Source: Hoeflea algicola (lineage in GTDB: Bacteria; Pseudomonadota; Alphaproteobacteria; Rhizobiales; Rhizobiaceae). From it: DNA of 64,000 bases. The first letter of the stretch is position 1, and each line of letters opens with the position of its first letter. Position numbers and translations under genes: made by a program. The DNA is taken from assembly GCF_026619415.1 (NCBI RefSeq), contig NZ_JAOVZR010000001.1:4758501-4822500 (forward strand). The letters run 5' to 3'. A model generated the notes under the pieces. That model was given only the letters and a program-made list of their open reading frames with translations. It had not been told where the DNA came from and made no database searches. Of this stretch, positions 1 to 64,000 are shown piece after piece.

Positions 1-210
1 CATTTCCAGGTCCGCCATATGCGAAATTAGCGGGTTGAACCGCGGACGGCCCTTGGCTTCGTAGATCCGGGTGATCGCTGCCGGGTTGGTAGCGTCCGCC
101 GCCAGTCCGTAGACGGTCTCAGTGGGAACCGCCACTGCTTCGCCGCTTTGCAGCGCTGAGAGTGCGGCATCGAGTGTTTTCGGGTCGGAAATCGGAAGAA
201 TGCGGGCCAT
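1..210 (-). CDS. tsaC: L-threonylcarbamoyladenylate synthase (TsaC/Sua5/YrdC family), 3' part cut by window edge
   Basis: The first 70 residues are present; the rest lies left of the window. The family makes threonylcarbamoyl-AMP from threonine, bicarbonate and ATP for the t6A37 modification of ANN-decoding tRNAs in the cytoplasm. Visible hallmarks are the VPTETVYGLAADA motif near residue 28 and the KGRPRFNPLISH segment near residue 52, both typical of the YrdC fold. The start used is ATG at 208-210. An in-frame ATG five codons upstream (223-225) is possible; neither has a strong ribosome binding site. Whether a C-terminal Sua5 domain follows cannot be seen. Confidence 0.9.
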   Translation of the reverse strand, partial: MARILPISDPKTLDAALSALQSGEAVAVPTETVYGLAADATNPAAITRIYEAKGRPRFNPLISHMADLEM

Positions 211-401
211 GCCGGAGGTGTCCATTATATCTGCCGCCGCTCTATCAGCCGTACCACTGGTGCGCAACACACGCGTGGTCGCAGCACCATGCCCAGGCGC
301 TGTGCCAAGCTATCTGGGATCGATCCGGCCTCGTGCCGAATGTGAAGCGACTCGGGAAGAAGCGGCAGGCAGAGGGGAGGCCTCCACACCGGTTGCGACG
401 T

Positions 402-1574
402 CTATCCGCGGCGAAGGCGTTGGCAAAGACGGACGCGCAAAAAGGTCTTCGCCCTGGTTGGCTGCAGCACCAGACCGCCTGCCACAGTACCGGTCCAGCG
501 CGGTCCCGCCTCGGGCATTGCCGGAAGTTGCACATGGCGGTAGGCGGCCACCTCCGGCAGTTCCCAGCGATGCGACAGCACCGGGATGGGGATGCCGCCA
601 TCTTTCAGGCGCGGCGCCGGATGCAGACCGGTGTCAGCGGCTGGCGACATAAGCCGTGCGGTGGCATTGATCGATCCGGTCAGGATCGTATCGGTATTGG
701 TGCTGCTGGCTGCAACCAGCACTGTCGCAGCATCGCCCGGTTCGCGTTCCGGAACCAATTCACCCCACGGCCATGTCTTTTCAAGCGTCTTTCTGTCCAT
801 GGCGACGACATTGACATCAATGTCCTTGAGCGTGCCGGGCACCCGGTAGGGGCAGGATTTCCGCTTGCAATTGTGCATTGTCGAGAATTGCCACAGCGCA
901 TAGCTCTGCCAATTGCCCATCGGAAACACCCCGGCGATGGAGGGCTTGTAGCGTGCATACCACAACGGCAATCGCGCCAGCACGGGGTAGGCGTCGCGGT
1001 TGGCGGCGATGGCCTTGGCGGTGACATGGTTGGTGTAGAGCACCGGGTAGCGCCCGGTTCTCGCCTTGACGTGGCGCGCAAAGATATCCGCGTCCTCAAG
1101 CGACATGAATTTGTCGGCGTTGATGTCTTCAATGTCGATAACCATCATTTCGTCTTCAGCCGGCTCGGCGAAATCGAGAAAGTGGTTGGCTTGGTCGATC
1201 GGATTGCCGGGCCGCGCCAAATGGTAGGCGCCCCACAGCAAGCCCCTCGATTTAGCCAGCATCCGGCGGGTCTGGTAGAGCTCGCGGCTGACGGCATATT
1301 TGCGCCACATGGTGCGGCAATGCCCCAGCGTGTCACCCCTGTGGCCGTCCTTGCAACTGTAGCTTTCCGGCAACCCGTCCGATGCCTTGCTGACAAAGGC
1401 GGCAATCCGGCTGTCGCCCAGCATCTCTTCCCAATCGATGATGTTCATCTCGTAGGCGTCGATCACCAGCGCGTTGCTGGTGGTCTTCCATGGCTGCGTG
1501 TCCGCGGCTGTCGCAGGCGCTGCCAGCAAGGCCGCAACGACAAGCGCCGGCCATAGTGAAAAGCAAAATCTCAT
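402..1574 (-). CDS. Secreted glycoside hydrolase family 25 (lysozyme-like) protein
   Basis: A 390-residue protein starting MRFCFSLWPALVVAA, a clear Sec signal peptide ending near residue 24 (ATAA). The GH25 (Chalaropsis lysozyme) domain covers roughly residues 35-260: the early Asp of VIDAYEMN, the AYHLARPGNP strand and the MVIDIEDI strand carrying the DxE catalytic pair are all present. The likely role is cleavage of the glycan backbone of peptidoglycan in the periplasm. After the domain comes about 120 residues of low-complexity Pro/Ala/Thr-rich tail without a recognised fold. The start was moved inside a longer open frame because the signal peptide begins here. It is divergent from the acyl-CoA dehydrogenase gene. 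Confidence 0.82.
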   Translation of the reverse strand: MRFCFSLWPALVVAALLAAPATAADTQPWKTTSNALVIDAYEMNIIDWEEMLGDSRIAAFVSKASDGLPESYSCKDGHRGDTLGHCRTMWRKYAVSRELYQTRRMLAKSRGLLWGAYHLARPGNPIDQANHFLDFAEPAEDEMMVIDIEDINADKFMSLEDADIFARHVKARTGRYPVLYTNHVTAKAIAANRDAYPVLARLPLWYARYKPSIAGVFPMGNWQSYALWQFSTMHNCKRKSCPYRVPGTLKDIDVNVVAMDRKTLEKTWPWGELVPEREPGDAATVLVAASSTNTDTILTGSINATARLMSPAADTGLHPAPRLKDGGIPIPVLSHRWELPEVAAYRHVQLPAMPEAGPRWTGTVAGGLVLQPTRAKTFLRVRLCQRLRRG

Positions 1575-1709
1575 GCGTGGCTCCGTCCAGGGCCCGATCC
1601 CTTCGGGTTGCGCGAAGGGATGACTGGCCATGCTGGCGGAAACATGGTTAAAAAATGGTGTTTTGTTGCGAGGAGTCGACGCCTTGTCCAGATTGGCGCG
1701 CCCCGTAAA

Positions 1710-1725
1710 TTGACGTTTACGTAAA
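1710..1725. promoter_or_regulatory. ACGT-TT-ACGT element, candidate LiuR-type operator
   Basis: Two ACGT boxes (1713-1716 and 1719-1722) separated by TT form the sequence TTGACGTTTACGTAAA, which contains the perfect palindrome TTTACGTAAA (1716-1725). It lies about 70 bp upstream of the acyl-CoA dehydrogenase start. From memory, MerR-family LiuR regulators of branched-chain amino acid and fatty acid catabolism use an ACGT-rich motif of this form. The match is by eye and no regulator gene is in the window. Confidence 0.4.
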
Positions 1726-1792
1726 AATCACTTAGCGATAACCGCGATTGGAGCCCTGCGTAAGCGGCAGGCGGCAAACAGGAGAAGACTTG

Positions 1793-3574
1793 ATGTATCG
1801 TGCGCCGGTTGATGAAATTGCCCATACACTGAAATCCGTTGCAGGCTTGCGCAAGGCGCTTGATGCGGGTCGGTTTGGTGATCTGGGCGAGGATCTGGTC
1901 GACGCCATACTCAGCGAAGCCGGCCGCTTCGCCTCCGATGAAATAGCCCCTCTCAACGAGATCGGCGACCGCCATGGTGCGCTGCTTGAAGATGGCGCCG
2001 TGACGACACCGCCGGGCTGGAAGGAACTTTACAGGAACTGGATCGACGGTGGCTGGAACGGCCTGACCGGTCCCGAGGAATATGGCGGGCAGGGGCTGCC
2101 GATGCTGTTGTCGGTGGCGGCGCTGGAAATGTGGAACTCCGGGTCGTTGGCCTTCGGCATCGGCCCGACCCTGACTATGGGCGCGGTCGAAGCGCTCGAC
2201 AAGCACGCCACTGACGATCTCAAGGCTAAGTATCTTGAAAAGCTGGTGACCGGCGAATGGATGGGGACGATGAACCTCACCGAACCGCAGGCAGGCTCCG
2301 ACCTCAATGCGCTCAAGGCCCGCGCCGAACTGGTTGGCGATGGCACCTACCGGATTTTCGGCCAGAAAATCTTCATCACCTATGGCGAGCATGATTTGAC
2401 CGACAACATCGTCCATCTGGTTTTGGCGCGCCTGCCGGATGCACCGGCCGGCACCCGCGGCATCTCGCTGTTTCTGGTGCCGAAATTCTTTGTTGGCGAT
2501 GATGGCGAGCTGGGCGAACGCAATGACGTGTTCTGCTCGGGCCTAGAACACAAGCTCGGCATCCACGCCTCTCCGACCTGCACGATGATTTACGGCGACG
2601 GCAAGTTTGGCGACCAGCCCGGCGCCATCGGTTGGCTGATTGGCGAGGAAAATCGCGGCCTTGCCTGCATGTTCACGATGATGAACAACGCCCGCCTCGC
2701 TGTCGGCATGCAGGGCGTGGCGATCGCCGAGGCCGCCTACCAGAAGGCATTGGCCTACGCCAAGGACCGCACCCAGGGCCGCGTAGCGGGATACAAGGGT
2801 GAGGGCATGAGCCCGATCATCCAACACCCCGATGTCGCCCGCATGCTGATGACCATGAAGGCGCTGACCCAGGGTGCGCGCGCCATCTGCTATTCCTGCG
2901 CGGAGGCGCTCGACATGGCCCGCGTCAGCGAAGGCGACGAAGCCAAGGCGTGGTCGGAACGCGCCGGGCTGATCACACCGATTGCCAAGGCTTTTGCCAC
3001 CGATATCGGTCTCGAGGTCGCCTCGCTCGGTGTCCAGGTACATGGCGGCATGGGCTTCATCGAGGAGACCGGCGCAGCTCGGCTGTTGCGTGACGCCCGC
3101 ATTGCGCCGATCTATGAGGGCACCAACGGCATCCAGGCCATCGATCTGGTAATGCGCAAGCTGCCGCTTTCGGGTGGCGCGACGGTCGCTGCCTTCATCG
3201 CCGATTTCAAAGCCGACGCGGAGGCCGCCCGGGCCTCGAATTCACCGGCACTTGCCGGTGTCACCGAAGGACTCGATCGGGCGATTGCCGATCTTGAAAC
3301 CGCCACCACCTATCTGCAATCGGCTGCCTCGGAAGGCCGTCAGGTCGACGCGCTGACCGGCGCCACACCCTATCTACGGCTGTTCGGCCTGACCGCAACC
3401 ACGGCCATGCTGGTGCGCGGTGCACTGGCCGATCAGGACGCGCCGGAAGCCCAGGGACGTGCAGCACTTGCCCGCTTTGCAGCCTTCAATCTGGCGCCCG
3501 AGACCGCAGGCCTTGTGACTGCCGTGACCAGCGGGTCGGCAAGCCTCGAGCTCGCCACCGCAGCACTCGCCTGA
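1793..3574 (+). CDS. Acyl-CoA dehydrogenase, large DmdC-like type (593 aa)
   Basis: FAD-dependent dehydrogenase that introduces an alpha-beta double bond into an acyl-CoA. At 593 residues it belongs to the long subfamily with an extra C-terminal domain, which includes 3-methylmercaptopropionyl-CoA dehydrogenase (DmdC), rather than to the roughly 380-residue short-chain enzymes. Visible are MNLTEPQAGSDL (about residues 157-168), the mid-domain MNNARLAVGMQG, VHGGMGFIEETG, and YEGTNGIQA, whose Glu is the expected catalytic base. The start is ATG at 1793 behind AGGAGAAG. An enoyl-CoA hydratase follows after 17 nt, so the two probably act in sequence. The substrate (fatty acyl, branched-chain or methylmercaptopropionyl-CoA) cannot be assigned from sequence alone. 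Confidence 0.88.
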   Translation: MYRAPVDEIAHTLKSVAGLRKALDAGRFGDLGEDLVDAILSEAGRFASDEIAPLNEIGDRHGALLEDGAVTTPPGWKELYRNWIDGGWNGLTGPEEYGGQGLPMLLSVAALEMWNSGSLAFGIGPTLTMGAVEALDKHATDDLKAKYLEKLVTGEWMGTMNLTEPQAGSDLNALKARAELVGDGTYRIFGQKIFITYGEHDLTDNIVHLVLARLPDAPAGTRGISLFLVPKFFVGDDGELGERNDVFCSGLEHKLGIHASPTCTMIYGDGKFGDQPGAIGWLIGEENRGLACMFTMMNNARLAVGMQGVAIAEAAYQKALAYAKDRTQGRVAGYKGEGMSPIIQHPDVARMLMTMKALTQGARAICYSCAEALDMARVSEGDEAKAWSERAGLITPIAKAFATDIGLEVASLGVQVHGGMGFIEETGAARLLRDARIAPIYEGTNGIQAIDLVMRKLPLSGGATVAAFIADFKADAEAARASNSPALAGVTEGLDRAIADLETATTYLQSAASEGRQVDALTGATPYLRLFGLTATTAMLVRGALADQDAPEAQGRAALARFAAFNLAPETAGLVTAVTSGSASLELATAALA

Positions 3575-3591
3575 TTTTCAAGAGGATACCC

Positions 3592-4350
3592 ATGACCGAC
3601 CACATCCTGACAGAGCGCGCTGGCGCCAACGGCGCCATCAACGTGATCCGCTTCAACCGCCCGGAAAAGAAAAACGCCATTACCCGCGCCATGTACACGT
3701 CGATGGCCCGGGCGTTGATCGCCGGCGACAATGACGACAGCGTTCGCGTCCATGTCATGCTCGGCACGCAAGGCGCGTTTACCGCCGGTAATGACATGCA
3801 GGATTTTATGGCAGTCGCCATGGGTGGATCGATGGGCACCGAGGTGCTGGATTTTCTGGCAGCGCTGGCAATCGCCGGCAAGCCGATCATTTCAGGTGTC
3901 GATGGCCTGGCCGTCGGCGTCGGCGCGACCATCAACCTGCATTGCGATCTGACCTTTGCCACGCCGGAGTCGCGCTTTCACACGCCATTTGTCGATCTGG
4001 CACTGGTGCCCGAAGCCGGCTCCAGCCTGCTGGCACCCGCCGCCATGGGACATCAGAAAGCCTTTGCGCTGCTCGCCGCCGGCATCCCGTTTTCAGGTGA
4101 TGAAGCAGAACGCGCCGGCCTGATCTACAAGACAGTGTCCTCGGATGAGCTTGAAGCCACGGTGATGGCCGCCGCCGAAAATCTCGCACAGAAGCCGCCC
4201 AAGGCGCTGGCCATTGCCCGCCGCCTGGTCAAACCCGATCCGGAACTGGTGATGGCGCGGATGCGCGAGGAAGCTGAACTTTTCGGCAACCAGCTCAAGA
4301 GCGCCGAAGCGCTGGCCGCGTTCCAGAACTTCATGGCGCGCAAGAAATAG
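3592..4350 (+). CDS. Enoyl-CoA hydratase/isomerase (crotonase) family protein
   Basis: A 252-residue crotonase-fold protein. The oxyanion-hole segments are visible: FTAGNDMQDF (about residues 61-70) and the DGLAVGVGATINLHCDLTFA helix region (about 102-121), followed by PEAGSS, where the acidic residue sits in the catalytic position typical of hydratases/isomerases. It adds water to, or isomerises, the enoyl-CoA made by the dehydrogenase 17 nt upstream, and the two look like one transcription unit. An AGAGGA-like ribosome binding site precedes the ATG. If the upstream enzyme is truly DmdC-like, a DmdD-like methylthioacryloyl-CoA hydratase role is an alternative, but nothing here proves it. Confidence 0.87.
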   Translation: MTDHILTERAGANGAINVIRFNRPEKKNAITRAMYTSMARALIAGDNDDSVRVHVMLGTQGAFTAGNDMQDFMAVAMGGSMGTEVLDFLAALAIAGKPIISGVDGLAVGVGATINLHCDLTFATPESRFHTPFVDLALVPEAGSSLLAPAAMGHQKAFALLAAGIPFSGDEAERAGLIYKTVSSDELEATVMAAAENLAQKPPKALAIARRLVKPDPELVMARMREEAELFGNQLKSAEALAAFQNFMARKK

Positions 4351-4517
4351 CAGGGTTTCCTCCTGCCAATTGCCGGCATTCCAAGTCTCTGCATTCCCGA
4401 ACGCTGGCCCGCGGGTTGGGGCGCGCACCGAAATCACCTTGTCGGGTTGGCAAGCTCGGCCATGCCAGATCCAGGCGGGGTGTCGAAGGGGCCTGCTAGA
4501 ATGGGACCCCGGTGAGG

Positions 4518-4808
4518 TCAGGGACAGCTGGCGGCGGACATTTCGTCCCGGATGCCTTCGAGCCTTTCGTCGAGGTCTCTGATTTCGTCCTTGAGCGCCC
4601 AGTTCTCCTCATTGCCATTGTAAGCGTCCCTGTCGTCCTGGACAGCATCGAGGTCAGTCTTCAGACCTTCGCAATTTGTGTTGGCGGCAATTGTCAGAAC
4701 CAACGAAAGAACCGGCAGGCTTGACGCCCCCGATGGCATTGGTCCGGCGCTGGCCGGTAACGCCAATGAAGTCAGCATGATTGCGGCCACGGCGATGGTC
4801 TTGTTCAT
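4518..4808 (-). CDS. Small secreted protein of unknown function
   Basis: A 96-residue protein starting MNKTIAVAAIMLTSLALPASA, a textbook Sec signal peptide with an ASA cleavage site near residue 21. The mature part (about 75 residues) has a Cys near the middle (NTNCEGL) and one at the C-terminus, which could form a disulfide, and a charged heptad-like stretch rich in Asp, Glu and Arg (DLDERLEGIRDEM) that could be a short helix or coiled coil. A GGGAGAC ribosome binding site lies just upstream of the ATG. I do not recognise a family. It stands alone between the crotonase and the RNA methyltransferase genes. Confidence 0.65.
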   Translation of the reverse strand: MNKTIAVAAIMLTSLALPASAGPMPSGASSLPVLSLVLTIAANTNCEGLKTDLDAVQDDRDAYNGNEENWALKDEIRDLDERLEGIRDEMSAASCP

Positions 4809-5010
4809 CGTGAGTCTCCCTTGGAAGCGGATCGAAGGACCGCATGCTTTCACCGTGAAGGCTGCGCCTTGGCTTGGCAATGGCGATTGATGATTTCAGG
4901 GTGCGCTTAATGGCATCGCGCCGAGCCTTTTCATCTCGGCGCTTTGTTCCTGTTATTGCTGGGCTTGTGCAACAGGCTCCGGCCGGAATGAGAAGGCAGG
5001 AGGCAGTGGC

Positions 5011-6271
5011 CTACCTTTTCGGCCGTTCCAGCAGCGCCACCACTTCCACGTGGGCCGACCAGAGAAACTGGTCGATGGGGGTGATCGAGGTGATCTTGTA
5101 GCCCCCCTTGATCAGGATCTCGAGATCGCGAGCCAGCGTAACCGGGTTGCAGGAGACGGCGGCGATGCGTTTGACGGTCGAGCGGGCGATGTCCTGCACC
5201 TGCACCTCCGCGCCGGCCCGTGGCGGGTCGAATACAAGCCCCTGATAGGTCTTCAGCTCCGCTGTCATCAAGGGTCGCCGCAGCAGGTCGCGCTTTTCCA
5301 CCCTTATCGGTTTGAGCCCGGGCACGCGCCGTGCGGCCTTGTCCAGCGCCGCGAGCGAGGGCCCGTCGCTTTCCACCGCATGCACATGGCTTTGCCTGGC
5401 CAGCCGCAGCGCGAAGGTGCCTGACCCCGAGAACAGGTCGAGCACCCGTTTACATTTTTGCAGATGCGCTGTAACCAGATCGCCCATCAGCGTCTCGGCC
5501 GCCTCGCTTGCCTGCACGAAACCGCCTGGTGGCGGATTGACGGCAACATCGCCAAAGACCAGTTGAGGTGGTTGAATTTCGATCAGGATCTCGCCGTTGA
5601 AGCTGAGCCGGGTCACGCCTGTTTCCTTGCGCACCGACGCGCTGATCCGCAAACGGTCTGCTTCCGACAGTTTGAATGGGGCATCAACCGCCAGATCGAA
5701 GCCCGACAGCGTGTCGAGCACGGAAAGGCGGAACGCCTCCTTGCCGACGGCAACCGCTGTCGCCAGTCGCCGGATCGCCGGCAGTGCCTGGTTGATCTCG
5801 CTCCGAGGCGACAACGCAGGTCTCAATCGGCACGATCTGGTGGCTGGAGGCGCGGTTGAAACCCAGAATCGCGCCCTTGTCGGTACGTCGTGCGGCAAAC
5901 ACCACCCGGCGCCGGGCGCCGGGTGCGCAGGTCACCAGTGGGGCAACTTCGGCCATGATGCCACGCCCCTCAAGAGTCGAGACCACAAGCTCGCGTTTCC
6001 AGTCGCGGTAGGCTGCATCGGCGACATGCTGCATCGCGCAGCCGCCACATCCGGCTTCGTCGCTGTCGGCGCCGAAATGCGGGCAGGGCGGGGTTGCCCG
6101 GTCAGGTGACGGCTCGATCAGCGAAATCAGCGTGCCACGCCCCTTGTCGACGGCCGCGGTGATACGGTCGCCGGGCAGCGTGAACGGCACGAAGATCTGC
6201 CCTTCCGGAGTCTCGGCGATGCCGTCTCCCTGGCCGCCAAGCCGGGTAATGTCGAGTGTGCGTGTGCTCAT
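5011..6271 (-). CDS. 23S rRNA m5U methyltransferase (RlmD/RumA-like), single-base frameshift near 5803
   Basis: SAM-dependent RNA uracil-C5 methyltransferase. The N-terminal half carries a TRAM-like start (ITRLGGQGDGIA) and the iron-sulfur cysteines (CPHFG and CGGCAMQH). The C-terminal half, in another frame, carries the SAM motif VLDLFSGSGTFALRLA, the VFDPPRAGA motif and the catalytic-Cys motif SCNPVTLARD. The frames join at VVAS/SEINQALPAI: the reverse-strand TCGGAGC has one base more than needed, near 5803. Restoring it gives a protein of about 419 aa, normal for the family. The start ATG (6269-6271) overlaps the restored tlyA stop. No other inactivating change is visible, so a sequencing indel is as likely as true loss. 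Confidence 0.82.
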
Positions 6272-6992
6272 GCCTTGACGCCTCCAATGAGGTATTCGCG
6301 GTTGCCGTCGCCCCCTCAATAGGCGAAGGGACCGGACCTACCGCCTGCCATCCTGGCTGGGAAGCCAGCCATTGCACCAGATCCTCGGCGATCTGCCGGC
6401 CGAGCTTGGGATATTTGAGCATCCCGCCCTTGCCGATGGCGGCTCGTCCGGCTTCGAATTGCGGCTTGACCAGAAGCACGGCAAAGGCGCCCGGCGCGGC
6501 CAGTTCAAGGGCGGCGGGCAGCGCCAGTTTCAGCGATATGAAACTCACATCGGAAACGATTGCCGTGATCGTGCGGCCCTCAAGATGGGCGGCCGTCAAG
6601 TCGCGGGCGTTGACGCCTTCGAGATTGCTGACACGCGGGTCAGCGACAAGCGTGGGGTGCAACTGGTCATGGCCGACATCGACTGCCACCACATGGGTGG
6701 CGCCGGCTTCGAGCAATACCTGGGTAAAGCCGCCGGTTGATGCACCGATGTCCAGCGCATCGCGTCCGGCAGGATCGAAGTCGAACGCTTCCAGCCCGGC
6801 TTTCAGTTTCAGGGCCGCGCGCGAAACATAGTCTCGCGCCGGGTCGGAAATCTCGATTGCGGCGGTTGCGCTGACCTGGGTGCCGGGCTTGGTGACGGGG
6901 TGGCCGTCGACCACCACAGCGCCACGGGCAATGGCATCGCGCGCACGCGAGCGGCTGTCGTAATGTCCGAGTTGCACCAGCATCTGGTCCAA
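6270..6992 (-). CDS. tlyA: TlyA family RNA methyltransferase, C-terminal frameshift in a homopolymer
   Basis: The N-terminus is an S4 RNA-binding domain (MDQMLVQLGHYDSRSRARD...), followed by an FtsJ-like Rossmann methyltransferase domain with LDIGASTGGFTQVLLEAGA (about residues 82-100) and the LLVKPQFEAG motif. TlyA proteins 2'-O-methylate cytidines in rRNA; some are called hemolysin A. The normal C-terminus would be SPIEGGDGNREYLIGGVKA, but the C run at 6311-6315 is one base short, so as read the frame continues uselessly to 6102 inside the next gene. With six bases in the run, the stop becomes TGA at 6268-6270 in an ATGA overlap with the rlmD-like start. Conserved placement after dxs supports the call. 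Confidence 0.85.
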
Positions 6993-7096
6993 CCGGTCTT
7001 TATCGGGCGAAGGGGGGCGAAGATATATTGGACATGACGCCGTCTTGGCCCGTAAGCGGGGTCAGGGCAAGCGCTTTATGGCAAATAGCGCGATTG

Positions 7097-7399
7097 TCAG
7101 TAGCGTATGATGCTGCCTAGCCGGGTGTCACCAGACGCATCGGGAGGCCAGTTGGGCGTGCCGCTGTCGGCCAGACGCTGGCGCAATCTTGGGAAAATGT
7201 GGTCCTCGGTGTGAAGATCCAGCGTGCCGCGGATGCTGCCGAGCTTGGGTTGCAGCATGCGGATCGCAGCTTCCTCAATCCGCCGGTCGTAGCGCGGTTG
7301 GCCGTCAGCTGCGACCGCGTGTGAAGCCGTTACCAGCGCCAGAACCGGCAACGCCAGAAGCCAGGCGAAAGTATCTATTTTTGGTCTGGGCAGCGTCAT
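7097..7399 (-). CDS. Small secreted protein of unknown function (100 aa)
   Basis: It starts MTLPRPKIDTFAWLLALPVLALVTA with a probable Sec signal peptide ending near ASHAVAA (about residue 31). The mature 69 residues are charged, have no cysteine, and contain IEEAAIRMLQPKLGSIRGTL and RLRQRLADSG. The second half of the mature region has helical potential. I do not recognise a family. It lies between dxs and tlyA on the same strand, separated from both by 100-140 nt, so it may be its own unit. A supportable gene because of the clean signal peptide and the fit in the gap, but with no function to offer. Confidence 0.55.
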   Translation of the reverse strand: MTLPRPKIDTFAWLLALPVLALVTASHAVAADGQPRYDRRIEEAAIRMLQPKLGSIRGTLDLHTEDHIFPRLRQRLADSGTPNWPPDASGDTRLGSIIRY

Positions 7400-7540
7400 T
7401 GAAACATCGTCCTGAAGTCCCCGGTCATTGGCCAGAGACTAGCAGAAGGACCTTTCGGAACGCCCAAAAGACGTGGTTACGAGGCTACAAACACCTATGG
7501 TTTCAAGAAGGTAACCGGAAGCGTTCGAGCGCCGTGCAGG

Positions 7541-9478
7541 CTACAGTACGCGCGACGCATCGAGCTTGGCGCGCGAGGTCGACAGCGCACCAAACACGGT
7601 GTCGACAATGCCCTTGCGGTCCAGCCCTGCACGCGCATACATCGTCGCCGGTGCGGCGTGATCCATGAAGATGTCGGGCATCACCATGCTTCGTGCTTTC
7701 AGCCCGCCATCAAGCAGCCCTTCGGTACTCAGGAACTGCAGCACGTGGCTGCCGAAACCGCCGACCGAGCCTTCCTCGATGGTGATCAGCACTTCATGGT
7801 GCTGCGCGAGTTGCCGGATCAGCTCATGATCGAGCGGCTTGGCAAAACGAGCGTCGGCCACAGTGGTCGAAAGTCCGGCCACTTCCAGGTCTTCTGCCGC
7901 CAGCAGGCACTCGGCAAGCCGGGTGCCGAACGACAACAGCGCCACCTTGGTGCCTTCGCGCATGATCCGGCCCTTGCCGATCTCGAGAATCTGCCCGCGT
8001 TCGGGCATTTCTACGCCAACCCCTTCGCCGCGCGGATAGCGAAACGAGATCGGGCCTTCGTCATAGGCAGCGGCCGTGCGCACCATGTGCTTGAGCTCGG
8101 CCTCGTCAGCCGCCGCCATCACCACGAAACCGGGCAGGCAGGCGAGATAGGCGGTGTCGAACGAGCCCGCATGGGTGGCGCCATCGGCGCCCACAAACCC
8201 GGCCCGGTCAATCGGGAAGCGGACCGGGAGCCGCTGGATCGCCACATCATGGACCACCTGGTCATAGCCGCGCTGCAGAAAGGTCGAATAGAGCGCGCAG
8301 AACGGCTTCATGCCCTCTGTCGCCATGCCGGCGGAAAAGGTCACTGCATGCTGCTCGGCGATACCGACATCGAAGGTGCGTCCGGGAAATGCCTTGGCGA
8401 ACTTGTCCACCCCGGTGCCCGATGGCATGGCGGCGGTGACAGCCACGATCTTGTCGTCAAGAGCGCCTTCCTGGGTCAGGGTCTCGCCAAAGACGGCGGT
8501 GTAGCTCGGCGCATTCGGCTTGGCCTTGGCTTGAGCGCCTGTGATGACATCGAACTTGTTGACGCCGTGATATTTGTCCGCCGCTGCTTCGGCGGGCGCA
8601 TAACCCTTGCCCTTCTGGGTGACGACATGGATCAGCACCGGCCCGTCGCCATTGTCGCGCACATTGCGCAGCACCGGCAACAGATGCTCGAGATTGTGAC
8701 CGTCAATCGGTCCGATGTGATAAAACCCCAGCTCCTCGAACATGGTGCCGCCGGTGACATAGCCGCGCGCATGCTCGACGGCGCGGGTGATTGCCCGGTC
8801 GATGTTCTTGCCGAGATAGGCCGTCAATTTCTTGCCGGCTTCGCGGAAGCCCATATAGGTGCGCCCCGAGGCCATCCGTGCCAGGTAGGCGCTCATCGCA
8901 CCGGTCGGCGGCGCGATCGACATGTCATTGTCGTTGAGAATGACGATCAACCGCGCATCCAGCGCACCGGCATTGTTGAGGGCCTCATAGGCCATCCCTG
9001 CCGACATCGCGCCATCGCCGATCACCGAGATCACATTGCGTCGCGTGCCGGTCATTTCGCTTGCCACGGCCATGCCCAGCCCGGCGGAAATCGACGTCGA
9101 CGAGTGTGCCGCGCCAAACGGATCGTAGGGGCTTTCGTCGCGCTTGGTGAAACCCGACAGGCCGTCTTCCTGGCGCAGGGTGCGGATTCGGTCGCGCCGT
9201 CCGGTCAGGATCTTGTGCGGGTAGCACTGGTGCCCGACATCGAAAATAAGCCGGTCATGGGGTGTGTCGAACACCTTGTGGATGGCAATCGTCAGTTCGA
9301 CCACACCAAGGCCTGCGCCCAAATGTCCGCCGGTCCGCGACACCGCGTCGATCATCTCGGCGCGCAATTCCTCCGCCAGTTGCGGCAATTGCTTGTCGTC
9401 GATGTTCTTCAGGTCGGATGGTATCCGGACGGTGTCCAGAAGCGGGGTAGCTGGCAGGTTTGTCAAATTATGCCTCAC
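7541..9478 (-). CDS. dxs: 1-deoxy-D-xylulose-5-phosphate synthase
   Basis: Thiamine-diphosphate enzyme that condenses pyruvate and glyceraldehyde 3-phosphate, the first step of the MEP isoprenoid pathway. It also feeds thiamine and pyridoxal synthesis. At 645 aa it has normal length. Visible are [17 protein letters not shown] (about residues 49-65), the ThDP motif [16 protein letters not shown] with downstream NDN (about 153-184), and the transketolase pyrimidine-domain segment [15 protein letters not shown]. The MEP enzyme IspH is also encoded in this window (34488-35486). Neighbours tlyA and xseB are typical for Rhizobiales. No thiamine riboswitch is visible in the 119 nt before the start. 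Confidence 0.97.
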
Positions 9479-9538
9479 AATCGATCACGCCGTAACCCGG
9501 AAAGATTGACGTGTAAACCCGGTCCAACGTCGCAACAC

Positions 9539-9560
9539 CGCAGGGTCAACTTGCCCTGCG
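9539..9560. terminator. Short hairpin between pirin and dxs
   Basis: Inverted repeat CGCAGGG / CCCTGCG with an 8-nt loop lies between the end of the pirin gene and the dxs start on the minus strand. There is no strong T tract, so it may be a weak terminator or an mRNA-processing hairpin. Confidence 0.35.
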
Positions 9561-9597
9561 CGGGTTGATCCGCAAGGTAGGCCTTACAATGCAGGCG

Positions 9598-10518
9598 TCA
9601 ATCGGGCAGCGGGATAAACTCTTCTGCATCCCCCGGGACAATGTCGAAACGGCCGCTGCGCCACTCCGCCTTGGCCTGCTCGATGCGTTCTTTCGACGAG
9701 GAAACGAAGTTCCACCAGATATGGCGTTTGGTGGGAATGCTGTCGCCGCCAAACAGCATCATGCGTGCGCCGGACGTGCCGGCAGTTATTGTGATGGCGT
9801 CGCCGGGTCGGAACACCAGCAACTGATCCGGGCCAAACCGGTCACCGGCGATTTCGACCTCGCCTTCCAGCAGATACAGCGCCCGTTCCTCCCAATTGGC
9901 ATCAAACGGTGCCGAGGTCGAGGGCGCCAGTGCCAGATCCACATAGAGCGTGCCGATGTGCTGCGGCACCGGAGAGACCAGCCCGCCAAAATTGCCCATC
10001 ACCACGCGGCCGTGCACGCCCGCATCGGTGATTTCGGGTAATGCCGCAATGTCGGTATGCGAGAATACCGGATCGGTTTCTTCAAGATGGTCGGGCAGCG
10101 CCAGCCAGGTTTGCAGTCCTGACATCGGCATGTCGCCGCCACGCATTTCCTCGGGCGAGCGCTCTGAATGAACAATCCCGCGACCGGCTGTCATCAGGTT
10201 CACGTCGCCGGGCTTGATCACCATTTCCGTGCCCAGACTGTCGCGGTGGCGGATCGCGCCGTCAAACAGGTAGGTTACAGTCGACAGTCCGATATGCGGG
10301 TGCGGTCGCACGTCCATGAAATCACCGGCGCGGAGAATGGCCGGGCCCATGCGGTCAAAAAAGATGAACGGACCGACCATCCGGCGGCGCGCTGTCGGCA
10401 ACGCCCGCTTGACCGAAAAACCGCCGATATCGCGCGAGGATGGGATGATCAGATGTTCGATCGCATCACAGGAAAAGGCGTCGCCGGGTTCCGGGTCGCC
10501 GCCGGGGAAAAAGCTCAT
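9598..10518 (-). CDS. Pirin family protein (bicupin)
   Basis: A 306-residue double-cupin protein. The N-terminal cupin shows the metal-binding histidines in VRPHPHIGLSTVTYLFDG and GRGIVHSERSPEE. The C-terminal cupin has the weaker VEIAGDRFGPDQLLVF pattern. Bacterial pirins are cytoplasmic; some have quercetinase activity and some bind pyruvate dehydrogenase, but most are uncharacterised. The start chosen is the ATG at 10516-10518 (MSFFPGGDPEPGD); the open frame runs further upstream without an initiating context. The gene sits 23 nt after xseB, so it probably belongs to the deacetylase-xseB unit. Confidence 0.9.
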   Translation of the reverse strand: MSFFPGGDPEPGDAFSCDAIEHLIIPSSRDIGGFSVKRALPTARRRMVGPFIFFDRMGPAILRAGDFMDVRPHPHIGLSTVTYLFDGAIRHRDSLGTEMVIKPGDVNLMTAGRGIVHSERSPEEMRGGDMPMSGLQTWLALPDHLEETDPVFSHTDIAALPEITDAGVHGRVVMGNFGGLVSPVPQHIGTLYVDLALAPSTSAPFDANWEERALYLLEGEVEIAGDRFGPDQLLVFRPGDAITITAGTSGARMMLFGGDSIPTKRHIWWNFVSSSKERIEQAKAEWRSGRFDIVPGDAEEFIPLPD

Positions 10519-10541
10519 GCCATGCTCCTGTGTCCGCGTTT

Positions 10542-10787
10542 CTATTTGGTATCGAGCGGCTCGGTCGCGGTCGGCTGGCCCTGCCGGTCGAGGCGGATCT
10601 TCTCGATCCGTTTCTCGGCGGCTGACAGCAGCTTTTCGCAATGGGCCTTCAGCGCTTCGCCGCGTTCATAGATCTCGATCGACTTGTCGAGCGCCACGTC
10701 GCCGCGTTCGAGCTGCTCGACGATACGTTCGAGTTCGGAGACTGCAGCTTCGAAGCTCATCTCGGAAATGTCGTTGGCTTGGCTCAT
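10542..10787 (-). CDS. xseB: Exodeoxyribonuclease VII small subunit
   Basis: An 81-residue protein with the XseB pattern [42 protein letters not shown]..., two predicted helices that wrap the large subunit XseA. ExoVII degrades single-stranded DNA in both directions. The length is normal. Its start is only 3 nt from the stop of the deacetylase gene upstream, an arrangement widely seen in Rhizobiales. The xseA gene is not in the window. Confidence 0.93.
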
Positions 10788-10790
10788 CGA

Positions 10791-11720
10791 TCAACCTTTT
10801 TGCAGGCGCATGACATGGGCGGCCGCCGATTCGGCAAGACCAACCAGATCATACCCGCCTTCGAGCAGGCTGACGACCCGGTCATTGGCGTGACGGCCGG
10901 CGATTTCCATCACCTTGCCTGTGGCCCAGTCGAAATCGTTAGCCACCAGGTTGATTTCGGCCAGCGGGTCGCGGTGGTGGGCGTCGAACCCGGCCGAGAT
11001 GATGATCAGATCCACATGCGCAGCCTCAAGCGCCGGCAGGATCCGGGTGCGGAACGCCTCGTGAAAATGGTCGCTGCCGTCATTGGTCGACAGTGGCGCG
11101 TTGAAGATGTTGCCCTTGCCGGTCTCGCCCAGCGCACCGGTGCCCGGATAAAGCGGCATCTGGTGGGTGGAGAAGTAGAACACGCTTTCGTCGTCCCAGA
11201 AAATGTCCTGCGTACCGTTACCGTGGTGAACATCCCAATCAACGATCGCCACCCGCTCTGCGCCATGAACCTTTTGCGCGTGCCGCGCAGCGATCGCCGC
11301 CTGGTTGAACAGACAGAACCCCATCGAGCGGTCTTTCTCGGCATGGTGTCCCGGCGGGCGCGTGGCGACGAAGGCGTTGTCGGCTTCCTTGGCAAACACT
11401 GCATCGACCGCCGCCATTGCCCCGCCAACCGAGATCAGGGCCGCTTCCATTGCCCGCGGGCCTGCCACCGTATCGGCATCGATTTGCGCCATGCCAGATT
11501 CGGGGATCGCCGCGCGGACCCGCGCGAGATGTGATTCCGGGTGTGCCAGCAGCACGCTTTCAGCCGCCGCCTCCGGCGCCAGATGGCGTTCGAGCGAGGC
11601 AAAATGCTCGTGTTCAAAGACTGCCTCGAGCGCCCTTAACCGGTCCGGACGTTCCGGGTGGCCGGTGGGCACTATGTGTTCGAGGCCGATGGGATTGGAA
11701 TAATAAAACGTGCTCATCAT
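10791..11720 (-). CDS. Histone deacetylase family protein (class II-like acetylpolyamine/acuC type)
   Basis: A 309-residue zinc hydrolase of the arginase/deacetylase superfamily. It contains the zinc-binding segment VDWDVHHGNGTQDIFW, the FCLFNQAAIAARHA helix, RPPGHHAEK, and SAGFDAHHRDPLAE with the second metal Asp. Such bacterial enzymes remove acetyl groups from lysines, polyamines or other small acetylated substrates; the true substrate is not predictable here. MMST begins with two Met codons, and the second (11715-11717) is equally good. First gene of the minus-strand run deacetylase-xseB-pirin. Confidence 0.92.
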   Translation of the reverse strand: MMSTFYYSNPIGLEHIVPTGHPERPDRLRALEAVFEHEHFASLERHLAPEAAAESVLLAHPESHLARVRAAIPESGMAQIDADTVAGPRAMEAALISVGGAMAAVDAVFAKEADNAFVATRPPGHHAEKDRSMGFCLFNQAAIAARHAQKVHGAERVAIVDWDVHHGNGTQDIFWDDESVFYFSTHQMPLYPGTGALGETGKGNIFNAPLSTNDGSDHFHEAFRTRILPALEAAHVDLIIISAGFDAHHRDPLAEINLVANDFDWATGKVMEIAGRHANDRVVSLLEGGYDLVGLAESAAAHVMRLQKG

Positions 11721-11895
11721 TTCTATCTAGCGATGAAACCTCGACGATTCCAGTGCCGAGCGCCTTTGCCCCCTGCATCTGTTTGGCTGCAGCGGCAGAC
11801 GTCCGAGGCCGGCGCCGTGGAGCCTGTGCGCCTGCAAGCCCGCAGAAGTGCCAAATTGACGCGGCTTTTCCCTGCAGCCCCTACGTGCAGATTCG

Positions 11896-11909
11896 TTGAT
11901 CTAGATCAA
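11896..11909. promoter_or_regulatory. Perfect FNR/FnrL-type operator upstream of ubiTUV
   Basis: TTGATCTAGATCAA matches the FNR consensus TTGAT-N4-ATCAA at every fixed position and is itself a perfect palindrome. Its centre is about 92 nt before the ubiT ATG. FNR and its alphaproteobacterial relatives (FnrL, FixK-like) activate genes under low oxygen. The downstream genes encode oxygen-independent ubiquinone synthesis, so the site fits the function. Confidence 0.85.
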
Positions 11910-11994
11910 AAGCCGGTATCGGCCCTGTGTTACCCCAAACCATCAGTCGAGCGATCCGATGTCGGATTGATCGCATATCCCGAAGGTTGGCGAG

Positions 11995-12555
11995 ATGCCG
12001 CACCAGACAAGCCGCGCAGCACCGGCTCTGCCCCGGCAGTCGGTTTTTGCTGCTGACAATTTGCCAAGGCTCATCGGCAAGATCACGGCGCCACTGCCGC
12101 TGTTTCCGATTCAGTCGATCCTGCGGCGGATGGTGCGGGAAGTGGCGCGGCAGCGTCCGGAACTGTTCGAGCGGCTCGGCCCGCACATCCATTCCACCTA
12201 TGTCATCGATGTTGCCGAGTTGTCATTTGTCCTGCGTTTGCGACCTGATCCGGATGCACCCGGCCTGACCGCACACAGACGCACCGAGCAACTCGACCCT
12301 GATGCCACAATTGCCGGCCCGTTTTCGGCCTTGTTTGATGTCATGGACGGCACTGCAGATTCCGACGCGCTGTTTTTCTCCAGAGATATTTCCATCAGCG
12401 GCAACACCGAAGCCGCAGTCTGCCTGCGCAGTGCGCTCGATGATCTTGAAGGCTCGATTATCGAGGATCTGGTGCATATGAGCGGGCCACTCTACGCCCC
12501 GCTGCGGTTCGCGTTGACGCGGCTGCGCAAGGCAAAACCGGGAGACCAGCCATGA
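11995..12555 (+). CDS. ubiT: UbiT, SCP2-domain lipid-binding factor for O2-independent ubiquinone synthesis
   Basis: A 186-residue protein with a predicted SCP2 sterol-carrier fold over about residues 45-175 (DVAELSFVLRLRPD, DGTADSDALFFSRDISISGNTEAAVCLRSALD). UbiT binds ubiquinone intermediates and works with UbiU and UbiV, which hydroxylate the ring without O2. The adjacent peptidase-U32-like genes ubiU and ubiV make the assignment firm. The ATG is preceded by GAAGG. The stop overlaps the ubiU start (ATGA at 12552-12555), showing translational coupling. The FNR box 90 nt upstream implies induction at low oxygen. Confidence 0.9.
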   Translation: MPHQTSRAAPALPRQSVFAADNLPRLIGKITAPLPLFPIQSILRRMVREVARQRPELFERLGPHIHSTYVIDVAELSFVLRLRPDPDAPGLTAHRRTEQLDPDATIAGPFSALFDVMDGTADSDALFFSRDISISGNTEAAVCLRSALDDLEGSIIEDLVHMSGPLYAPLRFALTRLRKAKPGDQP

Positions 12556-13569
12556 CCGAGCCCGCACTGAGCCGCAAACCAGAGCTGGTTTGCCCGGCGG
12601 GAACCCCGGCGGCGTTGCGCACCGCGGTCGATGCCGGCGCCGACGCGATCTATTGCGGCCTGGCTAACGAAACCAATGCCAGAAATTTTGCCGGGTTGAA
12701 TTTTTCCGCCGACTCGCTGGCCCAGTCGATTGTCTATGCCCATGAGCGCAATGCCCAGGTGTTGCTGGCCGTCAACTCGTTCGCCACCGCGCCGCGCACG
12801 CAGCTGTGGAAGGATCTCGGTCGATATTGCAGCCGAACTCGGCGCCGATGCGGTCATTGTCGCCGATATCGGCGTGGCGGCTTACGTGGCGGCACGTCAT
12901 CGGGGTTTGCGGTTGCATCTGTCGGTGCAGGCAGGCGCATCCTCGCCAGAGGCAATCCGATATTATTGCGAGCAGTTTGGCGTCAAGCGGGTGGTGTTGC
13001 CGCGGATTCTCACGGTCGCCGAAATCAGCGCCATCCATCGCCAGATCCCGTGCGAGATCGAGGCCTTCGTGTTCGGCAATATCGGCATGATGTCGGAAGG
13101 GCGCTGCAGCCTGACCAACTATGCCACTGGCGTGTCCACCAACATGCATGGCGTTTGTTCGCCGGCCAGCGCGGTGCAATATGTTAGCCAGCCCGATGGC
13201 GGCACATCGGCGGAACTGGGGCCGTTCGACATTGATTGCTATTCGGCCGAACAAAGCACCGGCTACCCGACAATCTGCAAGGGCCGCTATACCAATGCCG
13301 ACCGGCCGGAGCCTTATTACGCGTTCGAGGAACCGATTACCCTCAACCTGTCCTCGTTGCTGCCCGATCTGATGAATGCCGGCGTTACCGCCCTGAAGAT
13401 AGAGGGCAGGCAGCGCTCGCGCTCCTATGTGCAGATGGTGGTATCGGCCTTCCGCCGTGCAGTTGACGACATATCCACAGGCCAGAGACCGGATCTGAGT
13501 GGTCTCGCGCAATTGTCCGAAGGCGGCAAGGAGACCCAGGGCGCCTTCAAGACCAAGAAGTGGAGATGA
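12552..13569 (+). CDS. ubiU: UbiU, U32-family O2-independent ubiquinone hydroxylase subunit, single-base frameshift near 12815-12822
   Basis: Member of the peptidase U32 family that forms the UbiU-UbiV complex hydroxylating ubiquinone precursors with prephenate as donor (E. coli knowledge). The N-terminus has the hallmark ELVCPAGTPAALRTAVDAGADAIY (residues 11-34). After LWKDL the frame must change to read VDIAAELGADAVIVAD. One extra base lies in the sequence CTCGGTCG near 12815-12822. The remainder carries the iron-sulfur cysteine pattern GRCSLTNYA / HGVCSPA and the ALKIEGRQRS motif. Restored length is about 338 aa, normal for UbiU. Its TGA overlaps the ubiV ATG (13566-13569). Both junctions being intact argues for a sequencing indel. 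Confidence 0.87.
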
Positions 13570-14474
13570 CGGTGACCGCAAACCTGACCATGGGACCGGT
13601 GCTGTTTCACTGGCCCGAACAGCAAAAACGAGATTTCTGGTTCCGGATCGCCGACGAGGCGCCTGTCGATGTTGCCTATCTGGGCGAAGTCGTGTGCTCG
13701 AAGCGCACGCCGTTTTTTGATCACAGCCTCGAAGCTGTTGCCGAGCGACTGCAGCGCGGCGGCAAGCGGGTGGTCTGGTCAACGCTGGTAGAGGTCGTCA
13801 ACAAGCTTGACCGCAAGGTCATCGAATCTTTCTGCGGTTTTGACGAAGTCGAGGCCAATGACGTCTCGGCGCTGCACTATCTGACAGGCAGGCCGCACCG
13901 GATCGGCCAGTATCTCAACATCTACAACGAGGAGACGGTGCGCCATTTGTCCAACAACGGCGCCACCCATTTCTGCCTGCCGGTGGAATTGCCGATGCCG
14001 GCGGTGGCGGAACTGGCGAAAGCGGCTGGTGAAACCGGCGCAGGCGTCGAGGTGCAGGTGTTTGGCAAAGTATCATTGGCGCTGTCGGCGCGCTGCTACC
14101 ACGCCCGTGCCCATAACCGCACCAAGGACAATTGCCAATTTGTCTGCGAAAAAGACCCTGACGGCATGGATCTGAAAACCCACTCCGGCAAACCGTTCCT
14201 GTCAGTCAACGGTATTCAGACCCTGTCGGAAAAATACCTGACCCTGTCCTCCGAATTGCCGGCGCTGGAAGAGGCAGGTGTGACGGCCTTCAGGCTGTCG
14301 CCCCACAGCTGCGACATGGTCCAGGTAGCATCAGCCTATCGGCAACTGCTCGATGGCGAGATCAGCGCCAGCGAACTCGATGCCATTCTCGACCAGACGA
14401 GCGTTCCCGCGCAGCGGATGAACGGGTTTGTGCACGGCAAGCCCGGGTTTCAATACGTGGCCAACCAGTCCTGA
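13566..14474 (+). CDS. ubiV: UbiV, U32-family O2-independent ubiquinone hydroxylase subunit
   Basis: A 302-residue partner of UbiU. It opens TVTANLTMGPVLFHWPEQQKRDFW and contains YLGEVVCSKRTPFF, the cysteine-rich CYHARAHNRTKDNCQFVCEK segment that binds a 4Fe-4S cluster in UbiV, and the SVNGIQTLSEKYL segment. I chose the ATG at 13566, which overlaps the ubiU stop, over a GTG two codons earlier. Third gene of the FNR-linked ubiTUV unit. With UbiT and UbiU it allows quinone synthesis during anaerobic respiration such as denitrification. Confidence 0.92.
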   Translation: MTVTANLTMGPVLFHWPEQQKRDFWFRIADEAPVDVAYLGEVVCSKRTPFFDHSLEAVAERLQRGGKRVVWSTLVEVVNKLDRKVIESFCGFDEVEANDVSALHYLTGRPHRIGQYLNIYNEETVRHLSNNGATHFCLPVELPMPAVAELAKAAGETGAGVEVQVFGKVSLALSARCYHARAHNRTKDNCQFVCEKDPDGMDLKTHSGKPFLSVNGIQTLSEKYLTLSSELPALEEAGVTAFRLSPHSCDMVQVASAYRQLLDGEISASELDAILDQTSVPAQRMNGFVHGKPGFQYVANQS

Positions 14475-14586
14475 GGGCACGCATTTCGCCGGGGCCGCGC
14501 TGCCAGTCATGGAAGGTTCCGGGAGCAGGGGCAGGAAAGTGCGGCTTATTGCTTGAACAAACAGCGAACATGTGTACCCTCTACGC

Positions 14587-15783
14587 ATGGTCATTGAACT
14601 ATCGAACAGAGCGGCGCGGCGGATCTTTCTCGCCAAACAGGGGCTTTCAGCCCAGCCGTCACGGGCATTGTCCAAGCCCGATCTGCTGCAAATGATCCAT
14701 GATCTCGGTTTCGTGCAGGTCGACAGCATCGCCACTGTCGAGCGCGCCCATCAGCAGATCATCTTCTCGCGCAACCAGACTTACAAACGCGATCACCTGC
14801 GCCAATTGCTGGAAGAGGACCGGGCGCTGTTCGAGCACTGGACCCACGATGCCTCGATTGTTCCTACTGCGTTTTATCCCTATTGGAAGCACCGCTTTGC
14901 CCGCAAGGAACAGCGGATGCGCGAGCGCTGGGCGAAATGGCACGGCAAAGGCTTCGACAAGTCATTTGATGAAACCTATCAACGCATTGTCGAAAACGGT
15001 GCTGTGCTGGCCCGCGAGGTCAGGCAGACCGGTCACAAATCCGGCGGCTGGTGGGAGTGGCATCCATCGAAGACCGCGCTGGAATTCCTCTGGCAAACAG
15101 GAAAGCTTGCGATTCGTGGCCGGGAGAATTTCCAGAAGATCTATGACCTGAGCGAACGGGTGATCCCGGATCATCACCGCGAGAGCGAGGTTACGCATGC
15201 AGCCTTCGTTGACTGGGCCTGTCGCGCCGCACTCGAGCGGCTCGGCTTTGCCACCCATGGCGAGATCTCGGCGTTTTGGGACCTGGTTTCGCCGGAGGAG
15301 GCCAAGGGCTGGGTTGCGGCAAACCGCGATACGCTCGACGATGTCGAAATCGAGTGCGTCGGCGGCGGCAAGGCGCGCGCTTGCTACGCATTCTCTCATC
15401 TGTCGGCAAATGCCGACGACTGGCCTGAACCACCCGCCCGCATCCGCGTACTCAGCCCTTTCGATCCGCTGCTGCGCGGCCGCGACAGGGCCGAGCGCTT
15501 GTTCGGCTTTCGCTACCGCATCGAGGTGTTCGTCCCCGCAGCCAAGCGCGAATTTGGCTACTACGTATTCCCGCTGCTTGAAGGCGACAGGCTGATCGGC
15601 CGCATCGACATGAAGGCCGACCGCAAGACGGGCACGCTCAATGTCACTCGGCTGTGGCTGGAACCGAAAATCCGCGCCTCAGCGGGCCGCATGGCCCGGC
15701 TCGATGCCGAACTCGCCCGCGTTGCCCGTTTCGCCGGTGTCAGCGACATTGTCTATGCGGAAGGCTGGAATCGGCCATCGTGA
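14587..15783 (+). CDS. Winged-helix DNA glycosylase (AlkX/YcaQ family)
   Basis: A 398-residue member of the HTH_42/YcaQ family, whose E. coli member unhooks interstrand crosslinks and other bulky alkylated bases. It shows an N-terminal winged helix (LSNRAARRIFLAKQGLS...DLGFVQVDSI), the conserved VERAHQQIIFSRN and FEHWTHDASIVP segments (about residues 50-100), and the later SPFDPLLRGRDRAERLFGFRYRIE block. I chose ATG at 14587; an in-frame GTG is five codons upstream. It probably has its own promoter, as 112 nt separate it from ubiV. Confidence 0.9.
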   Translation: MVIELSNRAARRIFLAKQGLSAQPSRALSKPDLLQMIHDLGFVQVDSIATVERAHQQIIFSRNQTYKRDHLRQLLEEDRALFEHWTHDASIVPTAFYPYWKHRFARKEQRMRERWAKWHGKGFDKSFDETYQRIVENGAVLAREVRQTGHKSGGWWEWHPSKTALEFLWQTGKLAIRGRENFQKIYDLSERVIPDHHRESEVTHAAFVDWACRAALERLGFATHGEISAFWDLVSPEEAKGWVAANRDTLDDVEIECVGGGKARACYAFSHLSANADDWPEPPARIRVLSPFDPLLRGRDRAERLFGFRYRIEVFVPAAKREFGYYVFPLLEGDRLIGRIDMKADRKTGTLNVTRLWLEPKIRASAGRMARLDAELARVARFAGVSDIVYAEGWNRPS

Positions 15784-15866
15784 ATTTGCTCGGCGCTCAA
15801 ATTGCTTCCATTTCAAGGTGAACCGCTCTAATCCGGGTGGTCAGAAATCGAATGCGAGACAATTCC

Positions 15867-16637
15867 ATGAGCAGGCCTGTCATCGGCGTCATCGGCAATA
15901 CCTACAGTGTGGAAAACAGGTTTTCTGTTCAGATGGCCGGGGAGAACAACCTACAGGCCGTCGCCGATGTCGCGGACGCCTTGCCGCTGATTTTCGCTGG
16001 CGATCCACAAATGACGGACATATCGGACTTGCTGGACGTGGTGGATGGCATACTGCTGACTGGAGCCAGGGCAAATGTCCACCCAAGCCGGTTTGGCGCC
16101 GAACCCGATCCCCGGCATGAGCCCTATGATGAGGGGCGGGATTCAATTGCCCTGCCGCTGATCGAGGCTTGCGTCGAACGAGCTGTCCCGCTGTTCGGGA
16201 TATGCCGCGGCTTTCAGGAAATGAACGTCGCAGGCGGCGGCTCGCTGCATCCGGAAATCCGCGAATTGCCGGGACGGATTAACCACCGCATGCCGCGCCT
16301 TGAAACAGGCGAAATCCACCCTGATCCAACTGTCGTTTTCGCTGACCGCCATAATGTCCGGCTGATCCCGGATGGCGTCTTCGCCCGCATTCTGGGAAGC
16401 GACCTGGTCCGAGTCAATTCGCTGCACGGCCAGGGTGTTCTCGAACTCGGCGACAAAATCATCGCCGAAGGCGTGGCTGAAGACGGCACCATCGAAGCTA
16501 TTCGTTTCAAGGATGCGGACGGCTTCGCGCTCGGCGTTCAATGGCACGCCGAATACGACCCGCAGAAAAATCCGGTGAACAGGTCGCTGTTTCAGGCCTT
16601 CGGTGAGGCAGTGAAAGCTTACAAGCGTTCTAGATGA
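15867..16637 (+). CDS. Class I glutamine amidotransferase-like, gamma-glutamyl-gamma-aminobutyrate hydrolase (PuuD-like) family
   Basis: A 256-residue protein. The nucleophile elbow LFGICRGFQEMNVAGGG gives the catalytic Cys (about residue 113), and the VQWHAEYDP motif near the C-terminus gives the His-Glu pair. LLTGARANVHP and RVNSLHGQGV are also family features. PuuD releases GABA from gamma-glutamyl-GABA in putrescine breakdown, but rhizobial homologues are poorly defined and no puu genes are adjacent. Starts at 15867 (MSRPVIGVIG) and 15852 are both possible; the first begins exactly at the fold. Its 3' end overlaps that of ribBX by 8 nt, tail to tail. Confidence 0.87.
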   Translation: MSRPVIGVIGNTYSVENRFSVQMAGENNLQAVADVADALPLIFAGDPQMTDISDLLDVVDGILLTGARANVHPSRFGAEPDPRHEPYDEGRDSIALPLIEACVERAVPLFGICRGFQEMNVAGGGSLHPEIRELPGRINHRMPRLETGEIHPDPTVVFADRHNVRLIPDGVFARILGSDLVRVNSLHGQGVLELGDKIIAEGVAEDGTIEAIRFKDADGFALGVQWHAEYDPQKNPVNRSLFQAFGEAVKAYKRSR

Positions 16638-17730
16638 TCTCGGTCGAGGCTATCTTGATGCCAAAACCTTCGAGCCCGACATAATGGCGTTCGCGCGAGG
16701 CATAGAGCTTGATAGAGGTGATGCCGAGATCCTTCAGGATCTGCGCGCCAAGCCCGATTTCCAACCATTCGTCTTCGCGCGCCTGCGCTTCGGCATGGCC
16801 TTCGCCCTCAATCACGGTGGTCCGGCGTGACGCCTGCGGCCCGACGCCGACCGAGCCCTCGCGCAGATAGATCACCACGCCGCGGCCCTCCGACGCCATC
16901 TTCTCCATCACCGCGTTCATCGGTTCCTGTTTTGAGAACACGTCATTGACCACCGATTCCTGGTGTAACCGCACTGGCACGCCAACGCCGTCGCGGATGT
17001 CGCCAAAGACGACCGCCAGATGGTGCATCGGATCCCATGGCAGCTTGTAGGTAAAGGCCTTGGCCTTGCCCGCCACAGTTTCCACCTCAAAGCTGTCGAT
17101 ATGCTCGATCAGCGTTTCCTTGCGCTGCCGGTAGGCGATCAGATCAGCCACCGAAACCTGCTTGAGCCCGTGCTTGGCGGAAAAACTATCGACCTGCTCG
17201 CCGCGCGTCACCGTACCGTCGTCATTGACCAGTTCGCAGATCACGGCGATCGGAGGCAGGCTGGCGAGCTTGCACAGGTCAACCGCGGCTTCCGTGTGGC
17301 CCGAGCGCATCAGCACGCCGCCCTCGCGCGCGATCAGCGGAAAGATATGACCGGGACGGGTGAAATCGCTGGCGCCGGCATTCGGATTGGCCAGATTGCG
17401 TGCCGTCAGCGTCCGGTCATCGGCTGAAATACCGGTGGTGGTGCCGTGCTTGTAGTCTACCGACACTGTGAAAGCGGTGGTGTGGGCCGAATCATTATCG
17501 GCCACCATGGCGTTCAGGTTTAGCCGCTTGGCTTCCTCGCGCGGCATCGGCGTGCAGACAATACCGGATGTGTGGCGCACGATGAAGGCCATCTTTTCGG
17601 GCGTGCAATGAACTGCGGCGACAATCAGGTCACCTTCGTTCTCGCGTCCGCCATCATCGGTGACGACAACAATTTCACCGGCTTCAAAAGCGCGAATGGC
17701 GTCAACGACGCGGGCTTGATCATAGCTCAT
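16630..17730 (-). CDS. ribB: 3,4-dihydroxy-2-butanone-4-phosphate synthase with degenerate GTP cyclohydrolase II-like domain (RibBX type)
   Basis: A 366-residue riboflavin-pathway protein. Residues 1-205 are a complete RibB domain converting ribulose 5-phosphate to DHBP (DDGGRENEGDLIVAA, RSGHTEAAVDL). Residues 210-366 resemble GTP cyclohydrolase II, but the zinc-binding Cys triad is absent (the segment reads HQESVVNDVFSKQEPMNAV), so GTP cyclohydrolase activity is not expected. This RibBX layout is common in Proteobacteria and implies a separate ribA elsewhere. The start at 17730 (MSYDQARVVDAIRAF) is 11 nt after aroC, so the two are likely co-transcribed. No FMN riboswitch is visible upstream. 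Confidence 0.94.
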   Translation of the reverse strand: MSYDQARVVDAIRAFEAGEIVVVTDDGGRENEGDLIVAAVHCTPEKMAFIVRHTSGIVCTPMPREEAKRLNLNAMVADNDSAHTTAFTVSVDYKHGTTTGISADDRTLTARNLANPNAGASDFTRPGHIFPLIAREGGVLMRSGHTEAAVDLCKLASLPPIAVICELVNDDGTVTRGEQVDSFSAKHGLKQVSVADLIAYRQRKETLIEHIDSFEVETVAGKAKAFTYKLPWDPMHHLAVVFGDIRDGVGVPVRLHQESVVNDVFSKQEPMNAVMEKMASEGRGVVIYLREGSVGVGPQASRRTTVIEGEGHAEAQAREDEWLEIGLGAQILKDLGITSIKLYASRERHYVGLEGFGIKIASTEII

Positions 17731-17741
17731 AAGGCAGTCTC

Positions 17742-18836
17742 TCAATCGAGGCGGCCGGTCTGGCCGCGGTCTCTCAAATAATGGTCGGCCAGCGCGCAGG
17801 CGACCATGGCTTCACCGATCGGCACGGCGCGGATACCGACACAAGGATCATGCCGGCCTTTGGTTCGCACATCCACTTCGTTGCCATCGGCGTCGATCGA
17901 GCGACGCTCGTTGAGGATTGAGGAAGTGGGCTTGACCGCGAAACGGGCGATCACCGGCTGTCCGGTGGAGATGCCGCCCAGAATGCCACCGGCATTGTTG
18001 GACAGGAATACCGGCTCGCCATCGGCGCCGATGCGCATTTCGTCGGCATTTTCCTCGCCGCTGATCCGGGCCGCTTCGAAACCATTGCCGATCTCCACGC
18101 CCTTGACCGCGTTGATCGACATCAGGTTGGCGCAGATATCCTGATCGAGCTTGGCATAGATCGGCGCGCCGAGCCCGGCAGGCACATTCTCCGCCACCAC
18201 TTCAACAACGGCGCCGACAGATGAACCGGCCTTGCGGATGGTGTCGAGATAATTCTCCCAGACAGGCACGATTTCGGGGTCGGGGGCAAAGAACGGGTTG
18301 TTGTCGACTTCTGCCCAGTCCCAGTTGGCCCGGTTGATGGAATGGATGCCGATCTGTACCAAGGCGGCGCGGATCCTGATTGTGGGCACCACCAGCCGCG
18401 CCAGACCGCCGGCGGCAACACGGGCAGCGGTTTCTCGCGCCGAAGACCGTCCGCCGCCACGATAGTCGCGCACGCCGTATTTTGTGTCATAGGTATAATC
18501 GGCGTGACCGGGCCGGTAGCGCTTGGCAATGTCCGAATAGTCCTTCGAACGCTGGTCGGTGTTCTCGATCAACAGCGAGACCGGAGTACCGGTGGTGATC
18601 AGGCCGCCGTCATCTTCGCGCATCACGCCCGAGAGCACCTTGACCAGATCGTCTTCGCGGCGCTGGGTGACAAAGCGCGACTGACCCGGCTTGCGCTTGT
18701 CCATCCAGTGCTGCAGCTGCGCTTCGGTAAAGCGCAGGCCCGGAGGGCAGCCGTCAACAACACAGCCAAGTGCCGGTCCGTGGCTCTCGCCCCAGGTGGT
18801 CACGCGAAACAAATGGCCAAATGTGTTGTGCGACAT
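17742..18836 (-). CDS. aroC: Chorismate synthase
   Basis: Last step of the shikimate pathway, forming chorismate from 5-enolpyruvylshikimate 3-phosphate with reduced FMN as cofactor. At 364 aa it has normal length. It opens [33 protein letters not shown], the family's first signature, and contains [15 protein letters not shown] and the [17 protein letters not shown] signature. The ATG at 18834-18836 was chosen because the signature begins there. It is followed directly by ribBX; pairing an FMN-dependent enzyme with a flavin-biosynthesis gene is a sensible operon. Confidence 0.97.
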
Positions 18837-19057
18837 GCGGATCAACCGTGGATAGTTCGGGACGCGCCCGGATGGGGTGTTCAGCGTGACTTCTAGATGA
18901 TCTGGAGCCTTCGGGGAAAGCCTTTTTGTTGATCTTGCGCCGATGCCGCACCGTTTCGTTGACATCACAATTGTTTACGGCTCAGATTGCGCCGTAAATT
19001 TTGCCACATTCAGTCCCTTCAAGAGGGGACGCAAATTGATTGATCAAGGACTTCCCG

Positions 19058-19318
19058 ATGCGCTTTGCCATATCCGCCATATTGGCCCTTTCTGCCCTGC
19101 TTGCGCCGTTTGCTGCCTGGGCGCAAAGTGCTGATGTCGAGGCCACGATCACCGACGTCTCGACAGCTGAATTGACCATCAGCCTGGATGACGGCAAGGT
19201 CTACCAGGCCCCGACCGAGTTCAATTTTGAGGGGCTCGAATCCGGCGTCAAGGTTGTGGTGTTCTATACCGAAGTCGATGGCAAACGGCAGATTATCGAT
19301 CTCGAACTGGTTCAGTAG
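19058..19318 (+). CDS. DUF1344 domain secreted small protein
   Basis: An 86-residue protein with the signal peptide MRFAISAILALSALLAPFAAWA and a mature part of about 64 residues (ADVEATITDVSTAELTISLDDGKVYQAP...GVKVVVFYTEVDGKRQIIDLEL) that matches the DUF1344 pattern of short periplasmic beta-rich proteins in Rhizobiales. AAGGA lies 7 nt before the ATG at 19058; a TTG six codons earlier is possible but would spoil the signal peptide. Function unknown. Divergent from aroC, with a 221-nt gap in which I see no other feature. Confidence 0.75.
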   Translation: MRFAISAILALSALLAPFAAWAQSADVEATITDVSTAELTISLDDGKVYQAPTEFNFEGLESGVKVVVFYTEVDGKRQIIDLELVQ

Positions 19319-19380
19319 GCTCGAAGCGGTTCATACCGTCTACGATTCTTGGGATAGCGCTGCGTCTTGATTTTCCTGCC

Positions 19381-19851
19381 CTAATATCCCAGCGCCTTGC
19401 GTCGCATCAGTGCCTCTCTTGGCCAAAATGCCTCAACACTCGAATAGAAGATGTCAAAAGCGGGTATGTCCGCAGGCAAGCTGACCCATGGCAGTTTCGA
19501 GCGGGTGAAAATGTGAACGTCTGGCGGCAGATTGATCGGATCATCCAGAGTGCCGACCCGCAAGAATACCATCGTCTTGCGGCGGCCGTAATCGGACCAG
19601 ACAGTGGTGCCGCAAGCCTCGCAGCGATAAAGATCATGCGGGTTGCCGCTGTCGGTCGGCATGGTGAAGACCACCGTTTTTCCCTGATCGATCTCGATGT
19701 TGTCACGCTCGATGACAGCATTGACAACAAAGGCGCTGCCGGTCTGTCGTTGACAATCCTTGCAGTGGCAGCAATGCACGATCATCGGCTTCGACTTGAG
19801 CCGGTAGCGCAACGCACCGCAACCGCATCCTCCAGTCAATTCCGTAGCCAT
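19381..19851 (-). CDS. GFA family protein (glutathione-dependent formaldehyde-activating enzyme/centromere protein V fold)
   Basis: A 156-residue zinc protein. All the expected cysteines are present: GGCGCGALRY near the N-terminus, HCCHCKDCQRQTGSAF (about 27-42) and RCEACGTTVW (about 77-86). The C-terminus has the usual family features, including FTRSKLPWVSLPADIPAF. GFA-type proteins are often annotated as formaldehyde-activating, but most family members have no proven activity. It is preceded by a 117-nt gap to the phosphatase gene and stands alone. Confidence 0.9.
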   Translation of the reverse strand: MATELTGGCGCGALRYRLKSKPMIVHCCHCKDCQRQTGSAFVVNAVIERDNIEIDQGKTVVFTMPTDSGNPHDLYRCEACGTTVWSDYGRRKTMVFLRVGTLDDPINLPPDVHIFTRSKLPWVSLPADIPAFDIFYSSVEAFWPREALMRRKALGY

Positions 19852-19968
19852 ATCGCCTCCGTTTCCAACCGTCCCCGATGCTCAATAACTCCCACGCAGT
19901 CGAGTACACCAAGCCAACCGTCCGGATTTGTCCGATACTGGCTCACGATCAGGCCCTTCGCAAAGCGC

Positions 19969-20556
19969 TCAGATCCAGCCGATTTTGGTCCCGTCGGTCT
20001 TCAGGATGCGATCCTGCGGGATATCCAGCAGCGCGGCTTCTTCGCCATCGATCTTGCCGATACGCTCGAACATCGTCCGGATGACACCGCCATGGGCAAC
20101 GCAAATGGTTGGCCGGGTGACGGTTGGCAGGTACCGGTCGATGCGCTCGGCGAGCATCGCATAGCTTTCCGCGGTAGCCCCGGGCGGGCGAAACCGCCAT
20201 TTGCCGCGCTCGCGTTCGGCGATGCGCTCGGGTGAATCCACCCCGATGTCGGCCAGTGTGAAGCCTTCCCAGTCACCGAATGACAGTTCGATCAGCAACG
20301 GCTCAATGCGATAGTTGGTGGGGTCAAGAGCGGCGGCGCCGCGCACCAGTTCCATGGTTTCGCGGGTTCGACCCAGCGGGCTTGCCACCCAGTCGAATTC
20401 TTCAAGTGGCAATTCGAGCTTCGCTGCCGCGAGCGCGCGGCCATTGCCGCGGGCCTGCTCGCGCCCGGTGGCATTGAGCGGGATATCGCGCGCACCTTGA
20501 AGCCTTTCATCCCGATTATAGTCGGTCTGGCCATGTCGGATCACATAGAGAAGCAT
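19969..20556 (-). CDS. Histidine phosphatase family protein (phosphoglycerate mutase-like)
   Basis: A 195-residue enzyme opening LLYVIRHGQTDYNRDERLQG, the RHG catalytic motif with His 9 as the phosphorylated nucleophile. ELSFGDWEGFTLADI and CVAHGGVIRTMFE supply the remaining active-site Glu and second His. Such proteins may be cofactor-dependent mutases, alpha-ribazole phosphatase-like enzymes or broad phosphatases; the small size favours a phosphatase. It lies downstream of fabI, separated by a strong hairpin at 20600-20631. Confidence 0.9.
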   Translation of the reverse strand: MLLYVIRHGQTDYNRDERLQGARDIPLNATGREQARGNGRALAAAKLELPLEEFDWVASPLGRTRETMELVRGAAALDPTNYRIEPLLIELSFGDWEGFTLADIGVDSPERIAERERGKWRFRPPGATAESYAMLAERIDRYLPTVTRPTICVAHGGVIRTMFERIGKIDGEEAALLDIPQDRILKTDGTKIGWI

Positions 20557-20599
20557 GTCACGCTTTCGGATTGGATGCGGTCAAACGATGCTGATGCTT

Positions 20600-20631
20600 G
20601 CCATGCCCAAATGGCATCATTTGGGCATGGC
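20600..20631. terminator. Strong hairpin between fabI and the histidine phosphatase gene
   Basis: A perfect 14-bp inverted repeat GCCATGCCCAAATG / CATTTGGGCATGGC with a 4-nt GCAT loop. On the minus strand it follows fabI and is followed by a weakly T-rich stretch (CGTTTGACC), so it probably terminates or attenuates read-through into the phosphatase gene. Confidence 0.6.
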
Positions 20632-20684
20632 GTGCACGCATCAGATTAAAGCTAATATGCGCGTTCTACCGAACGCGCGGCCTT

Positions 20685-21497
20685 TCAGACGACGCTGATG
20701 TCCGGCGCGTCGACGGCTTTCATGCCCACGGTGTGATAACCCGAATCGACATGCAGGATTTCGCCGGTGACGCCACGCGACAGGTCCGAAACCAGGTACA
20801 TGGCCGAATCGCCCACTTCGTCGATGGTCACGGTCCGCTTCAGCGGCGAATTGTACTCGTTCCACTTCAGAATATAGCGGAAATCGCCAATGCCGGAGGC
20901 CGCGAGCGTCTTGATCGGGCCTGCCGAGATCGCGTTGACACGGATATTGGAACCGCCCAGATCAACCGCCAGATAGCGCACGCTGGCTTCCAGCGCGGCC
21001 TTGGCGACGCCCATCACATTGTAATGCGGCATCACCTTTTCCGCGCCGTAATAGGTCAGCGTCAGGATTGATCCGCCATCGGTCATCAACGGTTCGGCGC
21101 GTTTGGCCACCGCGGTCAGTGAATAGACCGAGATTTCCATCGTCCGGTTGAAGTTCTCGCGGCTTGTCTCGACATAGCGGCCGGTGAGCTCGTCCTTGTC
21201 GGAAAACGCGATGGCGTGAACCACAAAATCGAGCTTGCCCCATTTGCTTCCAATCTCGGCGAATACAGCGTCGATGCTGTCGAGATCGGTTACGTCGCAA
21301 TGACCGGCGACAATCGCGCCGAGATCGGCGGCAAGGGGTTCGACGCGTTTCTTCAACGCGTCCCCCTGATAGGTCAGGGCGAGTTCGGCGCCGGCGTCGG
21401 CGCAAGCCTTGGCGATGCCCCAGGCAATCGACCGATTGTTCGCCACGCCCATGATCAGGCCGCGTTTGCCTTTCATCAGGCCGGAAGTGTCAGCCAT
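20685..21497 (-). CDS. fabI: Enoyl-ACP reductase (NADH) FabI
   Basis: A 270-residue short-chain dehydrogenase fold enzyme catalysing the last reduction of each fatty-acid elongation cycle. The FabI-type cofactor motif GVANNRSIAWGIAKA (about residues 15-29) and the catalytic YYGAEKVMPHYNVMGVAKAAL (Tyr...Lys spacing) are present. Length is normal. The ATG at 21495-21497 (MADTSGLMKGKRG) was chosen over longer forms because conserved homology starts here and GGGAGAC precedes it. It is the target class of triclosan-like inhibitors. Confidence 0.95.
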   Translation of the reverse strand: MADTSGLMKGKRGLIMGVANNRSIAWGIAKACADAGAELALTYQGDALKKRVEPLAADLGAIVAGHCDVTDLDSIDAVFAEIGSKWGKLDFVVHAIAFSDKDELTGRYVETSRENFNRTMEISVYSLTAVAKRAEPLMTDGGSILTLTYYGAEKVMPHYNVMGVAKAALEASVRYLAVDLGGSNIRVNAISAGPIKTLAASGIGDFRYILKWNEYNSPLKRTVTIDEVGDSAMYLVSDLSRGVTGEILHVDSGYHTVGMKAVDAPDISVV

Positions 21498-21611
21498 TGC
21501 AGTCTCCCTCGAATTGGTCGGGCAGGCTATGGCACACGGTGCCATTAGCTGCAAGTCGCGGCTTTTGGGGACACGCGATCACGACAGGTTATCCCACACT
21601 GAATGGCAGGA

Positions 21612-22637
21612 TCATAGAAACCAGGCCTTGCGGCTTGATCGCATAAGGTCTGTCAATCGCGGATCCGGCTTTTCCGGCAACATAACCCGCAATTGGACAT
21701 GAAGGGCACCGCGCTGGCCATCGGCGCGCATCAGCCCCTTGCCGGCGACACGCAGTACGGTGTCCGAGCCGGACCATTCCGGAATGGTGATCCGCACCGG
21801 ACCGTCGAGGCTGTTATAGACAAAACTTCCACCCAACACTGCCTCGATCAGATCGATTGCCTGTTCGCCATGCAGGTCGGCGCCGTTTGAACGGAAGCGC
21901 GGATGGTCTTCATGGCGCAAGGTGACAATCACGTCGCCATAGGCTGAAGGATCGGGCGAGGGGACGGTGATTTCTGCCCCGTCCACCGATCCCGGAGGTG
22001 CGGAAAAGGCGACGGCCCGATCTTCGCCAAACACGATCTCGCCGCTGTATCCGGCCATCGCGGTCTCAAGACTGATGTCGATTTGCTGCCTGGTGGCCGG
22101 CAATCCGCCGCTGGACGCCTTACGGGTTTTCCACTTGGCAAACAGTGCGTCGAGTGTGGCCAACGGATCGTCGTCCAGTCCAGGTGCGTTCGTCTCGGTT
22201 CTGCGACCGGTGGTTTGGGCGGTTCGCGCAGCCTCCTCGCGGGTCTGTTTCGACGCCGCTTCGCCGAATATGTGCGCAACCATGTCGTCGAAGCTGGCTT
22301 CGTCGCGCGTATTGGTCTGGCTGTTTGCGGAATCCGCGTTCGCCGCCGTGCGGCGCGCCTGCTTGAAGGCGGCAAAGGGATTGGCGGCGAAGCCGCGTAC
22401 CGGCCTGGTTCGCTTGCGTCCGCGGGCGTCGATGACACCGCTGTCGAACTTGAGCCGCAGATCCGGATCAATCAGCAATTTGTAAGCCTGCGAAATCTCG
22501 GAAAAGCGAGCGCCCGCCTGAGGGTCGTCACGCTTCTGGTCAGGATGCCACGCCTTGGCGAGATGACGGTAAGCACTCTTGATATCTTCAGCTCTGGCGG
22601 ACTTACTGACGCCGAGCACCGTGTACGGACTACGCAT
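21612..22637 (-). CDS. J-domain protein with DnaJ C-terminal substrate-binding region (CbpA-like)
   Basis: A 341-residue co-chaperone. Residues 1-70 form a J domain with the HPD motif (AKAWHPDQKRDD), needed to stimulate DnaK. A low-complexity linker (about 75-180) holds a short FDDMVAHIFGEA helix and many charged residues. The C-terminal 160 residues resemble the DnaJ C-terminal beta-sandwich (QIDISLETAMAGYSGEIVF, HPRFRSNGADLHGEQAIDLIEAVLGG). The zinc-finger repeats of true DnaJ are absent. It lies upstream of fabI on the same strand. Confidence 0.85.
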   Translation of the reverse strand: MRSPYTVLGVSKSARAEDIKSAYRHLAKAWHPDQKRDDPQAGARFSEISQAYKLLIDPDLRLKFDSGVIDARGRKRTRPVRGFAANPFAAFKQARRTAANADSANSQTNTRDEASFDDMVAHIFGEAASKQTREEAARTAQTTGRRTETNAPGLDDDPLATLDALFAKWKTRKASSGGLPATRQQIDISLETAMAGYSGEIVFGEDRAVAFSAPPGSVDGAEITVPSPDPSAYGDVIVTLRHEDHPRFRSNGADLHGEQAIDLIEAVLGGSFVYNSLDGPVRITIPEWSGSDTVLRVAGKGLMRADGQRGALHVQLRVMLPEKPDPRLTDLMRSSRKAWFL

Positions 22638-22767
22638 GATACTTTCCCGTATGGGCTTGTCTTATCAAAACCTACCGGTGATTTGCTAACCATCCGTGTA
22701 TGAACGAAAATTAGCGGGAGGAATGAAGTCGCGGGTCGGGAAGTGTCGGTAAAGGTTCGGCGCAGCC

Positions 22768-23253
22768 TCAGCTGCCGGCCCGCTCGAAGCTGTCCATGCC
22801 CCATGCGCCCGTTGTCAGGCGGCAGACGCGGCCATTGAACAGCGCTACGCCGTCAAATCCGTGACGCGTAGTCTGAAACACCCGGCAGCTTGTGGCTCCA
22901 TCGTTCTGACTGACGATGTCCGAAATGACCCCGGCCGATCCGGTCAACGCATTCGACCATGGATGCGGGTTGATCAGTTGATCTTCGGTCAATTCGCCGA
23001 GCAGGTCGCCGATGACAGTTTCGTCGGACATGATTTCGCTGTCTGCCGACAGTGGCGCGATCGAACCGGTGGTCATGGGGTCGAGAGACAGGGCTGAAAC
23101 CGCATCTCTGCCGCTTCGCATGCACCCCGATGCGCCGAGCAGGATCGGCAACATCAGCGCCAAAAGCGCGCGCCGCCTGTGCCTGGCCTTTTCGGCTCTG
23201 TCCGCATCTGTTAGGTCGTTTGCCAATGTGATGCCGCTCAATTCAGGATGCAT
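22768..23253 (-). CDS. RT0821/Lpp0805 family surface lipoprotein
   Basis: A 161-residue protein. A hydrophobic segment RRRALLALMLPILLGASGC ends in a lipobox-like LGASGC, so the mature form is probably lipid-anchored at Cys 44. The C-terminal part (HPWSNALTGSAGVISDIV...CRVFQTTRHGFDGVALFNGRVCRL) matches the RT0821/Lpp0805 family, whose function is unknown. The 30 residues before the hydrophobic segment are unusually long for a lipoprotein signal, so the real start may be internal. The annotated start is only 11 nt from the pdxH start on the other strand. Confidence 0.75.
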   Translation of the reverse strand: MHPELSGITLANDLTDADRAEKARHRRRALLALMLPILLGASGCMRSGRDAVSALSLDPMTTGSIAPLSADSEIMSDETVIGDLLGELTEDQLINPHPWSNALTGSAGVISDIVSQNDGATSCRVFQTTRHGFDGVALFNGRVCRLTTGAWGMDSFERAGS

Positions 23254-23264
23254 GAGGCAATAGT

Positions 23265-23879
23265 ATGACCGAAACAGGGTTAACGACTGGTGACTTTACC
23301 GCGGCAGAGGAGCCTTATCAGCTGTTCGCCGAATGGCTCGAGGATGCGACCGCATCCGAACCCAATGATGCCAACGCGCTGGCGCTCGCCACTGTGGATG
23401 CGGATGGACTTCCCAATGTGCGGATGGTGCTGCTCAAGGGCTTCGATCACCGCGGCTTTGTGTTCTACACAAATTTCGAAAGCCGGAAGGGTGAGGAAAT
23501 CCTTGGCGCGATGAAGGCAGCCATGTGTTTCCATTGGAAATCGCTGCGTCGTCAGGTGCGGATTCGTGGCGCGGTCGAGCAGGTCAGCAACAGCGAAGCC
23601 GATGAATATTATGCGTCGCGTCCGCGCGGTAGCCGAATCGGGGCCTGGGCCTCAAAACAGTCGCGTCCGCTGGAAGGCCGGTTTGCGCTGGAAAAGGCGG
23701 TCGCGGAATATACCGCCAAATATGCCATCGGTCAGATACCGCGCCCGCCGCACTGGTCAGGTTTTCGAATTGTGCCGCAATCCATCGAATTCTGGCATGA
23801 CCGGCCGTTCCGGCTGCATGACCGGGTGGTGTTCAGCCGTACCGATAAGACCTGGGAAAAGACTCGACTTTATCCCTGA
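23265..23879 (+). CDS. pdxH: Pyridoxamine 5'-phosphate oxidase
   Basis: A 204-residue FMN enzyme that oxidises pyridoxine or pyridoxamine 5'-phosphate to pyridoxal 5'-phosphate. Signatures are [20 protein letters not shown] (about 54-73), [17 protein letters not shown] (about 86-102) and the C-terminal signature with [14 protein letters not shown]...W...RLYP. Length is normal. Head-to-head with the lipoprotein gene, and its last 10 nt overlap the end of the polysaccharide deacetylase gene. The ribosome binding site GAGGCAA is modest. Confidence 0.96.
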
Positions 23880-24937
23880 CCGCGGCCGGAAAGCGCGAAC
23901 GGGATACCCGAGGCGAGGGCGCCGACATAGCGGCTCTTCTGATAATAGCCGTTCAATGAAATCCGCTTGAGAGCGTAACGTTCATTCAGGCTGCGGCGGG
24001 TAAGAACGCCGGGGTTGGTTGTTACAGCCAGCGTAAATCCCAGATCTTGCGCCGCTTGAAATTCTCGGGGCCCGGCAGCGCATGAATCGCCGTAGGGATA
24101 AGCCAGCGTTGTCGGGGATGTGCCGGTTATCATCGCAACCCTTTGTGCTGACTGGGTGATCTCCGCCATCATTCGATCGGCTTGCAAATGCGCCAGATTG
24201 ACATGGGCAATGGTGTGAGCGCCAAGCCGTGCAAGCGGGGTCTCGGCAAGCGCGCGTAGTTCCTGCTCGTTCATTACTTCGCGGTCGACTATGCCTGTCG
24301 GACAGATGCCCTCTGCCCGAGCCAGATTGTCGAGTTGGGCGATTATCTCATCCTGATGGGCACAGGCCAGCGCCTTGTGCAGCCGGTCGAATGCCGCGTA
24401 TTTCTCCAACAGGGTCCGTGTCCGAAGCGAGATTTCACCCTTGCCGAAGTCGAAGGTGAATTGGTCAAGGCTGCCAATCAGTTGTTCCGCCGTCTCCCAC
24501 CAGATCGAGTGGGTGCGGTCAACAAAGCCACCCGAGATGAATATCGTGTAGGGAACGCCATGTTCCTCAAACACCGGGCGCGCGAACCGGTCGTTGTCGC
24601 GATATCCGTCATCCAGGGTAAAAACCATCGCCGGGCCGGGAGGATTGGGCTGCGCGAGAAATTCCGGTAGGTCCTCGAGAGCCACGGGAACATGGCCGTC
24701 GGCCTTCAGTTTGGTGATGCTCTGGTCGAGAAATTCGGGCGTGATGGTCAGGTGCGCAACCGGATCAAAGTGTTTTTCGATAGCCGGCCGTACGTGATGC
24801 AGGGTGAAAATCGCTCCCAACCCGCGGGCTGTCGGCATCAGTCCCGATTTTGCCAGCAGGGACACGGCCTCAAGCCCGCCCTGGATGGCGGCACGCTTGA
24901 CCATGCGACGTGCGGCGACTGTATTCGGACCGTGCAT
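23870..24937 (-). CDS. Polysaccharide deacetylase (NodB homology domain) family protein
   Basis: A 355-residue protein with the NodB-type metal-binding motif [11 protein letters not shown] (about residues 104-114, the first Asp being catalytic) and further family elements [14 protein letters not shown] (His pair, about 231-244) and [11 protein letters not shown]. The enzymes remove N- or O-acetyl groups from cell-wall or exopolysaccharide sugars. No clear signal peptide is visible, so location is uncertain. Similar genes in rhizobia are linked to surface polysaccharides, but no glycan cluster surrounds this one. Confidence 0.87.
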
Positions 24938-25111
24938 AAACCGTTCCCGGGCGCTGAATGCGCTTACGAAGTCAGCTTAATAGCAGTCCTGACTTAACCG
25001 ATGTTGAATCGAGCGCGCGTTTTTTCGCAATGCCGGTTCTTGCCGCCAGTCATCGCCGTCTTCAGGCCGTATTTCGTGGTCAGTTATCGCGTGACACTGC
25101 CTCATTAGCGG

Positions 25112-26539
25112 TCAGGTCTGGGTGCCACCGATGGTCATCGCGTTCATCAGCAAGTGCGGTTGCCCGACACCCACTGGAACGCTCTGGCCACCCTTGCCGC
25201 ACATGCCGATGCCGGTATCGAGAGCGGAATCATCGCCGACCATGGAGATCCGCTGCATGGCTTCCGGACCGTTGCCGATCAGCATAGCCCCCGTGACCGG
25301 CGCGCCGATCTTGCCGTCCTCGATCATGTAGGCTTCGGTGCAACCGAAAACGAACTTGCCCGACGTGATGTCCACCTGGCCGCCACCGAAGGACACCGCG
25401 TAAAGACCTTTCTTCACCGAAGCGATCATCTCTGCGGGGCTCCTGTCCCCAGACAGCATATAGGTATTGGTCATGCGCGGCATCGGTTGGTGAGCGTAGG
25501 ACTGGCGACGCCCGTTGCCGGTGGCTTTCATGCCCATCAGCCGTGCGTTCTGGCGGTCCTGCATGTAGCCAACCAGAATACCGTCCTCAATCAGTACATT
25601 ATAGCCCGAAGGCGTGCCTTCATCATCCACCGATAGCGAGCCTCGGCGGCCCTCAAGGGTCCCGTCATCGACCACGGTGACGCCCTTCGACGCCACCCGC
25701 TCGCCGAGAAGGCCGGCAAAGGCCGAGGTTTTCTTGCGGTTGAAATCACCTTCGAGACCATGCCCGACGGCTTCGTGCAGCATCACCCCTGGCCAACCCG
25801 CGCCAAGCACCACATCCAGCGTTCCCGCAGGTGCCGGGATTGCGTCAAGATTGACCAGCGCCTGGCGCAAGGCCTCGTCGGCGCCGTGCCGCCAGCTTTG
25901 TTCGGTCAGAAAATCACCGAACAGCTTGCGTCCGCCCATGCCGTAGGAGCCGTTTTCCTGCCGGTCACCAACCCCGGCAACCACCGAAATATTGAGCCGC
26001 GTCATCGGCCGCACATCGCGCACGCGGTGACCATCGGCGCGCAGGATCTCGACAACCTGCCAATTGGCGGCGATCGAGACCGACACCTGGCGCACGCGTT
26101 CGTCCTTGCCGCGAAGGTAGGCGTCGATGCTCTGCAGCAGTTTCACCTTTTCTTCAAAGCCGGGTGCTGAGAGCGGGTTCTGTGCCGTGTAAAGCAGCTT
26201 GTTGGTGCGTTGCGGGGCGGCAGAATAGGTGCCGTTGGCGCCATGGGTAACGGCGGACACCGCGTCGGCAGCCCTCAACAGGGCTGCTTCCGAGAGCTCG
26301 CCCGAGTGCGCATAGCCCGAGCTTTCGCCCAGAACCGAGCGCAGGCCGAATCCGCGATCGGTCGAATAGTTGCCGGATTTCAGCTTGCCATTGTCAAACA
26401 GCAGCGATTCGCTTTCCTCGTATTCGAGATAGAGCTCGCCGTCGTCAGCGCCCCTCAATGCGTTGGCGACGATTCGCTCCAGTTTTGCTTCCGAGACGTC
26501 GAATTGGCTGGTGAGCGCGTCCTGCATGACAATGTCCAT
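25112..26539 (-). CDS. tldD: Metalloprotease TldD
   Basis: A 475-residue member of the TldD/PmbA (U62) family. The zinc-binding motif MLHEAVGHGLEGDFNRKKTSAF (HExxxH type, about residue 253) is intact. TldD pairs with TldE/PmbA to degrade unfolded peptides and process ribosomal peptides such as microcin B17; the partner is not in the window. Two close starts exist (26539 and 26527). Its location just before the cytochrome oxidase genes is typical for Rhizobiales. Confidence 0.95.
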   Translation of the reverse strand: MDIVMQDALTSQFDVSEAKLERIVANALRGADDGELYLEYEESESLLFDNGKLKSGNYSTDRGFGLRSVLGESSGYAHSGELSEAALLRAADAVSAVTHGANGTYSAAPQRTNKLLYTAQNPLSAPGFEEKVKLLQSIDAYLRGKDERVRQVSVSIAANWQVVEILRADGHRVRDVRPMTRLNISVVAGVGDRQENGSYGMGGRKLFGDFLTEQSWRHGADEALRQALVNLDAIPAPAGTLDVVLGAGWPGVMLHEAVGHGLEGDFNRKKTSAFAGLLGERVASKGVTVVDDGTLEGRRGSLSVDDEGTPSGYNVLIEDGILVGYMQDRQNARLMGMKATGNGRRQSYAHQPMPRMTNTYMLSGDRSPAEMIASVKKGLYAVSFGGGQVDITSGKFVFGCTEAYMIEDGKIGAPVTGAMLIGNGPEAMQRISMVGDDSALDTGIGMCGKGGQSVPVGVGQPHLLMNAMTIGGTQT

Positions 26540-26625
26540 TTCTGATCGAATCCTGATCCTGTATATAGGTAATCTCGCAGCGATTGGAACACAGCGGCGC
26601 GTCTGCTGCCGGAGGGAGAGCGTCG

Positions 26626-26931
26626 ATGGACAAGATCACCGTGGAAAACGTCAACCAGCCAGGCAAATCGTCACGAGTCGACGCCACCAAATATCTGGCC
26701 ATGTGCGAGGCCATCGAAACAGTTCTGAAAAACGCCGATACGCCGATGACCTATGCACAGATCAAGCAGGCCATTTTGCCGATTCTGCCGCAGCAGCTGT
26801 TTCCAGCCGGAGCAACAGCCGGCTGGTGGATCAAGGTGGTTCAGCTTGATCTCGAAGCAAAGGGTAATCTGGCGCGGACGTCCTACAAGCCCTTGCGGTT
26901 TCATCTTACCGGCAGCGGGGCAGGGGACTGA
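26626..26931 (+). CDS. DUF6958 family protein (101 aa)
   Basis: A small protein opening MDKITVENVNQPGKSSRVDATKYLAMCEAI and containing PMTYAQIKQAILPILPQQLFPAGATAGWWIKVVQLDLEAKG, which fits the DUF6958 pattern. The fold looks like a small winged-helix domain, but the role is unknown. GGAGGGAG precedes the ATG at 26626 with good spacing. No signal peptide, so cytoplasmic. It sits alone between tldD (divergent) and ialB (convergent). Confidence 0.75.
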   Translation: MDKITVENVNQPGKSSRVDATKYLAMCEAIETVLKNADTPMTYAQIKQAILPILPQQLFPAGATAGWWIKVVQLDLEAKGNLARTSYKPLRFHLTGSGAGD

Positions 26932-26970
26932 GATCGCACCTTTGTCCAGGCAGTCAGCCAGTTGGCTGGT

Positions 26971-27501
26971 TCACGGAAGCGCGGCGTAGCCTTCTGTGAA
27001 GCCCGCGAGATCGACCGGGATGCCGATACCTTCTTCTGGAGTCTGGAACACGATGAAGGTTGCCGTAGTGCCGCCGCGCAACGTGGTCAGCAGCGTATCG
27101 TCGAGAATCACCTCGGCGTAACAGCCGTCGGAGAAGCACCGCACGAAATAGGCACGCCCGATATCCTTGCCATCGACATTGAGGCCGAGGCCGGAGGGCA
27201 GCAGCACACCAAGTGGTGCCAGCACCCTGAGAATGCGCGCCTGCTGGTCGGCTGTCTTTAGCACCACCACTGACAGACCGACTTCGGGCCGATCATCGGC
27301 GATGACATTCTGCATCAGCGCGCATTGCTCGCCGGGCGCGCCCGCCGGGGTGTCGCAGGCGATCGACCAGGAACCATGCGAGGATTTCACCTTGCCGGCC
27401 TGCTGAGCGAGCGCTGCAGACGTATTGGGAAGGCCTGTCGCAAGCGCAAACAGGGCCAGCCCCACGGCCATGGCCGGTTTCGATTTCAAAGCAAATGCCA
27501 T
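26971..27501 (-). CDS. Invasion associated locus B (IalB) family protein
   Basis: A 176-residue protein with a signal peptide (MAFALKSKPAMAVGLALFALATG, cleavage near ALAQQA). The body has the IalB pattern: HGSWSIACDTPAG with paired Cys, QCALMQNVI, and VRCFSDGCYAEVILDD with two further Cys likely forming disulfides in the periplasm. IalB was first linked to Bartonella erythrocyte invasion, but homologues occur throughout free-living Rhizobiales and their function there is unknown. The start at 27501 was chosen for the signal peptide. Divergent from coxB. Confidence 0.87.
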   Translation of the reverse strand: MAFALKSKPAMAVGLALFALATGLPNTSAALAQQAGKVKSSHGSWSIACDTPAGAPGEQCALMQNVIADDRPEVGLSVVVLKTADQQARILRVLAPLGVLLPSGLGLNVDGKDIGRAYFVRCFSDGCYAEVILDDTLLTTLRGGTTATFIVFQTPEEGIGIPVDLAGFTEGYAALP

Positions 27502-27867
27502 TTTAACTCCACGGGCCGCCGAATCACCTGACAATTTGTAGATGCGCTCGGCCAAATTGGAACCCTTCAGGCCCACTCTCTTCTGTTTTCTGCGGCAAAA
27601 ATGCGGCCTGGCCCCAATCCCGCACCAAAGACATACGTCTCAGACGCGCGGGACTGGCGTTCTGGAGGGGAATATGCTCAATAAAACGGGCTTCATCCAC
27701 AAAAATGATGGCCCGACCGCTTTTGCCCCCATGGGCGCGAATATATGCCGCATCATCCTATAATGACGACTGTTGCGGACGGTGCCGTTCTGTGGTTTTA
27801 AGCTGCAATCATATTGAGGGATTTCGCCTGAGCCACCAGGCGGCACGATACTCGAGGGAGAAATAAC
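27502..27867. other. 366-nt intergenic region between ialB and coxB, presumed promoter and leader of the cox operon
   Basis: The gap between divergent ialB and coxB must hold promoters for both. I see a possible small ORF (27674-27763) with a strong Shine-Dalgarno and a short hairpin GCCTG / CAGGC at 27826-27841 just before coxB. A GAGGGAG ribosome binding site leads into the GTG start of coxB. No riboswitch or known operator was recognised. Confidence 0.5.
27674..27763 (+). CDS. Possible 29-aa leader peptide upstream of coxB
   Basis: ATG at 27674 is preceded by TCTGGAGGGGAAT, one of the best Shine-Dalgarno sequences in the window, and reads MLNKTGFIHKNDGP followed by 15 more residues to a TAA. 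It lies about 100 nt before coxB on the same strand. There is no homology argument and it may be spurious; translation of a leader ORF before an oxidase operon would be a plausible regulatory device. Confidence 0.25.
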   Translation: MLNKTGFIHKNDGPTAFAPMGANICRIIL

Positions 27868-28740
27868 GTGATCAACAAGCTTTTTGCGGGGCTTGCCGCG
27901 TTCGCTTCGCTGGGCGCAAGCTCAGCAATGGCCGCGCAACCTGTTGACTGGCAATTGGGTCTTCAGCCCGCGGCAACCGACATGATGTCTCAAGTCCGTG
28001 GATTTGAACAATATACACTCTGGTTCATCATTCCGATCACGTTGTTCGTGTTGGTGCTGTTGATCTACGTGATGGTGAAGTTCCGCGCCAGCGCCAACCC
28101 GAACCCATCCAAGACCAGTCACAACACCGCCATTGAGGTGATTTGGACGCTCGGTCCGGTGGTGATCTTGCTCGCGCTCGCGATTCCCTCCTTCAATCTG
28201 TTGACCGCGGAATTCTCGCCGCCGGAAGCCGATCTGACCGTCAAGGCCACCGGCTATCAGTGGTATTGGGGATACGAATACCAGACCGACGACGAACTCT
28301 CCTTCGATTCAATCCTGCTGCAGGATGGCGACCGCGCCGACTACGCCAAGGAAGACATGGCGGTCTATCCGCGCCTGCTCACGGTCGACAACGAACTGGT
28401 GGTCCCTGTCGGTCAGACGGTACGCGTTCTCGTTACTGCCGCCGACGTGCTGCATTCTTTTGCAATGCCGTCATTCGGCATCAAGATCGACGCCGTTCCG
28501 GGTCGCCTCAACGAGACCTGGTTCGATGCCAAGAGCGAAGGGCTGTACTACGGACAGTGTTCTGAGCTTTGCGGCAAGGACCATGCCTTCATGCCAATCG
28601 CCATCCGTGTGGTTGCGCAAGACAAGTTTGATACTTGGTTTGCCGAGGCTGCCGATGATGTCGAAGCCGCCAACCGTAATCTGATTGCCGCCATTGAAGC
28701 CGACAAGTCGGTGAATGTCGCTGTCAACGCAAAGAACTAA
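27868..28740 (+). CDS. coxB: Cytochrome c oxidase subunit II
   Basis: A 290-residue aa3-type oxidase subunit carrying the CuA centre. It has an N-terminal signal peptide (INKLFAGLAAFASLGASSAMA), two transmembrane helices (about residues 45-70 and 90-112) and a periplasmic cupredoxin domain. The aromatic motif YQWYWGYEY and the CuA ligands in YYGQCSELCGKDHAFMPI (two Cys, His, Met) are complete, plus the upstream His in VLHSFAMPSFGIK. GTG start with GAGGGAG ribosome binding site. First gene of coxB-coxA-ctaB-coxF-ctaG-coxC. Confidence 0.97.
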   Translation: MINKLFAGLAAFASLGASSAMAAQPVDWQLGLQPAATDMMSQVRGFEQYTLWFIIPITLFVLVLLIYVMVKFRASANPNPSKTSHNTAIEVIWTLGPVVILLALAIPSFNLLTAEFSPPEADLTVKATGYQWYWGYEYQTDDELSFDSILLQDGDRADYAKEDMAVYPRLLTVDNELVVPVGQTVRVLVTAADVLHSFAMPSFGIKIDAVPGRLNETWFDAKSEGLYYGQCSELCGKDHAFMPIAIRVVAQDKFDTWFAEAADDVEAANRNLIAAIEADKSVNVAVNAKN

Positions 28741-30408
<1,668 letters not shown>

Positions 30409-30430
30409 CGCTACGCAATTGATGACTTGG

Positions 30431-30461
30431 CCAGGCCGCCGGATAAGAGCCGGCGGCCTGG
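30431..30461. terminator. Perfect 12-bp hairpin between coxA and ctaB
   Basis: CCAGGCCGCCGG, a 7-nt loop ATAAGAG, and CCGGCGGCCTGG form a very stable GC-rich stem, followed by TAATTAATG rather than a T tract. Within an operon this suggests a partial terminator or a 3' stabiliser that lets the structural coxBA mRNA be more abundant than the assembly genes. Confidence 0.6.
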
Positions 30462-30530
30462 TAATTAATGACCGGGCAACACACCCGGATCCCCGGGATA
30501 GATCGGGGAACAGGGAAAGGCGGAAAGCCG

Positions 30531-31469
30531 ATGGCTATGACCAATGAACATGAGGCGGTGAACGCCGTTACCGTGCTGGACGGCGACGCGCGAGATTTTT
30601 TCGCGCTGCTCAAGCCGCGGGTTATGTCGCTGGTGGTGTTTACCGCTTTTGTCGGCCTGCTGCTCGCACCTGGCGAAATCCATCCGGTGCTCGGCTTCAT
30701 CGCGATCCTGTCGATCGCTGTGGGGGCTGGCGCATCCGGCGCACTCAACATGTGGTATGATGCCGACATCGACATCCTGATGACCCGCACGGCAAAACGT
30801 CCGGTGCCTGCTGGACGGATTTCGGCCGATACAGCGCTGGCCTTTGGTCTGGTTCTTTCGGTGTTTTCGGTCGCGGTGCTGGGTCTGATGGTCAACTGGC
30901 TGTCAGCCGGGCTGCTGGCATTCACGATTTTCTTTTATGCCGTGGTCTACACCATCTGGCTCAAGCGTTCGACGCCGCAGAACATCGTTATCGGTGGCGC
31001 GGCCGGCGCGTTCCCGCCGATCATTGGCTGGGCCTGCGTGACCAATTCGATTTCCATCGAGAGCATCGTCCTGTTTTCGATCATCTTTCTGTGGACGCCT
31101 GCGCATTTTTGGGCGCTGGCGCTGTTCAAGTCCGGTGATTATGGCCGCGCAGGCGTGCCGATGTTGCCCAATGTCGCCGGAGAGCGCGCCACAAAGCACC
31201 AGATCGTGCTCTACGCAGTGTTGACCGCGATCAGTGGCGTGGTTCCCTCGCTGATGGGGTTTGCCGGTGTTGTCTATGGCGTTTTTGCCGCAGCCCTGGG
31301 CGCGGGCTTTATCTGGTACTCTGTTCGGGTCTGGCAGATGCCGGACGGCGACGAGAAGATGGTGCCGGCCAAGAAGCTGTTTGCCTATTCGCTGGTCTAT
31401 CTGTTTTTGATTTTTACGGCGCTGGCGGTTGATGGCCTTGTGTCGAAGTTTATGGGCGCTGCGGTGTAA
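30531..31469 (+). CDS. ctaB: Heme o synthase (protoheme IX farnesyltransferase)
   Basis: A 312-residue UbiA-superfamily prenyltransferase with about 8-9 transmembrane helices, attaching a farnesyl group to heme b to give heme o, the precursor of heme a. The Asp-rich motif [19 protein letters not shown] (about residues 74-92) and the second motif [19 protein letters not shown] (about 199-217) are clear. The ATG at 30531 ([10 protein letters not shown]) has AAGGCGGAAAG upstream. It supplies cofactor to the oxidase encoded on either side. Confidence 0.96.
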
Positions 31470-31471
31470 TC

Positions 31472-31621
31472 ATGGATCAGGTTGAACTTACTCCACAGCA
31501 GAAGAAGGCACGGCGCTCGCGCTCGGTCGCATTGGCCGTGGTTCTGGCCCTGCTGGTGATCATGTTTTACGTGGTGACGATCATCAAGATCGGCCCCGGC
31601 ATTATGGATCGACCTTTGTGA
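31472..31621 (+). CDS. coxF: CoxF-type small membrane protein of the cytochrome oxidase cluster (49 aa)
   Basis: A short ORF that starts 2 nt after cta[19 protein letters not shown], then one hydrophobic helix [19 protein letters not shown], ending PGIMDRPL. Size, position and the basic N-terminus with a single transmembrane segment match the small CoxF/CcoF-like proteins found between ctaB and ctaG in Rhizobiales. The role in oxidase assembly is not well established. It ends 10 nt before the ctaG start. Confidence 0.8.
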
Positions 31622-31631
31622 GGAGCAGACT

Positions 31632-32236
31632 ATGAGCGAGCAGGGCGGGCCAGAGACCCCAAAAAAAGCGGCAATCGAACGGTTGTACTGATTTGCTCGG
31701 CATTTGTGGTGTCGATGCTCGGTGTCAGCTATGCGGCGGTGCCGCTCTACCGGATGTTCTGCCAGGTGACCGGGTATGGTGGCACGACCCAGCGTGTCGA
31801 ACAGGCGTCGGATACGATTCTGGATCGGACCATCAAGGTTCGTTTCGACGGCAATGTCGCCGCTGGACTGCCTTGGGATTTCAAACCGGTCCAGCGCGAG
31901 GTCGAACTCAAGATCGGCGAGACCATCCAGATCTCCTATACTGCGCACAACGTTTCAGACACCGCGACTTCGGGGCAGGCGACGTTCAACGTCACGCCGC
32001 AGTCAGCGGGCGCCTATTTCAACAAGATCCAGTGTTTTTGTTTCACCGAGAACGAATTGCAGCCCGGCGAGACAATGGATATGCCGGTGGTGTTTTTCAT
32101 CGACCCGGAGATCGTTAACGAAGTCGAGACCAAAGACATCGAGACAATAACACTGTCCTACACTTTCTTCCCGCACGAGACGGAAAAACCCGTTGCAGCT
32201 GTGGCGAAGCCGGTGCAAGACAAGGGAACTTTGTAA
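31632..32236 (+). CDS. ctaG: Cytochrome c oxidase assembly protein CtaG (Cox11 family), frameshift in an A run
   Basis: Copper chaperone that delivers copper to the CuB site of subunit I. The protein should begin [25 protein letters not shown], with one transmembrane helix near residues 18-40, then [18 protein letters not shown], and the copper-binding CFCFTENEL motif (CxC). The A run at 31661-31667 has seven bases, and eight are needed. As given, translation from the ATG (31632) stops at once, and the rest is open only from about 31673 on. Restored length is about 201 aa, normal. GGAGCAGAC precedes the ATG. A GTG at 31706 is an unlikely alternative start because it would remove most of the membrane anchor. 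Confidence 0.87.
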
Positions 32237-32298
32237 GCCAAACATGCGCCGGACGGATTGGTTCGGGGCGGGAATGCTGACCATCGGGGAAAAATTAC

Positions 32299-33171
32299 AT
32301 GGCCGACGCACATCAAAAGCAACACGACTTTCATATTGTTGATCCGAGCCCCTGGCCGCTGACCGGTTCAATCGGCGCACTGGTGATGGCGCTGGGCGCA
32401 ATCGGCTGGATGCAGGGCATGAAGGGCGCCGAGTCGCTCCTGGGCCTGCCGATTACCAATCCGGTTCTGTTCCTGGTCGGCCTGGCCATCGTGCTCTACA
32501 CGATGTTCGGCTGGTGGTCGGACACCATCAAGGAAGCGCATGAAGGCCATCACACCCGCGTCGTGGGCCTGCATCTTCGCTACGGCATGATCATGTTCAT
32601 CGCTTCCGAAGTTATGTTCTTCGTTGCCTGGTTCTGGGCATTCTTCGACGCCAGCCTGTTTCCCGATGAGGCCATCCAGGTCGCGCGGACGACATTTACC
32701 GGTGGTCAGTGGCCGCCGGCCGGTATCGAGGTGCTCGATCCGTTGCACCTGCCGCTTTACAACACCATCATCCTGTTGCTGTCGGGTACCACCGTGACCT
32801 GGGCGCACCACGCGTTGCTGCATGGCAACCGCAAGGGGCTGGTCGCCGGCCTGACGCTGACGGTGCTGCTCGGCATCCTGTTCTCGTCGGTCCAGGCCTA
32901 TGAATATTCGGTGGCGCCGTTCGCGTTCACGGAATCGATTTACGGCGCGACCTTCTACATGGCCACCGGTTTCCACGGCTTCCACGTGCTGATCGGCACC
33001 ATCTTCCTGCTGGTCTGCCTGATCCGTGCGATGCGCGGGGACTTCACTCCCAAGCAGCATTTCGGCTTCGAAGCTGCCGCCTGGTACTGGCATTTCGTCG
33101 ACGTGGTCTGGCTGTTCCTGTTCTTTGCGGTCTACGTCTGGTCGTCTTGGGGCGCCCCGATCCACCACTGA
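32299..33171 (+). CDS. coxC: Cytochrome c oxidase subunit III
   Basis: A 290-residue, seven-helix subunit. It opens with the usual cytoplasmic HDFHIVDPSPWPLTGSIGA motif, includes EAHEGHHTRVV and the AWFWAFFDASLFPDE loop, and ends in WYWHFVDVVWLFLFFAVYVW. Subunit III stabilises the oxidase and its lipid/proton entry. Length slightly above average, as usual in alphaproteobacteria. It closes the cox structural and assembly run; a hairpin follows. Confidence 0.97.
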   Translation: MADAHQKQHDFHIVDPSPWPLTGSIGALVMALGAIGWMQGMKGAESLLGLPITNPVLFLVGLAIVLYTMFGWWSDTIKEAHEGHHTRVVGLHLRYGMIMFIASEVMFFVAWFWAFFDASLFPDEAIQVARTTFTGGQWPPAGIEVLDPLHLPLYNTIILLLSGTTVTWAHHALLHGNRKGLVAGLTLTVLLGILFSSVQAYEYSVAPFAFTESIYGATFYMATGFHGFHVLIGTIFLLVCLIRAMRGDFTPKQHFGFEAAAWYWHFVDVVWLFLFFAVYVWSSWGAPIHH

Positions 33172-33198
33172 CCATATGCCGGATAGGCAAAAGTTATG

Positions 33199-33226
33199 CG
33201 AGGCGGCGGGGAAACCTGCCGCCTCG
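33199..33226. terminator. Hairpin after coxC
   Basis: CGAGGCGGC / GCCGCCTCG (9 bp) around a 10-nt loop lies 28 nt after the coxC stop. There is no T run. It probably marks the end of the main cox transcript or a processing point before the DUF983-surf1 genes. Confidence 0.5.
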
Positions 33227-33273
33227 TGCATTTGAACCGGCCGTAGTGCGGCCCGGATCTGGAGACAATCCTG

Positions 33274-33654
33274 ATGTCTAGCGATGAAGCCCATTATCCT
33301 CCGGTAGACGCGGTCTCGGTTGGCCTCCGCGGTCGCTGTCCTCGGTGCGGGGAAGGCGCCATGTTTGATGGGTTTCTCACCGTCAAGCCGGTCTGTGGTA
33401 CCTGTGGACTCGATTATGGCTTCGCCGATGCGGGCGACGGGCCGGCGGTGTTCGTCATTCTCATCATCGGCTTTGTAGTGCTGGGCTCGGCGCTCTGGCT
33501 CGAGGTTAATTACAGCCCGGCATTGTGGGTGCATATGCTCTTGTGGATCCCGCTTGCAACGCTGCTGTCGCTCACCTTGTTGCGCGGCCTCAAGGGGCTG
33601 ATGATCGCGCTGCAGTATCGAAACAAGGCTGCCGAAGGACAAATTGACAAGTGA
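33274..33654 (+). CDS. DUF983 family membrane protein
   Basis: A 126-residue protein with an N-terminal zinc-ribbon-like pair (RCPRCGEGAMF and KPVCGTCGLDY; four Cys) and two transmembrane helices (about residues 55-75 and 83-103). DUF983 proteins are nearly always found between coxC and surf1 in alphaproteobacteria and are presumed to aid oxidase biogenesis, but their function is undefined. Its stop overlaps the GTG start of surf1, so translation is coupled. Confidence 0.88.
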   Translation: MSSDEAHYPPVDAVSVGLRGRCPRCGEGAMFDGFLTVKPVCGTCGLDYGFADAGDGPAVFVILIIGFVVLGSALWLEVNYSPALWVHMLLWIPLATLLSLTLLRGLKGLMIALQYRNKAAEGQIDK

Positions 33655-34406
33655 CTGACGCATCCCCAACTTCCACGCCGCGTCGCCTTGGACCGGTGAC
33701 GTTGATTGTCATCATGGCTGCCCTTGCTGTTTTGCTGGCGCTCGGTACCTGGCAGGTCAAGCGGCTCTACTGGAAGCAGGATTTGCTGGCCAAGATCGAG
33801 ACGCGCATGGTTGCTGCGCCGGCGAACCTCGAAGAGATTGTCGCGCTCGAATCGGCAGGCGAAGACATTGAATACCGCCGGGTCTCGCTGACTGGCCGTT
33901 TCCGGCACGCAAACGAACAGTTCTTCTTCTCTACCCTGAACGGGCGCTCCGGCTATTACGTCTACACGCCGTTCGAGACCGACGCCGGACGACTGATCTT
34001 CATCAATCGTGGTTTTGTCGATGTCGGTTCAAAGGACCCTGCCATGCGCGGCCAGGGGCAGGTGGCAGGCACAGTGGCGATCGTCGGTCTGGTGCGCGAT
34101 CGGCTCGACGAAAAACCTTCATGGGTGGTGCCGGACAATGATCTGGCGAAGAATATCTATTTCTGGAAGGACCTCGATGCCATGGCGGTCAATGCCGGAA
34201 TTGACCCGCAGGCAGACCGACTGCTTCCATTTTTCATCGACGCCGACGACAGTCCGAACCCCGGTGGCCAGCCAATCGGTGGCGTCACCCAGGTCAACCT
34301 GCCCAACAGCCACCTGCAATACGCTGTCACCTGGTATGGTCTGGCGCTTGCCCTTCTGGGCGTTACCGTCGCGCTCTGGTGGCGTGGTCGCGGTCGCGGC
34401 AAATAG
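33651..34406 (+). CDS. SURF1 family cytochrome oxidase assembly protein
   Basis: A 251-residue protein with two transmembrane helices at the ends (about residues 14-32 and 222-242) and a large periplasmic region. The family motifs GTWQVKRLYWKQDLL, YRRVSLTGRF and FINRGFVDVGSKDPA are clear. SURF1 binds heme a and promotes its insertion into subunit I. GTG start overlapping the previous gene by four bases. It ends 81 nt before ispH. Confidence 0.93.
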   Translation: MTDASPTSTPRRLGPVTLIVIMAALAVLLALGTWQVKRLYWKQDLLAKIETRMVAAPANLEEIVALESAGEDIEYRRVSLTGRFRHANEQFFFSTLNGRSGYYVYTPFETDAGRLIFINRGFVDVGSKDPAMRGQGQVAGTVAIVGLVRDRLDEKPSWVVPDNDLAKNIYFWKDLDAMAVNAGIDPQADRLLPFFIDADDSPNPGGQPIGGVTQVNLPNSHLQYAVTWYGLALALLGVTVALWWRGRGRGK

Positions 34407-34487
34407 ACCGTCAGGCGTTGCTTCGCTGGCCTTGACAGCGCCCCGCGCTACACTGTCAAAGGAACCCCCAACGACCCGGAGAATTCG

Positions 34488-35486
34488 ATGCATCGGCATG
34501 CCCTGACCATTCGCCTCTGCGGACCGCGCGGCTTCTGCGCGGGTGTGGACCGTGCCATCCAGATGGTGGTGCTGGCGCTCAAGAAATACGGCGCGCCGGT
34601 CTATGTCCGCCATGAGATCGTCCATAACCGTTTCGTTGTCGAAGGACTGGAGAAGCTCGGCGCCGTATTCGTCGAGGAACTCGATGAAATCCCGGCCGAG
34701 CACCATACCCAGCCGGTGATCTTTTCGGCCCACGGCGTGCCGAAATCGGTGCCGGCGGATGCTCAGGCGCGCAACCTGTTCTTTCTCGATGCCACCTGTC
34801 CGCTGGTATCCAAGGTGCACAAGCAGGCCATGCGCCATGAGCGGCTGGGTCGCCACGTCGTGCTGATCGGCCACAAGGGACATCCCGAGGTGATCGGCAC
34901 CATGGGGCAACTGCCGCAAGGCGCCGTCACGCTGGTGGAAACCGTTGCCGATGTCGATCAACTTGAACCCGTCGATCCGGCGGCCCTCGGTTTCGTCACC
35001 CAGACCACGCTGTCGGTTGATGATACCGCCGCGGTGATCGCCCGGCTTCACGCCCGGTTTCCGCAAATTACGGCACCGTCGGCGGAATCGATCTGTTACG
35101 CCACCACCAACCGTCAGGATGCGGTCAAACAGGCAGCGCCCGGTTGCGATCTTTTTGTCGTTGTCGGTGCGCCCAATTCCTCCAATTCCAAGCGTCTGGT
35201 GGAAGTGGCGTTGAAGGCCGGCGCGAAAAAATCGATTCTGTTGCAACGCGCCCACGAGATTGACTGGGAAGCTATCGGCGAGATCGGGGTGCTCGGGCTG
35301 TCTGCCGGTGCCTCCGCGCCGGAAGTGGTCGTCGATGAAATCATCGAAGCCTTCAAGGTTCGGTTCGACGCCACCATCGAATTGGCCGAGACGGTGCGTG
35401 AGACCGAGAATTTCATGGTCAGTCGCGAGCTGCGCGATGTCGAACTGACCGCGGCCGACATGGCCTTCGTCAATGGAGTGCGCTGA
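34488..35486 (+). CDS. ispH: 4-hydroxy-3-methylbut-2-enyl diphosphate reductase
   Basis: A 332-residue 4Fe-4S enzyme, last step of the MEP pathway, producing IPP and DMAPP. The three cluster cysteines lie in [13 protein letters not shown] (Cys 15 region), [13 protein letters not shown] and [11 protein letters not shown]. The catalytic [15 protein letters not shown] segment is present. Length is normal. It is followed 2 nt later by thrB, and with dxs it gives both ends of the MEP pathway in this window. Confidence 0.97.
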
Positions 35487-35488
35487 GC

Positions 35489-36469
35489 ATGGCCGTTTAC
35501 ACCGATGTCAACGAAGAGCAACTGAGCGCTTTCCTGACCGAGTATGATGTTGGCACGCTCCTGTCCTACAAGGGCATCGCCGAGGGTGTGGAAAATTCCA
35601 ATTTCCTGCTGCGTACCACCAAGGCCACTTTAATTCTCACGCTCTATGAAAAGCGCGTCAATCGCGACGATCTGCCGTTCTTCATCGGGCTGATGGACCA
35701 TCTGGCGGCCAAGGGACTAAACTGCCCGCTACCGATCCAGCGGCGCGACGGCGGCCATCTTGGCGAACTGGCGGGCAGGCCTGCGGCGATGGTCTCGTTT
35801 CTCGATGGCTCCTGGCTGCGCAAACCGCGCGCCGAGCATTGCCGCGAGGTCGGCCGCGCAATGGCTGCCATGCATGTGGCCGGAAGCGATTTTCCGATCC
35901 GACGCGCCAATGCGCTGACCATGCCCAACTGGCGGCCGCTGTGGCAAAGTTCGCGAGCGCGCGCCGACGAGGTCCTGCCCGGCCTCCGCGACGAGATCGA
36001 CCGCGAACTAGAGATCCTAGAGGCCGGCTGGCCGAAGGACCTGCCCGAGGGTGTCATTCATGCGGACCTGTTTCCCGACAATGTATTCTTCATCGAAGAC
36101 CGGCTGTCGGGCCTGATCGACTTCTATTTCGCCTGCAATGATTACCTGGCTTATGACGTTGCCATCGGTCTCAACGCCTGGTGTTTTGAGAAGGATGGTT
36201 CCTTCAACCACACCAAGGGCATGGCGCTGATCAACGGTTATACCTCCGTGCGCAAGCTTGAGTCCGCTGAAGCCCAGGCTCTGCCGCTGTTGGCGCGAGG
36301 CGCGGCACTCAGGTTCTTCCTGACCCGTCTGCACGATTGGCTGACCACGCCCGAGGGGGCGATGGTGGTCAAGAAGGACCCGCTTGAATATCTGCAGAAG
36401 CTGCGGTTTCACGGTCAAATAGTATCGAGTTCCGAATATGGCCACCGCAACGAGGAAAACCTGTCGTGA
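35489..36469 (+). CDS. thrB: Homoserine kinase, type II (ThrB, APH-like fold)
   Basis: A 326-residue enzyme phosphorylating homoserine with ATP, feeding threonine synthase (thrC is at 44147-45550 on the other strand). This is the choline-kinase/aminoglycoside-phosphotransferase-like form: Brenner motif [14 protein letters not shown] (about residues 188-201, catalytic Asp) and the metal-binding [10 protein letters not shown]. The N-terminus [16 protein letters not shown] is typical of rhizobial ThrB. Coupled to ispH (2-nt gap) and overlapping rnhA (GTGA). Confidence 0.95.
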
Positions 36470-36933
36470 AACAAGTTGAAATATTCACCGATGGCGCCTG
36501 CTCGGGCAATCCGGGCCCCGGCGGCTGGGGCGCGATCCTCAGGTATAATGGAACCGTCAAGGAACTTTGCGGCGGCGAGGCTGTAACCACCAACAACCGG
36601 ATGGAGCTGCTGGCAGCGATCAACGCGCTCAACGCGCTCAGCAGTGCCTGTGAAGTCGAGCTCCATACCGACAGCAAATACGTAATGGACGGCATCTCGA
36701 AATGGATATTCGGCTGGAAGAAGAACGGCTGGAAGACCGCTGACAAGAAGCCGGTGAAAAACGCCGAACTCTGGCAGACTCTCGATCAGGCCAATCAGCG
36801 CCACAAGGTTAAATGGAACTGGGTCAAGGGTCACGCCGGCCATCCCGAGAACGAGCGTGCCGACGAATTGGCGCGGACCGGCATGGCGCCCTACAAAACC
36901 AGAACGGCGCCGAGAACCGGCGCCGTCAGATAG
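36466..36933 (+). CDS. rnhA: Ribonuclease HI
   Basis: A 155-residue nuclease that degrades RNA in RNA-DNA hybrids. The four catalytic acidic residues are visible: Asp in [17 protein letters not shown] (residue 7), Glu in NRMELLAAI, Asp in [12 protein letters not shown] and Asp in [10 protein letters not shown]; the basic protrusion [20 protein letters not shown] is also there. GTG start overlaps the thrB stop. Slight C-terminal extension ([11 protein letters not shown]). Confidence 0.97.
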
Positions 36934-36952
36934 GTTTATTGCATAATCGCGA

Positions 36953-37438
36953 TCAGAGCTGTTCGAGCAACGCTGCAGCGCCAGAGGTTATGGCCTGACC
37001 GGGCGATTCTTCGAGGTTGAGAGCGGTCACCTTGCCGTCCTCGACGATCATCGAATAGCGCTTCGAGCGCACACCCAGGGTGCCGGCTGAAAGGTCGGCG
37101 TCCATGCCGATCGCCTTGGTGAACTCAGCATTCCAGTCCGACAGGTAGCGCAGCTTGCCGGTGCCGTTGGTAGCCTTTTCCCAGGCCGCCATGACAAAGG
37201 CGTCGTTGACCGAGATGACCGCGATCTCGTCCACGCCCTTGGCCAAAATGGCGTCACGGTTTTCCAGATAGCCGGGCAGGTGGTTGAGGTGGCATGTGGG
37301 CGTGAAAGCGCCGGGTACGGCGAATACCACCACTTTCTTGCCGTTGAAAAGATCGGCGGTTGTTACCTCCATCATGCCATCGGCGGTGGTTTCCTTGAAT
37401 GTGGCGTCGGGCAGTTTATCCCCAGTTGCAATTGTCAC
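36953..37438 (-). CDS. Peroxiredoxin of the Prx5/PrxQ-like (AhpC/TSA, redoxin) type
   Basis: A 161-residue thiol peroxidase. The peroxidatic Cys is in VFAVPGAFTPTCHLNHLPGY (about residue 49), with TPTC typical of the Prx5 subfamily that uses glutaredoxin or glutathione as reductant. Other family elements are VISVNDAFVMAAW and the GVRSKRYSMIVEDG strand. I took the GTG at 37436-37438 (then TIATGDKLPDATF), preceded by GGGAGCG, as the start; the frame extends 11 codons further. Convergent with rnhA, 19 nt apart. Confidence 0.92.
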   Translation of the reverse strand: MTIATGDKLPDATFKETTADGMMEVTTADLFNGKKVVVFAVPGAFTPTCHLNHLPGYLENRDAILAKGVDEIAVISVNDAFVMAAWEKATNGTGKLRYLSDWNAEFTKAIGMDADLSAGTLGVRSKRYSMIVEDGKVTALNLEESPGQAITSGAAALLEQL

Positions 37439-37535
37439 GTTGGCGCTCCCTTGATTGGCCGTTGATCTCACCCACAGACATAGGCGATTCCATCCCGGAT
37501 GCGAGGGCCAACCTGCGATTTAAACTCATTCCGCC

Positions 37536-38414
37536 TTATGGTTTTTCGGTTGCGGCACTGGCGAGATTGGTGCCCATGGAACGCTGCCCAAGCGTGATCA
37601 CCGCATCGATTGAGGACAGATCGATCGCAGCGGTCTTATTCGGCCGTCTTTCGAGCCGGACCCGCCATCTGGCCACACCATCCTCATCGCCGAGCAGTGT
37701 GGGTGGTGCGAAGGCAAACCCCTCCGGCCCCGCCACGAACAACTCCGGAGCGACGCCGCGCGGGCGGAAGCTTGGCAGGGCGGCTTCGATTTCAAATTCG
37801 CTTCCGTCGGCGGCAAGCAGCACGTTTTCGAGCCTGAAATCTGCCCCTTCAGGCTCTGGCAGCAACGCCATCGCATCGGTAATCAAAGTGCTGTCCGCAT
37901 CCGAGGCTGCAAGCTGTTTCGGCAGGTCCACCGCCAACTCAGCCTGAAACGGGACACATATCTTCGCGCAAATGCCGATGAATGCCTGGGCCCGGATTTC
38001 CGCGTCGCCCGTCGCCGTGCGGCGCAAGGTCAGCGGAAACTGCACCGGTGCAGTGTAGCCAGCCCAGATCGCGTAGCCATCGTCGACCCGTACCGGGGGT
38101 GGGTAGTCAAATTTCTCCAGCGCGATGCCCTTGCTCTGCGTGAAATCCAGCGTCGGCGGAATGCCGGCGCTGCCGGGGTCGCGCCAGTATGTTTTCCAGC
38201 CTGGATCGAGATCGACATCGAGGATGGCACGGACTGTTCCATCCGCACGCGGCTCCGGATCCACCACCAGCCGCATCCGACCACCCTCTGTCTCGGCCCA
38301 GCCACTGTCGAGCGACCAGGCGGGCGAAACGGCAAGGGCCAGAATGAGTGCGGCACTGGCAACCAGACCGGTTGCGGCTGAATGGCGGCGTGTGGGGAAG
38401 AGATGCGTCATCAT
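37536..38414 (-). CDS. Periplasmic DsbD-alpha-like domain protein
   Basis: A 292-residue exported protein (signal peptide ending near VSPAWS, about residue 34). It shows the thiol:disulfide interchange DsbD N-terminal domain pattern, with the redox Cys pair in FIGICAKICVPFQAEL (CxxxC, about residues 148-163) and the WKTYWRDPGSAGIPP motif. It lacks the DsbD membrane and thioredoxin domains, so it would need a membrane partner such as CcdA to be reduced. Such stand-alone domains are common in Rhizobiales; the client is unknown. Either of two adjacent Met codons may start it. Confidence 0.85.
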   Translation of the reverse strand: MMTHLFPTRRHSAATGLVASAALILALAVSPAWSLDSGWAETEGGRMRLVVDPEPRADGTVRAILDVDLDPGWKTYWRDPGSAGIPPTLDFTQSKGIALEKFDYPPPVRVDDGYAIWAGYTAPVQFPLTLRRTATGDAEIRAQAFIGICAKICVPFQAELAVDLPKQLAASDADSTLITDAMALLPEPEGADFRLENVLLAADGSEFEIEAALPSFRPRGVAPELFVAGPEGFAFAPPTLLGDEDGVARWRVRLERRPNKTAAIDLSSIDAVITLGQRSMGTNLASAATEKP

Positions 38415-38580
38415 GCCACCAGTTTAGAGGAGTTCGGGTTTCCAAATCCATTCAATCTGGCGCTCGCTCATCATTTTTATGTGACTCTGCGGCATTGAGC
38501 CGCCAACTTCGGACCTGCGATCCGGGCACGCCATGCCGGTTAGACCTTTCCAATCCCCCAAAACTTGCTAGGCTCAGAGC

Positions 38581-39213
38581 ATGCTTGAGATCCATGACCA
38601 TATGTCTCGGCGGACGCGGGGATGCCTGGATGGGCATTTTCTGATCGCCATGCCGGGAATGACGGACCCTCGCTTTGAGCGCACGGTGATTTTCGTTTGC
38701 GCGCATTCGGAGGACGGGGCGATGGGCTTCATTCTCAACCGGCCGCAGCCGCTGCGGTTCTCGGAACTTGTCGAAAATCTCGATCTCGACAGCCACAAAC
38801 GCCGTTCTGGCAGCAATAAATCACGCAAGGTCGGCGTCAGCGATTGCGCTCGCGATTTTCCGATTCAGCTCGGTGGACCTGTCGACACCGGGCGCGGCTT
38901 CGTGTTGCATTCGGATGATTACATGAGTGAATCAACCATGCCCGTGAACGACGATCTATGCCTGACGGCGACGGTCGACATTCTGCGCGCCATCAAGGAT
39001 GGCCAGGGGCCCGAGCGCGGGATCATGCTGCTCGGCTATGCCGGCTGGGGGCCAGGTCAGCTCGAACAGGAGATGGCCGCCAATGCCTGGCTGAGTTGTC
39101 CGGCGCGCGATGACATCGTTTTCGACCTGGACCACTCGGCCAAGTACAACCGGGTGCTGGCGCATATGGGAGTGACACCGGCAATGCTGTCGACCGAGAC
39201 CGGCCACGCCTGA
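38581..39213 (+). CDS. YqgE/AlgH family protein
   Basis: A 210-residue cytoplasmic protein with [40 protein letters not shown] at residues 17-56 and [15 protein letters not shown] near residue 147, the family's two best-conserved blocks. The family is also called AlgH after a proposed regulator of alginate synthesis, but the biochemical role is unclear. ATG at 38581 gives a 7-residue lead over the next Met (38602). Divergent from the DsbD-like gene, 166 nt away. Confidence 0.9.
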
Positions 39214-39257
39214 CGCGCGTGGACCTCGGCGTTGCAGCGCCGCTGTAGTTGGGCTTG

Positions 39258-42191
39258 TCAGCTGGACTTGGAGATTGGAAACCGTTCCTTGAGCAGCTTC
39301 TGCACTGATTCTGCACCGATTGGCGGGCCGAACAGGAAGCTCTGTCCATAGTCGCACCCCATCTCCGACAGCTTGAGCGCATCATCTTCGGAAACCACAC
39401 CCTCGGCGACCACCTTCATGTCGAGCTTGTTCGCCAGATCGACAATCGAGCGGATCAGGATGCCGCCCTTTTCTGACTGATCGATCACCAGTGACCTGTC
39501 GATCTTGATCGTCCGGAATGGAAACCGCGTCAGATAGGCGAGCGACGAGTGCCCGGTGCCAAAGTCATCCAGCGTCAGGCCGATGCCGGCTTCCGAAAGC
39601 CGTGACAGGGTCATCAGCGCCTGTTGCGGGTTGTGCATCACCAGGGTTTCGGTCAGTTCAAGCCGGAACCGCGAAGGGTCGCAACGCGAGGCGGAAATGG
39701 CCTTGATCACATCGTTGCAGAGGTCGCTCTTGAGCAGTTGCGCGCTCGACAGATTGACCGACATGAAGACCGGAATTTCTCCCACCGTCTCCTGCCATTG
39801 TGCCAGATCGTCGGCTGCCTGCTTGAGTGCATACATTCCCAGCTCGAGAATGAGGTCGGATGTTTCGGCCACCGGGATGAACTCCGATGGCGGTACCGTG
39901 CCGCGTTTCGGATCCTCCCACCGCAGCAACGCTTCGAAGCCCGCGATTTCGGCGTCCTTGAGCTCGACAATCGGTTGGTAGACCAGCGTCAGCTCGCGTC
40001 GTTCCAGCGCCCGGCGCAAATCGCTTTCCAACCGCTGCCGGTCCGATCCGACCGTGCGGAAGGCGGGCCGGAACGGCTCTATCCGGTTGCCGCCAAACCG
40101 TTTGGCCTGGTACATCGCCAGTTCGGCGTCCTTGACCAGGTCTTCGGGAACCGCATTGTTTTCCACCCAGGTGACAACGCCGATCGATGCGGTCAGCCGG
40201 ATGTCCTGCCCGGCAAAGTCGATGGGCGCGGAGATCGCCTTGGAGATAGCCTCGGCGAGGGCCGCCACCTTGTCCGCATCCTGCTCGGAGACCAGCACCA
40301 GACCGAACTGATCGCCTGAAATCCGCGCCAGCGTATCCTGCGGCTTGAGCAGCCGCTTGAGCCGGCGCGTGAGCGCCAGCAGAATGGTGTCGCCGACCGA
40401 CATGCCGAGCTTGTCGTTGACCAGTTTGAACCGGTCGATGTCGATCATGAATACGCTGGGCCGCACATTGGGGATGCGTTCAGCCATGCTGATCATGGTC
40501 TGCAATCGGTCCAGGAACAATTGCCGGTTGGGCAGTCCGGTCAAATTGTCATGCACCGCGTCATGCAGCAGTCGGTCTTCCGAATTCTTTTGCTCGGTCA
40601 CATCGATGATGGTGCCGACGCAGCGGATGACTTCGCCGTTGGAGCCCAGCACCGGCCGTGCACGCAGCGCCATCCAGTGGTAATGGCCGTCCTCCGCACG
40701 CATCCGGAATTGATGGTTGAGCCGTCCCTTGCGGTGCTCCAGCAACACGTCAAGCGTGGTCCGGAATCGGTCCCTGTCGTCGGCGTGAATCCTTGGCAGC
40801 CAGATGCGGGCAGGGCCGGCAAGCGAGCCCGGCGACAGTCCCAGTTGTGGCGACATGTCCGGCGAGGTGACAACCCGGTCGCGGGTAACGTCCCAATCCC
40901 ATACCGTGTCACCCGATCCCGCCAGCGCCATGGCCTGGCGTTCCATGTCCGAAAACAGGCCCTGTTGATAGGCGCCGCCGGCAAAGGCATGCTGCATCAC
41001 CGTGAAGCCCATCAGCAGCACGATCAGCACCAGGCCGCCGCCCAGCGCCGGCTGCACAATGTCGTTGGCCAACTGTCCGGTTACCGTTATCCAGGCGCCA
41101 AAGAGCCAACATAGTATCAGCGCCCAGGTCGGTATCAGCATCACCGCCCGATCGTAGCGGTTGAAGCCGAGATAGGTAATCAGCGCGACCCCTGCCAGCG
41201 CCGTGGTGGCAAACGAAATCCGGGCGATCCCCGAAGCCACTGGCGGATCATAGATCGCCACGGCGAACAGTCCGCCCAGCCCGAGGATCCAGGCCACCGT
41301 CACATAGGAGAGGTTGGTGTGCCATCGGTTGAGGTTGAGATAGGTGAACAGAAATACCACCAGCCCGGTTGCCAGCAGCACTTCGGTGCCCGCTCGCCAG
41401 ATGCGTTCGTCACCGGGGGTAACGCTGATGAGTTTGGATAAAAAACCGAAATCCACCGAAACATAAGCCAGCACCGCCCAGGCCAGCGCGGCGGTTGCCG
41501 GCAGCATCGAGGTGCCCTTGACCACGAACAGAATGGTCAGAAATACCGCCAGCAGACCGGCTATGCCGAGCACAATACCGCGGTACAGCGTGTAGGCGTT
41601 GACCGTGTCTTTGTAGGCTTCCGGCTCCCACAGATAGATCTGCGGCAGGTCCGGGGCAGCAAGCTCGGCGACAAAGGTGATCACGCTGCCGGGGTTCAGG
41701 GTGATGCGAAAGACGTCGTCCTCGCTGCCTTCCTCCACCCGGTCCAGCGCAAAGCCTTCGCTCGGCGTGATCCCCAGAATGCGGGTCGAGCCGAGATCCG
41801 GCCACAACAGGCCCGAGCCCACCAGTCGGAAATGCGGGGCGACGATCAACCGGTCGATCTGCTCGTCGGTGACATTGGCGAGCGCAAACACCGCCCAGTC
41901 GCCCGAGTGCTGTGGCGAACTGGCACGCACCTCGATGCGTCGGACAATGCCGTCAGCGCCGGCGGCGGTGGAAACCTGGAACGCCTCACCCCGTCGCTTG
42001 TAAATTTCTGTGGTCGCGGTGAGGTCAAGCGCAGTGTCGTCACGGCTGATCTTGACCGGCTCGATGGCCATGGCCGTGGGCCCGGTAAACAGCACAAGGC
42101 ACAACGCAAGCAGCCCGAAAACCGCGCGCACATAGTTGCCCGCTGCCCAATTGCAGCGCCCGACAGGGGGAAAACAGTACTTGCAAGTCAT
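39258..42191 (-). CDS. Membrane sensor with PAS, degenerate GGDEF and EAL domains (probable c-di-GMP phosphodiesterase)
   Basis: A 977-residue protein. Order: signal peptide (VRAVFGLLALCLVLF...AMA), a periplasmic sensor region (about 40-210), seven or so transmembrane helices (about 215-420), a PAS/PAC domain (about 440-560), GGDEF (about 570-730) and EAL (about 745-977). The GGDEF signature reads SGDQF, missing the second Gly-type and catalytic Glu residues, so cyclase activity is unlikely. The EAL domain keeps EALLRW, NLSSAQL, ELTETLVM, DDFGTGHSSL and AEGV, so it should hydrolyse c-di-GMP. The ATG at 42189-42191 overlaps the GNAT stop (ATGA), which fixes the start. Confidence 0.92.
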   Translation of the reverse strand: MTCKYCFPPVGRCNWAAGNYVRAVFGLLALCLVLFTGPTAMAIEPVKISRDDTALDLTATTEIYKRRGEAFQVSTAAGADGIVRRIEVRASSPQHSGDWAVFALANVTDEQIDRLIVAPHFRLVGSGLLWPDLGSTRILGITPSEGFALDRVEEGSEDDVFRITLNPGSVITFVAELAAPDLPQIYLWEPEAYKDTVNAYTLYRGIVLGIAGLLAVFLTILFVVKGTSMLPATAALAWAVLAYVSVDFGFLSKLISVTPGDERIWRAGTEVLLATGLVVFLFTYLNLNRWHTNLSYVTVAWILGLGGLFAVAIYDPPVASGIARISFATTALAGVALITYLGFNRYDRAVMLIPTWALILCWLFGAWITVTGQLANDIVQPALGGGLVLIVLLMGFTVMQHAFAGGAYQQGLFSDMERQAMALAGSGDTVWDWDVTRDRVVTSPDMSPQLGLSPGSLAGPARIWLPRIHADDRDRFRTTLDVLLEHRKGRLNHQFRMRAEDGHYHWMALRARPVLGSNGEVIRCVGTIIDVTEQKNSEDRLLHDAVHDNLTGLPNRQLFLDRLQTMISMAERIPNVRPSVFMIDIDRFKLVNDKLGMSVGDTILLALTRRLKRLLKPQDTLARISGDQFGLVLVSEQDADKVAALAEAISKAISAPIDFAGQDIRLTASIGVVTWVENNAVPEDLVKDAELAMYQAKRFGGNRIEPFRPAFRTVGSDRQRLESDLRRALERRELTLVYQPIVELKDAEIAGFEALLRWEDPKRGTVPPSEFIPVAETSDLILELGMYALKQAADDLAQWQETVGEIPVFMSVNLSSAQLLKSDLCNDVIKAISASRCDPSRFRLELTETLVMHNPQQALMTLSRLSEAGIGLTLDDFGTGHSSLAYLTRFPFRTIKIDRSLVIDQSEKGGILIRSIVDLANKLDMKVVAEGVVSEDDALKLSEMGCDYGQSFLFGPPIGAESVQKLLKERFPISKSS

Positions 42192-42811
42192 CCGCCGGAC
42201 CCGGACCTCTTTCTGCGCATGGAATGCCAATCCTCGGCAATCAGCGCATAGAGCAGGTGATCACGCCAGACGCCGTTGATTTTCAGATAGCCGTTCAAGT
42301 ATCCCTCGCGCCGAAATCCGATTTTTTCAAGGAGGCGCTGGCTCCTCGTGTTGTCGGGAATACAGGCCGCTTCGACCCGGTGCAACCGCATCGTGTTAAA
42401 CACATGGGGAAGCAGCCCGGTCAGCGCGTCGTGCATCAGCCCCTTGCCGGCATATTGTTCACCCATCCAGTAGCCAAGCGTACAGGTTTCGGCAGCACCG
42501 CGCCGGATTGACCCCAGCGTTGCGCCGCCAATGATGCGGCGGTTGGATTTCAGGCAGACGAACAGGGGCAAGGCCAGACCGGCGTCCCGGTCCGCATCGT
42601 AGCGGCGCACCCTGTAACGGAAGCTGGCCCGGTTCTCGTGGTCATCCGACCAGCTCGGCTCCCACGGCTCCAGAAAACTGCGGCTTGCGGTGCGTAGCCG
42701 GGACCATTCGCCGTGATCGGCGACGGTCGGATAGCGCAGGAAAGTCCTTTCGCCGTCGATCCGGAAGGCATGTTGTGACCGGTTGCGGAAAAGGAACACC
42801 GGCGGAGCCAT
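42188..42811 (-). CDS. GNAT family N-acetyltransferase (RimJ/RimL-like)
   Basis: A 207-residue acetyltransferase with YWMGEQYAGKGLMHDALTGLLPHVF (acetyl-CoA binding motif A, about residues 115-139), HRVEAACIPDNTRSQRLLEKIGFRREG (motif B) and a C-terminal DHLLYALIAEDW. The RimJ-like group acetylates N-termini of ribosomal proteins, though many members have other targets. It lies 18 nt after the M16 peptidase gene and overlaps the sensor gene, so thrC-M16-GNAT-sensor looks like one transcription unit. Confidence 0.9.
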   Translation of the reverse strand: MAPPVFLFRNRSQHAFRIDGERTFLRYPTVADHGEWSRLRTASRSFLEPWEPSWSDDHENRASFRYRVRRYDADRDAGLALPLFVCLKSNRRIIGGATLGSIRRGAAETCTLGYWMGEQYAGKGLMHDALTGLLPHVFNTMRLHRVEAACIPDNTRSQRLLEKIGFRREGYLNGYLKINGVWRDHLLYALIAEDWHSMRRKRSGSGG

Positions 42812-42829
42812 CACGGATTCCTCAAGGCT

Positions 42830-44128
42830 CTATTCGGCTGCGGCTGTTCGACCACCGTGCTGGGCCAAGCTCTGCGCCATCTCTGACATCGGCAGCAACT
42901 TGTCCACCGGGCCGATTGCCGACACCGAAATCGGGGTGTCGAAAAACAAACGCCCGGCAAGGTCGGAGAGCCGTTTGGGCGTGATGTTGGCGAGCCGTTC
43001 CATCAATTCGGTGTTGCTGACGGGCCGGCCGAACAGCAACATCTGCCGGGCAATCTGGCTGGCGCGTGCCGCCGGACTTTCCTGCGCCATCAGCAGTCCC
43101 GAACGGACCTGGGCGCGGGACCGGTTGATCTCCTGCTCCTCGACACCGTCGGTCGCTTTGGCGAGTTCCGATAAAATCACCGGGATCAATTCCTGCAGAT
43201 CCTCTGCGCCGGTTGCCGCATGTACCCCGAACAGGCCGGAATCCGAAAAACCCCAGTGGAACGCATAGACCGAATAGCAAAGTCCACGCTTTTCCCGCAC
43301 TTCCTGGAACAACCGCGATGACATGCCCCCGCCAAGAATGTTGGCGAGCAATTGCGAGCAGTAGAAATCACGCACCTGGTAAGCCCGGCCTTCAAAGCCG
43401 ATCAGCACCTGGGCGTCCATCAGATCGCGCACTTCGCGGTAGTCGCCCCCGGTGTAATTTGCCGCCGGGATCGCCCGCAACTGGGTGCCGGTAGGCTTGA
43501 TCGATTGGCCGAAGCGTTCATCAACCAGCTTGACATAGGCATCGTGATCAACCGCGCCAGCGGCCACAACGACGATCCGGTCACCGGTATAGTGGCGCGC
43601 CAGGTAGGCGCGGATCTGCGCCGGAGTGAAGGCTTTGACCGTCTCCGGGGTGCCCAGGATCGGGCGGCCAATGGTCTGGTCGCGAAACGCAGCCTCGGTG
43701 AAACGGTCATAGACAACGTCGTCGGGCGTGTCGTTGGCGGCGCCGATCTCCTGGAGGATGACGTTTTTCTCGCGCGCCAGTTCGCCTTCGTCGAATACCG
43801 AATTTGTGAGAATATCGTGCAGGATGTCGATCGCCAGCGGGACATGGTCGCGCAGCACGCGGGCATAATATGAGGTGGTTTCAGTCGATGTCGCGGCATT
43901 GAGCTCGCCGCCGACATTTTCGATTTCCTCGGCGATCTGGCGGGCGCTGCGTTTGTGGGTTCCCTTGAATGCCATGTGCTCAAGCAGATGGGCGATCCCG
44001 TGCTCGTCCGCGGTTTCATCGCGCGACCCGGATTTGACCCAAACGCCGAGCGCGACGCTTTCAAGATGAGGCATTGTCTCGGTGACGACGGTTACACCGT
44101 TGGCGAGAAGCGTGGTTCTTACTGTCAT
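42830..44128 (-). CDS. M16 family zinc peptidase (mitochondrial-processing-peptidase-like)
   Basis: A 432-residue protein with the inverted zinc motif GIAHLLEHMAFKGTHKRS (HxxEH, about residues 46-63) and the downstream Glu in ENVGGELNAATSTETT. It has two M16 lobes; the second includes LCYSVYAFHWGFSDSGLFG. Alphaproteobacterial members are close relatives of the mitochondrial processing peptidase beta subunit. No signal peptide, so cytoplasmic or peripheral. Located right after thrC, 18 nt apart, as usual in Rhizobiales. Confidence 0.95.
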   Translation of the reverse strand: MTVRTTLLANGVTVVTETMPHLESVALGVWVKSGSRDETADEHGIAHLLEHMAFKGTHKRSARQIAEEIENVGGELNAATSTETTSYYARVLRDHVPLAIDILHDILTNSVFDEGELAREKNVILQEIGAANDTPDDVVYDRFTEAAFRDQTIGRPILGTPETVKAFTPAQIRAYLARHYTGDRIVVVAAGAVDHDAYVKLVDERFGQSIKPTGTQLRAIPAANYTGGDYREVRDLMDAQVLIGFEGRAYQVRDFYCSQLLANILGGGMSSRLFQEVREKRGLCYSVYAFHWGFSDSGLFGVHAATGAEDLQELIPVILSELAKATDGVEEQEINRSRAQVRSGLLMAQESPAARASQIARQMLLFGRPVSNTELMERLANITPKRLSDLAGRLFFDTPISVSAIGPVDKLLPMSEMAQSLAQHGGRTAAAE

Positions 44129-44146
44129 TATGTCACTTTCCGCGGC

Positions 44147-45550
44147 TCATCGAACGGCCCGGCTATGCGACAGTATATGGGCTTCCACCATCTTCTGTTC
44201 ACTGGGCAATATGTTGAACCGTTCCTCCCGTTGCATCAAATCAGAGAGCCACGCCGGAAGCGCCGGGTCAATACCGCAGGCCAGTTTTACCGCCTCGGGG
44301 AACTTTGCCGGATGCGCTGTCGACAGCGTGATCATGGGTGCCGAGGGTTTTTCCATCTTTGCCGCGACAAAAACGCCCACCGCCGTGTGCGGATCGAGCA
44401 CATAGCCGGTTTCGGCCTGGACCTGCCTGATGGTCTCCTTGACCTGGCGCTCGCTTGCCCGGCCTGCGCTTAACTCCTTGCGGATTGCCTTGAGCGCCGG
44501 TTCGGCGATCTCGAATGCGCCCGATTGCTTGAGTCCGGACATTGCCAGGCGCACCGCAGCCCCGTCGCGGTCGCAGGCATCAAACAGCAGCCGCTCGAAA
44601 TTGGATGAGATCTGGATGTCCATTGATGGCGATGTGGTCGCGGTGACGCCGCGCATCTCGTAGCGCCCGGTTCTCAGCGTGCGCGCCAGGATGTCATTCT
44701 CGTTGGTCGCCACCACCAGCTTGGCAATCGGCAGGCCCATTCGCTTGGCGCAATAGCCGGCGAAGATATCGCCGAAATTGCCGGTCGGCACCGTAAACGA
44801 GACCTTGCGGTCGGGCGCACCGAGCGCCACGGCGGACGTGAAGTAATAGACGATCTGGGCCATGATCCGGGCCCAGTTGATTGAATTGACGCCTGACAAT
44901 TGCACCTTGTCGCGAAACGCAGCGTGGTTGAACATCGATTTGACGATGTCCTGGCAATCGTCGAAATTGCCCTTCAACGCCAGCGCGTGCACGTTCTTGG
45001 CCTGCGAGGTGGTCATCTGCCGCTGCTGCACCGGCGACACACGGCCTTCGGGAAACAGGATAAAGATGTCGGTGCGGTCGCGGCCGGCAAAGGCGTCGAT
45101 TGCCGCCCCACCGGTGTCACCGGAGGTGGCGCCAACGATGGTGGCACGTGCGTCGCGTTCGGCCAGCACATGGTCCATCAGCCGGGCGATCAGCTGCATC
45201 GCCACATCCTTGAACGCCAGCGTTGGGCCGTGAAACAACTCAAGCACGAAGGAATTGGGGCCGCTTTGCACCAGCGGCGTCACCGCCGGGTGGCGGAAGC
45301 CTGCATAGGCCTCGTCGATCATTGTGCGCAGCGCATCACTGCCGATCTCGCTCTCGGTAAAGGGCGAGATCACCCGGTAAGCTATTTCCTGGTAGGACTG
45401 GCCGCGCATGGCGCGGATGTCCTTGCGCGAGAATTCTGGCCATTCGCGCGGCACATAGAGCCCGCCGTCGCGGGCCAGGCCCGCCAGCAGTGCGTCGCTA
45501 AAACCAAGTGCGGGGGCTTCGCCCCGTGTCGAAATATAGTCCACAGACAT
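44147..45550 (-). CDS. thrC: Threonine synthase
   Basis: A 467-residue PLP enzyme converting O-phosphohomoserine to threonine. The PLP lysine lies in HGPTLAFKDVAMQL (about residue 114), the phosphate-binding loop is ATSGDTGGAAI (about 141-151), and FTVPTGNFGDIFAGYCAKRMG is the conserved mid region. It opens MSVDYISTRGEAPALGFSDALLAGLARDGGLYVP, normal for the long bacterial form. Functionally paired with thrB at 35489-36469. Confidence 0.97.
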   Translation of the reverse strand: MSVDYISTRGEAPALGFSDALLAGLARDGGLYVPREWPEFSRKDIRAMRGQSYQEIAYRVISPFTESEIGSDALRTMIDEAYAGFRHPAVTPLVQSGPNSFVLELFHGPTLAFKDVAMQLIARLMDHVLAERDARATIVGATSGDTGGAAIDAFAGRDRTDIFILFPEGRVSPVQQRQMTTSQAKNVHALALKGNFDDCQDIVKSMFNHAAFRDKVQLSGVNSINWARIMAQIVYYFTSAVALGAPDRKVSFTVPTGNFGDIFAGYCAKRMGLPIAKLVVATNENDILARTLRTGRYEMRGVTATTSPSMDIQISSNFERLLFDACDRDGAAVRLAMSGLKQSGAFEIAEPALKAIRKELSAGRASERQVKETIRQVQAETGYVLDPHTAVGVFVAAKMEKPSAPMITLSTAHPAKFPEAVKLACGIDPALPAWLSDLMQREERFNILPSEQKMVEAHILSHSRAVR

Positions 45551-45709
45551 GGTCTCCGGGTGGTGGACGCGGAACGCGCAAGATGAGATAACGCCGGTCG
45601 ATTTTTAGACGCGCGGCTGATATAGACCATGGGCGGTCGTCATGCAAAGGCCATACACCGGCTGCAGGCTCCGCCTTCGGTCCGAGATTGAGTTGAAGGT
45701 AGGTAAATC

Positions 45710-46273
45710 GTGTCAAACAGATTATTGCGTTTTGTTCCGGTGTTGCTTGGAGCGGCCCTGATTGCCGGCTGTACATCGCCCAATCCGGGCGCTCTTCTCA
45801 ATTCCGGTGCCGCCAATCAGCAACCGCCGATTGACCCGGTCACAAATTCCGAAGTGGTCCAGGGCGCCTGTCCGCAGGTGCTGTTGCGTGAAGGCACGGC
45901 CTTCTACCGCACCTACCAGAAGGGCGGCGATGGTGATCCTTCCAAGGTCATTCATCAGGCTTCGATCAGTGACACCACCCGGCAATGCCGGATCAGCGGC
46001 GATCAGATGATTGCCACGGTGGTTGCATCAGGCCGGGTTGTCACCGGACCGGCGGGCAAGCCCGGACAGATCGATGTCCCTGTGCGCGTCGTCGTGCTCG
46101 ATGGCGAAAACGTGCTCTATTCCGAATTGCAGAAGCAGCCGGTGGTTGTGTCTGAAGGCGGGGCGGCAGCGCAGTTCATCTTTACCAACTCTACCGTCAC
46201 CTTCCCGGCCACAGCCTCGCGTACGGCAAAGATGTATATCGGCTTTGATCCGGGGCCTTACAACACCCCTTAA
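45710..46273 (+). CDS. Putative outer-membrane lipoprotein of unknown function
   Basis: A 187-residue protein with a classic lipoprotein signal: MSNRLLRFVPVLLGAALIAGC, lipobox IAGC, Cys 21. The mature part has VVQGACPQVLLREGTAFYRTY and a C-terminal beta-rich region (IDVPVRVVVLDGENVLYSEL...FTNSTVTFPA). I recall similar hypothetical lipoproteins in Rhizobiales but no function. Divergent from thrC, 159 nt away, and convergent with the HAD gene, 13 nt apart. Confidence 0.78.
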   Translation: MSNRLLRFVPVLLGAALIAGCTSPNPGALLNSGAANQQPPIDPVTNSEVVQGACPQVLLREGTAFYRTYQKGGDGDPSKVIHQASISDTTRQCRISGDQMIATVVASGRVVTGPAGKPGQIDVPVRVVVLDGENVLYSELQKQPVVVSEGGAAAQFIFTNSTVTFPATASRTAKMYIGFDPGPYNTP

Positions 46274-46286
46274 CCGAGACGCGGGC

Positions 46287-46976
46287 CTACAGAAGTTCCG
46301 ACCATTGCCCCAACGCTTCGACGGTGGCGGGCAAGTCCACCATCCGGCTAATGACGGTTTCCGCGCCAGCCTCTGTGAGCTTGTCGGCATGGCCGGGATA
46401 GCTGTGGGCACCACCGGTGAAGCCGATCACCCGCATGCCAGCGGCTTTTGCCGCTTGAATGCCGTGCACCGAATCCTCGATCACCAGACAATTTTCCGGG
46501 TTGACATCAAACTGTGCCGCGCCGTGCAGGAACACATCCGGCGCCGGCTTGGTATGCCCTTCGCCAACATCCTTCGCCGAATACACGTGGTCGCCGAACA
46601 GCCGGTCGAGTCCGGTCCGTCCCAGCATTGCCTTCAGGCGGTGTGACGAGGAATTCGAGCACACGCAGCGCGGCCCCGGTATCCGGCTGATCGCCTGACC
46701 CGCGCCGTCGATGGCGCGCACCTCTGCCGCCAGGCGCTTGTCGAGCAGCGGTTCCGACGCGTCCAGCAGCGAGGCCGACAGCGGAATGCTCGTTTCCTTC
46801 TCGACCTCGAACAGGATGTCCTTCCAGGTCAGTCCGGCAAAGCGCTCGGCCAGCTCCTCAGGCGTGATCTGATAACCGGCTTCGGCCAGGAGCACCGATT
46901 CGACCTCGGCTGCGATGATCTCGCTGTCGACCAGCACGCCGTCGCAATCAAAAAGAACAAGCTCGAAACCGGCCAT
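46287..46976 (-). CDS. HAD family hydrolase (beta-phosphoglucomutase/phosphatase-like subgroup)
   Basis: A 229-residue enzyme opening MAGFELVLFDCDGVLVDSEIIAAE: motif I DCDGVLVDSE gives the nucleophile Asp 10 and acid/base Asp 12. Motif II is in VCSNSSSHRLK, the Lys in HTKPAPDVFLHGA, and the metal Asp pair in CLVIEDSVHGIQAAKAAG. The cap domain is helical (residues 18-85). Sugar-phosphate phosphatases share this layout; the substrate is unknown. The ATG at 46974-46976 was chosen because the fold starts there. Confidence 0.9.
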   Translation of the reverse strand: MAGFELVLFDCDGVLVDSEIIAAEVESVLLAEAGYQITPEELAERFAGLTWKDILFEVEKETSIPLSASLLDASEPLLDKRLAAEVRAIDGAGQAISRIPGPRCVCSNSSSHRLKAMLGRTGLDRLFGDHVYSAKDVGEGHTKPAPDVFLHGAAQFDVNPENCLVIEDSVHGIQAAKAAGMRVIGFTGGAHSYPGHADKLTEAGAETVISRMVDLPATVEALGQWSELL

Positions 46977-47120
46977 GGGAGAATTCCTGTCTGGGGAGGG
47001 GAATGGGGCAAACGCCACCGGACCTATAACATGCCATGGTTTCAGGCAAGGGACGGCCCGCTCTCCAGAGCTGCTGATGTACTGGTAAATGACGTGGTGC
47101 TCGCGTCGTTCATCGGATGT

Positions 47121-47136
47121 TTACCCTGTTCGGTAA
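47121..47136. promoter_or_regulatory. Inverted repeat in the ccrM promoter region
   Basis: TTACC-N6-GGTAA (47121-47125 and 47132-47136) is centred about 50 nt before the ccrM ATG. I cannot tie it to a known regulator. No GANTC site was seen in the 200 nt upstream of ccrM, which differs from the methylation-sensitive ccrM promoter of Caulobacter. Confidence 0.25.
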
Positions 47137-47166
47137 CCATGAAGCTCAGTTGTTGCGTTTGTGTAA

Positions 47167-48312
<1,146 letters not shown>

Positions 48313-48369
48313 GCTCAATCAATTTACAGGTCCGGCGGGCGTCAAGTACCTTCAGTCACCGCCGCGATA

Positions 48370-48403
48370 AACGCCCGGAATGCGCATGCGTATTCCGGGC
48401 GTT
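48370..48403. terminator. Bidirectional hairpin terminator between convergent ccrM and HAD genes
   Basis: AACGCCCGGAAT / ATTCCGGGCGTT is a perfect 12-bp inverted repeat enclosing GCGCATGCGT, which contains a further GCATGC palindrome. It lies between two genes that converge, where a two-way terminator is expected. T tracts are short. Confidence 0.65.
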
Positions 48404-48448
48404 CGTCTGTCGTCCTACAACTGCCGCACGTACCGTCGGTCAATTGGG

Positions 48449-49069
48449 TCAGATGACGCCCAGTCGCGTCAGGTCCTGCCGTAATGTTTCCGCATCCGTA
48501 AACAGCACCGACTGCCAGCCGGCGGCGATGGCGCCCTCGACATTCTTTTGGCTGTCATCAATGAACAGGCAGGCTGCCGGCTCCAGGTCGAAGCTCTTCG
48601 CATGGGTGTCGTAAATCGCCTGGTCGGGCTTGATCATGCCGACTTCACCGGAAACGGTGACGCCGCGCGGCACATTGAGAAACGGATACATCTCCCGAGC
48701 CTCAACAAATGTGTCGGAAGCAAAATTGGTCAGCATGGTAACGTCGCGGCCCTGCTGGATCAGATCGAGCATGATGTCGACGCTGTCCTGATAGGCATGG
48801 CTGACCATTTCACGCCAGTTGGCGCGGAACGCGCGGATCAACTCCGCCTTCTCGGGATGTTTGTCGATCAGCAGCGCTTCGGCTTCCGCCCAACTGCGGC
48901 CCCGGTCCTGCTCGATATTCCATTCGTGGGTGCAGATCGTTTCGAAGAACCGGTTGCGCTCGGCTTCATCCGGGATCAGCCGGCTGAACGGAATATGCGG
49001 ATCATAATGGATCAACACCTTGCCGATATCGAACACGATGTGGTGGACGGGTGTGGAATTCTCGGTCAT
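48449..49069 (-). CDS. HAD family hydrolase (haloacid dehalogenase-like, HAD-IA)
   Basis: A 206-residue protein opening MTENSTPVHHIVFDIGKVLIHYDP. Motif I is FDIGKVL, where the usual second Asp is Gly, as in several YihX/epoxide-hydrolase-N-like HADs, so ordinary phosphatase chemistry may be altered. The family elements MLTNFASDTFVEA, GMIKPDQAIYDTH and CLFIDDSQKNVEGAIAAGW follow in order. The ATG at 49067-49069 overlaps the restored mutY stop by ATGA, so it is translationally coupled to mutY. Confidence 0.88.
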   Translation of the reverse strand: MTENSTPVHHIVFDIGKVLIHYDPHIPFSRLIPDEAERNRFFETICTHEWNIEQDRGRSWAEAEALLIDKHPEKAELIRAFRANWREMVSHAYQDSVDIMLDLIQQGRDVTMLTNFASDTFVEAREMYPFLNVPRGVTVSGEVGMIKPDQAIYDTHAKSFDLEPAACLFIDDSQKNVEGAIAAGWQSVLFTDAETLRQDLTRLGVI

Positions 49070-50177
49070 CGGACGCCTTTTTGGAAAAGATCGGGAAGGG
49101 CTGCGGAAAGCGCCTTCTTCATCACGGTTGGCAATGCTTCGCCGGACAGGGATTCGCGCGCGCTCCACCATCCGGCGTGGTCAGGTTCGTCGCTGACAAC
49201 GGCATGAAATATCTCAAGCCGCAATTCAAAATGTGTAAACACGTGTGAAATGATGCCCTTGTCGCGCCAGCCGGCGGCAAGGGGGCTGCGGCTTCGCCGG
49301 TCGCACCATCGGCGCGGACGGTCCAGTCGCTGGTGGGAATGCCGCTCATGCCGCCAAGCAGGCCCTTGTCGGGACGCTTGACCAGCAGCACCGCACCATC
49401 CGCGCGTTCGGCGACGAACGCCGCGCCCCGGCGCATTGGTTTGGGTTTTTTGGGCGCCTTGACCGGAAATTCCTGCTGCCGGCCTGCATGGCGCGCGCCG
49501 CAATAAGCAGTCAGCGGGCATAGCACGCAGGCCGGGCGCTGCGGGGTGCAGATCGTGGCGCCGAGATCCATCAGGCCTTGCGCGAAATCTCCCGGTCGTT
49601 TCAGCGGCGTGGCGCGGCCCACCAGTTCGCGGATCTCGACCTTGGCCGCGGGCAGCGGTGTCTCGATCTGGTAAAGTCGTGAGAACACCCGCTCGATGTT
49701 GCCGTCGACCACCGCCGCAGGCTGATCAAAGGCGATCGCCGCCATTGCTGCCGCCGTATAGGGGCCGATGCCGGGCAGGGCGCGCAAGCCATCCTCGGTT
49801 GCCGGAAAATGGCCACCATGCTCGCCCGCCACCATTTCGGCGCATTTTTTCAGGTTCCGTGCCCGCGAATAGTAACCCATTCCGGCCCAGGCCTTCATCA
49901 CGTCTTCGGTGTCGGCTGCGGCGAGATCAATCACGCCCGGCCAGCGCTCGATGAAGGCTTCGAAATAGGGTTTGACTGTTTGCACTGTGGTCTGCTGCAG
50001 CATGATTTCCGACAGCCACACACGGTAGGGATCGTTGCTCGCGCCATCCGCCCGCGCCGAAGGGCCGACGCGCCAGGGCAGGGCGCGTGCGTGCCGGTCG
50101 TACCAGGCAAGCAGCGCCGGCCCGATCAGGTCGGCAGGGATCGGGATAACTGTGTTGGCTGGTGACATCAGACTCAT
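49066..50177 (-). CDS. mutY: A/G-specific adenine glycosylase MutY, frameshift in a homopolymer near 49281
   Basis: Base-excision enzyme removing A mispaired with 8-oxoguanine. The catalytic Glu region (MLQQTTVQTVKPYFEAF), helix-hairpin-helix GIGPYTAAAMAAIAF, VVDGNIERVFSRLY with catalytic Asp, and the cluster pattern Cys-x6-Cys-x2-Cys-x5-Cys in CTPQRPACVLCPLTAYC are intact. The C-terminal NUDIX-like domain breaks at the G run 49281-49285 (one base short); beyond it the correct frame reads HVFTHFELRLEIFHAVV...GWWS and stops at 49066-49068, overlapping the HAD ATG. Restored length is about 370 aa. As read, the protein would end about 20 codons earlier, at 49122, with a nonsense tail. Starts at 50177 or 50168 are both plausible. 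Confidence 0.9.
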
Positions 50178-50291
50178 GGAGCGGTGCAAGGGATTAACGA
50201 CAACACTTAATGCGCGCGGTTGCGAACGCAAGTCGGGATCATGTCGTGCCAGTCACCCCGGCGCAATCAGCCGCGATTCTTTTCCGTCATC

Positions 50292-50315
50292 GTGGACTGG
50301 AAGTCGCCAGTCCAC
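50292..50315. repeat. Inverted repeat with GACTGG arm, first of two
   Basis: GTGGACTGG / CCAGTCCAC is a perfect 9-bp inverted repeat with a 6-nt loop, in the 240-nt space between mutY and the PLDc_N gene. A second hairpin 52 nt away shares the GACTGG/CCAGTC arms. Confidence 0.5.
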
Positions 50316-50367
50316 CGGAAGTGTCTGCTGTGGCAGTGCATTCAAAAAGAAAGCGTGAGAAACAGCA

Positions 50368-50395
50368 GACTGGCATCCCCCGGGGGACGCCAGTC
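50368..50395. terminator. Long palindrome with GACTGG arms, probable terminator of the PLDc_N gene
   Basis: GACTGGC and GCCAGTC flank a CCCCCGGGGG core, with one mismatch in the pairs between. On the minus strand it lies 22 nt after the stop of the PLDc_N gene and is followed by TGCTGTTTCTC, which suits a terminator. It repeats the arms of the hairpin at 50292-50315. Confidence 0.55.
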
Positions 50396-50417
50396 AAATC
50401 CTGATACCGTTCAGAAC

Positions 50418-50600
50418 TTAAATTCTTCCCCGGCCAGCCAGCAGCCAGATCAGCAGACCAATCACCGGCAACAACAGAATGATCAGTATCCACAGCAGCT
50501 TTCTACCCGTCGAACCGCCACCCTTGATGATCTGGAGGATCGCCCAGATGTCGAGGACCAAAATAATGATGCCCAAAATTCCGCTGTATTCAAATCCCAT
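50418..50600 (-). CDS. PLDc_N domain small membrane protein (60 aa)
   Basis: A 60-residue protein, MGFEYSGILGIIILVLDIWAI..., with two hydrophobic helices separated by a basic turn (QIIKGGGSTGRK) and a short RGRI tail. The pattern matches the phospholipase D nuclease N-terminal (PLDc_N) membrane module, which also occurs alone in small proteins of unknown function, often stress-induced. GAGATTGAGATGG-like sequence precedes the ATG. It sits alone in the spacing between mutY and dciA. Confidence 0.8.
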   Translation of the reverse strand: MGFEYSGILGIIILVLDIWAILQIIKGGGSTGRKLLWILIILLLPVIGLLIWLLAGRGRI

Positions 50601-50852
50601 CTCAATATCTCCAAATATGGTCGTCCGAAATGATGCGTTGCATTTAGCAAACTGATTTGCCCGGAAATGGTTCCATTAAAGCGACACAGGGACTCTGGGG
50701 CATGGGCGCTGGTTCACCAGATAAACGCGCACCTGCCCGCCATTCTGCGGTATTGCTCGCCGGATTGGCAGCGGTGAGCGCTTTTCATCATCGCGTTTTC
50801 GCGCTATCCCGGTGCCCAGACAAGTCTGGCAAGGCGACGCGCCGGCTAGCAG

Positions 50853-51378
50853 ATGAGCAGAGGCAGAGCTGTGGCCAAGCCGTTCACCCGCAAGGGCAGT
50901 CAGCAAATTGCAGAAATAGCCAATCACCTGATTGACCCGATCCTGGCCAAGCGAGCTGGCATCAACACGTTGCTGCTGGGTTCCTGGGACGAGATTGCGG
51001 GCGAACAGTTCGCTGGCTGTTCGCGTCCCGAGCGCATCCGCTGGCCGCGTCAGGACAGCCCCAACGAGATCGGCGGCGGTTTTTCCCCAGGTGTTTTGAC
51101 CATTGCCTGCGAGGGCGCGCGGGCGTTGTTCCTGATGCACCAGGAAGCCGAGCTGATCTCCCGGGTCAACAGTTTCTTCGGGTTTCGGGCGATCTCGCAG
51201 ATCTCGCATCGTGCAGAAGGCTGTTCATGCGCCAAGCCACAAGCCCGCGGCACGTCCATTGAACACCGCCGAGAAACAACGGCTCGCCGATATGCTCGCC
51301 GATGTCGAGGATCCGAAATTGCGGCAAGCGCTGGAAAAGTTGGGGCAAGGGGTCATCAGCCGCCAGCCGAAACCCTGA
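50853..51378 (+). CDS. DciA/DUF721 family protein, single-base frameshift near 51203
   Basis: DUF721 (DciA) proteins help load the replicative helicase DnaB in bacteria lacking DnaC. The N-terminal part fits: FTRKGSQQIAEIANHLIDPILAKRAGINTLLLGSWDEIAG, GVLTIACEGARALFLMHQEAELISRVNSFFGFRAI. After SQI the frame must shift (sequence ATCTCGCATC, one extra base near 51203-51205) to read RIVQKAVHAPSHKP...TAEKQRLADMLADVEDPKLRQALEKLGQGVISRQPKP, the normal DUF721 tail, stop 51376-51378. Restored length is about 174 aa. An in-frame GTG at 50871 is an alternative start. Gene order mutY/dciA/dsbA-like/smc is typical for Rhizobiales. Confidence 0.85.
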
Positions 51379-51548
51379 GCCGATCACGGCTGCGTGATCA
51401 TTGTGCACTTGTTTGGCCACATTTCAGGTTATAGGAGTTGGGACGAATTTGGCGAGCGCGACAGTGACGCGGAAGCCGGGCGCGGCCAGGAGGCAACAAA
51501 GCTGCTGAGCGCGTGAGTGACAATACTCTCGAATAATGGGTGATTTGC

Positions 51549-52355
51549 ATGTTCCGTTTGACGTCCCGACTGACCGCCGCTGCGTCGGTATCGCTGCTCG
51601 CCTTGACCCTGTCGGCCTGTGCGGACTCTTCCGACGACACCGCCAACGCGTCCGAGCCGACCGAAACCGTCGCACCGGTGGAAACGGCTGCAGCGCCCGC
51701 GGAAATGATTGTTGCACAGGCTGAAACCACCGCCGCTCCGGCCGATACGGCAACTGCGCCGAAGACCGAAACCAAGGCTGCAGCCGTCAAGGCGCCCGAG
51801 CCTGATGGCGAGGTTGATGTCGCCAAGTTGATGGAAGCCGGCCCGCTCAAGGATATGGTCATTGGCGATGACAGCGCGCCGGTCACCATCGTCGAGTACA
51901 TGTCGATGACCTGCCCGCACTGCGCCGCCTTCCACGAAACCAATCTCAAGCCGCTGATCGATAAATACATCGACTCCGGCAAGGTTCGTCTCGTGCTGCG
52001 CGAATTTCCATTCGATCCGCGCGCTGCCGCGGCCATCATGCTGGCCCGTTGCGCACCCGAAAACCAGTTTTTCCCGATGGTCGACGTGTTGTTCCAGCAG
52101 CAGCGGAACTGGGCGACAGCGGCGGATGGGCGCGAAGCACTGCTGCAAATCGCCCGTTTGGCAGGTTTTACACAGGACTCCTTCGAGGCTTGCTTGACGA
52201 ACCAGAAACTTCTGGACGATGTGAATGCGGTAAGAACCAAGGCCGCGGACGAGTTCGGGGTGCAATCCACTCCGACGTTCTTCATCAACGGGAAGCGCTA
52301 TCCGGGGAACATGTCGATTGAAATCATGTCGGCGATCATCGACCCGCTGCTTTAA
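51549..52355 (+). CDS. Lipid-anchored DsbA family thiol:disulfide oxidoreductase
   Basis: A 268-residue protein with the signal MFRLTSRLTAAASVSLLALTLSAC, lipobox LSAC, so probably anchored by Cys 24. A 65-residue Ala/Glu/Thr/Pro linker follows, then a DsbA-type thioredoxin fold with CxxC in MTCPHCAAFHETNLKPLI (about residue 120), the cis-Pro loop VQSTPTFFINGKRY, and the inserted helical domain between. It likely oxidises or isomerises exported proteins. It lies directly upstream of smc. I took ATG at 51549 because the signal starts there. Confidence 0.9.
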   Translation: MFRLTSRLTAAASVSLLALTLSACADSSDDTANASEPTETVAPVETAAAPAEMIVAQAETTAAPADTATAPKTETKAAAVKAPEPDGEVDVAKLMEAGPLKDMVIGDDSAPVTIVEYMSMTCPHCAAFHETNLKPLIDKYIDSGKVRLVLREFPFDPRAAAAIMLARCAPENQFFPMVDVLFQQQRNWATAADGREALLQIARLAGFTQDSFEACLTNQKLLDDVNAVRTKAADEFGVQSTPTFFINGKRYPGNMSIEIMSAIIDPLL

Positions 52356-52374
52356 GCGGGTTTCGCATCTTCGC

Positions 52375-52397
52375 ACCCTGCAACCGGGTTGCAGGGT
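52375..52397. terminator. Hairpin between the DsbA-like gene and smc
   Basis: ACCCTGCAACC and GGTTGCAGGGT are perfect inverted repeats around a single G (practically CCCTGCAA / TTGCAGGG with a 4-nt loop), 20 nt after the DsbA-like stop. A terminator or attenuator is likely, so smc may be transcribed partly on its own. Confidence 0.55.
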
Positions 52398-52422
52398 CGG
52401 GATCGGTGTGCCGATATTCCCT

Positions 52423-52445
52423 CATGACCGGGAGACCCGGTCATG
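52423..52445 (+). promoter_or_regulatory. Hairpin sequestering the smc Shine-Dalgarno and start codon
   Basis: CATGACCGGG and CCCGGTCATG form a perfect 10-bp stem around an AGA loop. The last arm contains the smc ATG (52443-52445) and the loop side contains GGGAG, the only Shine-Dalgarno candidate. In RNA this would hide both elements, so translation of smc may depend on unfolding. Confidence 0.6.
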
Positions 52446-55400
52446 AAGTTTACCAAGCTACGTGTTCTGGGCTTCAAGTCCTTCGTCGAGCCGTCCGAAT
52501 TCGTCATCGAGCGCGGGTTGACCGGCGTGGTTGGCCCCAATGGCTGCGGCAAGTCCAATCTTGTCGAAGCCATGCGCTGGGTGATGGGCGAGAATTCCTA
52601 CAAGAACATGCGCGCATCCGGGATGGACGATGTTATCTTCTCGGGCTCGGGCAATCGCCCGGCGCGCAACACCGCCGAAGTCGGCCTCTATCTCGATAAT
52701 TCCGACCGTACCGCACCCGCTGCCTTCAACGATTCCGACGAGATACAGGTCACCCGACGGATCGAGCGTGAATCCGGTTCGGTTTACCGCATCAATGGCA
52801 AGGAAGCCCGCGCCAAGGATGTGCAGCTGCTGTTTGCCGATGCATCGACCGGCGCGCGCTCGCCGTCAATGGTCGGACAGGGCCGTATCGGTGAACTGAT
52901 CCAGGCCAAGCCGCAAGCGCGGCGGCAATTGCTCGAAGAAGCGGCCGGCATTTCCGGTCTGTATTCGCGCCGTCACGAGGCCGAATTGCGGTTGCGTGCC
53001 GCCGAGACCAATCTCGAGCGGCTCGACGACGTCACCTCCGAGCTTGAATCCCAGATCGAAAGCCTCAAGCGCCAGGCGCGGCAGGCCAACCGCTTCAAGA
53101 TCCTCTCTGCTGAAGTGCGTCAGGCCGAAGCGACGCTGCTGCATCTGCGCTGGTCGTTGGCCAAGGCCCAGGAAGGCGAAGCCGAGAGTGCGCTGGCACA
53201 GGCAACCTCAAAGGTCGCCGAACTTGCCCAGGCGCAGATAAAGGCCGCCAAAAACCAGGCGGTCGCCGCCCACAAGCTGCCGGAACTGCGTGACAGCGAA
53301 GCCGCTGCTGCCGCAGCGCTACAGCGGCTGCAGATCGCCCGCACCCAGCTTGACGAGGAAGCCGATCGCATCGAGCGCCGCCGTGCCGAGCTTGACCGGC
53401 GACTGGCGCAACTCAAGGCCGACATCGAACGCGAGGAGCGGCTGATAGCCGACAATGCCGGGGTCATGGCGCGGCTGTCGGCGGAAGAAGCCGAATTGCG
53501 CGCGGCACTCGAAGGCAGTGGCGCCCGCTCCGCTGAACTCAAGGCCAGTTTCCTGGCGGCCCAGGCAAAGCTCGCCGAAAGCGAAACTTCGCTTGGCGTT
53601 GTCACCGCCGAGCGGGCCGAAGCCGCAGCCGAACGCACCCAGCTTGAACGGGTGCTGCGCGAGACCGGTGAACGCAAGGCAAGGCTCGAACGCCAGATCG
53701 CCAGCCAGGATGCCGATCTCGCCTCCATTGCCGAGCGGATCGCCGGGTTGCCCGACCCGGTCGCCAAGCGCGCTGAAACGGAAAGTGCCGAACAGGCGCT
53801 GGCTTCGGCCGAGGCCGCGCTTGCGAAAATCGAAACCGCGCTTGAAACTGCCCGCGAGGCCGAAGCCGCTGCGCGCCAACCGGTCACCGAGGCCAAGGCC
53901 CGGCTCAATGCGATCGAGACCGAAGCCAAGACCATTGCTCGCATGCTCAATGCTGGCCAAGGGGCGGAACTGTTTCCGCCGGTGGTCGAGAAGATCAAGG
54001 TCGATCGCGGTTATGAAACAGCGCTTGGTGCAGCGCTCGGCGACGATCTCGATCTGCCGCTTGATCCGGCTGCACCAGCGCATTGGGCAGGCATCGCGCC
54101 TGACAGCCAGGACCCGCACTTGCCTGACGGCGTGACGCCGCTGTCAACTCATGTCCGCGCCCCGTCGCAGCTTGAGCGCCGTCTCGCCCAGATCGGACTT
54201 GTCGCCGATATTGAGCACGGCCATGCGCTGCATGCGTCACTCAAGCCGGGCCAGCGGCTGGTGACCCGCGACGGCGCTTTGTTCCGTTGGGATGGCTATG
54301 TGGCTTCCGCCGACGCTCCGACGCCGGCGGCGATGCGGCTCGAGCAGAAAAACCGTCTTGCCGAACTCGACGCCGAGGCTGTCGAAGCAACCAGAGTCCT
54401 TCGACAGGCCGAGGAGGCATTGCGGGCAAGCGAAGAACAGGTTGCCGCCCTGGTTGGCGAGGGCCGCACAGCTCGTGACCTGATCCGCGACGCCAGCCGC
54501 AACCTCTCTCGGGCCCGCGATGAACTGGCCAACGCCGAGCGCGCCTCGGGCGAATTATCCAATCGCCGCGCGGTGCTGACTGAATCGCGCGCCCAGATCG
54601 GCGCGCAGCTTTCGGAAACCGAACAAGCTCTGGAGCAGGCGGCCGCCGCGCTCAAGGCCTGCCCGGATCTCGCCGGCCTTGATGCGGCGCTGACCCAGGT
54701 CAATGCCGAGGTTGCCACCGACCGTGGCGCGGTAGCCGAGGCCCGTGCCGCCCATGAAGGGCTGGAGCGCGAAAACGCCGCTCGCGTCAACCGGCTTGAG
54801 GCGATTGCCGCAGAACGCGCCGCCTGGACCGACCGCGCCGCCAATGCGGAAAGCCATCTTGCCGGCCTTCATGCCCGCTTCGATGAGGCGACAACCGAGG
54901 CCACCGGCATGGCCGAAGCGCCCGATGAAATCGCCGTGCGCCGCCGACAACTGATGCACCAACTGTCGGAATCGGAAAAACGCCGGCAGGAAGCCGCCGA
55001 CACGCTGGCGCTGGCGGAAACCCGCTCACGCGAGGCTGACAAGATCGCCACCGAGGCGATCGGTCATCTGTCGCAGGGGCGCGAGGCAAGGGGCCGCGCC
55101 GAGGAACGGCTGATGGCAGCCAGGGAGCGCCGTGAAGAGGGCGAAGCGCGCATCCGCGAAGCGCTCAATTGCGAGCCGCACCACGCGATGCGCCAGACCG
55201 GCCTCGCCGCCGACGCGCCGATACCCGATTCTGCCGTCATCGAGCGTAATCTCGAACGGCTCAAGATCGAGCGCGAAAGGCTCGGCGCCGTCAATCTGCG
55301 TGCCGAGGAAGAGCAGACCGATCTCTCCAACCGGCTCGAAACCATTATCACCGAGCGCGAAGACATCATCGACGCGATCAAGAAATTGCGTGCGGGCATC

Positions 55401-55907
55401 CAGGGCCTCAACAAGGAAGGCCGGGAACGGCTGCTGTTGGCGTTTGACGTGGTCAATTCCCAGTTCCAGCGGCTGTTTACCCATCTCTTCGGCGGCGGTA
55501 CGGCAGAACTGCAACTGATCGAATCCGACGATCCGCTGGAAGCCGGTCTGGAAATCCTTGCCCGCCCGCCCGGCAAGAAACCGCAGACCATGACGCTGCT
55601 GTCAGGCGGCGAGCAGGCGCTTACCGCCATGGCGCTGATTTTCGCGGTGTTTTTGACCAACCCGGCGCCAATCTGCGTGCTCGACGAGGTCGACGCGCCG
55701 CTCGACGATCACAATGTCGAGCGCTTCTGCAACCTGATGGACGAGATGGCGGCGTCCACCGAGACCCGCTTTGTCATCATCACCCACAACCCGATCACCA
55801 TGGCGCGGATGAACCGCCTGTTTGGCGTCACAATGTCTGAACAGGGTGTCAGCCAACTGGTCTCGGTGGATTTGCAGACCGCCGAGCAATTGCGCGACGC
55901 AGGCTAA
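52443..55907 (+). CDS. smc: Chromosome segregation/condensation protein SMC
   Basis: A 1154-residue ATPase. N-terminal Walker A GPNGCGKSNLVEAMRWVMGE (about residues 30-49); two long coiled coils rich in Ala, Glu and Arg (about 170-490 and 640-930) separated by the hinge (about 495-640, including the GAALGDDLDLPLDP region); C-terminal signature LLSGGEQALTAMALIF (about 1060) and Walker B ICVLDEVDAPLDDHN. It acts with ScpA and ScpB, not in the window, to organise the chromosome. Length is normal. Its start lies in a strong hairpin. The frame is intact along 3.5 kb. Confidence 0.97.
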   Translation: MKFTKLRVLGFKSFVEPSEFVIERGLTGVVGPNGCGKSNLVEAMRWVMGENSYKNMRASGMDDVIFSGSGNRPARNTAEVGLYLDNSDRTAPAAFNDSDEIQVTRRIERESGSVYRINGKEARAKDVQLLFADASTGARSPSMVGQGRIGELIQAKPQARRQLLEEAAGISGLYSRRHEAELRLRAAETNLERLDDVTSELESQIESLKRQARQANRFKILSAEVRQAEATLLHLRWSLAKAQEGEAESALAQATSKVAELAQAQIKAAKNQAVAAHKLPELRDSEAAAAAALQRLQIARTQLDEEADRIERRRAELDRRLAQLKADIEREERLIADNAGVMARLSAEEAELRAALEGSGARSAELKASFLAAQAKLAESETSLGVVTAERAEAAAERTQLERVLRETGERKARLERQIASQDADLASIAERIAGLPDPVAKRAETESAEQALASAEAALAKIETALETAREAEAAARQPVTEAKARLNAIETEAKTIARMLNAGQGAELFPPVVEKIKVDRGYETALGAALGDDLDLPLDPAAPAHWAGIAPDSQDPHLPDGVTPLSTHVRAPSQLERRLAQIGLVADIEHGHALHASLKPGQRLVTRDGALFRWDGYVASADAPTPAAMRLEQKNRLAELDAEAVEATRVLRQAEEALRASEEQVAALVGEGRTARDLIRDASRNLSRARDELANAERASGELSNRRAVLTESRAQIGAQLSETEQALEQAAAALKACPDLAGLDAALTQVNAEVATDRGAVAEARAAHEGLERENAARVNRLEAIAAERAAWTDRAANAESHLAGLHARFDEATTEATGMAEAPDEIAVRRRQLMHQLSESEKRRQEAADTLALAETRSREADKIATEAIGHLSQGREARGRAEERLMAARERREEGEARIREALNCEPHHAMRQTGLAADAPIPDSAVIERNLERLKIERERLGAVNLRAEEEQTDLSNRLETIITEREDIIDAIKKLRAGIQGLNKEGRERLLLAFDVVNSQFQRLFTHLFGGGTAELQLIESDDPLEAGLEILARPPGKKPQTMTLLSGGEQALTAMALIFAVFLTNPAPICVLDEVDAPLDDHNVERFCNLMDEMAASTETRFVIITHNPITMARMNRLFGVTMSEQGVSQLVSVDLQTAEQLRDAG

Positions 55908-56063
55908 AGCGCTGGGTTGTCGGACAGGGCAGGACATCCCCCAAAGCTGATTCCCGTTCAATGACTTGCAGGGTTCGCTTGAATCAGTTTTCCAACTTTG
56001 CGTCGTTGCGGCAGACAATATTCCAAGACACTCAAGCAGTACGTTGAATCAACCTATAAATCT

Positions 56064-56211
56064 CTCAGGCCCGGGGCGGTTTGCGTTATGCCACGTCCCG
56101 ACAGGTAACGGTCAACATGGTCTTCCCACAAGAGTGGATGGAAGGGGGCCTGGTGACCGTTGTTCCTGCCGCGTATCCTCACCGGTGAACTCACCTTGAA
56201 GGCGCCCTGAG
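56064..56211 (+). ncRNA. ssrS: Candidate 6S RNA (ssrS)
   Basis: The 324-nt gap between smc and the DegT gene folds into a 6S-like shape: a closing stem CTCAGG (56064-56069) with CCTGAG (56206-56211), a large central bubble, then CAGG-t-AACGGTCA (56102-56114) pairing with TGACCGTT-gtt-CCTG (56154-56168), and a terminal hairpin CTTC-CCAC / GTGG-ATG-GAAG. A TATAAA box (56055-56060) lies just upstream. The length (about 150-170 nt) and the long interrupted rod fit 6S RNA, which binds sigma-70 RNA polymerase. Exact ends are not defined, and the strand is chosen from the upstream TATAAA and the CCCCTTTTAT stretch downstream. Identification is from structure, not from a database match. Confidence 0.5.
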
Positions 56212-56231
56212 CCATTCTCTGAAGGCCCCTT

Positions 56232-57374
56232 TTATAGGGCGGAGACAAGCGCGTTGGTGACCCGGTTCTGGGTTTCTTCGTCGAGATAGGGATGCATCGG
56301 CAGGCTCAGCACGCAACCAGACAGCATGTCGGTCACCGGCAATTCGTCCCCTGCCACCCCATGATGGCTGTAGGCGTCCTGCTTGTGCAGAGGCTTGGCG
56401 TAATAGACTGCCGTCGGCACGCCTTCGCCTTTCATCTGCGCCTGAATGGCGTCGCGGTCAGCGCCAGCGGGCAGCTTGACCGTATATTGCGCCCAGACCG
56501 ATTGCAGCCCGTTTGGCACCACCGGGGTGGTGACATGCGCGCCAAGCTGGGCCGAATAGCGCGCAGCGATGCGGTTGCGCGCTTCAATTTCCTCGTCGAA
56601 GATCTTGAGTTTCTCGATCAGGATCGCCGCCTGCATCGTGTCGATGCGGCCGGTCATGCCGATGCGCACATTGTCGTACTGGCTCGTGCCCTTGCCGTGA
56701 AACAGGATCGAGCGCAGCGTCTCGGCCAGTTCGGCATCGTCGGTGAAGATCGCGCCGCCATCGCCATAGGCGCCCAGCGGCTTGGCCGGAAAGAAGCTGG
56801 TGGCCGTCGCCATCGCCAGCGTGCCGACGCGGCGGTTGTGATAGCGCGCGCCATAAGATTGCGCGCCGTCGCCCAGAACCCAAAGGCCTTCGCGGCTGGC
56901 GATCTTGCCGACAGCGTCGTAATCGGCCGGAATTCCGAACAGATCGACCGGAATAACCCCCACCGGCTCGTGCCCGGCCTCTCTGGCGGCAGTAATTGCA
57001 GTTTCCAGCGATGCCGGGTCCATGTTGAAGGTTTCGGCGTCAACATCGACAAACCAGATATGCGCGCCGAGCCAGGCCACCACTTCGGCCGTGGCGACAA
57101 AGGTAAATGACGGGCAGAACACAGCCTGGCCGGGCCGGAGGTTCCGGGCCATCAACACCATTGCCAGCGCATCCGTGCCCGACGAGCAGGCGATCGAATG
57201 CACCGCGCCGCAATGGGCCGACAACTGTTTTTCCAGCTCCGCCACTTCGGGACCCATGATGTATTGCCCATGATCAAGAACCCGCGCGATCGCCGCATCG
57301 ACGCGGTCACGGATGAGCGCTTGCTGCGCGGCAAGATCAACAAAACGAACGGGGTCGAGAGGCGTGGATGTCAT
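56232..57374 (-). CDS. DegT/DnrJ/EryC1/StrS family PLP aminotransferase
   Basis: A 380-residue sugar aminotransferase-fold enzyme. It opens MTSTPLDPVRFVDLAAQQALIRDRVDAAIARVLDHGQYIMGPEVAELE, typical of nucleotide-sugar aminotransferases. The PLP Lys is in SFFPAKPLGAYGDGGAIF (about residue 185), with EDGAQ-like GDGAQSYGARY upstream. Such enzymes act in surface polysaccharide or glycan sugar synthesis, but no partner genes are here. The start at 57374 was taken where homology begins. It is the last gene before a 457-nt gap. Confidence 0.9.
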   Translation of the reverse strand: MTSTPLDPVRFVDLAAQQALIRDRVDAAIARVLDHGQYIMGPEVAELEKQLSAHCGAVHSIACSSGTDALAMVLMARNLRPGQAVFCPSFTFVATAEVVAWLGAHIWFVDVDAETFNMDPASLETAITAAREAGHEPVGVIPVDLFGIPADYDAVGKIASREGLWVLGDGAQSYGARYHNRRVGTLAMATATSFFPAKPLGAYGDGGAIFTDDAELAETLRSILFHGKGTSQYDNVRIGMTGRIDTMQAAILIEKLKIFDEEIEARNRIAARYSAQLGAHVTTPVVPNGLQSVWAQYTVKLPAGADRDAIQAQMKGEGVPTAVYYAKPLHKQDAYSHHGVAGDELPVTDMLSGCVLSLPMHPYLDEETQNRVTNALVSAL

Positions 57375-57831
57375 GGTGCAGCGGTCTCCGGGCTCAATCC
57401 TGTTGTCTCTCCCGCCGCGAGCCCAGAGCGGTAGGTTTGATCCCTCTGTTAATCGGTCGCGCCTGTCGGGTCCATATCCCGCTGCAGCGAATGCCCGCTT
57501 CATGGCTGTGCTACCATCACTTTGCGTTGCCTGCCGTGATCTGGCGTGACTCTCCAAGTTCATGACTGGTCAGGATGTATGGGACCGGGAGTCAGATGCG
57601 CACGCGCCATTCGTGGTGGTTGCGCAAGAAAGCTGTCAAGATCTTGATCCTTTGGATCGATTTAGTCGTTCATTTAGAGGAATTGCGCATTGTATTTCGC
57701 TCGTCATGCGATAAGCACCGCGTAGACGGGTTGGCGTATACATCGCTGTCGCGGGATCGGCTGTCACTTTAGAAGAGGTGACGGTATCGGCTCTGATATG
57801 GCGATGCGCTGTGGAAGAAGGACGATCGGTG
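57375..57831. other. 457-nt gap between the DegT gene and ppdK, promoter region
   Basis: I see no gene, tRNA or known riboswitch here. There is a small palindrome cluster AAGATCTT (57638-57645) followed by GATCC-TTT-GGATC (57646-57658), and a weak GTCAC / GTGAC pair (57763-57767 and 57778-57782). Both divergent promoters must lie in it. The DNA is slightly richer in A and T than the flanking genes. Confidence 0.4.
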
Positions 57832-60498
57832 ATGACGAAGTGGGTCTATAGTTTTGGTGACGGGCAGGCGGAAGGCTCGGCTGCGGACCGCAATCTCTTG
57901 GGAGGAAAGGGCGCCAATCTCGCCGAGATGTGCAACCTCGGCCTGCCGGTGCCACCAGGACTGACCATCACCGCCGACGCCTGCGTCTGGTATTATGACC
58001 ATGACCGCAAATTGCCTGATGGCCTAGAGCAGGCGGTTGCCGACGCCCTGGTCAATGTCGGTAAAATCGCCGGCCGCACATTTGGCGACCCCGAAAAGCC
58101 GCTCCTCTTGTCGGTGCGCTCGGGTGCCCGCGCCTCGATGCCCGGTATGATGGACACGGTGCTCAATCTCGGCCTCAACGACGAAACAGTTAATGCGGTG
58201 GCGCGCGATTCGGGCGACGAACGCTTTGCCTATGACAGCTACCGCCGCTTCATCCAGATGTATGCCAATGTGGTGATGGGGCTCGATCACGAAGTTTTCG
58301 AGGAAATTCTCGAAGACGAGAAGGCCAGGCTCGGCCATGAGCTCGACACCGATGTGTCTGCTGGCGAATGGCGCGAGATCATCGCCCGCTACATGGCGAC
58401 CATCGTCGAGGAACTCGGCGTGCCGTTTCCGCAGGATCCGCACCAGCAATTGTGGGGCGCCATCAGCGCGGTGTTTGCCAGCTGGATGAACGCCCGCGCC
58501 ATCACCTACCGGCAACTTCACGATATCCCGGCGTCCTGGGGCACCGCAGTCAATGTTCAGGCCATGGTGTTTGGCAATCTCGGCGATCACTCCGCCACCG
58601 GCGTTGCGTTTACCCGCAATCCCTCCACCGGCGCCAACGAGCTGTATGGCGAGTTTCTGGTCAACGCCCAGGGCGAGGACGTTGTCGCCGGCATCCGTAC
58701 GCCGCAATCGATCACCGAAGCGGCGCGGATCGAGGCTGGCTCCGACCGGCCTTCGCTGGAAAAGCTGATGCCCGAGGCGTTTGCTGAATTTCTCGCCATC
58801 TGCAACCGGCTCGAGCACCATTACCGCGATATGCAGGATCTCGAATTCACCATCGAGCGCGGCAAGCTGTGGATGCTGCAAACCCGCTCGGGCAAGCGCA
58901 CCGCCAAGGCGGCACTGAAGATTGCCGTCGACATGGCTGCAGATGGACTGATCACCCGCGAGGAAGCCGTCATCCGGATCGACCCGGCCTCGCTTGACCA
59001 GTTGTTGCACCCGACCATCGATCCGCACGCCGCACGCGATATCATCGCCTCGGGCCTGCCGGCTTCGCCGGGGGCTGCGACCGGCGAGATCGTCTTTACC
59101 TCCGAAGAGGCGGTGGAAGCCGCAAAGACCGGCCGCAAGGTCATTCTCGTGCGGGTGGAAACCAGCCCCGAAGATATCCATGGCATGCATGCCGCCGAAG
59201 GCATCCTGACATCACGCGGGGGCATGACCAGCCACGCCGCCGTTGTTGCCCGCGGCATGGGCACGCCGTGCGTCTCCGGCGCCGGAGGCCTGCGCATCGA
59301 CAGTCGCAACCAGACCCTGGTGGCGCTTGGCGTCACCCTGAAGGCGGGTGATGTGATCACGCTCGATGGTTCCACCGGCCAGGTGCTGAAGGGCGAGGTT
59401 GCCATGCTGCAGCCCGAGCTTTCTGGTGATTTTGGCCAGATCATGGAATGGGCCGACGCCACCCGCCGCATGAAGGTGCGCACCAATGCCGAAACCCCGG
59501 CCGACGCCCGTGCCGCGCGCTCGTTCGGCGCCGAAGGCATCGGCCTGTGTCGCACCGAGCACATGTTCTTTGACGGTGATCGCATCACAGCCATGCGTGA
59601 AATGATCCTGGCCGACGCCGAAGCCGGTCGCCGCGCAGCTCTTGCCAAATTGCTGCCGATGCAACGCTCGGATTTCATTGAGCTGTTCGAGATCATGAAG
59701 GGCCTGCCGGTCACCATCCGGCTGCTTGATCCGCCGCTGCACGAATTCTTGCCCAAGACCGAGGAAGAAATCGCCGAAGTGGCCGCCGTCATCGGTGTGA
59801 CGGCAGACAAGCTCGGCCAGCGTGTTGATGAACTGCATGAATTCAATCCGATGCTCGGCCATCGTGGCTGCCGACTGGCCATTTCCTATCCGGAAATCGC
59901 CGAAATGCAGGCCCGCGCCATTTTTGAGGCCGCCGTCGCCGCGGCCAAGTCAACCGGCGCACCGGTGGTGCCTGAAATCATGGTGCCGCTGGTTGGGCTG
60001 CGTGAAGAGCTCGATTTCGTCAAGGCGCGGATCGATGCGGTGGCGCAGGAAGTCATCTCCGAGTCCGGTGTTGAGCTCGAATATCTGGTCGGCACCATGA
60101 TCGAATTGCCGCGCGCTGCCATTCGTGCCCACGCGATTGCCGAGGTTGCGGAGTTCTTCTCCTTCGGCACCAACGACCTGACCCAGACCACCTTCGGCAT
60201 CTCCCGCGACGATGCGTCTTCCTTCCTGATGACCTATCAGCAGAAGGGAATCATCGAGACTGATCCCTTCGTCACCATCGACATCGATGGCGTAGGCGAA
60301 CTGGTGCGGATCGCGTCGGAAAAGGGCAGGGCAACCCGCCCGGACATCAAGCTCGGCATCTGCGGCGAGCATGGCGGCGATCCGGCATCGGTACGGTTCT
60401 GCGATTCCATTGGCCTCGACTATGTCAGTTGCTCGCCGTTCCGGGTGCCGATTGCCCGCTTGGCAGCAGCCCAGGCCGCCATCGCCAAGAAGGTCTGA
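57832..60498 (+). CDS. ppdK: Pyruvate, phosphate dikinase
   Basis: An 888-residue enzyme interconverting pyruvate + ATP + Pi and phosphoenolpyruvate + AMP + PPi. The N-terminal nucleotide-binding domain has GGKGANLAEMCNLGLPVPPG and SVRSGARASMPGMMDTVLNLGLND. The swivelling phospho-His domain carries LTSRGGMTSHAAVVARGMGTPCV (about residues 460-482, catalytic His), and the C-terminal PEP-utilising barrel ends GICGEHGGDPASVRFCDSIGLDYVSCSPFRVPIARLAAAQ with the catalytic Cys. Length is normal. ATG at 57832 (MTKWVYSFGDGQAEG). Confidence 0.97.
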   Translation: MTKWVYSFGDGQAEGSAADRNLLGGKGANLAEMCNLGLPVPPGLTITADACVWYYDHDRKLPDGLEQAVADALVNVGKIAGRTFGDPEKPLLLSVRSGARASMPGMMDTVLNLGLNDETVNAVARDSGDERFAYDSYRRFIQMYANVVMGLDHEVFEEILEDEKARLGHELDTDVSAGEWREIIARYMATIVEELGVPFPQDPHQQLWGAISAVFASWMNARAITYRQLHDIPASWGTAVNVQAMVFGNLGDHSATGVAFTRNPSTGANELYGEFLVNAQGEDVVAGIRTPQSITEAARIEAGSDRPSLEKLMPEAFAEFLAICNRLEHHYRDMQDLEFTIERGKLWMLQTRSGKRTAKAALKIAVDMAADGLITREEAVIRIDPASLDQLLHPTIDPHAARDIIASGLPASPGAATGEIVFTSEEAVEAAKTGRKVILVRVETSPEDIHGMHAAEGILTSRGGMTSHAAVVARGMGTPCVSGAGGLRIDSRNQTLVALGVTLKAGDVITLDGSTGQVLKGEVAMLQPELSGDFGQIMEWADATRRMKVRTNAETPADARAARSFGAEGIGLCRTEHMFFDGDRITAMREMILADAEAGRRAALAKLLPMQRSDFIELFEIMKGLPVTIRLLDPPLHEFLPKTEEEIAEVAAVIGVTADKLGQRVDELHEFNPMLGHRGCRLAISYPEIAEMQARAIFEAAVAAAKSTGAPVVPEIMVPLVGLREELDFVKARIDAVAQEVISESGVELEYLVGTMIELPRAAIRAHAIAEVAEFFSFGTNDLTQTTFGISRDDASSFLMTYQQKGIIETDPFVTIDIDGVGELVRIASEKGRATRPDIKLGICGEHGGDPASVRFCDSIGLDYVSCSPFRVPIARLAAAQAAIAKKV

Positions 60499-60526
60499 TG
60501 CGGCTCAAAGCCCCAGCTTTACACGT

Positions 60527-60564
60527 CCGCCGGCAGTTGCGCGCAAATGCGCCGCAGCCGGCGG
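60527..60564. terminator. Hairpin after ppdK
   Basis: CCGCCGGC and GCCGGCGG (8 bp) enclose a 22-nt region with an inner GCGC / GCGC pair, 29 nt after the ppdK stop. It is a likely terminator without a T tract. Confidence 0.45.
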
Positions 60565-60677
60565 GACTGTATCAGTCCTCGGTGAACAGGCTTTCCAACA
60601 TCTGCGCGTTTCAGGGAAAATAATTCCGCTCCCCGTCCTGGGTGCGCAATCCCGCGCCACGGCGCATGTCACCGCTT

Positions 60678-60700
60678 CATATATGTTCAGACGAATATTC
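60678..60700. promoter_or_regulatory. AT-rich dyad upstream of the YeeE/YedE gene
   Basis: CATATATG (60678-60685) and GAATATTC (60693-60700), both perfect palindromes, sit 18-40 nt before the start in an otherwise GC-rich region. They may be an operator, perhaps for an ArsR-type sulfur sensor as for other YeeE/YedE genes. No regulator gene is adjacent, and I cannot match the sequence to a known box. Confidence 0.25.
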
Positions 60701-60717
60701 CAATGGAGCTGGCAGTC

Positions 60718-61806
60718 ATGGATCTCGTTCCCCTGATCGACCTTGTCGGTGAGCCGCATACCGCCCTGATCGGTGGTCTTGTTCTTGGTCTCGCCTTCGG
60801 TATTTTCGCCCAACGCAGCCAGTATTGCACTCGCTCGGCGGTGTTGTCGGCCATGGGGGAGGGCGACCTCAAGCCGCTGGCGACCTGGGCTGCAGGCTTT
60901 GCCGCGGCCATCCTGGCGGTGCAACTGCTGCTCGGCGGCGATCTGATCAATGTTGATGAAACCCGCTTCTTCTCCACCGCGCAAAGCCTGTCGGGCGCCA
61001 TTATCGGCGGCCTGCTGTTTGGTGTCGGCATGGTACTGGCGCGCGGTTGCGTGTCGCGGCTCTTGGTGCTTGGCGCCTCTGGCAATCTGCGCGGTGTGTT
61101 CTCGATTGCCGTTGTCGCGATTACCGCGCTGGCGACCTACAGTGGCGTTCTGGTGCCGCTTCGCGATGGCATCGGCAGTCTGTGGAGCACCGCGGCGATT
61201 GGCGGCAATGATCTGCTGGCTCATGCCGGGCTCGATCGCTGGGCCGGCATCGTTCTGGGTGCGGCACTGGCGGCGATAGCACTTGCCGTGGCGCTTAGGG
61301 CGCGGGTGTCGATCTGGCGCCTTTCCGGCGGTGCGTTGGTCGGCCTGACGGTGGCGGCCGGCTGGTACTTCACCTGGCAGCTTTCCACTCAAGTTTTCGA
61401 TCCGATCCAGGCAGAAAGCCTCTCCTTCATCCGTCCGCTGGCCACAACCGGCGAACTGGCACTCGAAGGCGGCTTTGGCGGACTTGATCAGGGTGTTTTG
61501 CTGGGCGCGATCATTGGTGCGTTTGTGGCGGCCCTTGTTGCCGGCGAATTCCGCATCGCCACCTTCGCCGAACCCGGCACGCCGTCGATCTGGCGCTACA
61601 CAGCGGGCTCCGTGCTGATGGGCTTTGGCGGCATTCTCGCCGTCGGCTGCACCATCGGCGCCGGCCTGACCGGTGGCTCGGTGCTGGCAATTTCGTCGCT
61701 GGCAGGACTAGGCTCGATGATCACCGGCGGGGCACTGGCACATCTGGCGCTGCGCAGCCGCAGTGCCGATCCTGCTGCCTCAGTTGGCATCATTCCGGCG
61801 GAATAA
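60718..61806 (+). CDS. YeeE/YedE family sulfur transporter (thiosulfate-type)
   Basis: A 362-residue (or 367 from ATG 60703) inner-membrane protein with about nine or ten hydrophobic helices. The conserved Cys motifs are present: RSQYCTRSAV (near residue 35), LARGCVSRLLVLGASGNLRG (about 106-125) and GCTIGAGLTGGSVLAISSLAGLG near the C-terminus, the residues that relay thiosulfate in YeeE. GGAGCTGG precedes the second ATG, which I took as start. Its last 17 nt overlap the end of the aconitase X small-subunit gene, tail to tail. No TsuB/TusA-like partner is beside it. Confidence 0.88.
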   Translation: MDLVPLIDLVGEPHTALIGGLVLGLAFGIFAQRSQYCTRSAVLSAMGEGDLKPLATWAAGFAAAILAVQLLLGGDLINVDETRFFSTAQSLSGAIIGGLLFGVGMVLARGCVSRLLVLGASGNLRGVFSIAVVAITALATYSGVLVPLRDGIGSLWSTAAIGGNDLLAHAGLDRWAGIVLGAALAAIALAVALRARVSIWRLSGGALVGLTVAAGWYFTWQLSTQVFDPIQAESLSFIRPLATTGELALEGGFGGLDQGVLLGAIIGAFVAALVAGEFRIATFAEPGTPSIWRYTAGSVLMGFGGILAVGCTIGAGLTGGSVLAISSLAGLGSMITGGALAHLALRSRSADPAASVGIIPAE

Positions 61807-62227
61807 GCCGGACCGCGCCTGCATCGGCCTCGACTGTAAGCCGGGGCAGGGCCGCCCATTTGTTCCAATCTGCCTCGTTAGCAAGGGCAACAACCGGGCA
61901 ATCGGTCTGGTAGAGCATTTGCGCGACCAGCGCGCCGGTGGCGATGATGGCGTCGGCTTCAAGCAGAACAAGCGCCGCTGGTGCTGTGCCGAGCCGGATC
62001 GCTTCGGCTAGCACCGAGGCGCCTGACGACGAACCGCGCCCGCGTCTCATGAACACGATCCTGCCGGACAGGCAGGTCCCGTGTTGCGGGTGAAAACGGT
62101 CGATCACCATGCCGTTGGCGCTGTCAAATCCTCCCCAGAAACTCAAGGGGTCACCAAGCATCAACACCGGGCCTTGCGCGCACCCGTGAACCAGTGACTT
62201 CCCATCAATCTGCAGACCGGCGCTCAT
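61790..62227 (-). CDS. Aconitase X small subunit (DUF126 swivel domain)
   Basis: A 145-residue protein matching the DUF126 swivel domain: [36 protein letters not shown] and [36 protein letters not shown]. It forms the aconitase-like hydro-lyase with the large subunit encoded directly upstream (ATGA overlap at 62224-62227). Characterised bacterial two-subunit aconitase X proteins dehydrate cis-3-hydroxy-L-proline; this is the best guess for the substrate. The start at 62227 was set by the overlap. Confidence 0.9.
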
Positions 62228-63465
62228 GCCCGCACCACCCGGCCGGCCTTGGCCGATAAAAGCGTGTCGGCGAGCGTGCCGAAGGCAACATCGACGCCGA
62301 GATTGCCGGGCGCGTAATAGGCCCATTTGCCTGAATTGGTCATCACTGCACCTGACAGATCGCGGATGATGGCGGTGACATAGGTACAGGTATCGACCAC
62401 CACGGTGACTCCCGCCTGTTCAAGCCGTGCAGCGTTTCCGGTTGCGCACAGCCGTTCCCATTCATGCCGTCCGGTATTGACATAGACCGGTACCGCGAAC
62501 GGTGCGAGATCCAGCATCGCCAGCAGCCGTTCGAACTCCGAGAGTGAAAAATGCGGTGTCCCCAGTGCCGCGGCGGTGATCGGCGCACCCTCGGTTACGG
62601 TGCCGAGCCGGTTCAACACCGCTGCAACTTCGCCAGCGTCCAGACGCGCCACAACCGGCACGTTACGGCCACCGGTGGCGGTCTCGAGATCAGGGGCCTC
62701 CGGTGTCAGGCCGACGGCATGGAACATCGCCACGCTGCCCGACGATGCCGCCGCGGCCCCCAGCGCTTTCAAGTCGTCTTCGCTGGTGGCGGCGGGGAGA
62801 CCGGTGATCGCGGCGATGGTATCACCGCACTCGCGACCGACAACAAGGCCCGCAGCGACCGCAATGCCGCCGGCCTGGTCGGCAGTGGCATTTTCAAGCC
62901 CGGTGATTTCGACGATCGCCCCGGCAAGCCGGTTTTCGCTACGATGCAGCCCGTAATCGGGCACCCTTCCTGTCAGCGCACAGGCTAGGTCGATGAAATC
63001 GCCATAGCGGTTGGTGCGCGCGCCGATCACCGAATTGGCAAACACGATAGCGTTGGATTCGGCCCAGGCAAGCTGGTCGCCGAGTTGCGGTCTCAGCAAT
63101 GTCTGGTAGGGCGCACAGGTAAAGCTCGGCGTGCAGCCCAGTTCCAGATGCGCTTCCATCAACCGTTTGCCGGCAGCACCAAGCTCCGCCTCGCCGATAT
63201 AGAGTTCTGGATGAATGAGATCGACCGAGCCGACATTGAGCGTCGTCGGCACCCGCACCCGGCCTTGCTGTGCCACGAACCGTTCGACGAAATCGAGGCT
63301 GGCCTGGCCGTGATAGAGACAACCGTCGACATGGGCTTGCGCGCAGTCAACCAGCCGCTCGGCACCCACCGCCTCGGCAAAGCGCAATACCAGCCCAAGC
63401 GCGTCTGCAGCGGCAGAGCCATGGGTTCCCGAGAGCATCTCACGATCGTCCTGCGTCAATTCCAC
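62224..63465 (-). CDS. Aconitase X large subunit (DUF521), probable cis-3-hydroxy-L-proline dehydratase
   Basis: A 413-residue catalytic subunit. [48 protein letters not shown] at the N-terminus, [21 protein letters not shown] (about residues 144-164) and VVDTCTYVT near the C-terminus are family features. Several Cys (in [23 protein letters not shown]) could bind the iron-sulfur cluster. GTG start at 63463-63465 with GGGAG upstream. No proline catabolic neighbours (such as a pyrroline reductase) are visible, so the pathway link is inferred from the family. Confidence 0.9.
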
Positions 63466-63703
63466 CCCGGCATCTCCCTGCTTGCGAACATGCGGCGAAC
63501 CTAGATCTGTTCATCCTTAAATGGAAACGTTTTGCTTGGGTATCGAGCTCTGCATGCCCTGCCTCTGTCCGAACGCCGGGCAGTATCGATCTCGCGAGCA
63601 AAGGGGCAAACGGCGCGAGGATCCGTCGTTGCGAAGCGAGCCGAAAACTCCCGTTGAAAGGGGCATTGAGGTCGGCACATGAGGTTGGCAAAACGGTGCA
63701 GAT

Positions 63704-63728
63704 AAAAAAGTATTGACGATACTTTTTT
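63704..63728. promoter_or_regulatory. Upstream perfect palindrome over the -35 region
   Basis: AAAAAAGTAT, a TGACG spacer and ATACTTTTTT form a perfect 10-bp inverted repeat. The TTGACG -35 box (63713-63718) lies in its centre. It has the same half-site/5-nt spacer geometry as the second palindrome, 25 bp away centre to centre, and is a more degenerate match to the NsrR consensus. Confidence 0.6.
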
Positions 63729-63741
63729 AAAGATGTATCTG
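63713..63741 (+). promoter_or_regulatory. Sigma-70-type promoter of the Tat-exported protein gene
   Basis: TTGACG (63713-63718), a 17-nt spacer, and TATCTG (63736-63741) make a good -35/-10 pair. Both boxes fall inside palindromic operators, so a bound repressor would block RNA polymerase. The ATG is about 75 nt downstream. Confidence 0.6.
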
Positions 63742-63752
63742 AAATACATCTT
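63730..63752. promoter_or_regulatory. NsrR-like operator over the -10 region
   Basis: AAGATGTAT, a 5-nt spacer and ATACATCTT form a perfect 9-bp inverted repeat. Read as two 11-bp halves around one base, the right half (AAATACATCTT, reverse AAGATGTATTT) matches the NsrR consensus AANATGCATTT except one T for C. NsrR is an Rrf2-family iron-sulfur repressor that senses nitric oxide. The site covers the -10 box of the downstream gene. Confidence 0.7.
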
Positions 63753-63817
63753 ACGGAATCACCCACCACGAACCTCAACAGGGATCAAGGTAAGTCTTGA
63801 ATTAAAAAGGGAAAATC

Positions 63818-64000
63818 ATGGGAATGAACGATATCAGCCGACGTGGCCTTGTGAAATTAGCGGGCATTGGCGCCGCTGTGGCGACACAGCTTTCAGCAAC
63901 CGAAACGGCGTATGGATTTACCGCAGGCGCATCGGAAACGATCGCGCCTGTTGCCCCTCAAACACACAAATTTAACATGACCGTTGAAGAGGCGCGTTTA
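63818..64000 (+). CDS. Tat-exported protein, 3' truncated by window edge (possible cupredoxin enzyme such as NirK)
   Basis: The first 61 codons: MGMNDISRRGLVKLAGIGAAVA, a twin-arginine (SRRGLVK) signal, then QTHKFNMTVEEARL at the edge. Tat proteins usually carry a cofactor. The segment HKFNMTVEEARL resembles the first strand of copper nitrite reductases and multicopper oxidases (xxFxMTIEExxxxI). Together with the NsrR-like operators this makes a NO/nitrite-linked enzyme plausible, but 61 residues cannot decide. AAAAGGGAAAATC precedes the ATG. Confidence 0.6.
   Translation, partial: MGMNDISRRGLVKLAGIGAAVATQLSATETAYGFTAGASETIAPVAPQTHKFNMTVEEARL

Follow-up and report, generated by a model that had tools for sequence, protein, structure and literature searches.

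In Hoeflea algicola, two adjoining perfect palindromes (P1 and P2) lie across the -35-like and -10-like hexamers ahead of an operon headed by a multicopper oxidase (MCO) gene, and most likely (probability about 0.78) serve as tandem operators of an NsrR-type Rrf2 repressor, most likely encoded by the same module and released by nitric oxide (NO). The palindromes match the NsrR motif, a Rrf2 gene stands at the far end of the operon, and all of these are carried by a block of extra DNA. The window denotes the whole stretch of 64,000 nucleotides that was analysed; positions beyond its right end are given on locus L002 (window position = L002 position + 63600).

Table 1. Coordinates of the palindromes, promoter-like hexamers, genes and block, in window numbering unless marked L002.
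Feature	Position	Strand	Remarks
Left part of the ~6.5-kb block missing in relatives	63466..64000		continues ~6 kb beyond the window to about L002:6424; ends good to ~20 bp
P1, palindromic operator (predicted), 11-5-11	63703..63729	.	-35-like hexamer at centre
TTGACG, -35-like hexamer	63713..63718	+	TTGACA at the equivalent place in L017
P2, palindromic NsrR-consensus operator (predicted), 9-5-9	63730..63752	.	
TATCTG, weak -10-like hexamer inside P2	63736..63741	+	absent from promoter scanner calls
Tat-signal two-domain MCO gene, 5' end	63818..64000	+	367 aa, runs on to L002:1321
MCO	L002 218-1321		PDB 2zwn 403 bits, 3g5w 344 bits
Pseudoazurin-like gene	L002 1348-1845		90.4 bits, below cut-off 109.85
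NirK (AniA-type), third gene	L002 1903-3006		TIGR02376 324.5 bits, cut-off 296.3
DUF1775 gene	L002 3269-3790		
CopC-CopD gene	L002 3849-5591		
Rrf2 regulator gene	L002:5851-6291	-	upstream ATG gives 6312
NsrR-like site before the local rrf2 gene	L002:6331-6353		PWM 17.3, third of ~102 kb

Palindromes P1 and P2 and the NsrR motif

P1 (TAAAAAAGTAT-TGACG-ATACTTTTTTA) and P2 (AAGATGTAT-CTGAA-ATACATCTT) are both perfect inverted repeats with 100% complementary arms and 5-nt centres, and they adjoin each other with an offset of 25 bp between the starts of their 23-mers, the spacing that an earlier note on this DNA had given. The promoter proposed there, TTGACG-N17-TATCTG, was recovered under the palindromes, with TTGACG in the centre of P1, TATCTG overlapping the left half of P2, and a spacer of 17 nt. 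TATCTG is a poor -10, which counts against the main reading, and in the nearest relative the corresponding hexamer, CATCTA, is poorer still; the promoter scanner made no + strand call at P1/P2. P1 was also considered as a terminator, and rejected with no terminator called in 63460-64000.

Against the published NsrR consensus, gATGyAT-(N5)-ATrCATc (PMC1274295, accessible text), P2 agreed at 14/14 defined positions, bearing out the closeness that the earlier note had claimed for it. P1, described there as perfect yet A/T-rich, is both: it lacks the ATG/CAT core and agreed at 14/18 positions of the extended consensus, a partial fit. A position weight matrix (PWM) was built from 26 sites (at least 16/18) in other loci, own locus excluded, with the seed loci taken as the best 80 of 175 MCO-bearing loci in named genomes. 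Ranking of ~102 kb of own DNA, which is free of seed circularity, placed P2 first (34.1), P1 second (20.0) and the site preceding local rrf2 third (17.3), with the next-best score at 10.9; within the window, scores of at least 8 occurred at the P1 and P2 positions only.

For chance controls, 1 Mb of first-order Markov sequence of local AT-rich composition contained six 9-5-9 palindromes, no 11-5-11 palindrome, three 23-mers that equalled or exceeded the score of P1, and none that reached that of P2; 1 Mb with whole-window composition contained five 9-5-9 palindromes and none of the other three. The 64-kb window itself holds six 9-5-9 palindromes, far above the Markov null, and a palindrome by itself is therefore not special; the other four scored between -6 and -45 on the NsrR matrix. 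Chance palindromes were rejected as an explanation on motif match, local background and placement. Over the own locus and the best 80 of 175 MCO loci, 79 sites of at least 14/18 were found, vs 11 in one Markov resample, an enrichment that is partly circular because the PWM seeds come from the same 80 loci. Near MCO, nirK or rrf2 starts (-400 to +30 bp, starts extrapolated from tblastn) lay 51 of these 79 sites, vs 4.6 expected; 46 of the 81 loci, early-ending contigs included, had no site of at least 14/18 near such a start.

Genome-wide, AAGATRYAT-N5-ATRYATCTT occurred exactly at two places only, P2 and C1:4060587, and with up to three mismatches at six places, vs three for the backwards control pattern. 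Weaker matches include one at 416317, inside an ORF, and one at 4566737, adjoining an ORF read as a transposase. The second perfect palindrome of this type (AAGATACATTGACAATGTATCTT, L149:7588-7610, G000:C1:4060587) stands ahead of an operon in the order DUF2249 - membrane protein - DUF2249/TusA - Nfu, and a further NsrR-like Rrf2 gene lies close by. This resident regulator (gene C1:4058844) could be the main binder of P2, and perhaps of P1, with the local Rrf2 protein having another role or none, a reading that overlaps the main one in that sites and signal are alike and the protein is different. Its nearness to the only other exact site in the genome speaks for it, as do TTGACA-centred sites (0-1 mismatches), found in this genome and in five more of the 18 Hoeflea genomes. 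However, the module encodes a regulator of its own, preceded by a site (17.3), and the same type of regulator stands beside MCO - nirK in L017 too, which leaves the resident protein a possible but clearly less probable binder.

The operon and paired sites in related loci

The gene downstream of P2 carries a Tat signal and is cut by the window edge at 64000, as the earlier note stated, whereas the suggestion there that it might be NirK-like did not hold. It encodes a two-domain MCO, and was rejected as NirK on a TIGR02376 score of 99.3 bits (cut-off 296.3) and on its nearest structures, the two-domain laccase 2zwn and the multicopper oxidase 3g5w, which we take to be the N. europaea enzyme. Rightward extension, proposed in the same note, showed that the cut gene heads a series in the order MCO - pseudoazurin-like - nirK - DUF1775 - copC/copD, with rrf2 following on the opposite strand; the third gene scored above the NirK cut-off (Table 1), with best solved relatives 5tb7 and 1kbv, presumably Neisseria AniA. 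The two findings on which the note was to fall are thus not those obtained: the operon holds a nitrite reductase, and a Rrf2 regulator exists. The gene order suggests that the MCO operon is co-transcribed.

Among the best 80 of 175 MCO loci, NirK was encoded on the strand of MCO and within 4 kb of it in 67, a Rrf2 gene lay within 5 kb in 22, and both were present in 20; for the 45 of these loci with at least 3.5 kb on both sides, the counts were 42 for NirK and 13 for Rrf2. DUF1775 is copper-related. The DUF1775 and CopCD queries hit none of the 80 loci (best 80 of 175) at E<=1e-6, and the two genes therefore seem to be additions. The two proteins tested against defence families gave no match. 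Each of the five structural genes seems to encode a copper protein or to serve in copper handling, as would be expected if the operon were mainly copper-controlled and the palindromes belonged to a copper regulator; that reading is very improbable, given that none of the block's six genes encodes a copper regulator, and given the NsrR consensus fit of the palindromes, and the closeness of NirK to MCO in the 67 loci above.

Paired sites (each at least 14/18, 15-60 bp apart) were found in 10 of the 80 other loci (best 80 of 175), or 11 of 81 with the own locus, at spacings of 25-28 bp in six loci, 33-37 bp in three, and 42 and 52 bp in one each; L021 has an additional pair at 39 bp. Nine of the ten paired loci carry labels of gammaproteobacterial groups, and one is from Sneathiella. 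The two nearest loci are L017 (Candidatus Halocynthiibacter alkanivorans), which shares the order MCO - pseudoazurin - nirK - rrf2(-) with the Hoeflea module, and L018 (Pseudovibrio japonicus), which has the MCO - pseudoazurin - nirK order. The main site of L017 has its best partner exactly at -25 bp (score 13.0), and this partner retains GTATTGAC-AT and also GTATTGACAAT. For L018, the best partner likewise falls at -25 but scores 1.2, a value matched by partners in many unpaired loci; a half-site GGTAT-N5-ATACC stands at the equivalent place (L018:9900-9945), and the nearby Rrf2 gene encodes a different, 33%-identical protein; regulator and half-site have perhaps changed together. The paired sites are thus partially conserved among MCO loci.

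These comparisons bear on whether P2 is the sole operator and P1 an A-tract or UP-like element round the -35 that is palindromic by accident. The A/T-richness of P1, its missing ATG/CAT and lower score (20.0 vs 34.1), and the drop in partner scores to 13.0 (L017) and 1.2 (L018) fit such an element. It is nonetheless an unlikely account, since 23-mers at the level of P1 arose three times per Mb of AT-rich Markov sequence and an 11-5-11 palindrome not once in 1 Mb, the L017 partner keeps GTATTGAC-AT, and L065 has AAAAAGTATTGACAATGCATCTT upstream of MCO. NsrR-type pairs recurring at related promoters offer a testable design for switch-like control.

The local Rrf2 regulator and the proposed mechanism

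A Rrf2 gene, which the earlier note had advised looking for nearby, lies ~5.5 kb past the window end. Its product matched PF02082 (Rrf2) at 109.3 bits (cut-off 30), and fell below the cut-offs of both NCBIfam models tried, NsrR NF008240 (101.5 bits, cut-off 182) and RirA NF008886 (143.6 bits, cut-off 193); five other host Rrf2 proteins are also under the NF008240 cut-off, at 93.5-115.7 bits. The best solved relative is ScNsrR (S. coelicolor NsrR, PDB), described in the accessible text of PMC5411485 as holding its cluster by Asp8 and three Cys, with an Asp8-Arg12 salt bridge. The local regulator carries Asp8, Arg12, Cys91, Cys99 and Cys105, the same residues as in the ScNsrR ligand set and salt bridge, and its recognition helix (SRNHVMKI) resembles that of E. 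coli NsrR (SRNHMVKI), unlike that of RirA (SELFLFKI). On these residues the protein appears to be NsrR-type, while remaining outside the NsrR equivalog. An extra Cys94 in the regulator clade, shared by all but one (P0128) of the 11 other clade rows, provides both the E. coli NsrR-like X4 and the RirA-like X7 spacing. A Roseomonas relative with 49-50% identity is encoded divergently from hmpA.

A RirA-like protein sensing iron or its cluster, with the operon answering iron and not NO, was weighed on the same data. The RirA model outscores the NsrR model (143.6 vs 101.5 bits), identity is 46% to S. meliloti RirA and 37% to E. coli NsrR, and the Cys spacing is the RirA-like C-X7-C-X5-C. However, S. 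meliloti RirA has Asn8 in place of Asp8 and the other recognition helix, the operator matches the NsrR consensus, and the host owns a RirA-like protein (L004) that pairs with S. meliloti RirA in the Rrf2 tree (100/97; 10 homologue rows left out). The local regulator lies outside that pair and groups with the L017 protein (100/98), in a backbone that does not resolve its position with E. coli NsrR. We regard iron control as improbable.

For the tandem operators of an NsrR-type repressor, the proposed sequence of events is as follows. The regulator would sit as an [Fe-S] dimer on each site, covering the -35 from P1 and the -10 from P2, and occupation of both would block transcription of MCO - pseudoazurin - nirK - DUF1775 - copC/D by occlusion. 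NO, or nitrite by way of NO, would then damage the cluster, so that the dimer leaves and the operon is induced. Release by NO is predicted by analogy with ScNsrR, whose cluster is broken by NO, freeing the DNA (PMC9338935, PMC5411485, accessible text). Induction may amplify itself, because NirK makes NO. The weaker third site suggests autoregulation of rrf2, and the spacing of P1 and P2 hints at cooperative binding.

The probably imported block, its host and known systems

The operon, the Rrf2 gene and its site lie in a block at 63466-70024 (in window coordinates, with both ends placed to within about 20 bp). At E<=1e-60, MCO was found in none of 17 Hoeflea congeners (two of them ~75% complete) and none of 83 further relatives, and matches to the flanks, from AcnX to DUF1499, lie 0.6-1.2 kb apart in 15 of the 17 congeners vs 7.1 kb here; in the remaining two, the sole AcnX match is a distant one at another place in the genome. 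AcnX of the present genome shares 98% identity with a Hoeflea sp. protein. DNA-level comparison with six relatives showed both flanks in four, with 65-297 bp between them vs ~6.5 kb here. GC content is 0.46 for rrf2, 0.536 for MCO and 0.612 for CopCD, with the window at 0.608. Because the flanks adjoin in 15 of 17 relatives and MCO occurs in none of the 17, the block looks imported together with its regulator; import is probable, with the direction of gain read from these comparisons, and loss of the block in all relatives is less likely. Among 72,556 plasmid records no MCO match was found at E<=1e-40, and among 384 others sampled from the class none at E<=1e-90. The named-genome scan (best 80 of 175) found alphaproteobacterial MCO loci, including L017, L018 and L020-L022, so the gene is rare in alphaproteobacteria and not absent.

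Besides the nirK of the block, the host carries another (493 bits), with TTGATCTAACGCAA 243 bp upstream of its start. This box matches TTG-N8-CAA, for which about 0.2 matches are expected by calculation in the 0.8 kb examined, and one half only fits the NnrR consensus ctTTGcgnnnncgCAAag, so that it hints weakly at a possible FNR/NnrR-type site; no NsrR-like site was found in the 18 kb of the second nirK (best PWM 6.1). The earlier note had held NsrR control notable in a lineage where NnrR is usual. Alphaproteobacterial NsrR is not new and, since the module looks imported, this is not a resident regulon that has switched its regulator. Four more three-Cys Rrf2 genes (L145, L146, L147, L148; G000:C1) have neighbours connected with respiration or NO: ccoN (PF00115), with ccoO/P recognised by eye; cydA/cydCD, also by eye; a gene that resembles globins by eye, for which Pfam gave nothing above cut-off; and a gene for a ScdA_N-hemerythrin (Ric/YtfE). 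Weak sites score 15.8 ahead of rrf2-cco and 9.7 in the stretch from rrf2 to ric.

Searches of the genome gave four PF00115 hits, read as two aa3 and two cbb3 oxidases with no NorB among them by eye, and no PF00042 globin; two nirK genes thus stand in a genome where neither NorB nor such a globin was found. One conceivable extension, which we rate as a long shot, is that the module forms a mobile, self-regulated NO-homeostasis cassette: NO from periplasmic NirK would lift the double block by positive feedback, the co-expressed MCO with O2 would return NO to nitrite in place of the NorB and flavohaemoglobin not found here, and the double operator would hold the loop off below a threshold, making induction switch-like.

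Both NsrR-linked nirK and tandem NsrR sites are already known, and what differs here is the gene content, the position of the regulator and the double operator. The nearest described case is Sphingomonas wittichii RW1 (PMC4123721, accessible text), where nirK is the last gene of a four-gene cluster (Swit_1789-93) with an NsrR gene upstream, nitrite raises nirK mRNA, and both NsrR control and lateral transfer have been proposed. It resembles the present case in joining nirK with an NsrR gene in an alphaproteobacterium by proposed lateral acquisition. Operators do not figure in that text. The cluster differs in that the Hoeflea regulator stands at the distal end, on the opposite strand, and, as far as the description allows comparison, in the pseudoazurin-like gene between MCO and nirK and the DUF1775 and copC/D genes after them; the S. 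wittichii cluster is described as homologous to those of Nitrosomonas and Nitrobacter (PMC4123721). For Nitrosomonas europaea, the accessible text of PMC2844404 and PMC1274295 has a Rrf2-family NsrR regulating a cluster with nirK and a multicopper oxidase. NsrR-type regulator, nirK and MCO are thus common to both systems, N. europaea being betaproteobacterial. The middle genes of its cluster are presumably cytochromes c, and we know of no DUF1775 or copC/D there.

The accessible text of PMC1274295 also predicts Neisseria nirK to be under NsrR, as it does nirK of C. violaceum; in Neisseria, norB and nirK are transcribed divergently and have FNR and NarP sites. NirK goes with NsrR there as here, and that text mentions no MCO or copper-handling genes for Neisseria. 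Tandem NsrR sites overlapping a mapped promoter are predicted for Bacillus subtilis hmp (PMC1274295, accessible text), where gene and phylum differ from the present case. Two NsrR sites, one over a putative -35, are reported at the mamH promoter of the alphaproteobacterium Magnetospirillum gryphiswaldense (PMC11014258, accessible text), where NsrR activates mamH, NirS is the listed nitrite reductase and the consensus is degenerate. As to alphaproteobacterial NsrR, the accessible parts of the sources name it in R. capsulatus E1F1 only (PMC1274295), in Paracoccus denitrificans (PMC5588039) and in Sphingopyxis granuli (PMC6472365), call it unreported in the class (PMC11014258), and give no obvious NsrR for B. 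japonicum (PMC4064962). Across the literature covered, chiefly titles, abstract starts and open text, neither this gene set nor a tandem of NsrR sites at the nirK of any alphaproteobacterium is described. The block would be the second described case, after S. wittichii, of nirK entering an alphaproteobacterium seemingly with its own NsrR-type circuit, and since the host also has a resident nirK, a single cell allows two regulatory settings of the same enzyme class to be compared.
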